A stretch of 35,990 nucleotides of DNA, taken from positions 1-35,990 of the forward strand of contig CAKZKA010000215.1 in the NCBI GenBank assembly GCA_937120965.1. Reading direction: 5' to 3'. The position numbers and the translations under genes were made by a program. Of this stretch, positions 1 to 35,990 are shown piece by piece (position 1 is the first letter of the stretch; each line of letters opens with the position of its first letter). The notes under the pieces were generated by a model. That model worked only from the letters and a program-made list of their open reading frames with translations, did no database searches and was not told the DNA's origin. The DNA is from an uncultured Chloroflexota bacterium. Lineage in GTDB: Bacteria > Chloroflexota > Chloroflexia > Chloroflexales > Chloroflexaceae.

Positions 1-69
1 ACCGCCTGCGGTGAGCCGGTCGCACCGCCTGCGGTGAGCCTGTCGAACCGCCTGCGGTGAGCCTGTCGA
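1..69. repeat. Tandem 23-bp repeat, three units
   Basis: Three head-to-tail 23-bp units of the form ACCGCCTGCGGTGAGCC(T/G)GTCG(A/C); the first differs from the other two at two positions. The array starts at the window edge and may be longer. A single inverted unit with the same flank recurs at about 13475-13512, and a related CTGCGCTGAGCCTGTCGAAG lies inside the inverted-repeat element at 19438-19637. Confidence 0.85.
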
Positions 70-114
70 ACCGCACCCCTGCCTGTGGAGGCGCCAGCCG
101 TATGGGTGGTTGGA

Positions 115-193
115 GAGGGGAGACCAGAGCCGTGGGCAGGGGGCATTCCAACGCAGTACAAACGTTGGCTCGGATGTTCTGTCTGCCCTTAGG
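115..193. mobile_element. MITE-like element, right half (family 1)
   Basis: The sequence from GAGAGGGGAGACCAGAGCC through GGCTCGGATGTTCTGTCTGCCCTTAGG matches the right half of the complete copies at 7197-7374 and 19438-19637. The right terminal repeat (176-193) has three changes from the consensus GTTCTGTCCGCCCTTAAA. The left half is replaced by the 23-bp tandem repeats or lies outside the window. Confidence 0.7.
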
Positions 194-207
194 TGGTCCG
201 GGAAGGT

Positions 208-236
208 GAGGAGGCGCAGCGGTGCTGCGCCTCCTC
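208..236. terminator. Perfect 13-bp hairpin downstream of glycosyltransferase
   Basis: GAGGAGGCGCAGC and GCTGCGCCTCCTC form a perfect 13-bp stem around a GGT loop. It lies 50 bp past the stop of the minus-strand glycosyltransferase, so termination is plausible. There is no long T-run on either strand, so it may instead be one of the palindromic repeats common in this window. Confidence 0.5.
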
Positions 237-286
237 TTGCTCATTGTGCCAGTGTGTAGCGCAGCCGCACGCGTGTCTGGCGCGAC

Positions 287-1525
287 TCACGAAGCCTGAT
301 AGACCAGGCGCGCCTCGCTGCCCGTGACGCGGGGACTGACCTCTCCAACCGCGCCTACAATCTCGCGGAGGCGGGGACCAAGGACCCGCTCCCAGTCGAG
401 GTTTTGCTCGGCGAATACGCGCCCGTTGGCGCCGATCCGCCGCGCCAGCGCCGGGTCCTCCAGGGCGCGAATGGTCTGATGGGCCATCTCTTCGGCGTTC
501 TGCGCCAGCAGCACATGCTCCTCGTGCCGCAGCGGCAGCCCGCGAATCCCCGCGGGCAGCGACACCAGGCATCGCCCCATGGCCAGAGCCTCAGAGACCT
601 TCATCTTCGTCCCCGATGCGTCCTCGTAGGGGCTGACAAAAATGGCGCTCTGGCGGTACACCGGGCGGATGTCCGGAACACGCCCGGTAAACTCAACTCC
701 GGGAATGTTGGCGAATTCCTGGCGGGTCTCGTCACTGAACGCCCCACCCAGAATGAAGCGCACATCGGGCACGGCGCTCCGCACGCGCGGGTACACCTGG
801 TGCATAAAGAAGCGGAGCGCTTTCAGGTTGCGCACATCAGAGGTGCCGGTAAAGAGGATCGTGCGGCCAGGATCAACTGACCAGTCGGGGGAGAAATACG
901 CGCAATCCAGGCCGTTCATCAACACGTCAACCTTCGCTGTCGGGCTGACCTGTAGCGTAAGCTGCCGGTCTTCCTCGCAAACCGAGAGGATACGCCCGAA
1001 GCGCGGGTAGACCCGGCGGCAGAAGCGGTAGGTCTGGTTGCGATTAACGCGCGCCACCAGGCGCAGCAGTGGATTGCTGAACTGCTGGGCATGCACATCC
1101 CAGTAGTGCACGTCGGCGTCCCACTGGTCGAGCACCCAGTGCGGCCCTGGCGCATCGAGGATTGGCGCCGTCCACAGGCTCAATGCGGCGACCACCCAGT
1201 CGCCTGGTTTCGGGCGCAGCGCCCGGAGCTGCGGGTTGGCGGCGAAGGAATGTTCCGCCATTGCCGCGTGGTACGATAGACCACGGGTGAGCGCCCGCCG
1301 GGCGATGGCCAGTTGATCGCGCAGGGTGGTGTCGCGACGCGGGATCTGGTGGATGGTCCGGGCGTAGGTTTGAAGTTCCGCCTTCTGTTCGCCGGTCAGC
1401 GGCACGCGCTGCATCAGGTACAGTTCGATCGGGAAGCCGCGCGCCAGCTCTTTCAAGAGATAGTAGCCGCGCCGTGCTCCGCCGGCAAAGTTCATTTCGA
1501 GCACAAACAGCTTGAGGGGTTTCAT
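287..1525 (-). CDS. Glycosyltransferase, GT4-like
   Basis: This 412-residue protein has the two-domain GT-B layout. The N-terminal part begins MKPLKLFVLEMNFAGGARRG, with a glycine-rich loop where family-4 enzymes hold the acceptor. The C-terminal donor half carries ILFTGTSDVRNLKALRFF, then a PGVEFTGRVPDIRPVYR segment, then the family signature SPYEDASGTKMKVSEALAMG, where an acidic residue and Lys contact the nucleotide-sugar. The likely role is transfer of a sugar from an activated donor during envelope polysaccharide or glycolipid synthesis; donor and acceptor cannot be read from the sequence. The start is well placed, with AGGAG seven bases upstream of the ATG. No other polysaccharide genes are adjacent; a composite palindromic repeat lies directly upstream and the gene stands alone. 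Confidence 0.85.
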   Translation of the reverse strand: MKPLKLFVLEMNFAGGARRGYYLLKELARGFPIELYLMQRVPLTGEQKAELQTYARTIHQIPRRDTTLRDQLAIARRALTRGLSYHAAMAEHSFAANPQLRALRPKPGDWVVAALSLWTAPILDAPGPHWVLDQWDADVHYWDVHAQQFSNPLLRLVARVNRNQTYRFCRRVYPRFGRILSVCEEDRQLTLQVSPTAKVDVLMNGLDCAYFSPDWSVDPGRTILFTGTSDVRNLKALRFFMHQVYPRVRSAVPDVRFILGGAFSDETRQEFANIPGVEFTGRVPDIRPVYRQSAIFVSPYEDASGTKMKVSEALAMGRCLVSLPAGIRGLPLRHEEHVLLAQNAEEMAHQTIRALEDPALARRIGANGRVFAEQNLDWERVLGPRLREIVGAVGEVSPRVTGSEARLVYQAS

Positions 1526-1533
1526 GCTTGCTC

Positions 1534-1656
1534 TCCTGAGGTGAACATAGCCCGCGCGCGGGAGGGTTTGGCGTAGAGGCGCGGCGGCGCCGCGCCTCTA
1601 CGCCCTCCCAGGAACAATAATATTTTCATTCTGGCGTTGTGCGGCGCAGCCGCATG
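1534..1656. repeat. Composite palindromic repeat (family 2)
   Basis: Order of parts: TGAGGTGAACATAG, GCCCGCGCGCGGGAGGGTTTG, a 16-bp perfect hairpin at 1570-1604 (arms GGCGTAGAGGCGCGGC / GCCGCGCCTCTACGCC, loop GGC), CCCTCCCAGGAACAATAA, and the terminal motif TTGTGCGGCGCAGCCGCATGG. The same order recurs at 30953-31060, and in shorter form at 9875-9957 and 29805-29885. The element abuts the Shine-Dalgarno sequence of the glycosyltransferase. Bases 1657-1806 hold no gene I can support. Confidence 0.85.
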
Positions 1657-1806
1657 GACTGCCCGATGAACCCCGCGCCCGTTGATGCCACAAGCGCAGC
1701 TCGCCGCAGCGGCACGCAGCCCATCCTGCGGCTATGCTAACAAACGACCCGGGCTAGTGTCTGAGGCAGGGGTGACAAATTCGACAGCGCGCTGATGAAC
1801 TGCCAT

Positions 1807-2829
1807 TCACTGGAGGGCGCGGAGATCGGCGTAGGTCGCCACCACGACATCGTGCTGCCCTTCCGGGCCATGCTCATCGAGGTCGTTCGCCAGCAGGTAG
1901 CGGCGATAGGTATGCTCCAGACGCCCGGTCTGGCCGAGCTGGCTGTAGGCGCGCAGCAGCCATGCCACCACGTCATCGGCGCTTTCATCGCTGTCGAAGA
2001 TCTGGCTGCATAGCGCAACACACTCGGCGAAACGGCCAGCAGTGTACAGCGCTTCGGCGACACGCTCTGCGGCGATCAGGAAATTGCCCCGGAGGTGGTC
2101 GCGCCGGGTGTGCGCCCAGGGCGCGCCGTTGGGAAGATCGATCATGTAGGGGCCGCCGTAGAGATGCAGTGCCTGCCGGTAGAGGGGCGCAGCGGCTTCC
2201 AGGCCCCCGGTTGTCTCGGTGTGGGTGGCGAGGGCGAAGGTCTGCTCAAATGCCTGCACATCGCTGCGATACGCGTCGGGGTTGAGGAGGCAGTGGTTGT
2301 CGGCGATGATCAGGGCGTGCTCGGCAAACGCCGCGTCACGCAGGCTGGCCAGCAGATCGCGCAGGGTTTGCAGGGTCCGCCCGGTGGTGGCTGCGCGCGT
2401 AGTGCCCCAGATGGCCGTCTCCAGGGCGGCGATGGTGGTCCCCTGCCGACCGCAGTGCAGCAGGTATCCCAGAACACCCCGAAGCTTCTGCCAGCCCACG
2501 CTGCTGTGCTCGCGGCGCACCCAGGCATCGAGATGCACTTCCTGGTGGTCTACAAACAGGCGTAGCCGGCCCAGAGACTCGATGTAGAACCCTCTGAACG
2601 GTTCTTCATAAATGGGTAACCCGCTGAGGCGAGGAATGCGCTGCAGCGCGAGGTGGGCCTGCTGGCGAAAGTGGGTGTCGGGAGAGGACAGGCAGCGGCG
2701 CAGCAGGGTGAGCGCGTGGTTGCCATACGTGCTGAGGAGGATGGCGCAGGCGTGTTGCTGAACCGTAACGTCGGGATGCGCCAGCAGGGGCAGGTAGGGC
2801 ACGACGGGGTTGTAGTCGGGCGGCTGCAT
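1807..2829 (-). CDS. BTAD-domain regulator with HEAT-like N terminus
   Basis: The 340-residue product begins with about 50 residues of helical HEAT-repeat character (HPDVTVQQHACAILLSTYGN, then a second similar helix pair). Next comes a segment with the feel of a winged-helix DNA-binding domain (SLGRLRLFVDHQEV, then KLRGVLGYLLHCGRQG, then ALETAIWG). The C-terminal half is a TPR-like bacterial transcriptional activator domain (GGLEAAAPLYRQALHLYGGPY to LLRAYSQLGQTGRLEHTYRRY), as in SARP/AfsR regulators. It is probably a DNA-binding regulator; target unknown. The reading frame stays open well upstream, overlapping the acetyltransferase, but homology-like sequence starts only at MQPPDY, and this ATG lies 13 bases after the acetyltransferase stop, suggesting co-transcription. 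No strong ribosome-binding site is visible. Confidence 0.75.
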   Translation of the reverse strand: MQPPDYNPVVPYLPLLAHPDVTVQQHACAILLSTYGNHALTLLRRCLSSPDTHFRQQAHLALQRIPRLSGLPIYEEPFRGFYIESLGRLRLFVDHQEVHLDAWVRREHSSVGWQKLRGVLGYLLHCGRQGTTIAALETAIWGTTRAATTGRTLQTLRDLLASLRDAAFAEHALIIADNHCLLNPDAYRSDVQAFEQTFALATHTETTGGLEAAAPLYRQALHLYGGPYMIDLPNGAPWAHTRRDHLRGNFLIAAERVAEALYTAGRFAECVALCSQIFDSDESADDVVAWLLRAYSQLGQTGRLEHTYRRYLLANDLDEHGPEGQHDVVVATYADLRALQ

Positions 2830-2842
2830 CGTATGGGTGCTG

Positions 2843-3484
2843 TCAGGATCGTTCTCGGAGCGACACGCGATGCTCCCACTCGCTGCGCAGAATAGCGTAC
2901 AGGTGCGTATCACAGTGGACGCCAGCGCCATCAACACTGGCGGCGCGCAGGGTGCCTTCACGGATGAGGCCGTTCTTTTCGGCCACGCGGATACTGGCGT
3001 GGTTGCGCGTATCGCATTGCCAGAACAGCCGCTGCCAGGGCCAGGCAGTAAAGCCCCAGGCCAGCAGGGCGGCCAGGGCGCGGGTACCCAGACCGGCCCC
3101 GGCGCGGGCGGCGCTGATCCATAGACCGATCTCGGCGCTGCCGGCGGCCATAGATCCGTAGCGCAGGTGATAGCCGCTGCCACCCACCAGTTCATCGCCG
3201 ATCCAGATACTCAGCACGAAATCCTCACCCAGCAGGTAACGTCCGGCGAAGCGGCGGCAGATCGCTTCCGCCTCCTCGACACTCTGCTCGGCTCGCGCCC
3301 AGCGCATCCAGGGGCGCAGGTGGCGGTAGGAAGCGACTGTGGCGCGCTGGAGGGCCGGGCCGTCACCGGGACGGTAGGCGCGGATCAGCAACTCGCCGCT
3401 GCTATGTTCAAGGGGCGCAAGGAAGGGTTCGGATGGCATGGGGCAGGTTTCCAGAACCTCCAACACAGGCGCCCCCGACGACAT
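2843..3484 (-). CDS. GNAT-family N-acetyltransferase, RimJ/RimL-like
   Basis: The 213-residue protein shows the RimJ/RimL pattern: an N-terminal LLIRAYRPGDGPALQRATVAS strand-helix, LSIWIGDELVGGSGYHLRYG, AEIGLWISAARAGAGLGTRAL (the acetyl-CoA pyrophosphate loop, with AGAGLG in place of the usual Q/RxxGxG/A), and NHASIRVAEKNGLIREGTLR near the C terminus. Such enzymes move an acetyl group from acetyl-CoA to an amine, often a protein N terminus; the substrate here is unknown. An alternative ATG at 3439 would remove 15 residues, and neither start has a convincing ribosome-binding site. The gene lies 41 bases downstream of tRNA-Arg on the same strand and 13 bases upstream of the BTAD regulator. Confidence 0.85.
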   Translation of the reverse strand: MSSGAPVLEVLETCPMPSEPFLAPLEHSSGELLIRAYRPGDGPALQRATVASYRHLRPWMRWARAEQSVEEAEAICRRFAGRYLLGEDFVLSIWIGDELVGGSGYHLRYGSMAAGSAEIGLWISAARAGAGLGTRALAALLAWGFTAWPWQRLFWQCDTRNHASIRVAEKNGLIREGTLRAASVDGAGVHCDTHLYAILRSEWEHRVSLRERS

Positions 3485-3525
3485 ACGTTCGAAGGGGGCG
3501 CGCTTCGCGGAGGTATCACGTTCTG

Positions 3526-3599
3526 CGACTCCGAGTGGGCTCGAACCACCAACCTACAGCTCCGGAGGCTGTCGCTCTATCCAATTGAGCTACGGAGTC
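3526..3599 (-). tRNA. tRNA-Arg (anticodon CCG)
   Basis: Read on the minus strand, a complete 74-nt cloverleaf folds: acceptor GACTCCG/CGGAGTC, D stem GCTC/GAGC with a 9-nt loop, anticodon stem ACAGC/GCTGT around loop CTCCGGA (anticodon CCG, reading CGG), a 5-nt variable loop, and T arm GGTGG-TTCGAGC-CCACT with one G-U pair. The discriminator base is G and the 3' CCA is not encoded. Confidence 0.95.
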
Positions 3600-3612
3600 T
3601 TGTTACTTTTAG

Positions 3613-3641
3613 AGTATAACGTAGGAGCTGGCGCCTGTCAA
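3613..3641 (-). promoter_or_regulatory. Sigma70-type promoter for tRNA-Arg
   Basis: On the minus strand TTGACA (3636-3641) is followed after exactly 17 bases by TATACT (3613-3618). The tRNA 5' end lies 13 bases after the -10 box, so transcription would start only a few bases before the mature end. Confidence 0.8.
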
Positions 3642-3734
3642 TGGCGATGCGTGGCTGCGCGGTACGGGGCGAGTGTGATGTCATAGTATGCACGGCGCCC
3701 GCGCATAGAACGATCCTGTTGGCCAGGGGCAGCG

Positions 3735-3852
3735 TCGCCGGGGCGACGCGCGGTGGGGCAGTGGAATATCGCCGGGGCGACCGCGGGACGCGCGACATTG
3801 CCGCGGGGCAAGGAGGCGACCGCAGGGCGCGCGGCATTGTCGCGGGGCAAGG
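3735..3852. repeat. GC-rich imperfect tandem repeats
   Basis: The pattern (GCC/TCG)GGGGCGACCGCGGGACGCGCGACATTG(C/T)CGCGGGGCAAGG recurs about twice with drift (CGCGACATTGCCGCGGGGCAAGG, then GCGGCATTGTCGCGGGGCAAGG), preceded by a shorter GCCGGGGCGACGCG version. No convincing coding sequence on either strand. Confidence 0.6.
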
Positions 3853-3857
3853 GGCGG

Positions 3858-3888
3858 CGTAGAGACGGCCCGGCGGGCCGTCTCTACG
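3858..3888. repeat. 14-bp perfect hairpin, variant of the CGTAGAG palindrome
   Basis: Arms CGTAGAGACGGCCC and GGGCCGTCTCTACG enclose a GGC loop. It shares the CGTAGAG ends and GGC loop with the hairpins at 1570-1604 and 30982-31018 but has a different inner stem in which both arms changed together. Confidence 0.85.
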
Positions 3889-3935
3889 CGGGTAAAACGG
3901 CACATCACACCCGCGTGCGATGTGACGCGCGTATC

Positions 3936-4127
3936 TCAATCACCGGACACGCGCTCCGGCATCCCGGCCCGCGGCCCGGAGTGGCGCGCAGGCGCTACGG
4001 GCCGTGCCAGAACAGGCGGGCACTGCTGGCCGCGGCGCGCGCGTATCGAGGCCATGAGCGGTATGAGCGCCGTCCATCCTGCTGCCAGCGCCAGGGCAAT
4101 CTGCACAAAGGCGATCCAGGTTCCCAT
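3936..4127 (-). CDS. Possible small membrane protein
   Basis: A 63-residue reading frame starting MGTWIAFVQIALALAAGWTA has one strongly hydrophobic N-terminal segment (about residues 4-26) followed by a basic RARR stretch and a Pro/Arg-rich tail. AGGGG lies eight bases upstream of the ATG, which supports translation. There is no recognisable family, the tail composition is what GC-rich non-coding DNA would give, and a longer in-frame start at 4274 has no better support. It sits alone between a repeat-filled gap and glutamine synthetase. Confidence 0.3.
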   Translation of the reverse strand: MGTWIAFVQIALALAAGWTALIPLMASIRARRGQQCPPVLARPVAPARHSGPRAGMPERVSGD

Positions 4128-4420
4128 CTCCGTCACCCCTCGCACGGCCACGTAGCCCGTGCCCTGATCCAGGGGCGCATCCGGCACATTCTTGAACCGG
4201 AGGGTCCGGGAGGATGCAACCCTCCCGGCAACGCCCTTTCCCGGCGATGTCTGGAGCGAACGTTGCCGGAGCACCTTTTAGCATCTACTCAATCCTGATC
4301 TTAGCATACACAGGAGCCGGCGATTTGTCTAGTCGTTGATCGCGAAACAACCACCGGGAGAGCAGAGCTACGGGAAATGCGGCTACCCGCCCTCTTGCTG
4401 GCAGGGAACGTTCCGGTCGC
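4128..4420. other. Intergenic region downstream of glutamine synthetase
   Basis: No gene is supported. The only structure seen is a hairpin CCGGGAGG-ATGCAAC-CCTCCCGG at 4206-4228, which could end minus-strand transcription from glutamine synthetase, although it lies nearly 200 bases past the stop and lacks a T-run. Confidence 0.4.
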
Positions 4421-5848
4421 TCAGAACCGGCTCCAGAGGTACTGATTGGTCACTTCATGGTGGAACTGCACCTCAGCCCGTTTGATCAGCGTGCCCAGTT
4501 TGCGCGGGCAGCGATCGGCGACGGTGAGCTTCAGGTCGGCGTATTTGTCGCGTACATCTACGCCGAGCAGGCTGGCCATCAGGGCGCTCTCGCGGAAACG
4601 GGCAATGGCGTCGTAGATGTTATCGGGCAGCGTTTCGCCGCCAGCGCGCAGATGGCTCGAAGGGGTATGGCCTTCGAGACCGGTGCGGAGCAACGTGTAG
4701 ATCGCCAGGTACGGATTGGCGTCGGGGGCAATCGCGCGCACCTCAATGCGCGCCGAACGGGAGTTGCCGATGGGGATGCGGATCATCGCGCCGCGATCGA
4801 CCGCCGAGGCTTTGATCTCGTTCGGGGCCTCGAAGTGCGGGTCGAGGCGCCGGTAGGCGTTGACGCTGGAGTTCAACACCAGGCACAGGTCCTGGGCGCT
4901 GTGCAGGATGCGGTCAACGAAACTCCAGGCAAATGGCGAGAGTTGCTCTTCGCCCTGCGGGTCGTGGAACAGGTTTTCTTCGCCGCGGGCCACCGAGATA
5001 TTGGTGTGCATGCCGTTGCCATTGATGCCCGTTACCGGTTTGGGCAGGAAGCTGGCGGTCATATCCAGGCGGCTGGCCACCTGGCGGCAGATCAGCTTGT
5101 AGAGCAAGATCTGGTCGGCAGCGACGCTTGCCTCGGTGTAGCTGTAGTTCATTTCAAACTGCGAGGGAGCGACCTCGGGGTGATCCTTCTCGTTGGCAAA
5201 GCCCATAGCCCGCTGCGCTTCGGCGCAGCTATCAATGAAGGTGCGTAGCGGATCGCCCGGCAGCGAGTGGTAGTACCCGCCGGTGCTGACAAACTTGAAC
5301 TCGCCGGTATCGCGGTAGTGCTGCTCGGCGTTGCGTCCCTGGAAGAGGAACCCTTCGATCTCGCTGGCCACGTGGCAGGTCAGCCCCTCGCGCTCAAACA
5401 GATCCGCAGTGTAGGTCCGCAGGCGAGTGCGCAGATCGGCCTCGTAGGGCGAGCCGTCGTGGGCGCGCACCTCACCGAAGACCAGCACCTTGCCGGGGCC
5501 GAAGATATCGGCGGGCAGCCAGTAGAAGGCCGGCCAGTCAATTGCCAGGCGCAGATCCGACTCGGACTGCACCGAGAAGCCGCGGATGGAGGACCCGTCA
5601 AAGGTCAGGTTGTCGGCTGACTTGAGCAGGAACTTCTTGTCGTAGTCGAGCATGTGCAGCCGGCCCTCGAGGTCGCTGAAGCAGACCGTTACCGCCTTGA
5701 TGCGCTTCTCGTCGCTGAGGTAGCGCATCCGTTCTTCACGGATGGTATCGGCGGGGACGCGGCGCAGGCGCTGGGCCCTGGCCTCCAGGTTAAGTTCTTC
5801 GAGCTGGTCGTAAGGGATTTCCAGGAAGTCACGCAGTTGAGAGGACAT
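4421..5848 (-). CDS. glnA: Glutamine synthetase (type I fold)
   Basis: The 475-residue protein matches type I glutamine synthetase in length and motif order: beta-grasp NLTFDGSSIRGF (about 80-91), metal-binding SEIEGFLF, PEVAPSQFEMNYSYTEA, GINGNGMHTNIS with the catalytic His, the flap-like FEAPNEIKAS, and RIEVRAIAPDANPYLAIYT near the C terminus. It would condense glutamate and ammonia with ATP. One region departs from the bacterial consensus: the usual NRSASIRIP is DRGAMIRIP, keeping the arginine but not the asparagine, and no NLYDLPPEE-type adenylylation motif is seen. It could therefore be a divergent, non-adenylylated GlnA or a GS-like ligase acting on another amine. It begins eight bases after the stop of the SH3-domain gene, so the two are probably one operon. 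Confidence 0.88.
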   Translation of the reverse strand: MSSQLRDFLEIPYDQLEELNLEARAQRLRRVPADTIREERMRYLSDEKRIKAVTVCFSDLEGRLHMLDYDKKFLLKSADNLTFDGSSIRGFSVQSESDLRLAIDWPAFYWLPADIFGPGKVLVFGEVRAHDGSPYEADLRTRLRTYTADLFEREGLTCHVASEIEGFLFQGRNAEQHYRDTGEFKFVSTGGYYHSLPGDPLRTFIDSCAEAQRAMGFANEKDHPEVAPSQFEMNYSYTEASVAADQILLYKLICRQVASRLDMTASFLPKPVTGINGNGMHTNISVARGEENLFHDPQGEEQLSPFAWSFVDRILHSAQDLCLVLNSSVNAYRRLDPHFEAPNEIKASAVDRGAMIRIPIGNSRSARIEVRAIAPDANPYLAIYTLLRTGLEGHTPSSHLRAGGETLPDNIYDAIARFRESALMASLLGVDVRDKYADLKLTVADRCPRKLGTLIKRAEVQFHHEVTNQYLWSRF

Positions 5849-5856
5849 ACACGTTC

Positions 5857-7086
5857 CTATTCTTCTACCGGCACCGCCGCAGCCACTTCGGGGGGGATGC
5901 CGAGCAGGTCGGCGGGCGCCCAGCCCGCCACGTCGCGCAGGTTCACAATCGCGTACCAGTCGCCAGCAGCGGTGCGGCGGGTCAACTCCACCACCTCGCC
6001 CTGGTTGACCCGGTCGAGTTCGGTGCTGGCGCGATCGGGGCGCTCGTACACCGGGCCGGTGACGAAGACGGTGACCACGGGAGCCACGGGCACGCTGACC
6101 CCCGGCGGGATGCGGAGCAAGGTCACTGAGACCCAGCCGATCTCATCGCGCACCGTGCGCACGCGGTACCAGGCGCCGTTGGGGGTGCGGCTGAGGAGTT
6201 GCACTTCCTCGCCAGCGTTGATGCCTGCCACTACGTTGTTGGCGACAACGATGGGCTGCCGGCGCACGTTGCCGCCGTTGCCCACGCTGGCGACCGGACC
6301 GGTGGGGAGTTCGGGGGTGGCCGTGGGGGCGAGAGTGGGGGTGGCGGCAGGGGCAGGGGTGGGGGCGCTGGTGGGTGTCGGCGGGGGCGTGGTGGGCGCC
6401 TCGGCCACCGTCTTCTCGAAGAACGCCTCGGCCAACCCGGCGATGGGGGGCACGCTCAGTTCCACCGGGTCGCTGCTGGCGCCATCAGGCCCGCGGGCGA
6501 CCACAGTGTAGCTGCGGCCCTCGGTGGGTGTGGGCGCGCCATCGGCCCGCTGGATCTGCAATTCGGCCCGGTTGTTGCGCACCGTAGCCTGAGCCTGGTC
6601 GGGGTTCATCCAGGCAAACGGCTGCCCATCTTCGAGCAGTTCGGTGGTGACGACAGCACCGTCGGCGAGGCCGGTGGTCTCGATGGTAACGCCGATGGTC
6701 GGTGGCTCGGCGCGGATCACCGCCGCATCGCGCACGCGGAGCGTTACCGGCACCGGTGTAGGCGCTACGGCGGCCTGGTCGCCGCCAGGAAGCAGCGTGA
6801 GCACCAGCGCCAGGACGCCCAGCAGCACCAGAATGGGAACCAGGATCACCAGGATCTTCCCCGCAAGGGAGAGGCCGGCAAAGCGCTGGGCCATACTGGT
6901 CGGTTCTTCCTCGATGGGCAGCGAGGTGTAGTCAATCGGCTCGCTGACCGACGGCGGGCTTGTCGGAGGAGTCTGTGCCTGGCGGGCGCGCCGCGCAAGC
7001 AGCACAACCGCCACCAGAATGACCAGGACCAGAACGATTAACCCGATCATGATCGGCAGATCGAGCTGGCTGAGCAGATCTTGCAT
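5857..7086 (-). CDS. Membrane protein with two bacterial SH3 domains
   Basis: This 409-residue protein has an N-terminal membrane segment (about 13-31, IMIGLIVLVLVILVAVVLL), a short charged stretch, a second membrane segment (about 76-101), an extended region of Ig-like beta character, a Thr/Pro/Ala-rich linker of about 40 residues (near 235-275), and two SH3b-type repeats. The repeats are marked by GEEVQLLSRTPNGAWYRVRT...GWVSVTLL and GEVVELTRRTAAGDWYAIVN...GWAPADLL. SH3b domains usually bind peptidoglycan or polysaccharide, so the C-terminal part probably lies outside the membrane as an envelope sensor or anchor. AAGGA lies nine to ten bases before the ATG. The gene is the first of a two-gene unit with glutamine synthetase; a functional link is not obvious. 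Confidence 0.8.
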   Translation of the reverse strand: MQDLLSQLDLPIMIGLIVLVLVILVAVVLLARRARQAQTPPTSPPSVSEPIDYTSLPIEEEPTSMAQRFAGLSLAGKILVILVPILVLLGVLALVLTLLPGGDQAAVAPTPVPVTLRVRDAAVIRAEPPTIGVTIETTGLADGAVVTTELLEDGQPFAWMNPDQAQATVRNNRAELQIQRADGAPTPTEGRSYTVVARGPDGASSDPVELSVPPIAGLAEAFFEKTVAEAPTTPPPTPTSAPTPAPAATPTLAPTATPELPTGPVASVGNGGNVRRQPIVVANNVVAGINAGEEVQLLSRTPNGAWYRVRTVRDEIGWVSVTLLRIPPGVSVPVAPVVTVFVTGPVYERPDRASTELDRVNQGEVVELTRRTAAGDWYAIVNLRDVAGWAPADLLGIPPEVAAAVPVEE

Positions 7087-7196
7087 AGCGACGATGTCCT
7101 TGTATTGAGACGCTCATGCGGCTTCGCTGCACCACGACCCGATGAGACGGCGTATTCCGGAAGGGCTGCGCCCTCCTAACCCCTCCCCGTCAGGCG

Positions 7197-7374
7197 TTTA
7201 AGGGCGGACAGAACGTATGAGCGCCGACGGGCGTTATGGCGTTGGGATGCGCTGGGTAGTCCTCACCCCCTCCCCCTCTCCAGCGAAGCTGGAGAGGGGA
7301 GACCAGTGCCGCGCGCTGGGGCGTTCCAATGCGGTACAAGCCACGTTGGCTCGGATGTTCTGTCCGCCCTTAAA
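7197..7374. mobile_element. MITE-like element, complete copy (family 1)
   Basis: A 178-bp unit is bounded by a perfect 18-bp inverted repeat: TTTAAGGGCGGACAGAAC (7197-7214) and GTTCTGTCCGCCCTTAAA (7357-7374). Inside is a short hairpin (CTCTCCAGC/GCTGGAGAG) near 7277-7300. It encodes no protein. No clear target-site duplication is visible outside the TTAA-like ends. This is the best-preserved of six copies or fragments. Confidence 0.88.
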
Positions 7375-7392
7375 TCATCAAGCGGAGGGGTT

Positions 7393-7745
7393 GGGGGAAA
7401 CCTGAGTTTCCCTATGTTCACATCACGCGCCACATCCCTACTATGATATGACAATGATGGCCGTTCTGCAAACGTGGTATAATCGCATAAGATGCCCATG
7501 CGGCTGCGCCGCGCACAACGGGAACGAAAAAGAGATGCTCCTGGGAGGGCTGCGCCTTCCCGGACCCTCCCGCGGGCAGGGAGTTGGAGAACCCCGGGTT
7601 CCGTATGTTCATATGAGTTGCCCAGGCGGCTGCGCCGCGCAGCACGGGGTTGGGAAGGGTTTTTCTCAGGAGGGTGCGATCCGCCCGCAGCTTCCCGCCG
7701 CACAGAAGGGTGGAGCGGCCCGGACTCCCCGGTTCATAGCATGGT
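7393..7745. repeat. Cluster of family 2 and 3 palindromic repeats upstream of metG
   Basis: Contains GGGGGAAACCTGAGTTTCCC (7394-7412, family 3, followed by TATGTTCACATCA), an inverted CCATGCGGCTGCGCCGCGCACAACG (family 2 end, about 7497-7521), CTGGGAGGGCTGCGCCTTCCCGGACCCTCCCGCGGG (7538-7574), GGAGAACCCCGGGTTCCGTATGTTCATATG (about 7586-7615), and a second CGGCTGCGCCGCGCAGC (7625-7641). No gene is supported here. Confidence 0.7.
7475..7483 (+). promoter_or_regulatory. Extended -10 promoter candidate for metG
   Basis: TGGTATAAT is a perfect TATAAT (7478-7483) with an upstream TG. No good -35 lies 17 bases upstream. It is about 290 bases before the metG start with palindromic repeats between, so the assignment is tentative. 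Confidence 0.4.
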
Positions 7746-7772
7746 TCCGCGGGCACGATGCGGAGAGGACCT

Positions 7773-9575
7773 ATGCCACAGCATATTCTGGTTGCCGTTG
7801 CCTGGCCCTATGCCAACGGCCCGCGCCACATTGGTCACGTGGCGGGGTTCGGCGTTCCGGCAGATATCTTCGCCCGTTACCACCGCCTGGCGGGCAATCG
7901 CGTGCTGATGGTCTCGGGCACCGATGAGCACGGCACGCCAATTACGATTGTTGCCGAGAAAGAGGGCCTGACGCCCCGCGAAGTGGCCGATCGCTACAAC
8001 CGGATCATTGCCGACGATCTGCACAATCTGGGTCTGAGCTACGATCTATTCACCCGCACGACCACGCTCAACCACTACCGGGTCACGCAGGATGTGTTCA
8101 AAACCCTGTTTGACAAGGGGTATGTGCTGCGCCAGGAGACGCTGGGGGCCTTTTCGGCCACCACGGGCCGCACCCTGCCCGACCGCTACATCGAGGGCAC
8201 CTGCCCCCTCTGCGGGTACGGCGAGGCGCGTGGCGATCAGTGCGATAACTGCGGCAGCCAGCTCGATCCGACCGATCTGATCAACCCGCGTTCCAAGATT
8301 GATGGTAGCCCGCCGGTCTTCAAGACCACCGAGCATTTCTTTCTCGACCTGCCCGCATTCGCGGAGCGGCTGCAGAACTGGATCGCAAAACAGGAGCACT
8401 GGCGGCCCAATGTCCGCAGCTTCTCGCTCAACTTTATCAAGGATCTGAAACCACGGCCAATTACCCGCGATCTGGACTGGGGCGTACCCATTCCGCTCCC
8501 TGAGTACGAACACCGCGACGACAAGCGGATCTACGTCTGGTTCGACGCTGTGATCGGCTACCTCTCGGCCAGCATCGAGTGGGCCCATAACCGCGGCACG
8601 CCCGATGCCTGGCGCGACTGGTGGCAGAACCGCTACGCGCGCCATTACTACTTCATGGGCAAGGACAACATCGTCTTTCACACGGTGATCTGGCCTGCCC
8701 AGTTGATGGGGGTGTTTAGCGATGGGCACTATGCGGGCAGCGCAGCGGGGGCCTTCGCTGAAGTGTCATTGCAATTGCCCTACAACGTCGTCAGTAGCGA
8801 GTTCCTGACGATGGAGGGCAAGAAGTTTTCAAGCAGTCGCGGCGTGGTGATTTACGTCAAAGACTTCTTGAGCCGCTATGATGCCGATGCGCTGCGCTAC
8901 TTCCTCACCATCGCCGGCCCCGAGAACCAGGACACCGATTTTACCTGGGCCGAGTTTGTGCGCCGCAACAACGACGAACTGGTCGCCACCTGGGGTAACC
9001 TGGTCAACCGCACCCTTACCAATGTACACCGCACCTTCGGGGCGGTGCCGCGCCCGGGTACGTTGCAGGAGGGTGACCAGCGTCTGCTTGACGAGGTCGA
9101 GGGTGGTTTTGCCAGTGTCGGCGCGATGATCGAGGATGTGCGCTTCAAAGCTGCTCTGACCGAGGCTATGCGCCTGGCCGCGCAGGTCAATAGCTACCTG
9201 AGTGAGCAGGAACCCTGGAAGGTGATCAAGGACGACCCGGAACGCGCCGCGACCATCTGGTACGTGGCTCTGCGCTGCGTGAATAGTCTGAAGATCCTGT
9301 TTACGCCCTTCTTGCCCTTCAGTAGCCAGCGCCTGCACGAGTACCTCGGGTTTGATGGGTACATTGCCGGGCCGCTGGAGTTCAAAGAGTACACCGAGGA
9401 GGACGGGCGTAGCCATCGGGTGCTGACGGGCAACTATAGTTGCTGGATCGGACGCTGGGAGCCGCCGCGTCTGCCTATCGGTCAGACCCTGCGCCAGCCT
9501 GAGCCGCTGTTCAAGAAGCTCGATGAGAAGATCATCGAAGAAGAACTCGAGCGTATGCGCGCGGCCTTGAAGTAA
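7773..9575 (+). CDS. metG: Methionyl-tRNA synthetase
   Basis: The 600-residue enzyme charges tRNA-Met with methionine using ATP. The class I signature HIGH is at residues 19-22, preceded by [10 protein letters not shown] zinc knuckle follows at about 144-160 (CPLCG...CDNCG), in the connective-peptide domain. [23 protein letters not shown] contributes to the methionine pocket, and the KMSKS loop is present as KFSSS (351-355). The C terminus carries the anticodon-binding helices and stops without a fused EMAP-type tRNA-binding domain. I chose the ATG at 7773 because GGAGAGG lies four bases upstream; an ATG at 7758 would add MRRGP but has no such site. A strong terminator follows 37 bases after the stop. 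Confidence 0.95.
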
Positions 9576-9612
9576 TCGCGCCTTGCTTCTGGCGATATAC
9601 GTGGATTGCTTG

Positions 9613-9645
9613 CGGAGGGGCCGACAGGCCCCTCCGGGCTTTTTC
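9613..9645 (+). terminator. Rho-independent terminator after metG
   Basis: A perfect 10-bp stem CGGAGGGGCC-GACA-GGCCCCTCCG is followed by GGCTTTTTCC. Its CTTGCGGAGGGGCC left arm is nearly identical to that of the terminator at 10892-10918. Confidence 0.88.
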
Positions 9646-9659
9646 CTCAACGGTTTTTT

Positions 9660-9710
9660 CCTGGGAGGGCTTCGCCCTTCAAAACCCTCCTACCGGGCAG
9701 GAGAGGCGTT
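9660..9710. repeat. Family 2 palindromic repeat core
   Basis: CCTGGGAGGGCTTCGCCCTTCAAAACCCTCCTACCGGGCAGG is an inverted-repeat core of the GGGAGGGC...GCCCTCCCAAACCCTCC type, in the orientation opposite to 9892-9932. Confidence 0.65.
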
Positions 9711-9779
9711 TTGCAGGGTTGCAATTACAGACCACCTTGCAGGCAATCATTGTATTCATACGTCCATTTATCGTCATAC

Positions 9780-9826
9780 AGGCATCTGTACAAATGCAAG
9801 AATGCCTGCTATACTCTTTTGTACAG
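9780..9826 (+). promoter_or_regulatory. Promoter-like box with nested inverted repeats
   Basis: TGTACA (9787-9792) and TATACT (9810-9815) are separated by exactly 17 bases. The outer inverted repeat CTGTACAAA (9786-9794) / TTTGTACAG (9818-9826) overlaps the -35 box and lies just past the -10 box; an inner pair AGGCAT / ATGCCT (9780-9785, 9802-9807) sits between. The surrounding 9725-9850 is AT-rich. No gene lies within 350 bases downstream, so it may drive a small RNA or the gene at 10195. Confidence 0.4.
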
Positions 9827-9869
9827 TATGACCTGTTTAACATGGGTTTCCATCCGGTTGCGCCGCACA

Positions 9870-9957
9870 TCACTGAGGTGAAAATAGCCCGCCCGCGGGA
9901 GGGTTTGGGAGGGCGCAGCCCTCCCAAGAACAATAAGATTTTCATTCTGGCGTTGTG
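9870..9957. repeat. Composite palindromic repeat (family 2)
   Basis: TCACTGAGGTGAAAATAGCCCGCCCGCGGGAGGGTTTGGGAGGGCGCAGCCCTCCCAAGAACAATAAGATTTTCATTCTGGCGTTGTG in order, i.e. the element at 1534-1656 with a short GGGAGGGC-GCA-GCCCTCCC core in place of the long hairpin. (Described in parts: left TGAGGTGAA, core palindrome 9908-9926 approximately, right TTTTCATTCTGGCGTTGTG.). Confidence 0.85.
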
Positions 9958-9969
9958 ATGTGAAAAGAT

Positions 9970-10083
9970 GGGGAAACCAGGTTTCCCCGTCCCCCTGCCG
10001 GTGGGGGCGACAAGCCCTCCCCACCGGGAGGGTTTGGGAGGGCTACGCCGCGAGAAGCCCGGGAAAACCCGGTTTTCTCGCGC
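9970..10083. repeat. Family 3 palindromes flanking a family 2 fragment
   Basis: GGGGAAACCAGGTTTCCCC (9970-9988) is a 9-bp-arm palindrome. It is followed by an inverted family 2 fragment (ACCGGGAGGGTTTGGGAGGGC, 10023-10043) and by CGAGAAGCCC-GGGAAAACCC-GGTTTTCTCG (10051-10080), a second family 3 type palindrome. No gene is seen in 10084-10194 apart from the ribosome-binding site of the next gene. Confidence 0.75.
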
Positions 10084-10194
10084 CCCGACTGGGTAGGGGC
10101 GTCAGGCCTCGCGCTGATCCCTCAGGGAGAAAGCTCAAGCGAAGCCCGGCTGAAGGGCTTCGCAGGTGTGGTTCGCTGCCTTGCAGGAGGAAGT

Positions 10195-10731
10195 ATGAAG
10201 GTCCTTCGTCTGGTACTTGTCTCACTGTTCGCCATCGTGCTCACCGCCATCCCCGGGCTTGCGGCAGCGCAATCGACGCCTGCCGCGGTCTCCGGCACGC
10301 TCTCGCTGCGAGAGCGGGTCGCCTTGCCGGGGAACGCCGTGGTGACGGTGCAGATTGCCGAAGTGGCCGCCGCCGGTCGCACCGGCGCGCTGATCGCCGA
10401 GCAGCGCTTCACGACCAACAATGCCCAGCCTCCCTTCCGCTACACCGTAACCTACGACCCGGCGCGGATCGATCCTAACCGGCTCTACACCGTGCAGGCC
10501 AATATCAGTGTCGGCGGACAGGTGCGCTTCACCACCAACCAGGTGTACCGGGTGATCACCGGTGGGGCGCCGGTGAGCGACGTGAACATTGTGCTGGTGG
10601 GTGTGCGCCTGCCCAATGGCAATACGGGCGCCGCGCCCCTGCTGATTGCCGGTATGGCCCTGCTAGCCGCCATGGCCGTGTTTGCGACCCGTCGCCTCCT
10701 GGCGCCTCGCCGCGAGCGGGTGATCGCGTGA
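10195..10731 (+). CDS. YbaY/YscW-like secreted protein with C-terminal membrane tail
   Basis: The 178-residue protein has a signal peptide (about 1-26, ending LAAAQS), a beta-rich core of the YbaY type (VSGTLSLRERVALPGNAVVT, then AEQRFTTNNAQPPFRYTVTYDPARIDPNRLY, then FTTNQVYRVIT), and a tail with LPNGNTG, a hydrophobic stretch (about 147-168) and basic residues. YbaY relatives are usually lipoproteins; this one has no lipobox but ends like a sortase substrate, and a sortase gene is the next gene downstream. I chose the ATG at 10195 because GGAGG lies four bases before it; a GTG-free extension from 10168 lacks support. Likely location: outside face of the cell, membrane- or wall-anchored. Function unknown. 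Confidence 0.75.
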   Translation: MKVLRLVLVSLFAIVLTAIPGLAAAQSTPAAVSGTLSLRERVALPGNAVVTVQIAEVAAAGRTGALIAEQRFTTNNAQPPFRYTVTYDPARIDPNRLYTVQANISVGGQVRFTTNQVYRVITGGAPVSDVNIVLVGVRLPNGNTGAAPLLIAGMALLAAMAVFATRRLLAPRRERVIA

Positions 10732-10779
10732 TGGCAGGCCTGATTTGAGAGCGTGTGCCTGGATGTCTTGCGAAGGTGG

Positions 10780-10883
10780 GTGTTCACACTTTTCCCGGGT
10801 GCGCAGGCTCTTGCGCGCACCCAGGTCATTGCGGGCGGGACGCCCGCGCTCCCGGGGTAACGACTTACCCCACATGTGAACAC
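10780..10883. repeat. Double-hairpin repeat bounded by 9-bp inverted repeats (family 4)
   Basis: GTGTTCACA (10780-10788) and TGTGAACAC (10875-10883) are perfect inverted ends. Inside are a GGGTGCGC...GCGCACCC hairpin and the GCGGGCG-GGA-CGCCCGC hairpin, followed by TTACCCCACA. The same parts recur at 27679-27871. Confidence 0.8.
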
Positions 10884-10891
10884 GTACTTGC

Positions 10892-10918
10892 GGAGGGGCC
10901 AAAGGCCCCTCTAATTTT
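10892..10918 (+). terminator. Rho-independent terminator after the YbaY-like gene
   Basis: An 8-9-bp stem GAGGGGCC-AAA-GGCCCCTC is followed by TAATTTT. It lies about 160 bases after the YbaY-like gene, beyond the family 4 repeat, and would separate that gene from the sortase gene at least partly. Confidence 0.75.
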
Positions 10919-10975
10919 CCGCGTTTTTGCCCGCTTACGCACCTCCTCTGTGACCCGTCACACGGTGATCGCGTC

Positions 10976-12181
10976 ATGATACGTGTGAGACGAACTCGCT
11001 TCCTGCGCGCAGGTGTGCTGACGCCGCTGCTGGCCCTGGCCGTGTGGTGGATTGCCGCCAGTATTGGGAGGGCTGCCCCTCTGGCACAGGCGGTTGCGCC
11101 GGCCTGCTTTGCCGAGACCGGCTATTGTATTGATGGCCGCATCCGACAACTCTGGGAAAGCGGCGGCGGGCTGATGGTGTTCGGTTTTCCGATCACCGGG
11201 GTGCAGCCGGAGGCGATCGAGGGCCGCGTGGTAATGGTGCAGTGGTTCGAACGGGCACGGATCGAGTTGCATCCCGATCTGCCCTACCCGTACGATGCGC
11301 TTATCGGGCGGGTGGGCGCGGAGGCACTCGCGCGCCACGCCGGGGCGCGACCGCTGGCCAGCACGGCAATGGTTGGCGAATGCCGCGCCTTTGTCGAAAC
11401 CGGGTTGAGCGTGTGTGGGGAGTTCCTCGCCGCCTGGCTCGCCGCCGGCGCGGATCTTGGCGGAGATGGCGCGCTGAACGAACGCGAGAGCCTGGCGCTG
11501 TACGGTCTGCCCCTCACCCCGCCACGCACCGAGCGATTGGCCGATGGCAGGACCTATGTGGTGCAGTGGTTCGAACGGGCGCGTTTCGAGTTGCACCCGG
11601 AGATCGCCGAGGGGTTGGTGCTGCGCGGGCTCCTTGGCCGCGAAGCTGCACCCGTAGCGGTTGACCCGCCCGGCGCCGCATTCCCAGCGCCTGTGCCCGC
11701 GCCGGCGCCGGTTCCGGCGCCTGCCCTGGCTCCGCCGGTCCGCCTGCTGATCCCGGCTATCGGGTTGGACGTTGCTACCGTGCCGGCAGGTTCCGACGAG
11801 ACCGGCGCATTTGTGGTTCCCGATCACGATGTGGGCTGGTTCAGCGGGAGCGCCAAGCCCGGCGAGGGTGAGAACATTGTGCTGTGGGGCCACGTGTTGC
11901 CATTCATGGCGCGGCCACATATCCCTGCGCCGTTCGCCCGCCTGCGCGAGGTAGGCCCGGGCGCCCGGGTGGCGCTCTACGATGCCTCCGGGCAGCGTCA
12001 CGAGTACGTGGTGACGCAGCAGATGCGCGTGGCCCCGGAACAGATCGAGTTCCTCTTCCCGCAGGGCCGCGAAATGGTGACGATCATCTCCTGCACCGGG
12101 GAGAGCATCGTGGTCGGCGGCGCCGTGGTTGACTTTACCGAACGACTGGTCGTTATTGCCGAGCCGACCGGATCCTCGTAA
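10976..12181 (+). CDS. Sortase with duplicated WFERAR N-terminal repeats
   Basis: The 401-residue protein starts with a membrane/signal segment (about 14-34). Two repeats follow, each a FGFP/YGLP-type turn plus VQWFERARxELHP (WFERAR at 90-95 and 198-203); similar cell-wall-associated repeats occur in secreted Chloroflexota proteins. A Pro/Ala linker (about 236-254) leads to a sortase domain with the catalytic triad His306 (LWGHV), Cys373 (ISCTG) and Arg390 (FTERL). Sortases cleave a sorting signal in secreted proteins and join it to an amine acceptor on the cell surface. Putative substrates are the flanking secreted proteins. The ATG at 10976 has no strong ribosome-binding site. The repeats could position the enzyme on wall polymer; that is inference. 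Confidence 0.88.
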   Translation: MIRVRRTRFLRAGVLTPLLALAVWWIAASIGRAAPLAQAVAPACFAETGYCIDGRIRQLWESGGGLMVFGFPITGVQPEAIEGRVVMVQWFERARIELHPDLPYPYDALIGRVGAEALARHAGARPLASTAMVGECRAFVETGLSVCGEFLAAWLAAGADLGGDGALNERESLALYGLPLTPPRTERLADGRTYVVQWFERARFELHPEIAEGLVLRGLLGREAAPVAVDPPGAAFPAPVPAPAPVPAPALAPPVRLLIPAIGLDVATVPAGSDETGAFVVPDHDVGWFSGSAKPGEGENIVLWGHVLPFMARPHIPAPFARLREVGPGARVALYDASGQRHEYVVTQQMRVAPEQIEFLFPQGREMVTIISCTGESIVVGGAVVDFTERLVVIAEPTGSS

Positions 12182-12394
12182 GCGTCCCTCGCAGAGGCGC
12201 GAAGATGGCGCAAGTGTGAGCAGGGGCGCCTCCCTCAACAGGAGGAGAGCGGGTCTTCTCACGCCTTTCCCGGTGGGAAGGGGCGCCGCGCGTCTGTCCA
12301 GGGATGTCTCTGTGCCTTGTGTCATCGTGCCGCGCAGCCGCGCAAAGGGCCGATAGACAGGGCGTCGCGCCATAGACAACGATGAGGTTGAGGT

Positions 12395-13270
12395 ATGAAT
12401 CACACAGATGCTCACAGGGGAAGGATGGGGAGGATCGCCTTGCTCGTGGCGCTCCTGGCGGCGCTCCTGGCGGCGCTTCCTGTCGTCGCGCAGGAAGCGC
12501 CGCCTGCGGGGCCGGTGGGTGATGAAGCGCTCCCCCAGCAGGGCGGGGGACAGGTGGTGTATCTCCCGGTGATCAGGCGCGGGCCGGCCAACGTTCAGCT
12601 CGCCCTGCGCCCCGTGCCGCTCCAGCAGGTGCAGCGGGGAACCATCCTGTCGGTCGAGTTTCGCCTGACCAATGTCGATCAGGCCGTTGCCCCATCAACG
12701 CTGCTCAGCCTTGCATACTCCTCACGCCTGACCATCTTTACCGAGACCGCCCTTGCGCCGGGCGACACGCAGGTTAGCTTTGACGACACCCGCGTGACGG
12801 TCCGGGTCAACAACGTCCCGCCGGGGCAGACCCGCACCGGGCGGATCAACTTCTTTGTGCGCCGCGATGCGCCGGTGGGTGACCGCATCCCCCTCTACGC
12901 CACCTTCCAGTGCCCGGCTGGCCTCTGTCGCACCGCACTGGTTCAGGTAGAAATTATTCGCAACGAGGAGGAAGGAGTCGGTGGCATCTTCAATCTCACC
13001 GTCTCTCCCGACCGGGGGCCGCCCGGCACTGCCCACGTGTTTACCGCCGATTTCTTCTCGCCCGGCGAAGAGATCGTGACCTGGTTGAATACGGAGACCG
13101 ACGTTGTGCCCCTCGACATCACCACCACCGCCGACGGAGCGGGGCGCATCCGGATCGTGTTCGGGAGCGGGGGCCTGTCGCCTGGCTTCTACAGCCTGGT
13201 TGCCCACGGTGAGCGCAGCGACATCACCGGAGTCGGGGCCTTCATTGTGACCGGGCCCGGCGTGCCGTAG
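12395..13270 (+). CDS. Secreted Ig-like beta-sandwich protein
   Basis: The 291-residue product has a signal peptide (about 11-32, with two LLAAL repeats, ending VVAQE), then two beta-sandwich regions. The first (about 65-185) resembles cohesin-like or DUF11-type surface domains (GTILSVEFRLTNVDQAVAP...GRINFFVRRDAPVGDRIPLY). The second (about 200-288) has an IPT/Ig-like look (LTVSPDRGPPGTAHVFTADFFSPGE...GFYSLVAHGERS). No sortase tail or membrane anchor is seen at the C terminus, so the mature form is probably released or held by other proteins. GAGGTTGAGGT directly precedes the ATG. It follows the sortase gene in the same direction with a gap of 213 bases. Exact family not recognised. Confidence 0.7.
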   Translation: MNHTDAHRGRMGRIALLVALLAALLAALPVVAQEAPPAGPVGDEALPQQGGGQVVYLPVIRRGPANVQLALRPVPLQQVQRGTILSVEFRLTNVDQAVAPSTLLSLAYSSRLTIFTETALAPGDTQVSFDDTRVTVRVNNVPPGQTRTGRINFFVRRDAPVGDRIPLYATFQCPAGLCRTALVQVEIIRNEEEGVGGIFNLTVSPDRGPPGTAHVFTADFFSPGEEIVTWLNTETDVVPLDITTTADGAGRIRIVFGSGGLSPGFYSLVAHGERSDITGVGAFIVTGPGVP

Positions 13271-13307
13271 GCGCAGGCCCACCCGGTTGCTTGTCAGGCG
13301 CCATTCG

Positions 13308-13535
13308 CCGGAGGGCTATGCCCTCCCAAACCCTCCCCGCTGGCGGGTTGTTTCCTGGGAGGGCGTAGAGGCGCGGCGCCGCCGCGCCTCTACGTCCAAC
13401 CCCCCCTCAGGGAGGGGGATGGGGAAACCCGGTTTCCCCATGCCCCAACCGCTGGTGGAAGCGGCTGGCACCCCCCACAGGCAGGGGTGCGGTTCGACAG
13501 GCTCACCGCAGGTGGGGAAACCCGGTTTCCCCGTA
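13308..13535. repeat. Cluster of palindromic repeats (families 2 and 3 plus a 23-bp unit)
   Basis: In order: GGAGGGCTATGCCCTCCCAAACCCTCC (13310-13336); a hairpin with arms GGCGTAGAGGCGCGGC / GCCGCGCCTCTACGTC around GCC (13362-13396); an 11-bp-arm palindrome ATGGGGAAACC-C-GGTTTCCCCAT (13419-13441); an inverted copy of the 23-bp unit found at 1-69 with about 38 bp of identity including its flank (13472-13511); and GGGGAAACCCGGTTTCCCC (13514-13532) followed by TATGTTCACCTCAG. No gene is present in 13271-13543. Confidence 0.85.
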
Positions 13536-13543
13536 TGTTCACC

Positions 13544-14446
13544 TCAGGGTGGCGCGTCGCGCCACCGCAGCAGCCGCCCGGCAAATGCGCTGAGGTTGCG
13601 CTGCCCGAAGAGCCGCACGTAGTCCTCCGTCGCTACGAGCGGCCCCGGGTCAGCGCCGCCGTTGCGCTCGCGCAGGTACCAGCGGTGCTGCATGATCCAG
13701 CGGTAGAGATCAGCCTCGGTACGTCCGGGAAAGGAGCGGAGCGTTCGGGTCTCACGAATAACCTGCACGACGGGCGCATAGACCCGGTCGTACCACGAGG
13801 CGACCGCCTCTCCACGGTCGATTGCGCGCCCCGACTCCTGGCCCATAAAGTAGCGATGGGCGTTAATGTGAGCGACAAGATCCAGATAGCCGCCCGGCTC
13901 GCTGAACTCGATGCGCTGGTCCGGACGCAGATCGGCCAGGCCGGTCCACTCCAGAAAGTCGCTGTACTCCTCTTTCAGCAGCAGGTCGCGCACACTCAGA
14001 TCGGGCGCGAGGGGCACGTCTACAACCAGTTCGGTTACCACGGCCTCAATCTCCTGCTGGCCCTGCAGGCGCGCCACCGAGATGCGGTGGTGTCCATCTT
14101 TGACAAAGAAGATATCGCTGAGTTTGTATAACTCAACCGGCGGGAGACCGCGGGCCTCACGGTGGGCGCGATCAATCTCCAGCCAGCGCTGTCTGGTTAC
14201 TTCGTTGCGGGGAGCGAACCGCCGGTCGAAGTCGGCGTACCGCCCCTCGCTCCCCACAATGTGCGTGAGCGGCACCGTCTGGAGGCCGCGGTGGTGCTGG
14301 CCACGCACGTTGAGACGCGCGCGGACCTCGTCAAAGGAGAGCAGGTCGTTGGGCGCGCGGGTCAGCAGGGCCAGCACCTGCCCGAGGAAGGCCTTGCGTC
14401 GCGCCCGGTTAAAATCATCGTGGGTCCTATGACCGATCCAGGACAT
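13544..14446 (-). CDS. ParB/DUF4032-like protein
   Basis: The 300-residue protein has a ParB-like core: a PVELYKLSDIFFVKDGHHRISVARLQGQQEIEAVVTEL stretch (about 110-148), where the GHHRISVA box matches the nucleotide/DNA-binding GxxR region of ParB/sulfiredoxin-fold proteins. The N-terminal part is helical and basic, and the C-terminal half (about 180-290, rich in Tyr, Trp and Arg) resembles DUF4032-type proteins common in Actinobacteria and Chloroflexi. Biological role unknown; DNA or nucleotide binding is a reasonable guess. I chose the ATG at 14446 because AGGAG lies seven bases upstream; a longer frame from 14572 adds 42 residues of low-complexity sequence. No operon partner. Confidence 0.75.
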   Translation of the reverse strand: MSWIGHRTHDDFNRARRKAFLGQVLALLTRAPNDLLSFDEVRARLNVRGQHHRGLQTVPLTHIVGSEGRYADFDRRFAPRNEVTRQRWLEIDRAHREARGLPPVELYKLSDIFFVKDGHHRISVARLQGQQEIEAVVTELVVDVPLAPDLSVRDLLLKEEYSDFLEWTGLADLRPDQRIEFSEPGGYLDLVAHINAHRYFMGQESGRAIDRGEAVASWYDRVYAPVVQVIRETRTLRSFPGRTEADLYRWIMQHRWYLRERNGGADPGPLVATEDYVRLFGQRNLSAFAGRLLRWRDAPP

Positions 14447-14609
14447 CGAAATGCTCCTGGCCACGTTGCACTGCGCTGTGGATCGGTCGGTCGAACAGTG
14501 ACGAACCTGCGTAGCCACTCTGGTTCCTTCGTCTCTCGCCATCAGCGTAGCACAGAGCGGAGATACTTGCAAGGTTCATTATTGCGTTGTCAACCTTCGT
14601 GGCGCACCT

Positions 14610-15257
14610 TCAGGCCGGGTGCGGCCCCGGGGTAATCTCCAGCACACGGTAGCCAGCCGTATTGATCACCCTGGTCCGACCATAGAGCGTCTCAACCTCG
14701 TTGTGGTAGCCATAGGAGAGGTGGACGTGGCCGTGGATCAGGTAGCGGGGGGAGAAGCGATCCATAAGCCAGAGGAAGGCCCGGAAGCCGTGGTGGGCGT
14801 AATCGGGGCCGTTGTGGATGCCGAAGGGTGGAGCGTGGGTAATCAGAATGTCGAGGTAGCGTCCGAAGCGCAGGTGGTTGAGAAGCATCCAGGGCGCCAA
14901 CCGCCAGACGCGGCGCATCATTTCCGCCTCGGTATACATATTGGCGCCCTCGGGCTTGTAGCGGAGTGAGCCGCCCAACCCGGCGATCAGCAGGCCTGCG
15001 TGAGACACGCCGCGCCCCTCCAGGTTAACCGCGCCCCGCGCTTCGTGAAGCAGATCGCCGTTGGATTGCAACTCCGGCGCGTCGTGGTTGCCGTGGACGT
15101 AGAAGCACGGCACGTTCAGCATCGTCACGATGAACTCGACATAATAATAAGGCAGGTCGCCGCAACCGAGCACCATGCCGACGGCGCCAAAGCGTTGCTT
15201 TATGTTCAGGCTGTAGATCGCGGGGACGACCTCGTCGCTGACGCTCAGGATTTGCAT
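14610..15257 (-). CDS. Calcineurin-like metallophosphoesterase
   Basis: The 215-residue protein carries the metal-binding blocks of the family in order: SDE at 7-9 (in place of the common DxH), GCGD (31-34), GNHD (56-59), ITHAPPFG in the second half and HGHVH near the C terminus. It would hydrolyse a phosphomonoester or phosphodiester using two metal ions; the substrate is unknown. The His normally in block one is Glu or absent, seen in some class III relatives. The start at MQILSVSDE is preferred because the upstream ATG at 15275 is made by a palindromic repeat (TATGTTCACC). No ribosome-binding site is obvious. It is separated from the ParB-like gene by 160 bases. Confidence 0.82.
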   Translation of the reverse strand: MQILSVSDEVVPAIYSLNIKQRFGAVGMVLGCGDLPYYYVEFIVTMLNVPCFYVHGNHDAPELQSNGDLLHEARGAVNLEGRGVSHAGLLIAGLGGSLRYKPEGANMYTEAEMMRRVWRLAPWMLLNHLRFGRYLDILITHAPPFGIHNGPDYAHHGFRAFLWLMDRFSPRYLIHGHVHLSYGYHNEVETLYGRTRVINTAGYRVLEITPGPHPA

Positions 15258-15265
15258 GGGTGCGG

Positions 15266-15332
15266 CGGTGAACATATGGGGAAACCCGGTTTCCCCTTAT
15301 CATTCTGGCGTTGTGCGGCGCAGCCGCATAGC
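15266..15332. repeat. Family 3 palindrome joined to family 2 end
   Basis: GGTGAACATAT is followed by the perfect GGGGAAACCCGGTTTCCCC (15278-15296) and then CATTCTGGCGTTGTGCGGCGCAGCCGCATAG. This joins a family 3 palindrome directly to the right-hand end of family 2, showing that the parts are shuffled as modules. Confidence 0.85.
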
Positions 15333-15870
15333 CGTCTGGAAAGACTTCATCTCGGCTGGCGCGGCGAGGGCCTGCGGCTTCCCTGCCTGAAGGTCGGCCA
15401 CGTGCATCTTGATCAACTCCGCCAAACGTTAGAGCGACTAAGCAAGTTTGTGGTAGACTGAGAGAATGAAGCCTGCAAGGAAGAGATGGACCCCAAACTT
15501 CCTGCAATCGGCGCGACGGTTGAAGATCTGCGTCAACGGATGCGTCAGGAGCCGAACACAACAGCTTACACAGACAGCTTTATCATTCCTGCTGATGGGC
15601 CATGCTGGCACACACACGACACCGTCGTTATCGTCGTTCCTATTGGTGACTATTCTAGTCCCTAAGCCACCCTAAGCGCAACCTGGTTGAACAGGTCTAG
15701 CAGGACGTGCGGAGCAACCCGACCCGGCAGCGGTTTGCCTCTACAAAAATGCGTGAAGACGAGCCCGTTGCTCAGCTCTCGCTATATCGACCGGCGATCC
15801 TCATGCGTCTCACCAAAACCCTTACCTCGCGGTGTGCCTATAATCGCCTGATAGCTTAATCAAGACTCTG
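15333..15870. other. Island edge with probable gene remnants
   Basis: Base composition shifts to AT-richer within this stretch. Apart from the small gene at 15486, a plus-strand frame ending VHLDQLRQTLERLSKFVVD at 15461 reads like the C terminus of a truncated helical protein. Nothing else is recognisable in 15666-15870. Confidence 0.4.
15486..15665 (+). CDS. Small hypothetical protein, 59 residues
   Basis: A frame from ATG 15486 to TAA 15665 reads MDPKLPAIGATVEDLRQRM and continues with a TDSFIIPADG turn, a WHTHD cluster and a beta strand (TVVIVVPIGDYSSP). AAGGA lies six bases before the ATG. The mix of an amphipathic helix and a hydrophobic strand looks like real protein rather than noise. 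The family is not recognised; size and position beside an R-M pair would fit an antitoxin or a truncated island gene, but this is only a guess. Confidence 0.45.
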   Translation: MDPKLPAIGATVEDLRQRMRQEPNTTAYTDSFIIPADGPCWHTHDTVVIVVPIGDYSSP

Positions 15871-15899
15871 TTGACAAATGTCAATAGAGGTGATATTAT
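15871..15899 (+). promoter_or_regulatory. Consensus promoter with overlapping palindrome upstream of the methyltransferase
   Basis: TTGACA (15871-15876), a 17-base spacer and TATTAT (15894-15899). TTGAC-AAAT-GTCAA (15871-15884) is a perfect palindrome covering the -35 box and looks like a repressor site. No control-protein gene is seen beside the R-M genes, so the binder is unknown; the methyltransferase itself is one candidate. Confidence 0.7.
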
Positions 15900-15932
15900 G
15901 GCACATAAGTTCTACTGAACAGGGGTCTCATC

Positions 15933-16934
15933 ATGACAAAGCATCCGAAGTTGTTACTCGCAGATGTAGAGAAGGCTGCTATCTTCCCTGTCTTTGAAAC
16001 AGAGTATGGAGTACTCTATCAGGGAGATTGCCTTGCCTTATTGAAGGCAATTCCTGATACGAGTATTGACATGATTTTTGCTGACCCCCCTTTTAATTTA
16101 GGTAAGGATTACGGAAAGAATATTTCTGATAGTTTGAAAAAGGATGAATATTTAACTTGGTCACGTCGTTGGTTAGCTGAATGTGTTCGAGTACTCAAAC
16201 CGGGTGCTAGTCTCTTCATATTCAACTTGCCAATATGGCTTATCGAATACGGGGCTTTTTTGAATGCAAATAATATGTCTTTTCGGCATTGGATCGCCTG
16301 TCGTATGCCGAAAACATTTCCTCGAGGGAAAAAGTTGTCTCCAGCACATTACGGCTTGCTTTACTACACCAAGGGAGACCCGTCAACATTTAATAAGGTT
16401 TATGTTCCTGTTCCTACATGTCGTCACTGTGGAAAAGAGATTCGTGACTACGGTGGGCATCGAAAGAAACTGAATGAGCGTGGCTTGAACATGATGGATG
16501 TTTTCGAACATGCGGACGAAATTTGGGAACCTGCTGTCGAGGAAAAGGGGTCTCACACTCAACTATGGACTGATGCTGAAGACATTTGGGATGATATACC
16601 TCCAGTACGGCACGGGAAATATAAAACCCGTACTGCAAATGAGTTGGCTCCTATCATGTTGGAACGGTTAATTCAGCTATCTACAAATCAGGGTGATCTG
16701 GTGCTTGATCCTTTTGGAGGTTCAGGTACTACGTACTATGCTGCTGAAAAAATGCATCGCCGCTGGCTAGGAGTAGAAATTGGGGATGTCGATCCTGCTA
16801 TTCGGCGAATGACTGATTATCAGAAGGGGATCTATGCTGAGTGGGAATCTGCAAGAGGCAATGGGCATAAGCAGCGAAACAGCATCGGGCAACTCAAAAT
16901 GTTTGAGCAAGCATTTTCACGATATGAATCTTAA
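15933..16934 (+). CDS. Site-specific DNA methyltransferase of a type II R-M system
   Basis: The 333-residue enzyme has the beta-class order: catalytic motif IV DPPF at 51-54 first and the SAM-binding motif I DPFGGSGTT at 259-267 last. DPP(F/Y) usually marks N6-adenine methylation, though some N4-cytosine enzymes share it. Between them is the target-recognition region containing a small CRHCGKEIRDYGGH cluster that could bind zinc. The enzyme would protect host DNA from the neighbouring endonuclease. AGGGG lies eight bases before the ATG, and a consensus promoter lies 34 bases upstream. The gene is much AT-richer than flanking genes and uses more A/T-ending codons, pointing to horizontal acquisition. 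Its stop overlaps the stop of the convergent endonuclease gene. Confidence 0.9.
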   Translation: MTKHPKLLLADVEKAAIFPVFETEYGVLYQGDCLALLKAIPDTSIDMIFADPPFNLGKDYGKNISDSLKKDEYLTWSRRWLAECVRVLKPGASLFIFNLPIWLIEYGAFLNANNMSFRHWIACRMPKTFPRGKKLSPAHYGLLYYTKGDPSTFNKVYVPVPTCRHCGKEIRDYGGHRKKLNERGLNMMDVFEHADEIWEPAVEEKGSHTQLWTDAEDIWDDIPPVRHGKYKTRTANELAPIMLERLIQLSTNQGDLVLDPFGGSGTTYYAAEKMHRRWLGVEIGDVDPAIRRMTDYQKGIYAEWESARGNGHKQRNSIGQLKMFEQAFSRYES

Positions 16935-17524
16935 ACGAGCGCACGCCCATCTGTACCCTTTGTGATAAGAGGCACTTTTGGATCAATATGATCATGTTCT
17001 ATTGCAATTACTGTCATAAAACCCTGTTCAACATGAAGGCTTTTCCAGATTTGGAAATATGGTTCAAGTTCCTCATAGTTTCCAATTCTGTCCGTCAAGT
17101 ATTTGTAAGTGTTGCGAGTTGGCAACACAAGCACTCCTCCTACGATGATCCCATGAAGAAGACCTAATGCGATTCTATTGAGAGATCGATGGCTCGATGA
17201 GATATTCCCCGTCTCCCACTCAAGAACGAATGGTTTTGTTTGTGTTTGTTTGAGCGCGTCTACTTTGCCTACCTTTTTAAAACCTCGCGGAAAAATGAAC
17301 TCTTCTGTCTTCCATCTAAATCTTTCGCGCAAAACGATCATGCATCCATCTTTTATAGGTTTCACTCCGTTACCTTTTCGTACTGGATTTATACTGAAAT
17401 TACTAGCTCCTTTAGGCCAGACGACTGATGCTATGGAGTTGTGAATTTCTTCTCGAATGGTCGTCCATTCTCCGCTTTCAAATACTCCAGCGTTTATCAG
17501 GTTAGTCTCGTGAACGATTCGCAT
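16931..17524 (-). CDS. Type II restriction endonuclease, BglII/BamHI-like
   Basis: The 197-residue protein resembles the BglII/BstYI/BamHI group. VDALKQ (Asp89) is followed by FVLEWETGNISSSHRSLNRIALGLL with Glu102-Trp-Glu104 as the ExE part of a PD-(D/E)xK variant site, and the following GIIVGGVLVLPT matches the hydrophobic core strand of that group. It would cut double-stranded DNA at a site protected by the adjacent methyltransferase; the group's known sites have a GATC centre, so such a site is predicted, not shown. AGGA lies eight bases before the ATG. It is convergent with the methyltransferase, with a four-base overlap of the two stop codons (TTAA). Composition is AT-rich like its partner. 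Confidence 0.82.
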   Translation of the reverse strand: MRIVHETNLINAGVFESGEWTTIREEIHNSIASVVWPKGASNFSINPVRKGNGVKPIKDGCMIVLRERFRWKTEEFIFPRGFKKVGKVDALKQTQTKPFVLEWETGNISSSHRSLNRIALGLLHGIIVGGVLVLPTRNTYKYLTDRIGNYEELEPYFQIWKSLHVEQGFMTVIAIEHDHIDPKVPLITKGTDGRALV

Positions 17525-17580
17525 CGATTATTCCTATTCATCTTGCGTGACCACGTTTACTCCTTACTGCACAAAACACC

Positions 17581-17642
17581 CAACGTCAACATAGGCCGTG
17601 CGCACGAGGGTTCAGGAGGGTGTGCCCTCTCGAACCTCAACC
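17581..17642. repeat. Diverged family 2 repeat at the island edge
   Basis: CAACATAGGCCGTGCGCACGAGGGTTCAGGAGGGTGTGCCCTCTCGAACC, read in parts, is a decayed AACATAG...GAGGGTTTGGGAGGGC...GCCCTCCC element. It marks the right boundary of the AT-rich island, as the copy at 15266-15332 marks the left. Confidence 0.5.
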
Positions 17643-17647
17643 TGTTT

Positions 17648-19147
17648 TTATCGCGATGCCGGCAGGGCTGGCACATCGTTCGCCCCGATCTCCAGGGCGG
17701 GCGGTTCGAGCGGCTCGGCGGGGGTGGGGCGCGGCGGGAGTGGCAGCCAGATCGCGAAGGTGCTCCCTCGTCCGGGCACGCTGGCGACGGTCGCATAGCC
17801 GTGGTGCGCCTCGGCGACCCATTTGACGATGGAGAGACCCAGGCCGGCGCCGCCGCTGTAGCGTGAGCGCGAGCGATCGGCGCGGTAGAAGCGGTCGAAG
17901 AGGTGGGGCAGATCCTCTTCGGCGATGCCCACGCCGGTATCGGAGACGGTCAGCAGGGCGAAGCCGTCGCGCTGCTCAAGGCCGAGGGTGACCGTGCCGC
18001 CTGGCGGGGTGTACTGGAGTCCATTCACGCCGAGGTTGAGCAGGGCCTGCTTCAGGCGGTCGCGGTCGCCCAGCACGGTGACCTGATCCTCGGCGCCGAT
18101 CCGCAGGGTGACGCTGCCGGCAAGGGGCCGCAGTTCGCGATAGACCTCGAGCAGCAGGGTATCGAGTTCAACCGACTCGAAGCGCACCTGCACCCGCGCA
18201 TCGCTCTGCGCCAGCAGCAGGAGGTCGTTCACCATGCGGATGAGGCGTCCGGTTTCGCGGCGCATATCGGCCAGAGCCTCGCGCGCAAGTTCAGGATTGC
18301 TCAGCCCGCCGCGTTCCAGGACCTCGAGGTTGCCCTGCATGGCGGCGAGGGGTGTGCGCAGCTCGTGGCTCACATCGGCCACGAAGCGTCGCTGAGCGTT
18401 GAAGAGCTTCTCCAGCCGCTCCAGCAGCTCGTTGATCGTCACCGCGAGGCGATGCAGTTCATCCTGCTGGGGCGGCGCCGGCACGCGCTGAGCCAGGTCT
18501 TCGGCTCGAACGATACTCTGGGCAGTGCGGGTAATTTCGTCGAGCGGCGACAATGCCCGGCGGGAGAGAAGCGCTGTGCCGGCTGCGGTGATCAGCAGGG
18601 CAATTGCCCCGCCGCCGAGCAGGATGCCCGTCAGCATGCGCAGTGTCGTCTCCACATCGCGGAGTGGACGCCAGACTTGCAGGTAGCCCACCACCCGGTT
18701 GTTGCTCTGGAGCACCAGGGGGGTTACCAGGGAGACCAGGTTGATGCCATCGATCTCGTGGGTGGTCATCATGCCGGTGCCGACGCTCTCGGCGCCGAGG
18801 CTCAGAGCTTCGGGGGCGAGGGGTAAGCGGCGCCCATCGAGGTTGGGCGTGCTGTTGAGCAACCTGCCGGTGCGGTCAAATACCTGGGCCCCGAGGTTAG
18901 GATTATTGAAGATCTGGATGAACTCGCTGCGCAGGTAGGGATCGAGTTCGCCGGTGGGGGTTCGCACCGGCTCGAGGCCACCGGCGTTGAAAATGGCGCG
19001 CACCTGGCGCGTGGCCGCCCACAGGTCGCGCTGCACACCGGCCAGCAGCGCCTGACGCACCGAGAAGTAGATGCCCCAGCCCAGCAGCAGCAGGGCCAGG
19101 GCGAAGAAGCCGGTGTAGGCAAGTGTCAGGCGGGTGCGGAATGACAT
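17648..19147 (-). CDS. Sensor histidine kinase
   Basis: The 499-residue protein has a membrane segment near 12-34, an extracellular sensor loop of about 140 residues (including GAQVFDRTGRLLNSTPNLDG), a second membrane segment (about 172-195), a HAMP linker (SRRALSPLDEITRTAQSI), a HisKA dimer domain with the phosphoacceptor His261 in ADVSHELRTPL, and an ATP-binding domain with N box NLGVNGLQYTPPGG, G1 VSDTGVGIAEEDLPHLFDRFYR and G2 GGAGLGLSIVKWVAEAHHG. It would phosphorylate a partner response regulator, but none is adjacent, so it is an orphan here. The ATG at 19147 is preferred over an upstream TTG at 19171. Signal unknown. Confidence 0.93.
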   Translation of the reverse strand: MSFRTRLTLAYTGFFALALLLLGWGIYFSVRQALLAGVQRDLWAATRQVRAIFNAGGLEPVRTPTGELDPYLRSEFIQIFNNPNLGAQVFDRTGRLLNSTPNLDGRRLPLAPEALSLGAESVGTGMMTTHEIDGINLVSLVTPLVLQSNNRVVGYLQVWRPLRDVETTLRMLTGILLGGGAIALLITAAGTALLSRRALSPLDEITRTAQSIVRAEDLAQRVPAPPQQDELHRLAVTINELLERLEKLFNAQRRFVADVSHELRTPLAAMQGNLEVLERGGLSNPELAREALADMRRETGRLIRMVNDLLLLAQSDARVQVRFESVELDTLLLEVYRELRPLAGSVTLRIGAEDQVTVLGDRDRLKQALLNLGVNGLQYTPPGGTVTLGLEQRDGFALLTVSDTGVGIAEEDLPHLFDRFYRADRSRSRYSGGAGLGLSIVKWVAEAHHGYATVASVPGRGSTFAIWLPLPPRPTPAEPLEPPALEIGANDVPALPASR

Positions 19148-19437
19148 AGTGGGGCCAGGTGAGAGAGTCAATCTGAATAGACAGTAGCGCCGCCTGTGGC
19201 GCTATGGTGAGTGTAGCGCGAATCACCCCTCTGGCGCAAGTACGGCCGCGGGATCGGGATGTGACGTTATGGTTTGCAGGTAACCTGCGCGACCGTGGCC
19301 CTGCCGGCAACGGTCGCGCGCCACCCGGGCGCCCGTAACGACGTTCGCGTCGCGGGGTACGCCACGGGCGGGGCGGCCACGGTGGGCCAGGCGGGGTGCG
19401 GCCCGTGCAAGCATGTGCGTCACACCCGCAGGATCGG

Positions 19438-19637
19438 TTCAGGGGCAGACAGAACGTATGAGCGCCGACGGGCGGTATGGCGTTGGGATGCGCTGGGTGG
19501 CTCCCGCCCCCTCCCCCTTTCCAGCTTCGCTGGAGCGCCTGCGCTGAGCCTGTCGAAGCGGGGAGACCAGAGCCGCGCGCAGGGCCTTCCAATGCGGTAC
19601 AAGCCGCGTTAGCTCGGATGTTCTGTCCGCCCTTAAA
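19438..19637. mobile_element. MITE-like element, 200-bp copy (family 1)
   Basis: Left end TTCAGGGGCAGACAGAAC (19438-19455) and perfect right end GTTCTGTCCGCCCTTAAA (19620-19637). The interior matches 7197-7374 except for about 22 added bases containing CTGCGCTGAGCCTGTCGAAG, related to the 23-bp unit at 1-69. Bases 19172-19437 hold no supported gene; 19315-19330 is GC-rich with CGGGCGCCCG. Confidence 0.85.
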
Positions 19638-19654
19638 CAGGATCGGCGCGGGTT

Positions 19655-19860
19655 GAGCGGGGAAAACGGGTTTCCCCATCCTCTCAGCCGCCTATTGTGC
19701 TGCGCCACATATTACGAGAATAAAAAAATAGGTTTTCTCTTGGGAGGGCGCAGCCCTCCCAAACCCTCTCTGGCAACGCGGTGTCCAAAATCACCAGCAC
19801 ACGGTTTTCTCTTGGGAGGGCTACGCCCTCCCAAACCCTCCCTGCTGGCGGATTGGTTCC
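19655..19860. repeat. Family 3 palindrome and two direct family 2 cores
   Basis: GGGGAAAACGGGTTTCCCC (about 19659-19677) is followed by two direct copies of GGTTTTCTCTTGGGAGGGC(G/T)(C/A)(A/C)GCCCTCCCAAACCCTC at 19731-19769 and 19803-19841, 72 bases apart. Confidence 0.8.
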
Positions 19861-19892
19861 TGGAAGGGGGCTGGAAGGGGGGGCGCGCAGGC

Positions 19893-20816
19893 CTACCCGA
19901 ACAACTCCTCGGCGCTGGTGTAAGGATCGCGCTCACGGTTGGCGATACGGCTCACCAGGTCGTCCCATGCCTGGCCGCGGAGCCGTTCGAGGGCCAGCTC
20001 CTGCACCGCGGCGGCCAGTTCGCGTTCGGCGGCGTGGCGCGCGCGCTCGCCGGCAAGCCCCGTCTCGCGCAGGTACATCAGGTGGCGCGTCGCCGCGTCC
20101 ACAATCGCCGCGCTGCCGGTAGCCATCGTTGCGACGGCGGTGAGCACCGGCGGCTCCCAGGCGCCGGGTTGCCGGTCGGCCAGGTGCAGCATCGCCCGCA
20201 ACTGGCGCACGGTTTTATCGGCGCCCTCACGGTCGGCCTTATTGACGACGAACACATCGGCGATCTCGAGCACGCCGGCCTTGATGCTCTGCACATCGTC
20301 GCCCATGCCAGGCACTTCGACCACCAGGGTCGTGTGGGCGGCGCGTGCAATATCCACCTCCCCCTGGCCAGCGCCGACAGTTTCGATCAGCACCACCTGG
20401 AAACCGGCTGCATCAAGCATGGCCACGGCATCGGCGGTAGCGCGGGCCAGCCCGCCAAGGCGCCCGCGGCTGGCCATCGAGCGGATGAAGACCCCGGGGT
20501 CGCCACCCAGGGCCTGCATGCGGATCCGGTCACCCAGCACTGCCCCCCCGGTGAACGGCGATGTCGGATCGACGGCGACAATGCCAACACTGGCCCCCCG
20601 GCTGCGCCACTCCAGCGCCAGGGCGGTGACCAGCGTGCTCTTGCCGGCGCCGGGCGGCCCGGTGATACCCACCACGTGGGCATTGCCCGTATAGGGATAG
20701 GCAGCGGCAAGCAGCTCGCGGGCCGGGGGGCCGCCGGTCTCCACCACGCTGATCGCCCGGGCCAGGGAGCGCCGGTCGCCCGCTCGCAGATGCGCAACAA
20801 GATCCTGACTGTTCAC
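19893..20816 (-). CDS. meaB: Methylmalonyl-CoA mutase-associated GTPase MeaB
   Basis: The 307-residue protein is a G3E-type P-loop GTPase that protects and gates B12 loading of methylmalonyl-CoA mutase. Visible motifs are Walker A GPPGAGKST, the VDPTSPFTGGAVLGDRIRM block typical of MeaB/ArgK, IETVGAGQGEVDIA (switch/Walker B region) and the base-specificity motif NKAD. A GTG start at 20816 is chosen because AGGAG lies four bases upstream; a TTG at 20831 is the alternative and would add five residues. It follows the B12-binding subunit gene by 22 bases on the same strand, so the two form an operon, matching their shared function. Confidence 0.93.
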   Translation of the reverse strand: MNSQDLVAHLRAGDRRSLARAISVVETGGPPARELLAAAYPYTGNAHVVGITGPPGAGKSTLVTALALEWRSRGASVGIVAVDPTSPFTGGAVLGDRIRMQALGGDPGVFIRSMASRGRLGGLARATADAVAMLDAAGFQVVLIETVGAGQGEVDIARAAHTTLVVEVPGMGDDVQSIKAGVLEIADVFVVNKADREGADKTVRQLRAMLHLADRQPGAWEPPVLTAVATMATGSAAIVDAATRHLMYLRETGLAGERARHAAERELAAAVQELALERLRGQAWDDLVSRIANRERDPYTSAEELFG

Positions 20817-20838
20817 ACCACTCCTGAGCAACGCCGTC

Positions 20839-21246
20839 TCATTTGCGGGAGACGCTCACACGATCCTGGATGAACTTGATAATATCCTGGGTTGAAGCGC
20901 CCGGTCCGAAGACTTCGGCAATGCCGTGCTCGGCCTTGAGGATCGCCGCGTCCGCATCGGAGATGATCCCTCCGGCCACCACCAGCACATCGTCCATCTG
21001 TTGCTCTTTGAGTAACCGGGTCACCCTGGGCAGCAGAGTCATATGGGCGCCGGAGAGGATGGACAGACCGATGACATCAACATCTTCCTGCAACGCCGCC
21101 TCGACGATCATCTGGGGGGTCTGTTGCAAGCCGGTGTAGATCACCTCCATACCCGCGTCACGCAGAGCGCGAGCGATCACCTTTGCCCCGCGGTCGTGGC
21201 CATCGAGGCCGGGCTTGGCGACGAGCACGCGGATCTTTCGCTCCAT
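20839..21246 (-). CDS. Methylmalonyl-CoA mutase B12-binding subunit (C-terminal domain protein)
   Basis: The 135-residue protein is a stand-alone cobalamin-binding domain: [22 protein letters not shown] contains the DxHxxG signature (residues 15-20 region) whose His replaces the lower cobalt ligand, followed by [14 protein letters not shown] and [28 protein letters not shown]. As the small part of a split mutase it needs a separate catalytic large subunit, which is not in this window. The reaction interconverts methylmalonyl-CoA and succinyl-CoA, used in propionate metabolism and the 3-hydroxypropionate cycle. AGGAGGT lies seven bases before the ATG. MeaB follows directly downstream. Confidence 0.93.
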
Positions 21247-21402
21247 CGGGGTGACCTCCTGGCAGTGCGGCGTGGGCGAAGGCCCGTCCGACGCAGTCTT
21301 GAACGCTTCTTCGATACGTCAAATTATAACATGCCCGGCGGCAGGCGCAGGTTCGTTGGTATGGGGTATGGGGAACCCCGGGTTCGCCTACGCGTATGAC
21401 AA

Positions 21403-21438
21403 TGTGGGAGGGCACAGCCCTCCCACACCCTCCCCGCC
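21403..21438. repeat. Family 2 palindromic core
   Basis: GTGGGAGGGCACAGCCCTCCCACACCCTCCCCGCCGG in parts: GTGGGAGGGC-ACA-GCCCTCCCAC is a perfect 10-bp-arm hairpin. A family 3 like GGGGAACCCCGGGTTCGCC lies just upstream at about 21369-21387. Confidence 0.75.
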
Positions 21439-21442
21439 GGGG

Positions 21443-21478
21443 TTTAAGGGCGGACAGAACGTATGGGCGCCGATGTAG
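21443..21478. mobile_element. MITE-like element, left end only (family 1)
   Basis: Perfect TTTAAGGGCGGACAGAAC (21443-21460) followed by GTATGGGCGCCGATG, as in complete copies, then divergence. No right end is found downstream. Bases 21480-21630 show nothing further. Confidence 0.75.
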
Positions 21479-21631
21479 GAAGCCATCGGCAACGTTGTGG
21501 GCAATGGGGTTGCGCCCCCAAAAACGCTCCACGTGAGAGCGTCGGGACGCCCCGGGTGGGCGCCGATCATGTGCCTACCCGTACGGGTGGGCTGCCTATC
21601 CATACGGCGTCTGGGGGACTACTGGTTCAGA

Positions 21632-21661
21632 CAATATACGAAAAATAATTCGTGATATACT
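21632..21661 (+). promoter_or_regulatory. Promoter region of dabBA with a palindromic operator
   Basis: ACGAA-AAATAA-TTCGT (21638-21653) is a perfect palindrome, flanked by ATAT on both sides (one extra base on the right), directly upstream of a TATACT -10 box (21656-21661). No consensus -35 is present, as expected for an activator-dependent promoter; a LysR-type regulator of carbon uptake is one possibility. Confidence 0.55.
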
Positions 21662-21706
21662 TAACATACATCGAATGGGCCGCAACTGTTCACGAAGGAG
21701 ACCTGC

Positions 21707-23209
21707 ATGCACGATCGACAGGCTGGATGGCTGGAGCGCGCGCTCCTGCCGCTACTCGCCGCCCTGGCCGCCCTCTCTGCCGCGATGCTGGTGGCCCAGG
21801 CGCTCAATCCGCAGCCGCAGACGCTGGCCGGGCTTACCCTCGACCGCCTGAGCGCGACCATCGGACTGCTGGTGGCCGTAGTGGGTGTGGTAGTTTACCG
21901 TTTCGCCTTGCGCTATCTGGATGGTGAACCCCGGCAGCGGAGCTTCCTCCGCTGGCTGGCCTTCACGGTGCTGGCAGCCTATACCTTCGTCTTCGCCACC
22001 CACCTGCTGGTGCTCTTTGGCGCCTGGCTGCTGACCAGCATCGGTCTGCATCAGCTCCTGACCTACTACCGCGACCGGTACGAGGCCATTCCCCCGGCGC
22101 GGAAGAAGTTCCTCATCAGCCGGCTGGGCGATGTGGCCCTCATTGCCGCGATTGCAATCATCTTCTGGCAGTGGGGCACCCTCGACCTGAACGTGTTCCT
22201 GGCGCGCCTCAGCGACCCCGTGGCCTGGTCGCCGGCCCTCGATGTGGTCGCCCTGCTGGTGGTCACCGGCGCGTTGACCAAGTCGGCCCAGTTCCCCTTC
22301 CATAGCTGGCTCCCCGAGACGATGGAGGCGCCTACGCCGGTGTCGGCGCTGATGCACGCCGGGATCATCAATGGCGGCGGGGTACTGCTGCTCCACTTCG
22401 CGCCGCTGATTGTGCAGTCGCCACTGGCGCTCCTGAACCTGGTGGTCGTGGGGACGCTGACCGCGACCCTGGGGATGCTGGCGATGTGGGCCCAGACCAA
22501 TGTGAAGCGTACCCTGGCCTGGTCCACCGTTGGCCAGATGGGCTTTATGATGGTGCAGATCGGTCTGGCGGCTTTCCCTGCGGCCATCCTGCACCTGGTC
22601 GGGCACGGCTGCTACAAGGCCTGGTCGTTCCTCCGCACCGGCGATCTGCCGCGGCGCGCGGCGCCTGCGCCGAAGCTGGCCCCCGGTCAGGCCGTGCTGC
22701 TGGCAGTGATCGGCACGCTGGCGGCGGCGCCTGCCCTGGCCCTGGCCAGTGTGATCACCGGCTTTGACCCCTTCCAGTCGCCCGGCAAGCTGGCCCTTTC
22801 GATCATCCTGGCCATGGCCATCGGGCAGTTCTGGGTGGCCTGCTTCCAGGCCCCGCGAGCGCCTGCCAGCGGCTCTCTTGCGCCCACGCTGGTGTCCATC
22901 GCCGGCACGCTGGTGGCGGCAGTGCTCGCCTTCGGCCTGTATGAAGGGGCGGCGCAGTTCTTCGCCCCGGTGTTCGGCGAGTTGCCCACGCCTACCGGCC
23001 CCCTGGCCTGGATTGCGGCCATCATCCCTGTGGCTGTCTTCCTCATCCTGGGCATCGTCTACGGTCTGCTGCCGGCCCTGGGCCGCACGGCCGCCGGACG
23101 GGCCTTCTATGTCCACGCCCTGCACGGGTTTTACCTGGGCGCCATCGCCGACCGACTGGTTGAGCGGGTCTGGGGCGGCTCCTCGCTGCCTGACGCCCGG
23201 CAAGCGTAG
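21707..23209 (+). CDS. dabB: DabB: NuoL-like subunit of an inorganic carbon transporter
   Basis: The 500-residue membrane protein has about a dozen hydrophobic segments and the proton-antiporter core of NADH dehydrogenase subunit 5 (NuoL/MrpA), including KSAQFPFHSWLPETMEAPTPVSALMHAGIINGGG (about 189-222) and NVKRTLAWSTVGQMGFMM. In DAB systems this subunit couples an ion gradient to bicarbonate accumulation by DabA. It is short for NuoL and lies immediately before dabA with no other complex I genes, which supports DabB. AAGGAG lies six bases before the ATG. A 174-base gap with a hairpin separates it from dabA. Confidence 0.9.
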   Translation: MHDRQAGWLERALLPLLAALAALSAAMLVAQALNPQPQTLAGLTLDRLSATIGLLVAVVGVVVYRFALRYLDGEPRQRSFLRWLAFTVLAAYTFVFATHLLVLFGAWLLTSIGLHQLLTYYRDRYEAIPPARKKFLISRLGDVALIAAIAIIFWQWGTLDLNVFLARLSDPVAWSPALDVVALLVVTGALTKSAQFPFHSWLPETMEAPTPVSALMHAGIINGGGVLLLHFAPLIVQSPLALLNLVVVGTLTATLGMLAMWAQTNVKRTLAWSTVGQMGFMMVQIGLAAFPAAILHLVGHGCYKAWSFLRTGDLPRRAAPAPKLAPGQAVLLAVIGTLAAAPALALASVITGFDPFQSPGKLALSIILAMAIGQFWVACFQAPRAPASGSLAPTLVSIAGTLVAAVLAFGLYEGAAQFFAPVFGELPTPTGPLAWIAAIIPVAVFLILGIVYGLLPALGRTAAGRAFYVHALHGFYLGAIADRLVERVWGGSSLPDARQA

Positions 23210-23242
23210 CGGCTGAGCGCCGTGCTGGTGCAAGGAGGGGGT

Positions 23243-23265
23243 GGGCGTCCCGTGTGAGGACGCCC
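23243..23265 (+). terminator. Hairpin between dabB and dabA
   Basis: GGGCGTCC-CGTGTGA-GGACGCCC, an 8-bp perfect stem, extended by further C/G pairs, without a T-run. It may stabilise or attenuate the transcript between the two subunit genes rather than end it. Confidence 0.45.
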
Positions 23266-23333
23266 CCACAGGGGCCTCTGCGCCCTGATCCGACACCATC
23301 ACGGTGGCAGGCCAGAAGTGTCACAAGGTGCTG

Positions 23334-23361
23334 CTCGTCACTCGTCACTGGTCACTCGTCA
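23334..23361. repeat. Four tandem heptamers
   Basis: CTCGTCA CTCGTCA CTGGTCA CTCGTCA, just upstream of the dabA ribosome-binding site. Copy number could vary by slippage. Confidence 0.8.
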
Positions 23362-23383
23362 CTCGACTCGAAAGGAGCCGCGT

Positions 23384-25741
23384 GTGCTGAAGCTGGTTGA
23401 TACCGCACAGATTGATTACGTTGCGCCATCGGTACTGGAGGATGTCCTGGCCGTGTGCCGGCGCATTCCGCCGCTGTGGGATCTGGAGAACTATGTGGCG
23501 GTGAACCCCTTCCTGGGGTTTGCCGGGCAGCCCCTCGACCAGGCGGCCCGCCAGATCCGCGACGGGTTGGGAGCGCGGGTGCTGCCGGACATCGCCTACT
23601 ACCGCGAGCGCTGGCGCGCGGGCGCGTTTAGCAGGGCCGATCTGGAACTGGCGGCGCAGCGGGCCGATCAGGACCCGGCGCTGCTGGCGGCGATCCTCGA
23701 CGGAACCGCGCCGGCGCCGATGCGCCGGGCGGGGGTCGTGCTGACCTTTGCCGAGCGGTACGACCGCGTGCACGGGACGCACTGGAACGAACGGGCCATT
23801 CGTTACGCCGCGGCCTGGTGCGCGGCGCAGATCCCCGCCGACGGGCCGACCTGGGGGCGCGCGCCGAAGCCGATGGGCCTGTACGCCTCCTGGCGCGAAG
23901 CGGCCTGTGTTGATCGCTCGCTCGAGATCCGCGGCCTGCGGGGCTGGCGCGCCTGGGCCGCGCAGTTGCCCACCGAGCCGCTGGCGGCCATCGAGCGCGT
24001 GCTGGCCGACTTGCAGGTCAGCCCCGAGGAGCGGCAGGCGTACCTCTACCGGCTGCTGGGCGGGATCTTCGGCTGGGCCTCCTACCTGCGCCGCGACGTC
24101 TGGGCAGCGGGTGACAAAGAGGCCGGGCCGCTGCTCGACCTGCTGGCGATCCGTCTCTGCACCGATGCGGCGCTGGCCCGTATGGAGCCGCGCACCGCTG
24201 ATCACGCCATTGCTCCGGCAGACGCCCCGACCATCGAGGACGAGTCGGTGCGGGCGATCTTCCAGGATGCCCTGGAGAACGGCTACGCCCGTGGCCTGCT
24301 GGGCGCGCTGCAGCCCCCGCCGGCGCCCCCGACGACGCGCCCGGCCGTGCAGGCAGTCTTCTGCATTGACGTGCGCTCGGAGATCCTGCGCCGCCATCTG
24401 GAAGCCTGCTCGCCCTCCATTGAAACCCTCGGCTTCGCCGGGTTCTTCGCCGTCTTCCTCGACTGGCAGACACCCGCCGGGTCGAGCGCCCGCTGTCCCG
24501 TGCTGCTCAAGCCGGCCGTCCACATTCGCGCCCAGGCGCCTGCGCCGGCCTGGGAGGGCCGGAGCGCGCTGAAGAAACTGGCCATCGCGCCATCATCGGC
24601 CTTTGCCTTTGTCGAAACCCTGGGCCTGGGCTACGCCCTGGGACTCGTCGGCGACGCCCTCACCCGGCTAACCGCGCCGCGCGTGGATGAAGGGAACGCC
24701 GCCTTTATCCTGGACTCCGATGGAAAGAGCGGCCTCACCGTGGAGCAGCGCTGTGATATGGCGGCGCTGATCCTCAAGAACATGGGTCTGCGGGAGCGCT
24801 ACGGCCGCCTCGTGCTGCTGGCCGGCCACGAAGGGTGCAGCGAGAACAACCCGCACCAGGCCGGCCTGGATTGTGGGGCCTGTGGCGGGCACGGCGGGGC
24901 GCTCAACGCCCGCATCGCCGCGGCGGTGCTGAACGACCCGGCGGTGCGCGCGCAGTTGCCGAAGCGCGGCTTCGCCGTGCCGGCCGATACATACTTCGTG
25001 GCCGGCGTCCACGACACCAGCACCGATGAGGTGCGTCTGCTCGACACCGAGCGCATCCCGGCGAGCCACCAGGCCGACCTCGCGCAGTTGCGGGCCTGGC
25101 TGAGCAAGGCGGCGCAGGGCACGCGCCTGGAGCGTGCCCGGGCCCTCGGCATCGCCAACGGCAACGCGGAGTTGATCAACCGCGAGATTAGCCGCCGCGC
25201 CCGCGACTGGTCGGAAGTGCGCCCGGAGTGGGCGCTGGCCCGCAACGCTGCCTTCATTGCCGCGCGGCGCGCCCGTACCCGCGGCGTGAACCTGGAGGGT
25301 CGCACCTTCCTCCATGAGTACGACTGGACCACCGACCCCGACAACTCCATCCTGACCCTCATCCTCACCGCGCCGGTCGTCGTGGCCTCGTGGATCAACT
25401 TGCAGTACTTCGGCTCCACGGTGGACAACGCCTACTTCGGCTGTGGCACCAAGACCATTCACAACCGCGTCGGGACGCTGGGCGTGGTGCTGGGCAATGG
25501 CGGCGACCTGCGGACGGGCCTCGCGTTGCAGTCGGTGCAGGGGCCGGATGGACGCTGGTACCACGAGCCGCTGCGCCTGCAGGTGGTGGTCGAGGCTCCG
25601 CGCGAGCGCATCGAGGCGGTGATGCAGCAGCACGCCGTTGTGCGAGACCTGGTGGAGAACGGCTGGCTGCGGCTCTTCGTGCTCGATCCGGACGGCGCCG
25701 GCGCAGTGCGCTGGGTGCCTGGCAGCGGCTGGGAGGCGTAA
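23384..25741 (+). CDS. dabA: DabA: zinc-dependent carbonic-anhydrase-like subunit (UPF0753/DUF2309)
   Basis: The 785-residue protein matches the DUF2309/UPF0753 family. The beta-carbonic-anhydrase-like site is complete: Cys327 and Asp329 in FCIDVRSE, then His482 in LAGHEGC and Cys497 fifteen residues later in LDCGACGGHGG, the same spacing as reported for the zinc ligands of DabA. Together with DabB it converts incoming CO2 to bicarbonate in a one-way, energy-coupled manner, raising cytoplasmic bicarbonate. I chose GTG at 23384, with AAAGGAG six bases upstream; a frame from 23318 adds 22 residues encoded by the heptamer repeat. A hairpin follows the stop. Bicarbonate supply would suit biotin-dependent carboxylases. 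Confidence 0.95.
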   Translation: MLKLVDTAQIDYVAPSVLEDVLAVCRRIPPLWDLENYVAVNPFLGFAGQPLDQAARQIRDGLGARVLPDIAYYRERWRAGAFSRADLELAAQRADQDPALLAAILDGTAPAPMRRAGVVLTFAERYDRVHGTHWNERAIRYAAAWCAAQIPADGPTWGRAPKPMGLYASWREAACVDRSLEIRGLRGWRAWAAQLPTEPLAAIERVLADLQVSPEERQAYLYRLLGGIFGWASYLRRDVWAAGDKEAGPLLDLLAIRLCTDAALARMEPRTADHAIAPADAPTIEDESVRAIFQDALENGYARGLLGALQPPPAPPTTRPAVQAVFCIDVRSEILRRHLEACSPSIETLGFAGFFAVFLDWQTPAGSSARCPVLLKPAVHIRAQAPAPAWEGRSALKKLAIAPSSAFAFVETLGLGYALGLVGDALTRLTAPRVDEGNAAFILDSDGKSGLTVEQRCDMAALILKNMGLRERYGRLVLLAGHEGCSENNPHQAGLDCGACGGHGGALNARIAAAVLNDPAVRAQLPKRGFAVPADTYFVAGVHDTSTDEVRLLDTERIPASHQADLAQLRAWLSKAAQGTRLERARALGIANGNAELINREISRRARDWSEVRPEWALARNAAFIAARRARTRGVNLEGRTFLHEYDWTTDPDNSILTLILTAPVVVASWINLQYFGSTVDNAYFGCGTKTIHNRVGTLGVVLGNGGDLRTGLALQSVQGPDGRWYHEPLRLQVVVEAPRERIEAVMQQHAVVRDLVENGWLRLFVLDPDGAGAVRWVPGSGWEA

Positions 25742-25749
25742 CACGCAAG

Positions 25750-25781
25750 GGGACGCGGGGAATCGAGGTTCCCTGCGTCCC
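25750..25781 (+). terminator. Hairpin after dabA
   Basis: GGGACGCGGGGAA-TCGAGG-TTCCCTGCGTCCC, a 13-bp stem with one mismatch, starting nine bases after the dabA stop. No T-run follows. Confidence 0.6.
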
Positions 25782-25792
25782 TGCGCGAGCGG

Positions 25793-25930
25793 TTCAGGGG
25801 CGGACAGAACCTGTGGGCGCCGACGGGCGTGAGGGGGTGGGGATGCGCTGGGTGATCCTCACCCCCGGCGCCGCGCGCGGGGGCGTTCCAGGGCGGTGCC
25901 AGCCACGTTGGCGCGGATGTGCTGTCCGCA
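25793..25930. mobile_element. MITE-like element, diverged copy interrupting hepT (family 1)
   Basis: Left end TTCAGGGGCGGACAGAAC (25793-25810); the right end is eroded to GTGCTGTCCGC (25919-25929). The interior (GCGCCGACGGGCGTGAG, GGGATGCGCTGGGTGATCCTCACCCCC, GGGGCGTTCCAGGGCGGTG) matches 7197-7374 with deletions. Its right end abuts the hepT remnant. Confidence 0.8.
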
Positions 25931-26039
25931 AGGCCCACTCCAGGTGCCGGTCGCGGCGCACATCGTCACTGGTGTAACGCTCGCGAAAGCGCTGCAGTTC
26001 TCCCACATGCGCGTCCAGGCGCAGCAAGCGCTCCTGCAT
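25930..26039 (-). pseudogene. hepT: hepT (HEPN) remnant, truncated by a repeat element
   Basis: From ATG 26039 the frame reads MQERLLRLDAHVGELQRF, then RERYTSDDVRRDRHLEWAL, matching the first 37 residues or so of HepT/DUF86 HEPN-domain proteins. It then runs straight into the right end of the family 1 element, where the reading continues as repeat-derived sequence. The catalytic RxxxxH motif, normally near residue 100, is missing, and no remainder is found beyond the element before dabA. The intact protein would be an RNase-type toxin. It starts one base after the stop of the adjacent nucleotidyltransferase frame, so the two were an operon. Confidence 0.72.
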
Positions 26040-26040
26040 C

Positions 26041-26462
26041 CTAAGCCTCCCCCGCCCCGAACCGCCCGGCCTCCAGACGCTCCTGGAAGGCGCGGGCGAC
26101 CATCGCCCGCAGGAACGCGGTGTCGAGATAGGCCAGGAAGACTCGGGTTTTGAAATTCACCCACGCCTCCTGATCGCGGCAGAACAACAGCATACCCTCG
26201 GCGACGGCATGGTACGCCAGGGCCGGGTTGTGGTGCGCGGTGTCATTGAGAACGAGCAGGTCCACATCCCGACCCAGCGCGCGCTCCAGTTCCGCCGTCA
26301 GCCCCCGATCTCCAGCAGGTCGAGCGGGCGCGACACATAGATGCCGATGTCCACGTCACTCAACGGGCCGGGCTGCCCGCGGGCAAACGAGCCGAAGAGC
26401 AGCGCGAACGCGATGAACTCCTGGCCGGCAAGCAGGTTGGCGGCGGTACCGGTGTGGATCAT
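26041..26462 (-). pseudogene. mntA: mntA (MNT nucleotidyltransferase antitoxin), frameshifted
   Basis: From ATG 26462 the frame reads MIHTGTAANLLAGQEFIAF and reaches the nucleotidyltransferase signature GSFARGQPGPLSDVDIGIYV (GS then DxD), continues RPLDLLEIGG and hits TGA at 26301 or so. The rest of the protein (LTAELERALGRDVDLLVLND to ERLEAGRFGAGEA, stop at 26041) lies in another frame. Adding one G to the GGGGG run at about 26303-26307 restores a single frame of about 139 residues, the normal MntA size. MntA adds AMPs to HepT to silence it. Either a real frameshift, a sequencing error in the G-run, or slippage; the damaged hepT partner favours decay. A GTG restart at 26265 would miss the catalytic site. 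Confidence 0.72.
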
Positions 26463-26570
26463 CGTTGCGACCCTGTCTGGCGCAGGCCAGCATCTCCGGG
26501 GCGGTCTTCCAGCACTCGCATGATAGCGCGAAGGCGCCTCGGGTTCCCCTGGGGGTTGTGTTACCTGTTG

Positions 26571-26605
26571 ATAACTACCGATTATCCATACTAATCGGTA
26601 GTTAT
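26571..26605. repeat. 14-bp perfect inverted repeat overlapping a stop codon
   Basis: ATAACTACCGATTA and TAATCGGTAGTTAT around a 7-base loop TCCATAC. The right arm contains the stop codon of the minus-strand propeller gene. The stem is AT-rich, unlike other hairpins here, and there is no T-run after it; termination, an operator or an old integration site are all possible. Confidence 0.75.
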
Positions 26606-27645
26606 TTCTCCACCGGCCAGAAACGGAGCGTGCTCAGTCCCACGTCCATAAGCCAGCGCCCATCGGGGCTGAACGCCAACTGATGCAGCCGGATCGGGCT
26701 GCCGCTGAGCACGCGCACCCGTCTCCCGTTGTCGAGGCGGCGCAGCGCAATCGTCTGGCGCGGTGGCCCCTCTTCCAGGAGCGTAAAGCTATCGGAGGGC
26801 GGATACCTGTTCGGCGTCGCCAGCCAGCGCCCATCCGGGCTGATAGCGACAACCATGCCCCAGGAACTTGTCACGCTCTCCACAAGCCGTCCTCCGAACG
26901 TTTGTTCGTGTATAATCTGCCACGTGTCGGTCGCGTAAGTCCGGACCGTTGGCCCTCCGACACTCAGCAACGTTCCGTCTGGGCTGAAGGCCAGACTCTG
27001 CGACGGCGCGCGCTGCAGTAGTTGCACGACCGCCAGGCGCTCCACGTCAATCAGCCATACCCCTCGTGGAGCGGTAGCTACCACCAGCCACCGGCCATTG
27101 GGAGCAAAGGCCAGTGGGCCGGCAACGTTCGCGTCGGAATCGTCAATGCGCACTTCGCCAATCCGCTCCTGCGTTAGCGTGTCCCAGAGCTGCACCACCG
27201 GTCCATGCTGGTGGAACTGCTCCGTCACCGCCAGGGCGCGCCCATCGGGGGCGAAGGCCAGGCTCATCTCATAGATGTATCGGTCTGGCGGCCAGCATGT
27301 CAGGGTTCCCCGCAACGCGCCCTGTGCTCCTTCGTAGAGCCTGACGCTCCCGTGACTCCCGATGGCCAGCATACCACCGTCGGGATGTGCCGCCAGGTAC
27401 CCACCATCGGGCAAGACGCGCACCTCCGCGCGTTCCGGAAACTCGTAGATGGTCGTTTGCTCGGTAGAGGCTACCGCGAGCCGGCCATCGGGCAAAAACA
27501 CCGCCGATCGGACGGTGTGGAACTCCCAGGTATGTGCCGGTGGCGCCTCACGGTTCCGCCAGAACATCACGCCTCCCACCAGCAGGCCAAGGGCCGTCAG
27601 CCCCGCCATCCCCAGCACGCCAGCACAGAGACCACGACGCCCCAT
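26602..27645 (-). CDS. Membrane-anchored WD40-like beta-propeller protein
   Basis: The 347-residue protein begins with a single membrane anchor (about 5-28, GLCAGVLGMAGLTALGLLVGGVMFW), then a run of about six or seven WD40-like blades. Repeated marks are AVFLPDGRLAVAS, AAHPDGGMLAIGS, LAFAPDGRALAVT, LAFAPNGRWLVVA, LAFSPDGTLLSVG, VAISPDGRWLATP and LAFSPDGRWLMDV. Such propellers act as protein-binding platforms; no enzyme motif is seen, so its role is unknown. The domain would face outward. I chose the ATG at 27645 with AGGAAGG three bases upstream; a longer frame from 27735 is made of family 4 repeat sequence. It lies upstream of the decayed mntA-hepT on the same strand, unrelated in function as far as visible. 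Confidence 0.82.
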   Translation of the reverse strand: MGRRGLCAGVLGMAGLTALGLLVGGVMFWRNREAPPAHTWEFHTVRSAVFLPDGRLAVASTEQTTIYEFPERAEVRVLPDGGYLAAHPDGGMLAIGSHGSVRLYEGAQGALRGTLTCWPPDRYIYEMSLAFAPDGRALAVTEQFHQHGPVVQLWDTLTQERIGEVRIDDSDANVAGPLAFAPNGRWLVVATAPRGVWLIDVERLAVVQLLQRAPSQSLAFSPDGTLLSVGGPTVRTYATDTWQIIHEQTFGGRLVESVTSSWGMVVAISPDGRWLATPNRYPPSDSFTLLEEGPPRQTIALRRLDNGRRVRVLSGSPIRLHQLAFSPDGRWLMDVGLSTLRFWPVEK

Positions 27646-27678
27646 GATCCTTCCTGTTCCGCGAAACGCGGAGCCTCT

Positions 27679-27871
27679 CCCGGGTGCGCGGGCATCTTGC
27701 CCGCATCCGGGCCACTGCGGGCGGGACGCCCGCACGCCCGGAGTGACCCCTTATACCAATTACCGTTGATGATGCCGCATTGCTTGAAGCGGTTTCAGGC
27801 GTTGTGCTGCCCGGCGTGGCAATCCACAATCCACAATCCAAAATCTAAAATGGTATTACCCCACATGTGAA
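27679..27871. repeat. Family 4 double-hairpin repeat and satellite-like tail
   Basis: CCCGGGTGCGCGGGC-ATCTT-GCCCGCATCCGGG and GCGGGCG-GGA-CGCCCGC (27717-27733) match 10795-10857. Further on are AATCCACAATCCACAATCC and AAAATCTAAAATGG, then TTACCCCACATGTGAACA (27854-27871), the same right boundary as at 10866-10882. A third partial GCGGGACGTCCGC lies at 28016-28028. No gene is supported in 27646-28191. Confidence 0.75.
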
Positions 27872-28191
27872 CAGGCACGAATACCATCACCGGTCGCATT
27901 GCCCGGGAGGAACCCGTAACCCGCCTCAATTATGCCGATGCCATCGCCTGATGTCAAAGGAATCGATTCCGGTCGCGGGCGAACCCGGGTACGTCGGCCG
28001 GAGACCTGCGTGCAGGCGGGACGTCCGCGCCCCCGGTGTGGGAAAACCGGCTTCGCCAGCAGGATCGTTGCATCAGCCATGCTGAGGCTGCCTTGACACT
28101 CGTTCCCGTCGTCCGTACCATTTTTAGTGTGCGGCGCAGCCACGCGAGCGCCTGACGTCGATCACCATCGCACGCTTAAGATGGAGGTGAG

Positions 28192-29715
28192 ATGCAAATC
28201 GAGCTTGTGATGCTGATCGCGGCGGGACTGGTGTTGCTCAGTGTCATAGCAACACGCACTTCCAGTCGCTTAGGCGTGCCGGCCCTGCTGTTGTTTCTGG
28301 GCATTGGTATGCTCGCCGGCTCCGATGGCCCGGGCAGGATCGCCTTCACCGATTTCAGGCTGACGCAGATCATTGGCATAATCGCGCTGGCCTACATTCT
28401 GTTCTCCGGCGGTCTCGACACGGACTGGCGGGCTATCCGGCCAGTGCTGGCCCAGGGGCTGGTGCTGGCCAATATCGGTGTGGTGCTCAGCGCGGTGCTG
28501 CTGTGCGGCTTTGCGGTGCTGGTGCTCAATCTGGACTGGCGTACCGGCCTGCTGCTGGGCGCGATTGTCTCCTCTACCGACGCCGCGGCGGTCTTCTCGG
28601 TGCTCCGCGAGCGCGGCGTCAACCTGAAGCATAACCTCGAGCCGCTGATAGAGCTCGAGTCAGGCTCCAATGACCCGATTGCCGTCTTCTTAACCATCGG
28701 GCTGGTGGATCTGATCACCACCCCCGGAGCCACGCTGTTCAACCTGGTCCCCAGTTTCATCCTCCAGATGACCCTCGGCGCAGCGGGTGGCGTTCTGTTC
28801 GGCTGGCTGACCGTGTTCACAGTCAACCGCATCCGCCTGCAACAGGAGGGGTTGTACGTGGTGCTCACCCTCGCCGCGACCATGCTGACCTACGCGGCCA
28901 CTGCCATGGTGAACGGCAATGGCTTCCTGGCGGTGTATATCGCCGGGATCGTGGTGGGGAACCGCAATATCGTACACAAGCGGAGCATTCTGCGCTTCCA
29001 CGACGGCATCGCCTGGCTGATGCAGATCGCCATGTTTCTGACCCTTGGCCTGCTGGTCTTCCCTTCGCAACTGCTGGCAGTGGCGCCAGTGGGACTGCTG
29101 GTGGCCCTGTTCCTGGTCTTTGCCGCGCGGCCACTGAGCGTCATCGGGTCGCTGATCTGGTTCCGGCGCTCGTTGCGCGAGCTGTTGATGGTCTCCTGGG
29201 CGGGGTTGCGCGGGGCGGTGCCGATCATCCTGGCGACGTTCCCCCTGACCGGGGATGTGCCCGGGGCAATGACGATCTTCAATGTGGTCTTCTTCGTCGT
29301 GCTGGTATCGGTACTATTACAGGGTATGACGATCAACCTGGTCGCGCGCTGGCTGGGAGTGAACACCGACCAGCCGCGCAGCGTGGACAGCCGCACCTAC
29401 GTGCCCGATGTGCGCCTCAACAGCCGCCTGTTTGAGGCGATTGTTCCTGAGGACTCGTCGCTGGTGGGGAGCAGCCTGCTGGAGCTCGGGTTGCCCCGTG
29501 GCGTGCTGGTGGTCCAGATCCAGCGCGACGGCGTCGCGATCATCCCCAACGGCAGCACCGTGCTCCGTCCCGGCGACCATCTGCTGGTGCTGGCCACCCC
29601 CGAAACCCAATCGGCGCTCGAGCAACTGTGCGAGCAGTGTCGGGTACAGTTGCTCAGCCCGGTAACCCTGGTGCGCCCGGTCGAGTTGCTTTCCAGCCAG
29701 ACCCGCCGGGTGTAA
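28192..29715 (+). CDS. K+(Na+)/H+ antiporter, CPA1 family, with TrkA-C domain
   Basis: The 507-residue protein is NhaP2/CvrA-like. About twelve membrane segments cover residues 1-390, with hallmark motifs ILFSGGLDTDW, GAIVSSTDAAAVFSVLR (the ion-binding TDxAAVF), ELESGSNDPIAVFLT (the ND pair) and SWAGLRGAVPIILATFPL. The C-terminal part (about 405-485) is a TrkA_C/RCK_C domain (EAIVPEDSSLVGSSLLELGLP...GSTVLRPGDHLLVLATPE), which binds a regulatory ligand. It exchanges cytoplasmic K+ or Na+ for protons, controlling pH and ion balance. GGAGGTGAG lies directly before the ATG. Stands alone, followed by a family 1 end. Confidence 0.93.
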   Translation: MQIELVMLIAAGLVLLSVIATRTSSRLGVPALLLFLGIGMLAGSDGPGRIAFTDFRLTQIIGIIALAYILFSGGLDTDWRAIRPVLAQGLVLANIGVVLSAVLLCGFAVLVLNLDWRTGLLLGAIVSSTDAAAVFSVLRERGVNLKHNLEPLIELESGSNDPIAVFLTIGLVDLITTPGATLFNLVPSFILQMTLGAAGGVLFGWLTVFTVNRIRLQQEGLYVVLTLAATMLTYAATAMVNGNGFLAVYIAGIVVGNRNIVHKRSILRFHDGIAWLMQIAMFLTLGLLVFPSQLLAVAPVGLLVALFLVFAARPLSVIGSLIWFRRSLRELLMVSWAGLRGAVPIILATFPLTGDVPGAMTIFNVVFFVVLVSVLLQGMTINLVARWLGVNTDQPRSVDSRTYVPDVRLNSRLFEAIVPEDSSLVGSSLLELGLPRGVLVVQIQRDGVAIIPNGSTVLRPGDHLLVLATPETQSALEQLCEQCRVQLLSPVTLVRPVELLSSQTRRV

Positions 29716-29718
29716 GAC

Positions 29719-29752
29719 TTTAAGGGCGGACAGCACATCCGAGCCAACGCGG
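29719..29752. mobile_element. MITE-like element, single end (family 1)
   Basis: TTTAAGGGCGGACAGCAC followed by ATCCGAGCCAACGCGG is the right end of family 1 in reverse orientation (compare 7344-7374). The rest of the element is missing; a family 3 palindrome follows at once. It starts four bases after the antiporter stop. Confidence 0.8.
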
Positions 29753-29761
29753 TTGGGACAT

Positions 29762-29885
29762 GGGGGAACCGGGTTTCCCCATCCCCCTCCCTGAGGGGAG
29801 AGTTGGGGCGTAGAGGCGCGGCGGCGCCGCGCCTACGCCCTCCCAGGAACACATAATTCTGGCGTTGGGCGGCGCAGCCGCCTGG
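29762..29885. repeat. Family 3 palindrome and family 2 element
   Basis: GGGGGAACCGGGTTTCCCC (29763-29781), then GGGCGTAGAGGCGCGGC-GGC-GCCGCGCC(--)TACGCCC (29806-29838; right arm lacks CT), CCCTCCCAGGAACA, and TTGGGCGGCGCAGCCGCCTGG (29866-29885). Confidence 0.8.
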
Positions 29886-29896
29886 AGGATGATGGG

Positions 29897-29902
29897 TAGA
29901 AT
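29897..29902 (+). promoter_or_regulatory. -10 box placed for a leaderless transcript
   Basis: TAGAAT ends six bases before the ATG of the next gene, and no ribosome-binding site is present. This spacing would start transcription at or next to the start codon. Confidence 0.45.
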
Positions 29903-29908
29903 ACCGGT

Positions 29909-30799
29909 ATGTTGCCCGACCGACTACGCAGCCCCGTCACCAGCATTGTCGCCTACGACCGCGAGAGGGTAAACACGATCATCCGCGACTGGAGCACCCA
30001 GCACCTGGCGCAGGAGGTACGCGCCGGGCGGTTTGGCAAACAGCTCAATCTGAGCCAGGTCGCCGAGCTTGAGGCACTGCTCACGGCCTGGAAGCAGCGG
30101 GCCCTCGGGCCGCTTCCGCTGCGTGACGCGCTGCTGGTGGATGAGGCCCGGGGGCGGCGCGTCTTTGCGCTGCTCTGCGCTGCGCTGGTGGTTCAGCGCG
30201 CCCCCGTGCCGCCCGACCTGGATGCCGCGCTTCCGACGGACCCGGCTGACCTGGAGGAGCTGCCGGCGGCCCTGGCCGCGGATCCCGCCCTGAGCGCCCT
30301 GGCCGAGGCCGCGGCGCGCGATGGGTTGCGCCTGGCCGTGCAACGGGCGCCTGAGGCGTTCCCCTACCCCGACAACCTGGAAGCGCTGGTGGCCCCCCCT
30401 CCACGGCTGGCGCGCCCGGCAGAGGAGTTCGAGCAGCCCACAGGCTGGCGGCGGAGCAGCGCCATCCTGCTGGCAGCCAGCGGCGTGCTGCTGCTCTCGC
30501 TGCCACTCCTCGGCGGCCAGATCCCCCGACATTCCGCCGGTCTGCCCCTGGCCTTGCTGACCCTGGCGCTCCTGGTGGGCATCCGCGCCGGCTGGGCCGG
30601 CTACGCCGGCTCGCTCTGCATCTGGCTGGTGGCGAACCTGCCCGGCTTTCGCCACGGCACAGACGTGCGGAGCCTCTGGCCTGCGCTGCCCCTGCTCGCC
30701 GTCGGGCTGATCCTGCTGAGCGCCGACCGGCGCGTGCGGGCGATGTGGGGCTGGATCAGGCGCCGCTTGTCCTGGCGGCGTCCGGGAACGGGCAGGTAG
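29909..30799 (+). CDS. Hypothetical membrane protein
   Basis: The 296-residue product has a soluble N-terminal half (about 1-180) rich in Leu, Ala and Arg with helical character (RDWSTQHLAQEVRAGRFGKQ, LSQVAELEALLTAW), followed by a membrane domain with four hydrophobic segments (about 187-203, 212-228, 232-245 and 255-272) and a basic tail (RRRLSWRRPGTGR). No known domain recognised. Codon use and composition match real genes in the window, and the frame is free of antisense competitors with sensible motifs. There is no Shine-Dalgarno sequence; a -10-like TAGAAT suggests a leaderless message. Palindromic repeats flank it on both sides. Confidence 0.65.
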   Translation: MLPDRLRSPVTSIVAYDRERVNTIIRDWSTQHLAQEVRAGRFGKQLNLSQVAELEALLTAWKQRALGPLPLRDALLVDEARGRRVFALLCAALVVQRAPVPPDLDAALPTDPADLEELPAALAADPALSALAEAAARDGLRLAVQRAPEAFPYPDNLEALVAPPPRLARPAEEFEQPTGWRRSSAILLAASGVLLLSLPLLGGQIPRHSAGLPLALLTLALLVGIRAGWAGYAGSLCIWLVANLPGFRHGTDVRSLWPALPLLAVGLILLSADRRVRAMWGWIRRRLSWRRPGTGR

Positions 30800-30807
30800 G
30801 TGCAGGA

Positions 30808-31062
30808 AACACCTCGCCCACGGGAGGGTTTGGGAGAGCGCAGCCCTCCCGGGAAACACCTCGCCCACGGGAGGGTTTGGGAGGGCTGCGCCCTCCCAAG
30901 AAAAACCCATGTTCATCTCGTCGTTGTGCAGCGCAGCCGCATGGAGACTGATGTGAACATAGCCTGCGCGCGGGAGGGTTTGGGCGTAGAGGCGCGGCGG
31001 CGCCGCGCCTCTACGCCCTCCCAAGAACAAATATTCTCATTCTGGCGTTGTGCGCCCCGCGT
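30808..31062. repeat. Tandem family 2 elements
   Basis: Two direct copies of GGAAACACCTCGCCCACGGGAGGGTTTGGGAG(A/G)GC...CCCTCCC (30804-30901, about 48 bases apart) are followed by GTTGTGCAGCGCAGCCGCATGG, then a full composite element: GATGTGAACATAGCCTGCGCGCGGGAGGGTTT in parts, a 17-bp perfect hairpin with arms GGGCGTAGAGGCGCGGC / GCCGCGCCTCTACGCCC and loop GGC (30982-31018), and CATTCTGGCGTTGTGCG. Confidence 0.88.
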
Positions 31063-31542
31063 ATGGGGCTTCACATAGGCCAACGAATGGGAAACGAATA
31101 AATGAATGCTCAAGGTGCGCCTGACTCTTCCAGGGAGGCGCGCTAACCCATCACGCGCGAGCACGGGCGCCATGATATCCTCGCATGCCGTGAACGCAAC
31201 GGTCTCGTGATGCCCGTTGAAGGCAAGCAGGTTCCTCCCGGCAACGTCCCTCATCCTCGAGCGGGGAGGGTTTGGGAGCTAGCGTGAAGCTCCTGCCGCG
31301 CGTGAAGAGATCTTTCCGTATGGTGAGTATGCCGTTTCGCGCAAGGTCTCGCTTTCAGGCTATACTGGACGGGAGGGCCGGTTGGCGCTGAGGGAAGGGC
31401 TTTCGTGGCCGCTTTTCAGAGCGTCCCGCCGGTAGCTCTCCGATTCAACCGCTTGATGACCCGACAGCAGCGCTCGTCGGGTTGTTGAGTTACAGATTGC
31501 GTCCGTTCGGAGCATCCTTGCAACGCGGAGGGAGGTAGCACA
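31063..31542. other. Intergenic region upstream of the YbaK-like gene
   Basis: No gene is supported. A minus-strand frame beginning MRDVAGRNLLAFNGHHETV (from 31254) could be a decayed fragment but has no ribosome-binding site and runs into repeats. A short GAGGGTTTGGGAGCTAGCG...GCTCC family 2 remnant lies at 31264-31295, and GCTATACTGG (31358-31367) is a possible -10 region. Confidence 0.4.
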
Positions 31543-32061
31543 ATGACGTGCCGAGAACGACTTGAAGCCTACCTGCAGGACCAGGGGGTGCAGTACCGGG
31601 TCTACGAGCACCCGGCGGCCTACACGGCCCAGGCGGTAGCGGAGCGGGAGCACATCCCGAACAAGCTCCTGGCCAAGGTGGTGATCGTGGTCGCCGACGG
31701 GGAGTTGACCATGCTGGCGCTGCCCACGTCTCGCCGGGTTGACCTGGCCAGGGTCAGGGAGTTACTCGATGCCCGTGACGTGCGTCTGGCGACCGAGACG
31801 GAGATGGCGATAGCGTTTCCCGACTGTGAAGTCGGCGCTACCCCGCCCTTCAACGCCGGGTACAACATGCCGCTCCTGGTTGACCGCTCGCTGGCCGAAG
31901 AGCCGGTGATCTTCTTCCAGGCCGGCAGCCACAGCGTGGCCATGAGCATGGCTTTCGCCGACTATGCGCGACTGGTGCAACCGCGGCTGGCGGAGTTCGC
32001 CGCTGAGCCGCGCCGGCTAGCGACGGCCCACGAAGATATTCACGAACTGGGCGGCTGGTAG
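31543..32061 (+). CDS. YbaK/ProX-type aminoacyl-tRNA deacylase
   Basis: The 172-residue protein has the YbaK fold signature: YRVYEHPAAYTAQAVAE (about 18-34), the core IPNKLLAKVVIVVADGELTMLALP with the conserved Lys45 region, ATETEMAIAFPDCEVGATPPFN (the GxxxPF loop closing the substrate pocket), and LVDRSLAEEPVIFFQAGSHSVAMSM. Such proteins hydrolyse mischarged aminoacyl-tRNA (for example Ala- or Cys-tRNA-Pro) in trans; the exact substrate cannot be assigned. GGAGG lies seven bases before the ATG. The next gene begins 24 bases downstream, so the two are probably co-transcribed. Confidence 0.87.
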   Translation: MTCRERLEAYLQDQGVQYRVYEHPAAYTAQAVAEREHIPNKLLAKVVIVVADGELTMLALPTSRRVDLARVRELLDARDVRLATETEMAIAFPDCEVGATPPFNAGYNMPLLVDRSLAEEPVIFFQAGSHSVAMSMAFADYARLVQPRLAEFAAEPRRLATAHEDIHELGGW

Positions 32062-32085
32062 TATCAGGAGCCAGAGGAGCATCGC

Positions 32086-32571
32086 ATGGAATTGCATGTC
32101 GTGCCCATAACCCGGCCCGACGACCTGAACATCATCCTCGGGCAAACCCACTTTATCAAGTCGGTTGAGGACCTGCACGAGGCGCTGGTCACCGCGGTGC
32201 CCGGCATACGCTTTGGCCTGGCCTTCTGCGAGGCCTCGGGGGCGCGACTGGTGCGCTGGAGCGGCACCGACGAGGGGCTGATTGACCTGGCGCGCACCAA
32301 CGCCCTGGCGCTTGGAGCCGGTCACAGCTTCATTATTGTCCTTGGCACGGGCTACTATCCGATCAACGTGTTGAACGCGATCAAGCTGGTGCCAGAGGTG
32401 TGCCGGATCTTCTGCGCCACGGCCAACCCGGTCGAGGTGGTGATTGCTGAGACGGCGGCGGGTCGGGGCATTCTGGGCGTCATTGACGGCGCCTCGCCAC
32501 TGGGGGTTGAAGACGAGGCGGGCATCGCCTGGCGCAAGGGCCTGCTGCGGACGATTGGCTATAAAGTGTAA
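32086..32571 (+). CDS. Adenosine-specific kinase family protein (PF04008)
   Basis: The 161-residue protein matches the PF04008 family over its whole length: DDLNIILGQTHFIKSVEDLHEALV, GIRFGLAFCEASGARLVRWSGTD, GHSFIIVLGTGYYPINVLNAIKLVPEVCRIFCATANPVEVVIAET and GRGILGVIDGASPLGVE. Members are named adenosine-specific kinases after structural work on an archaeal protein, but the cellular role is poorly known. The family is common in archaea and deep-branching bacteria. GAGGAG lies six bases before the ATG. It sits 24 bases after the YbaK-type gene. Confidence 0.87.
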   Translation: MELHVVPITRPDDLNIILGQTHFIKSVEDLHEALVTAVPGIRFGLAFCEASGARLVRWSGTDEGLIDLARTNALALGAGHSFIIVLGTGYYPINVLNAIKLVPEVCRIFCATANPVEVVIAETAAGRGILGVIDGASPLGVEDEAGIAWRKGLLRTIGYKV

Positions 32572-32877
32572 GGCCCGGAGTGGCAAGTGCGGTTGGGGCA
32601 TGGGGAAACCCGCATGCCCCGACCGTAGGGGCTGCCTGCCTTCGTGAGAATCCACGAGGCCGAGCAATCTTTCCGTTCCCCTGATGGGGTTCGTTCTGAT
32701 CCACTCGGCCCCGGTATTGAACGGGAAACGTTCCGTTTTCCTCTTTGCAGAGGCCTCGTACTTGTTTACCCGTTCAATCCAATGTTTTAGTATCTTTTAT
32801 GATAACAGGATCACGCGCCGCAACAACGCGTGACAACGTAACTCCAGGTTATGGTTTGACAACCACGCTGGAAATAC
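32572..32877. other. Intergenic region with nested inverted repeats
   Basis: No gene is supported. A partial family 3 motif GGGGAAACCCGCATGCCCC lies at about 32601-32619. Perfect 9-bp arms TTGAACGGG (32717-32725) and CCCGTTCAA (32769-32777) enclose a smaller AACGGGAAACGTTCCGTT symmetry. The stretch 32760-32870 is AT-richer than its surroundings. Confidence 0.5.
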
Positions 32878-32916
32878 GAGGGGGTCCGGGAAAGCATAGC
32901 CTTCCCGGACCCCCTC
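32878..32916 (-). terminator. 15-bp hairpin terminator (convergent ends)
   Basis: GAGGGGGTCCGGGAA and TTCCCGGACCCCCTC form a perfect 15-bp stem with a 9-base loop. It lies 22 bases past the stop of the minus-strand gene at 32939 and would also stop plus-strand readthrough from the PF04008 gene. Confidence 0.75.
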
Positions 32917-32938
32917 GAGGTGAAATGCAAAACCGTCC

Positions 32939-33277
32939 CTACTTGCCGCCGCAGCCCATCAGGGCCTTCTGCTCGGTGGCAGCGCTCGCGCCGGTCTGCC
33001 GGTCGGCTACCAGCTTCACAGCGGTCGCCTCGGCAGTGTCACGGGCCATACCTACCAGGCTCACCAGGTTGCCCTCGGAAACCAGAACGGGCGCCGAGGC
33101 AGACTGGACGGGCTGCAACTGCGGCGCCGCAACGCCGTTAGGCAGTACCATCACGTTGCCCGCCGCCGGCTGCGCCAGTGTGCCACCCGCCGGGGCAAAG
33201 CTGAACGCCAGCGCGGCAACAATCGCGAACGCCACTACGGCGACCGCGCCACTCACCACCAGACCCTTCCAGAGCAT
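32939..33277 (-). CDS. Small membrane-anchored or secreted protein, unknown
   Basis: The 112-residue protein has one N-terminal hydrophobic segment (about 6-28, VVSGAVAVVAFAIVAALAFSF) acting as signal or anchor, then an Ala/Val/Gln-rich exported region (PNGVAAPQLQPVQSASAPVLV), a likely amphipathic helix (LVSLVGMARDTAEATAVKLVAD) and a tail ending MGCGGK with one cysteine. No family recognised. Expression signals are unusually good: AAGGAGGT six bases before the ATG, a TTGCTA-N17-TACAAT promoter about 105 bases upstream, and a strong terminator, which argues for a well-expressed protein. Confidence 0.75.
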   Translation of the reverse strand: MLWKGLVVSGAVAVVAFAIVAALAFSFAPAGGTLAQPAAGNVMVLPNGVAAPQLQPVQSASAPVLVSEGNLVSLVGMARDTAEATAVKLVADRQTGASAATEQKALMGCGGK

Positions 33278-33381
33278 GCGGAACCTCCTTGTACGGATAC
33301 CGATAGCCGGGAGCTACGCCTGAAGCCGTCGCCAGCCGTAGCAGTGGAGAGGATGTTGGCTTGCCAATGGGATACACAGAT

Positions 33382-33410
33382 ATTGTACTACTTTTGCAAA
33401 CATTTAGCAA
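33382..33410 (-). promoter_or_regulatory. Promoter for the small anchored protein
   Basis: On the minus strand TTGCTA (33405-33410), a 17-base spacer and TACAAT (33382-33387), in an AT-rich patch. The implied leader is about 100 bases. Bases 33278-33380 show no gene. Confidence 0.65.
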
Positions 33411-33464
33411 GGAAAAATATCCCGACTCCGGGGCTTTTGCAACGTCTCGACCGGTGAAAGCACA

Positions 33465-33482
33465 GGGAAACCCGGTTTCCCC
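33465..33482. repeat. Family 3 palindrome
   Basis: GGGAAACCCGGTTTCCCC, followed by GCGCCCCAACCGCC as at other copies. Confidence 0.8.
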
Positions 33483-33667
33483 GCGCCCCAACCGCCTGGC
33501 GAGCGTGGCCCGCCCACACCCTCCCGCGCGCAGGCGATCCCGTTTCCGGGCGCCCTCTGGTATGATAGGAGCATGTGTCCGGGCCGGTTCGAGCCTGGCT
33601 GGTCCCCAACGATGCGCCGTGGGGTCACGATTCGCCGCGTTGCTGCGCTTTGTCAGGGAGAGAAGTC

Positions 33668-34954
33668 GTGGGATCTCGATTTGCCTTGAGACCACTGTGG
33701 AGATCGGGTCGCCTGGTGGGATGCGCGTTGACCCTGCTGGTTGCAACTACCCTGCTCGGCGCGTGCACCGGCTTGCTACCCGGTGAACAGCCCAGCCCTG
33801 TGGTGGTCATCGTCACCGCCACGCCCACCCCCGGCGGAGCGGCCACCCCTGCGCCGCTGCCGACCCCGGCAGGCGCGGCCACCGACACGCCAACGGCCAT
33901 CCCGACCACTGCTGCTGGCGATGCTACCGCTACCCCGGCGGCCGCTGTCGGCGATGCTACCGCCGCCCCCGCCCCCGCGGCGCGACCGGGGCTACTGCAA
34001 CGAGTGCGCGAGCGCGGCCGGCTGATCTGCGGCGCCAATGCCGATCTCCCCGGTTTCGGCTTCTACGACCGGGTGCGCGATCAGTGGAGCGGCTTTGATG
34101 TGGATTTCTGCCGGGCTATCGCCGCGGCAATCTTCGACGACCCCGATGCCGTGGAGTTCATTGGCCTGACGACCTCCGGCCCCAATGAGCGCTTCGCCGC
34201 CGTGCGCAACGGAACGGTGGACGTGCTCATTCGCAATACGACCTGGACGCTGGGCCGCGACATCGCCGGGCTGGCCTTCGGGCCAACGACCTTCCACGAT
34301 GGGCAGACCTTTATGGTCCGCGCCAGCGCGCGCATCGCGACATCGGCAGACCTGGCGGGCAAGCGGATCTGCGTTGCCCGGGGTACGACCAGCGAGCAGA
34401 ATCTGACCGATGATTTTGCCGCCCGGGGGATCACTTTTGAGGCCGTACTGTTCGATGATGAGGGCCAGCTCTACCCGGCCTATGACCGCGGTGAATGCGA
34501 TGCGGTGACCAGCGACAGTTCGCAACTGGTCTCCAAGCGTCAGACCCTTAGCGTACCGGCGGATCACGTCATCCTTGGCGAGCGGATCTCGCGTGAACCG
34601 CTCGGGCCGGTGTTTATTGAGAACGATGAGCAGTGGCGCGACGTGGTAAGCTGGGTGGTGTTCGCGACGATCTACGCCGAGGAGTTGCGGGTCAGCCAGG
34701 AGAATGTTGAGCAGCAGCGCGCCCAGAGCGACGATCCGCGGGTCAGGCGCCTGCTCGGGGTGGAGGGCGAGTTTGGCCAGGGCCTGGGTCTGAGCAACGA
34801 CTTCGCCTACGCGATCATCCGCGAGGTCGGAAACTATGGCGACATCTACGATCGCAATCTGGGGCCGCGCACGCCCTTTGCCCTCGACCGCGGCCCCAAC
34901 AAGGCCTGGAACCTCGGTCAGGGTGGCGTGCTGGCCTCACCGCCGTTCCGTTAA
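33668..34954 (+). CDS. Amino-acid ABC transporter substrate-binding lipoprotein
   Basis: The 428-residue protein has a lipoprotein signal with lipobox LGAC (lipidated Cys33), a Thr/Pro/Ala-rich tether of about 85 residues, and a periplasmic-binding domain of the AapJ/BztA type (LLQRVRERGRLICGANADLPGFGFYD, GFDVDFCRAIAAAIF, RFAAVRNGTVDVLIRNTTWTLGRD, DLAGKRICVARGTTSEQNL, YDRGECDAVTSDSSQL). These capture polar L-amino acids outside the cell for an ABC permease, none of which is in the window. The GTG at 33668 is chosen because AGGGAG lies seven bases upstream and gives a proper signal peptide. An extended -10 (TGGTATGAT, ending 33566) is a possible promoter. The kinase gene follows 15 bases after the stop. 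Confidence 0.9.
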   Translation: MGSRFALRPLWRSGRLVGCALTLLVATTLLGACTGLLPGEQPSPVVVIVTATPTPGGAATPAPLPTPAGAATDTPTAIPTTAAGDATATPAAAVGDATAAPAPAARPGLLQRVRERGRLICGANADLPGFGFYDRVRDQWSGFDVDFCRAIAAAIFDDPDAVEFIGLTTSGPNERFAAVRNGTVDVLIRNTTWTLGRDIAGLAFGPTTFHDGQTFMVRASARIATSADLAGKRICVARGTTSEQNLTDDFAARGITFEAVLFDDEGQLYPAYDRGECDAVTSDSSQLVSKRQTLSVPADHVILGERISREPLGPVFIENDEQWRDVVSWVVFATIYAEELRVSQENVEQQRAQSDDPRVRRLLGVEGEFGQGLGLSNDFAYAIIREVGNYGDIYDRNLGPRTPFALDRGPNKAWNLGQGGVLASPPFR

Positions 34955-34969
34955 TGTGGTGGACCGGCC

Positions 34970-35990
34970 ATGCAGCAACCACTCATCTGCCCTGCCTGTC
35001 ACGGCAGTAATCTCCCGCGGGCGCGCTTTTGCCAGCACTGCGGGTACGATCTCATTCTGAACAACGACGGCCCACGCTTCTACCTGACCCGGACGATCAA
35101 GGAAGGTGGGCAGGGCGCGGTTTTTGAGGGTCGTGACGAGGCCGGTCAGGTGGTCGCGGTCAAAGAGATGCTCGACCGCTTCACCGACCCTCAGGAGCGC
35201 GCCGAGGCGGTGCAGCGCTTCACGGCCGAGGCCGAGATGCTGGGCCGCCTCAGCCACCCGCGTATTCCCCGGATCTTCGCGTCGTTCAACGATGGCGGGC
35301 GGCACTACCTGGTGATGGAGTTTATCCGCGGACAGGATCTGGAGGACCTGGTTAGCCGCGAGGGCGCGCAACCCGAGGCGCGGGTGCTGGAATGGGCAGA
35401 ACAGCTCTGTGACGTGCTGGCGTACCTGCACGACAAGGGCCTGGTCTACCGCGATATGAAGCCCTCGAACGTGATGCTCGAGCAGCCCGCCGGGACGTTG
35501 AAGGTAATTGACTTTGGGATTGCCCGGGTCTTTCAGCCCCAGCAACGGGTGACGCAAATCGGCACGCCGGGCTACGCGCCCCCCGAACAGTACCAGGGCC
35601 TGGCGACGCCGCGCTCGGATATTTTCGCTCTGGGAGCAACCCTGCACCACCTGCTCAGCGGGCGCGACCCGCGTGACCATCCGCCCTTCACCTTTCCCCG
35701 CCTGACCGGGGTCTCGTCACGCACCGCCGATGCGATCGAGCGGGCGCTCCAGATGCGCCCTGAGGATCGCTTTGGGAGTATTGCCGAGTTCCGGGCTGCG
35801 CTACAACCAGCCGCGCCGCGCGTAGTGGCCGTGGCGCCCACGCCGGCCACGCCAGCGGCGACTCGCCCCGCGCCCGTCGCTCCTGCCCCAAAGCCGGCAC
35901 CGGCGCCCGCGCCACCTGCGGCTGCGCCTGCGCCCGCAGCAACGCCGCCCACACCCGCGCCAGCGGCTGCGCCACCCCCGCCGGCACCGG
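34970..35990 (+). CDS. Zinc-ribbon Ser/Thr protein kinase, 3' end beyond the window
   Basis: From ATG 34970 the frame is open to the window edge (340 residues). It starts with a zinc ribbon (CPAC...CQHCG, residues 7-26), then a Hanks-type kinase domain: Gly loop EGGQGAVFEG, VAVKE (catalytic Lys), catalytic loop YRDMKPSNV (Tyr in place of the usual His of HRD), IDFGIA, the substrate-binding GTPGYAPPEQY, and a subdomain XI Arg in RPEDRFGS. A long Pro/Ala-rich linker follows (from about residue 285) and runs off the end; a membrane segment and sensor domain may lie beyond. It starts 15 bases after the binding-protein gene, so the two may share a transcript; a regulatory link is inference. Confidence 0.9.
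   Translation, partial: MQQPLICPACHGSNLPRARFCQHCGYDLILNNDGPRFYLTRTIKEGGQGAVFEGRDEAGQVVAVKEMLDRFTDPQERAEAVQRFTAEAEMLGRLSHPRIPRIFASFNDGGRHYLVMEFIRGQDLEDLVSREGAQPEARVLEWAEQLCDVLAYLHDKGLVYRDMKPSNVMLEQPAGTLKVIDFGIARVFQPQQRVTQIGTPGYAPPEQYQGLATPRSDIFALGATLHHLLSGRDPRDHPPFTFPRLTGVSSRTADAIERALQMRPEDRFGSIAEFRAALQPAAPRVVAVAPTPATPAATRPAPVAPAPKPAPAPAPPAAAPAPAATPPTPAPAAAPPPPAP

Follow-up and report, generated by a model that had tools for sequence, protein, structure and literature searches.

Sortases of Chloroflexota are almost undescribed: no paper devoted to them was found in the literature searched, and the available part of a 2006 paper mentions just one sortase-like protein of Chloroflexus, with no functional evidence. 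In the 35,990-nucleotide stretch of Chloroflexota DNA analyzed here (the window), a sortase gene directly follows a gene encoding a YbaY-domain protein, which raises the question of whether the two form an enzyme-substrate pair.

Three genes on one strand

As the preliminary description of this locus had it, a YbaY-like protein, a sortase and an Ig-like protein are encoded one after another on the same strand. The features of the locus, with the basis for each, are as follows.

7758..9575, plus strand: metG (methionyl-tRNA synthetase), context only (Pfam, neighbour comparison)
10195..10731, plus strand: gene 1, secreted YbaY/YscW-domain protein of 178 aa, proposed sortase substrate (ORF, Pfam, orthologues)
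10282..10575, plus strand: PF09619 (YscW/YbaY) domain of gene 1 (Pfam match)
10609..10629, plus strand: sorting-signal-like LPNGNTG motif of gene 1, LPxTSGG in relatives (sequence reading, family alignment)
10639..10728, plus strand: C-terminal hydrophobic helix (residues 149-165) and arginine-rich tail of gene 1 (helix computation)
10976..12181, plus strand: gene 2, secreted LGFP-sortase of 401 aa (ORF, Pfam, alignment)
11105..11671, plus strand: two LGFP-type repeats of gene 2, residues 44-232, predicted to bind the wall (Pfam LGFP in relatives, model, PDB match)
11747..12166, plus strand: sortase catalytic domain of gene 2 (Pfam, alignment, fold match)
11891-11893, 12092-12094 and 12143-12145, plus strand: codons of catalytic His306, Cys373 and Arg390 of gene 2 (alignment)
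12395..13270, plus strand: gene 3, secreted Ig-like protein of 291 aa, short form of a 915-921 aa protein (ORF, weak domain matches, relatives)

Gaps of 244 bp (genes 1 and 2) and 213 bp (genes 2 and 3), the first with a GC-rich stem, make co-transcription of the three genes uncertain. A promoter and terminator scan made no call between genes 1, 2 and 3; the stem, at 10893-10911, was noticed by eye and was not called by the terminator scan.

The gene 1 protein matches PF09619 with 102.4 bits (Pfam cut-off 22.6, E 2.1e-29). A plain signal peptide opens the protein, and its C-terminus runs through LPNGNTG, a membrane helix and arginines. This is the layout of a sortase substrate (signal peptide, C-terminal hydrophobic helix, basic tail), although the motif is not an LPxTG with Thr at the cut site, position 4 being Gly. 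Neither this tail nor the N-terminal LGFP-type domain of gene 2 had been recognized in the preliminary description.

The sortase domain of gene 2 matches PF04203 with 64.4 bits (Pfam cut-off 26.6, E 1.1e-17), and His306, Cys373 and Arg390 are invariant in 17 aligned LGFP-sortases, that of the window included. In an AlphaFold model (pLDDT 65 for the whole protein) this domain matches solved sortases with Z 14-17 among the 50 matches listed. None of the NCBIfam sortase classes (A-F, GN) was reached, the best being class F (50.6 bits, cut-off 166); class E gave 16.9 bits (cut-off 160). Among the members of the N-terminal domain alignment, 23 of 26 match Pfam LGFP (PF08310) at E<=1 (best 3.9e-5), and the window's own gene 2 domain gives no match to PF08310. 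The LGFP-type region is modeled with pLDDT 84, and the top PDB match of the N-terminal half is the C-terminal domain of mycoloyltransferase A (6swz, 6sx4; Foldseek E 2.8e-3), which we take to be an LGFP domain; this match has rmsd 2.0 over 59 residues and Z 7.7, which, being below 8, does not decide the matter.

All domain matches of gene 3 are sub-threshold (DUF6049, 0.0015, Pfam; Ig-like GxPGS, 0.0093, NCBIfam). Two relatives carry a 915-921 aa form with CNA-B/SdrD_B-like repeats, and in four of the five species of the host genus the gene 3 product falls about 630 residues short of it. A C-terminal sorting signal was found neither in the window's protein nor in the 915-921 aa forms, so a role of gene 3 as second substrate of a sortase was rejected on present evidence; its product probably shares the cell surface without being anchored there.

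Conservation of the linkage and of the tail

A YbaY gene followed by a sortase gene on the same strand, 103-293 bp apart, is present in eight Chloroflexales genomes (window included), in which the sortases are 61-85% identical to that of the window. This repeated arrangement goes beyond what chance would give. Gene 3 adjoins the pair in six of the eight, and metG lies upstream of YbaY in all seven whose contig extends that far; the metG-YbaY neighbourhood is also conserved in a sister clade. The nearest named relatives of the locus are Chloroflexales MAGs. In a tree, the eight linked sortases are split from 17 related enzymes by a 100/99 branch, and genomes G001 and G014 carry both kinds, linked and unlinked. 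Monophyly of the eight is likely rather than proven because a distant outgroup attaches, by open branches, within the linked group. As the eight linked genomes form one group, the linkage may reflect a single event.

Outside this clade the arrangement varies. Among 29 loci encoding a tail-bearing YbaY protein, the sortase is adjacent in 8 and lies 4.5 kb away on the opposite strand in one; in the flanking DNA examined, some of it short, none was found in the other 20. Next to the LGFP-sortase genes of Roseiflexus, Ca. Chloroploca and Ca. Viridilinea lie different genes, and such enzymes also occur in genomes lacking any YbaY, for example Roseiflexus. Two Chloroflexus-type genomes (G012 and G024) have the YbaY tail and sortases, and a full-length LGFP-sortase was not found in them. 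Chloroflexus, Roseiflexus and Herpetosiphon are the names that we presume to apply to some of the relatives' genomes. The YbaY domain was found in 38 of 400 genomes of the phylum and the linkage in one clade only, so conservation of the trio across Chloroflexota is rejected. Of the dedicated enzyme-substrate set proposed earlier for a Chloroflexota envelope, a compact sortase-centred set with a plausible dedicated substrate, the product of the gene at 10195, is supported and conserved within one clade, whereas a phylum-wide system is unsupported. Neighbours varying among relatives, named in the preliminary description as grounds for refutation, are seen outside this clade but not inside it.

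In the 29 tail-bearing proteins Pro is found in 29, Leu in 28 and Gly at position 7 in 21, and residue 4 is always Thr, Ser, Ala or Gly (8, 6, 12 and 3 of 29). Thr at that position is therefore missing from 21 tails, the window's included. The five species of the host genus show four forms: LPNGNTG twice, LPPTTGG, LPSSSTG and LPNTSGG. The window's own genome has a second YbaY protein with an LPNTSGG tail (contig C123), near which a sortase was not found. We compared 36 proteins with a single C-terminal helix besides an N-terminal one, drawn from 1506 called genes; LP..G/S plus basic residues was present in 21/21 YbaY proteins versus 1/15 others, by a motif rule written after reading the tails. 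An earlier tail alignment contained tails from the window's own genome, including that of the sortase-neighbouring P0005 protein, and searches with it recover P0005 tails by construction. The profile was later rebuilt from 26 YbaY tails only. Searched against 2943 ORFs, it ranked P0005-family tails of the form LPxTSxG first after the YbaY proteins, at E 0.0017-0.56; a single unrelated ORF (0.16) fell within this range.

P0005, a Pro/Thr-rich DUF11 stalk protein with an LPETSAG tail, is encoded with a sortase, P0004, on contig C35 of the same genome. In at least 21 of 41 genomes a P0005-type tail and a sortase are separated by about 2-2.7 kb; these 21 loci were assigned by spacing and tail, and of the proteins themselves that of the own genome alone was read over its whole length. 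Overall, at least 29 of 60 tail matches (at least 27 of 47 at E <0.01) lie within 3 kb of a sortase, distances being based on 150 listed sortases plus five added at approximate positions. All 41 genomes searched, that of the window included, have sortases, and at least two kinds of tail-bearing protein neighbour them. A class GN (marine) system was considered for P0004/P0005, which does not reach the GN model. P0006, another YbaY-like protein of this genome, convergent with the sortase P0007, was set aside: its tail reads IIRVSAG, without LP, and its matches elsewhere are just ordinary YbaY proteins and weak ones.

YbaY proteins had been said to be usually lipoproteins. This holds for most relatives outside the host's bacterial family, in which the signal peptide ends at a lipobox-like cysteine in 17 of 21 (six of these having the weaker FC form) and a C-terminal tail is present in none of the 21. 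It fails for gene 1, which lacks the lipobox cysteine and is ruled out as a lipoprotein. Within the family a lipobox is found in 0 of 35 and a tail, by rule, in 26 of 35; the L203 protein has a tail, yet fell below the helix threshold in this count. The lipobox is missing wherever the tail is present. Lipobox outside the family and tail without lipobox inside it therefore indicate a change of anchor type, in which the C-terminal tail would have replaced the N-terminal lipid anchor found elsewhere in the phylum.

A proposed sortase-substrate pair and other readings

We favor, with moderate confidence, a reading of genes 1 and 2 as substrate and sortase of a lineage-specific pair. Exported via its signal peptide, the YbaY-domain protein would stay in the membrane through its C-terminal helix and arginines until the adjacent sortase cuts it within the LP-x-[T/S/A/G]-x-x-G stretch and joins it to a cell-wall precursor. 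Anchoring is proposed to occur at the wall face because the LGFP repeats would hold the sortase against wall glycan. Against a pair stand the window's LPNGNTG, without Thr before the expected cut, the failure of gene 2 to reach an NCBIfam sortase class, the 20 tail-bearing loci without a sortase, the LGFP-sortases without YbaY, the four other sortases of this genome, the gaps between the genes and a linkage that may go back to a single event. As to the signal, the available text of PMC5148588 describes characterised sortases as needing a PXT core. For a pair speaks the precedent, in the parts available of the respective papers, of Streptococcus pyogenes SrtA, which cuts LPATS and has been solved with it (PMC9520033), and of S. 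pneumoniae SrtA, which tolerates A, G and S at the Thr position (PMC8361268). Covariation also favors the pair: the residues around the catalytic Cys read VSCIGE in four sortases adjoining LPxTS tails and [IL]I[SA]C[TS]G[DE] in four adjoining altered tails. Further points in its favor are the domain matches, the invariant triad and sortase fold, the tail pattern and the ranking by the YbaY-tail profile, the linkage in eight genomes, the separate branch of the linked sortases, the anchor exchange and the LGFP-type matches. Domains, catalytic residues, tail, linkage and the missing lipobox can be read from sequence; cleavage, the choice of this sortase as the cognate enzyme, transfer to the wall, LGFP binding and any part played by gene 3 are inferred.

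The same facts could mean that the tail is a transmembrane anchor only, next to a general sortase with other substrates, the linkage being a local accident that was inherited. The missing Thr and the restriction of the linkage to one clade fit this reading, as do unlinked tails and LGFP-sortases lacking YbaY, but we consider it unlikely: a plain anchor would not require an L-P that 28-29 of the 29 tails share in one position ahead of a small residue, the tails are closer to those of the second sortase-neighbouring family than other C-terminal helices are, and the close linkage persists despite divergence to about 61% identity. It is less probable still that another of the genome's five sortases, such as the C108-type lacking LGFP repeats, anchors YbaY while gene 2 has a different target. 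The second YbaY protein on C123 and the tails of G012 and G024 could be explained in this way, whereas the presence of the gene 2 type next to YbaY in 8/8 linked genomes, on a branch apart from the unlinked enzymes, could not readily be. Decay of the pair in the window's genome, with LPxTSGG having drifted to an LPNGNTG that no longer works, would agree with the four tail forms in five species and with the shortened gene 3. We regard it as very improbable, as both ORFs are intact, 81-89% identical to those of G002-G004 and keep the catalytic residues, and where the signal is altered the residues flanking the catalytic Cys differ as well, a pattern more in line with joint change than with loss.

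Building on the sortase-substrate pair, a more speculative and rather doubtful proposal is that in this genus a wall-docked LGFP-sortase and YbaY are changing their cleavage code together, the signal from LPxTSGG to LPNGNTG, LPSSSTG or LPPTTGG and the residues around the catalytic Cys from VSCIGE to I(S/A)C(T/S)G(D/E), in a YbaY family that swapped lipid for sortase anchoring in Chloroflexota. If so, the enzyme would cut a signal lacking the supposedly essential Thr at its usual place, perhaps at the displaced Thr-Gly.

Comparison with known systems

The locus may hold a dedicated pair for anchoring proteins, in a phylum whose sortases have hardly been studied. It provides a defined enzyme with a small, defined substrate, naturally occurring variants of the signal across eight genomes and an apparent exchange of lipid for sortase anchoring, so that peptides could be used to test both sortase specificity and the anchoring of proteins in the Chloroflexota envelope.

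Gene 2 shares the sortase fold and His/Cys/Arg triad with class A enzymes such as S. pyogenes SrtA, but bears N-terminal LGFP-type repeats and reaches no class model. Like the LPxTG substrates of class A enzymes, gene 1 has a signal peptide, LP-motif, helix and basic tail, but its motif is LPx[TSAG]xxG, without Thr at position 4 in the window's form. Class E sortases (LAxTG), which filamentous actinobacteria use for surface display according to the available text of PMC5148588, are among the best fold matches of gene 2 (Streptomyces coelicolor SrtE1 and T. fusca SrtE, Z about 16), although their model is not reached and the substrates here have LP, not LA. P0004/P0005 likewise places a sortase beside a tail-bearing protein with a related tail profile, but with a different sortase branch and a different substrate. 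In corynebacterial mycoloyltransferase A the LGFP part belongs to another enzyme, whereas here two LGFP-type repeats are fused to a sortase; in the literature searched, one paper mentions LGFP and sortase together. Finally, gene 1 has the same Pfam domain as the YbaY/YscW lipoproteins (PF09619), with a C-terminal tail in place of their lipobox.

Gene 1 product and its C-terminal tail

The window is the entire contig C215 of a 5.18-Mb genome in 307 contigs, and its nearest named records are Chloroflexales/Chloroflexaceae MAGs such as L1_Bin_METABAT__127_1, SKW209, L.E.CH.39_1 and OHK40. The three-gene set noted at 10195-13270 in the preliminary description was confirmed.

10195-10731, + strand, gene 1: open reading frame, YscW/YbaY (PF09619)
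10976-12181, + strand, gene 2: open reading frame, sortase
12395-13270, + strand, gene 3: open reading frame, weak Ig-like match
9970-9988, 13421-13439, 13514-13532, 15278-15296 and three more: copies of palindrome GGGGAAACCNGGTTTCCCC

The palindrome is a REP-like repeat, with seven copies in the window at ≤2 mismatches versus 0 expected from shuffles. Elsewhere in the window, 15933-17524 holds a restriction-modification pair, in which the genes for a DNA methylase (PF01555) and a BamHI-family restriction enzyme (PF02923, E 2.5e-61) converge, and 21707-25741 holds a DAB-type inorganic carbon transporter pair, with DabA (PF10070, E 9.2e-237) coming after a NuoL/antiporter-like gene.

Besides a signal peptide, the 178-residue gene 1 product has a YscW/YbaY domain (PF09619, E 2.1e-29); at its C-terminal end RLPNGNTG is followed by a hydrophobic helix and then an arginine-rich tail. 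Motifs in its relatives include LPNTSGG, LPPTTGG, LPSSSTG, LPTTSDG, LPEASSG, LPNSSSG, LPQSSGG and LPAAGSE. Across 29 tail-bearing YbaY proteins, Leu occupies position 1 in 28, Pro position 2 in all and Gly position 7 in 21; position 4 is T (8), S (6), A (12) or G (3). Whether this tail is a sorting signal was approached in three ways: by motif content, by anchor type and by a tail profile (see the P0005 family below). Among 1506 genes called from the examined loci, 36 encode proteins with an N-terminal helix plus one C-terminal helix; LP..G/S followed by basic residues was present in 21/21 YbaY proteins of this set versus 1/15 of the others.

No lipobox was found in the 35 YbaY-domain proteins read from the window's family. 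The tail was found by rule in 26 of these (27 with L203, accepted by eye), the remaining eight being LGFP-repeat fusions or other larger or cut proteins. Of the YbaY proteins from elsewhere in the phylum, 21 were read: a cysteine ends the signal peptide in 17 (six of the 17 having the weaker FC form), and the tail is absent from all 21. The predicted anchor of YbaY proteins is thus exchanged between the window's family and the rest of the phylum. Some loci (for example L229, L230, L231, L232 and L205) encode single proteins in which LGFP-type repeats, N-terminal, are joined to a C-terminal YbaY domain, uniting in one chain both domain families of the window locus.

Gene 2 sortase and its linkage to gene 1

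Gene 2 encodes a 401-residue sortase in which His306, Cys373 and Arg390 are invariant (17 sequences aligned). It scored below the cut-off of every NCBIfam sortase class model, the best being class F (50.6 bits versus 166). Its AlphaFold model (mean pLDDT 65) matched solved sortases of classes A, C and E with Z 14-17 among the matches listed. The N-terminal half, modeled separately from 26 sequences (pLDDT 84), was matched best in the PDB by mycoloyltransferase A of C. glutamicum, whose C-terminal domain, the solved LGFP domain, aligned with Z 7.7 and an rmsd of 2.0 over 59 residues (Foldseek E 2.8e-3; a Z below 8 is not decisive alone). Pfam LGFP matches at E≤1 were obtained for 23 of the 26 members of this alignment (best 3.9e-5), the window's own N-terminal domain giving none at that threshold. 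LGFP-type repeats are frequent in the examined relatives' genomes, with many matches besides the LGFP-sortases.

The YbaY-sortase order is kept in eight genomes (window and locus L242 counted), 103-293 bp apart and on the same strand in all, with the methionyl-tRNA synthetase gene metG upstream in all seven whose contigs reach that far. Of 29 tail-bearing YbaY loci, only these eight have an adjacent sortase; in one more, a sortase lies on the opposite strand at a distance of 4.5 kb, and the flanking DNA examined for the other 20 contains none. The sister genus g4 (loci L102, L103 and L206) retains metG-YbaY, the sortase being absent from that site. A 100/99 branch of the tree splits the eight linked sortases from 17 related ones; LGFP-sortases beyond the linked clade have different neighbors, and two relatives, G001 and G014, each carry one sortase of either type. 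The proposed compact sortase-based surface system is partly supported: genes 1 and 2 are a probable sortase-substrate pair, in which the sortase is of LGFP type and the YbaY protein has its anchor swapped, restricted to one Chloroflexales clade.

Enzyme and signal also differ in step. Sortases beside LPxTS[GD] tails (G001, G014, G016 and L242) read VSCIGE at the catalytic Cys in 4/4 cases. Altered tails occur in four genomes, LPNGNTG in the window and G003, LPSSSTG in G004 and LPPTTGG in G002, and their neighboring sortases read IISCTGE, IISCSGD, IISCTGD and LIACTGD. The residue before the catalytic Arg is E or Q in 8/8 linked sortases and H in the other aligned LGFP-sortases. At sequence level this apparent covariation of active-site residues and tail signal is only suggestive, coming from one branch of a tree.

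Gene 3 and other sortase loci

Six genomes have gene 3 after the pair, namely L242 and the five of the window's genus; G016 has its relative of gene 3 at another site, and the contig of G014 runs out. The product is secreted, 291 residues long, with a weak Ig-like match. This short form (276-291 residues) is found in the window and G002-G004, the orthologues being 921 residues in G001, with CNA-B/SdrD_B-like repeats by Pfam, and 915 in L242. The C-terminal tail was found in none of the gene 3 proteins examined (window, G001-G004 and L242).

A profile made solely of 26 YbaY tails and searched against 2943 ORFs gave as top non-YbaY matches the LPHTSGG, LPQTSGG, LPETSAG and LPATSTG tails of the P0005 family, although these were weak (E 0.0017 to 0.56) with one unrelated ORF among them. 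P0005 is a 624-residue Pro/Thr-rich protein with DUF11 domains encoded directly behind a sortase in the source genome. In 21/41 genomes, tail matches of this type are separated from a sortase by 2.0-2.7 kb. On contig C35 of the source genome, L113:8138-11028 holds this arrangement, a second sortase plus the DUF11 stalk protein ending in LPETSAG, possibly the order's ancestral sortase system. On the same contig, L112:1846-3294 holds a further sortase gene, convergent with that of a divergent YbaY-like protein that has a C-terminal helix; 40 relatives showed no orthologue of this pair.

Proposed working and comparison with known sortases

In the likeliest scheme, the YbaY protein would be exported via the Sec route and retained in the membrane by its C-terminal helix. 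The LGFP half would keep the neighboring sortase close to the wall, and cleavage at the LP motif would be followed by transfer of the YbaY protein to a wall precursor. A 2025 paper (PMC12113857) describes the LGFP domains found in corynebacterial proteins as interacting with the peptidoglycan layer.

Characterized sortases are described as requiring a PXT core (PMC5148588), and thus the missing Thr is a real difficulty for reading the tail as a sorting signal. A Ser after Thr is no obstacle, since two reports have S. pyogenes SrtA using LPATS and LPATA in vitro (PMC9520033) and S. pneumoniae SrtA tolerating A, G and S at the same place (PMC8361268). S. pyogenes SrtA with bound LPATS (7s4o) is among the fold matches of the gene 2 model.
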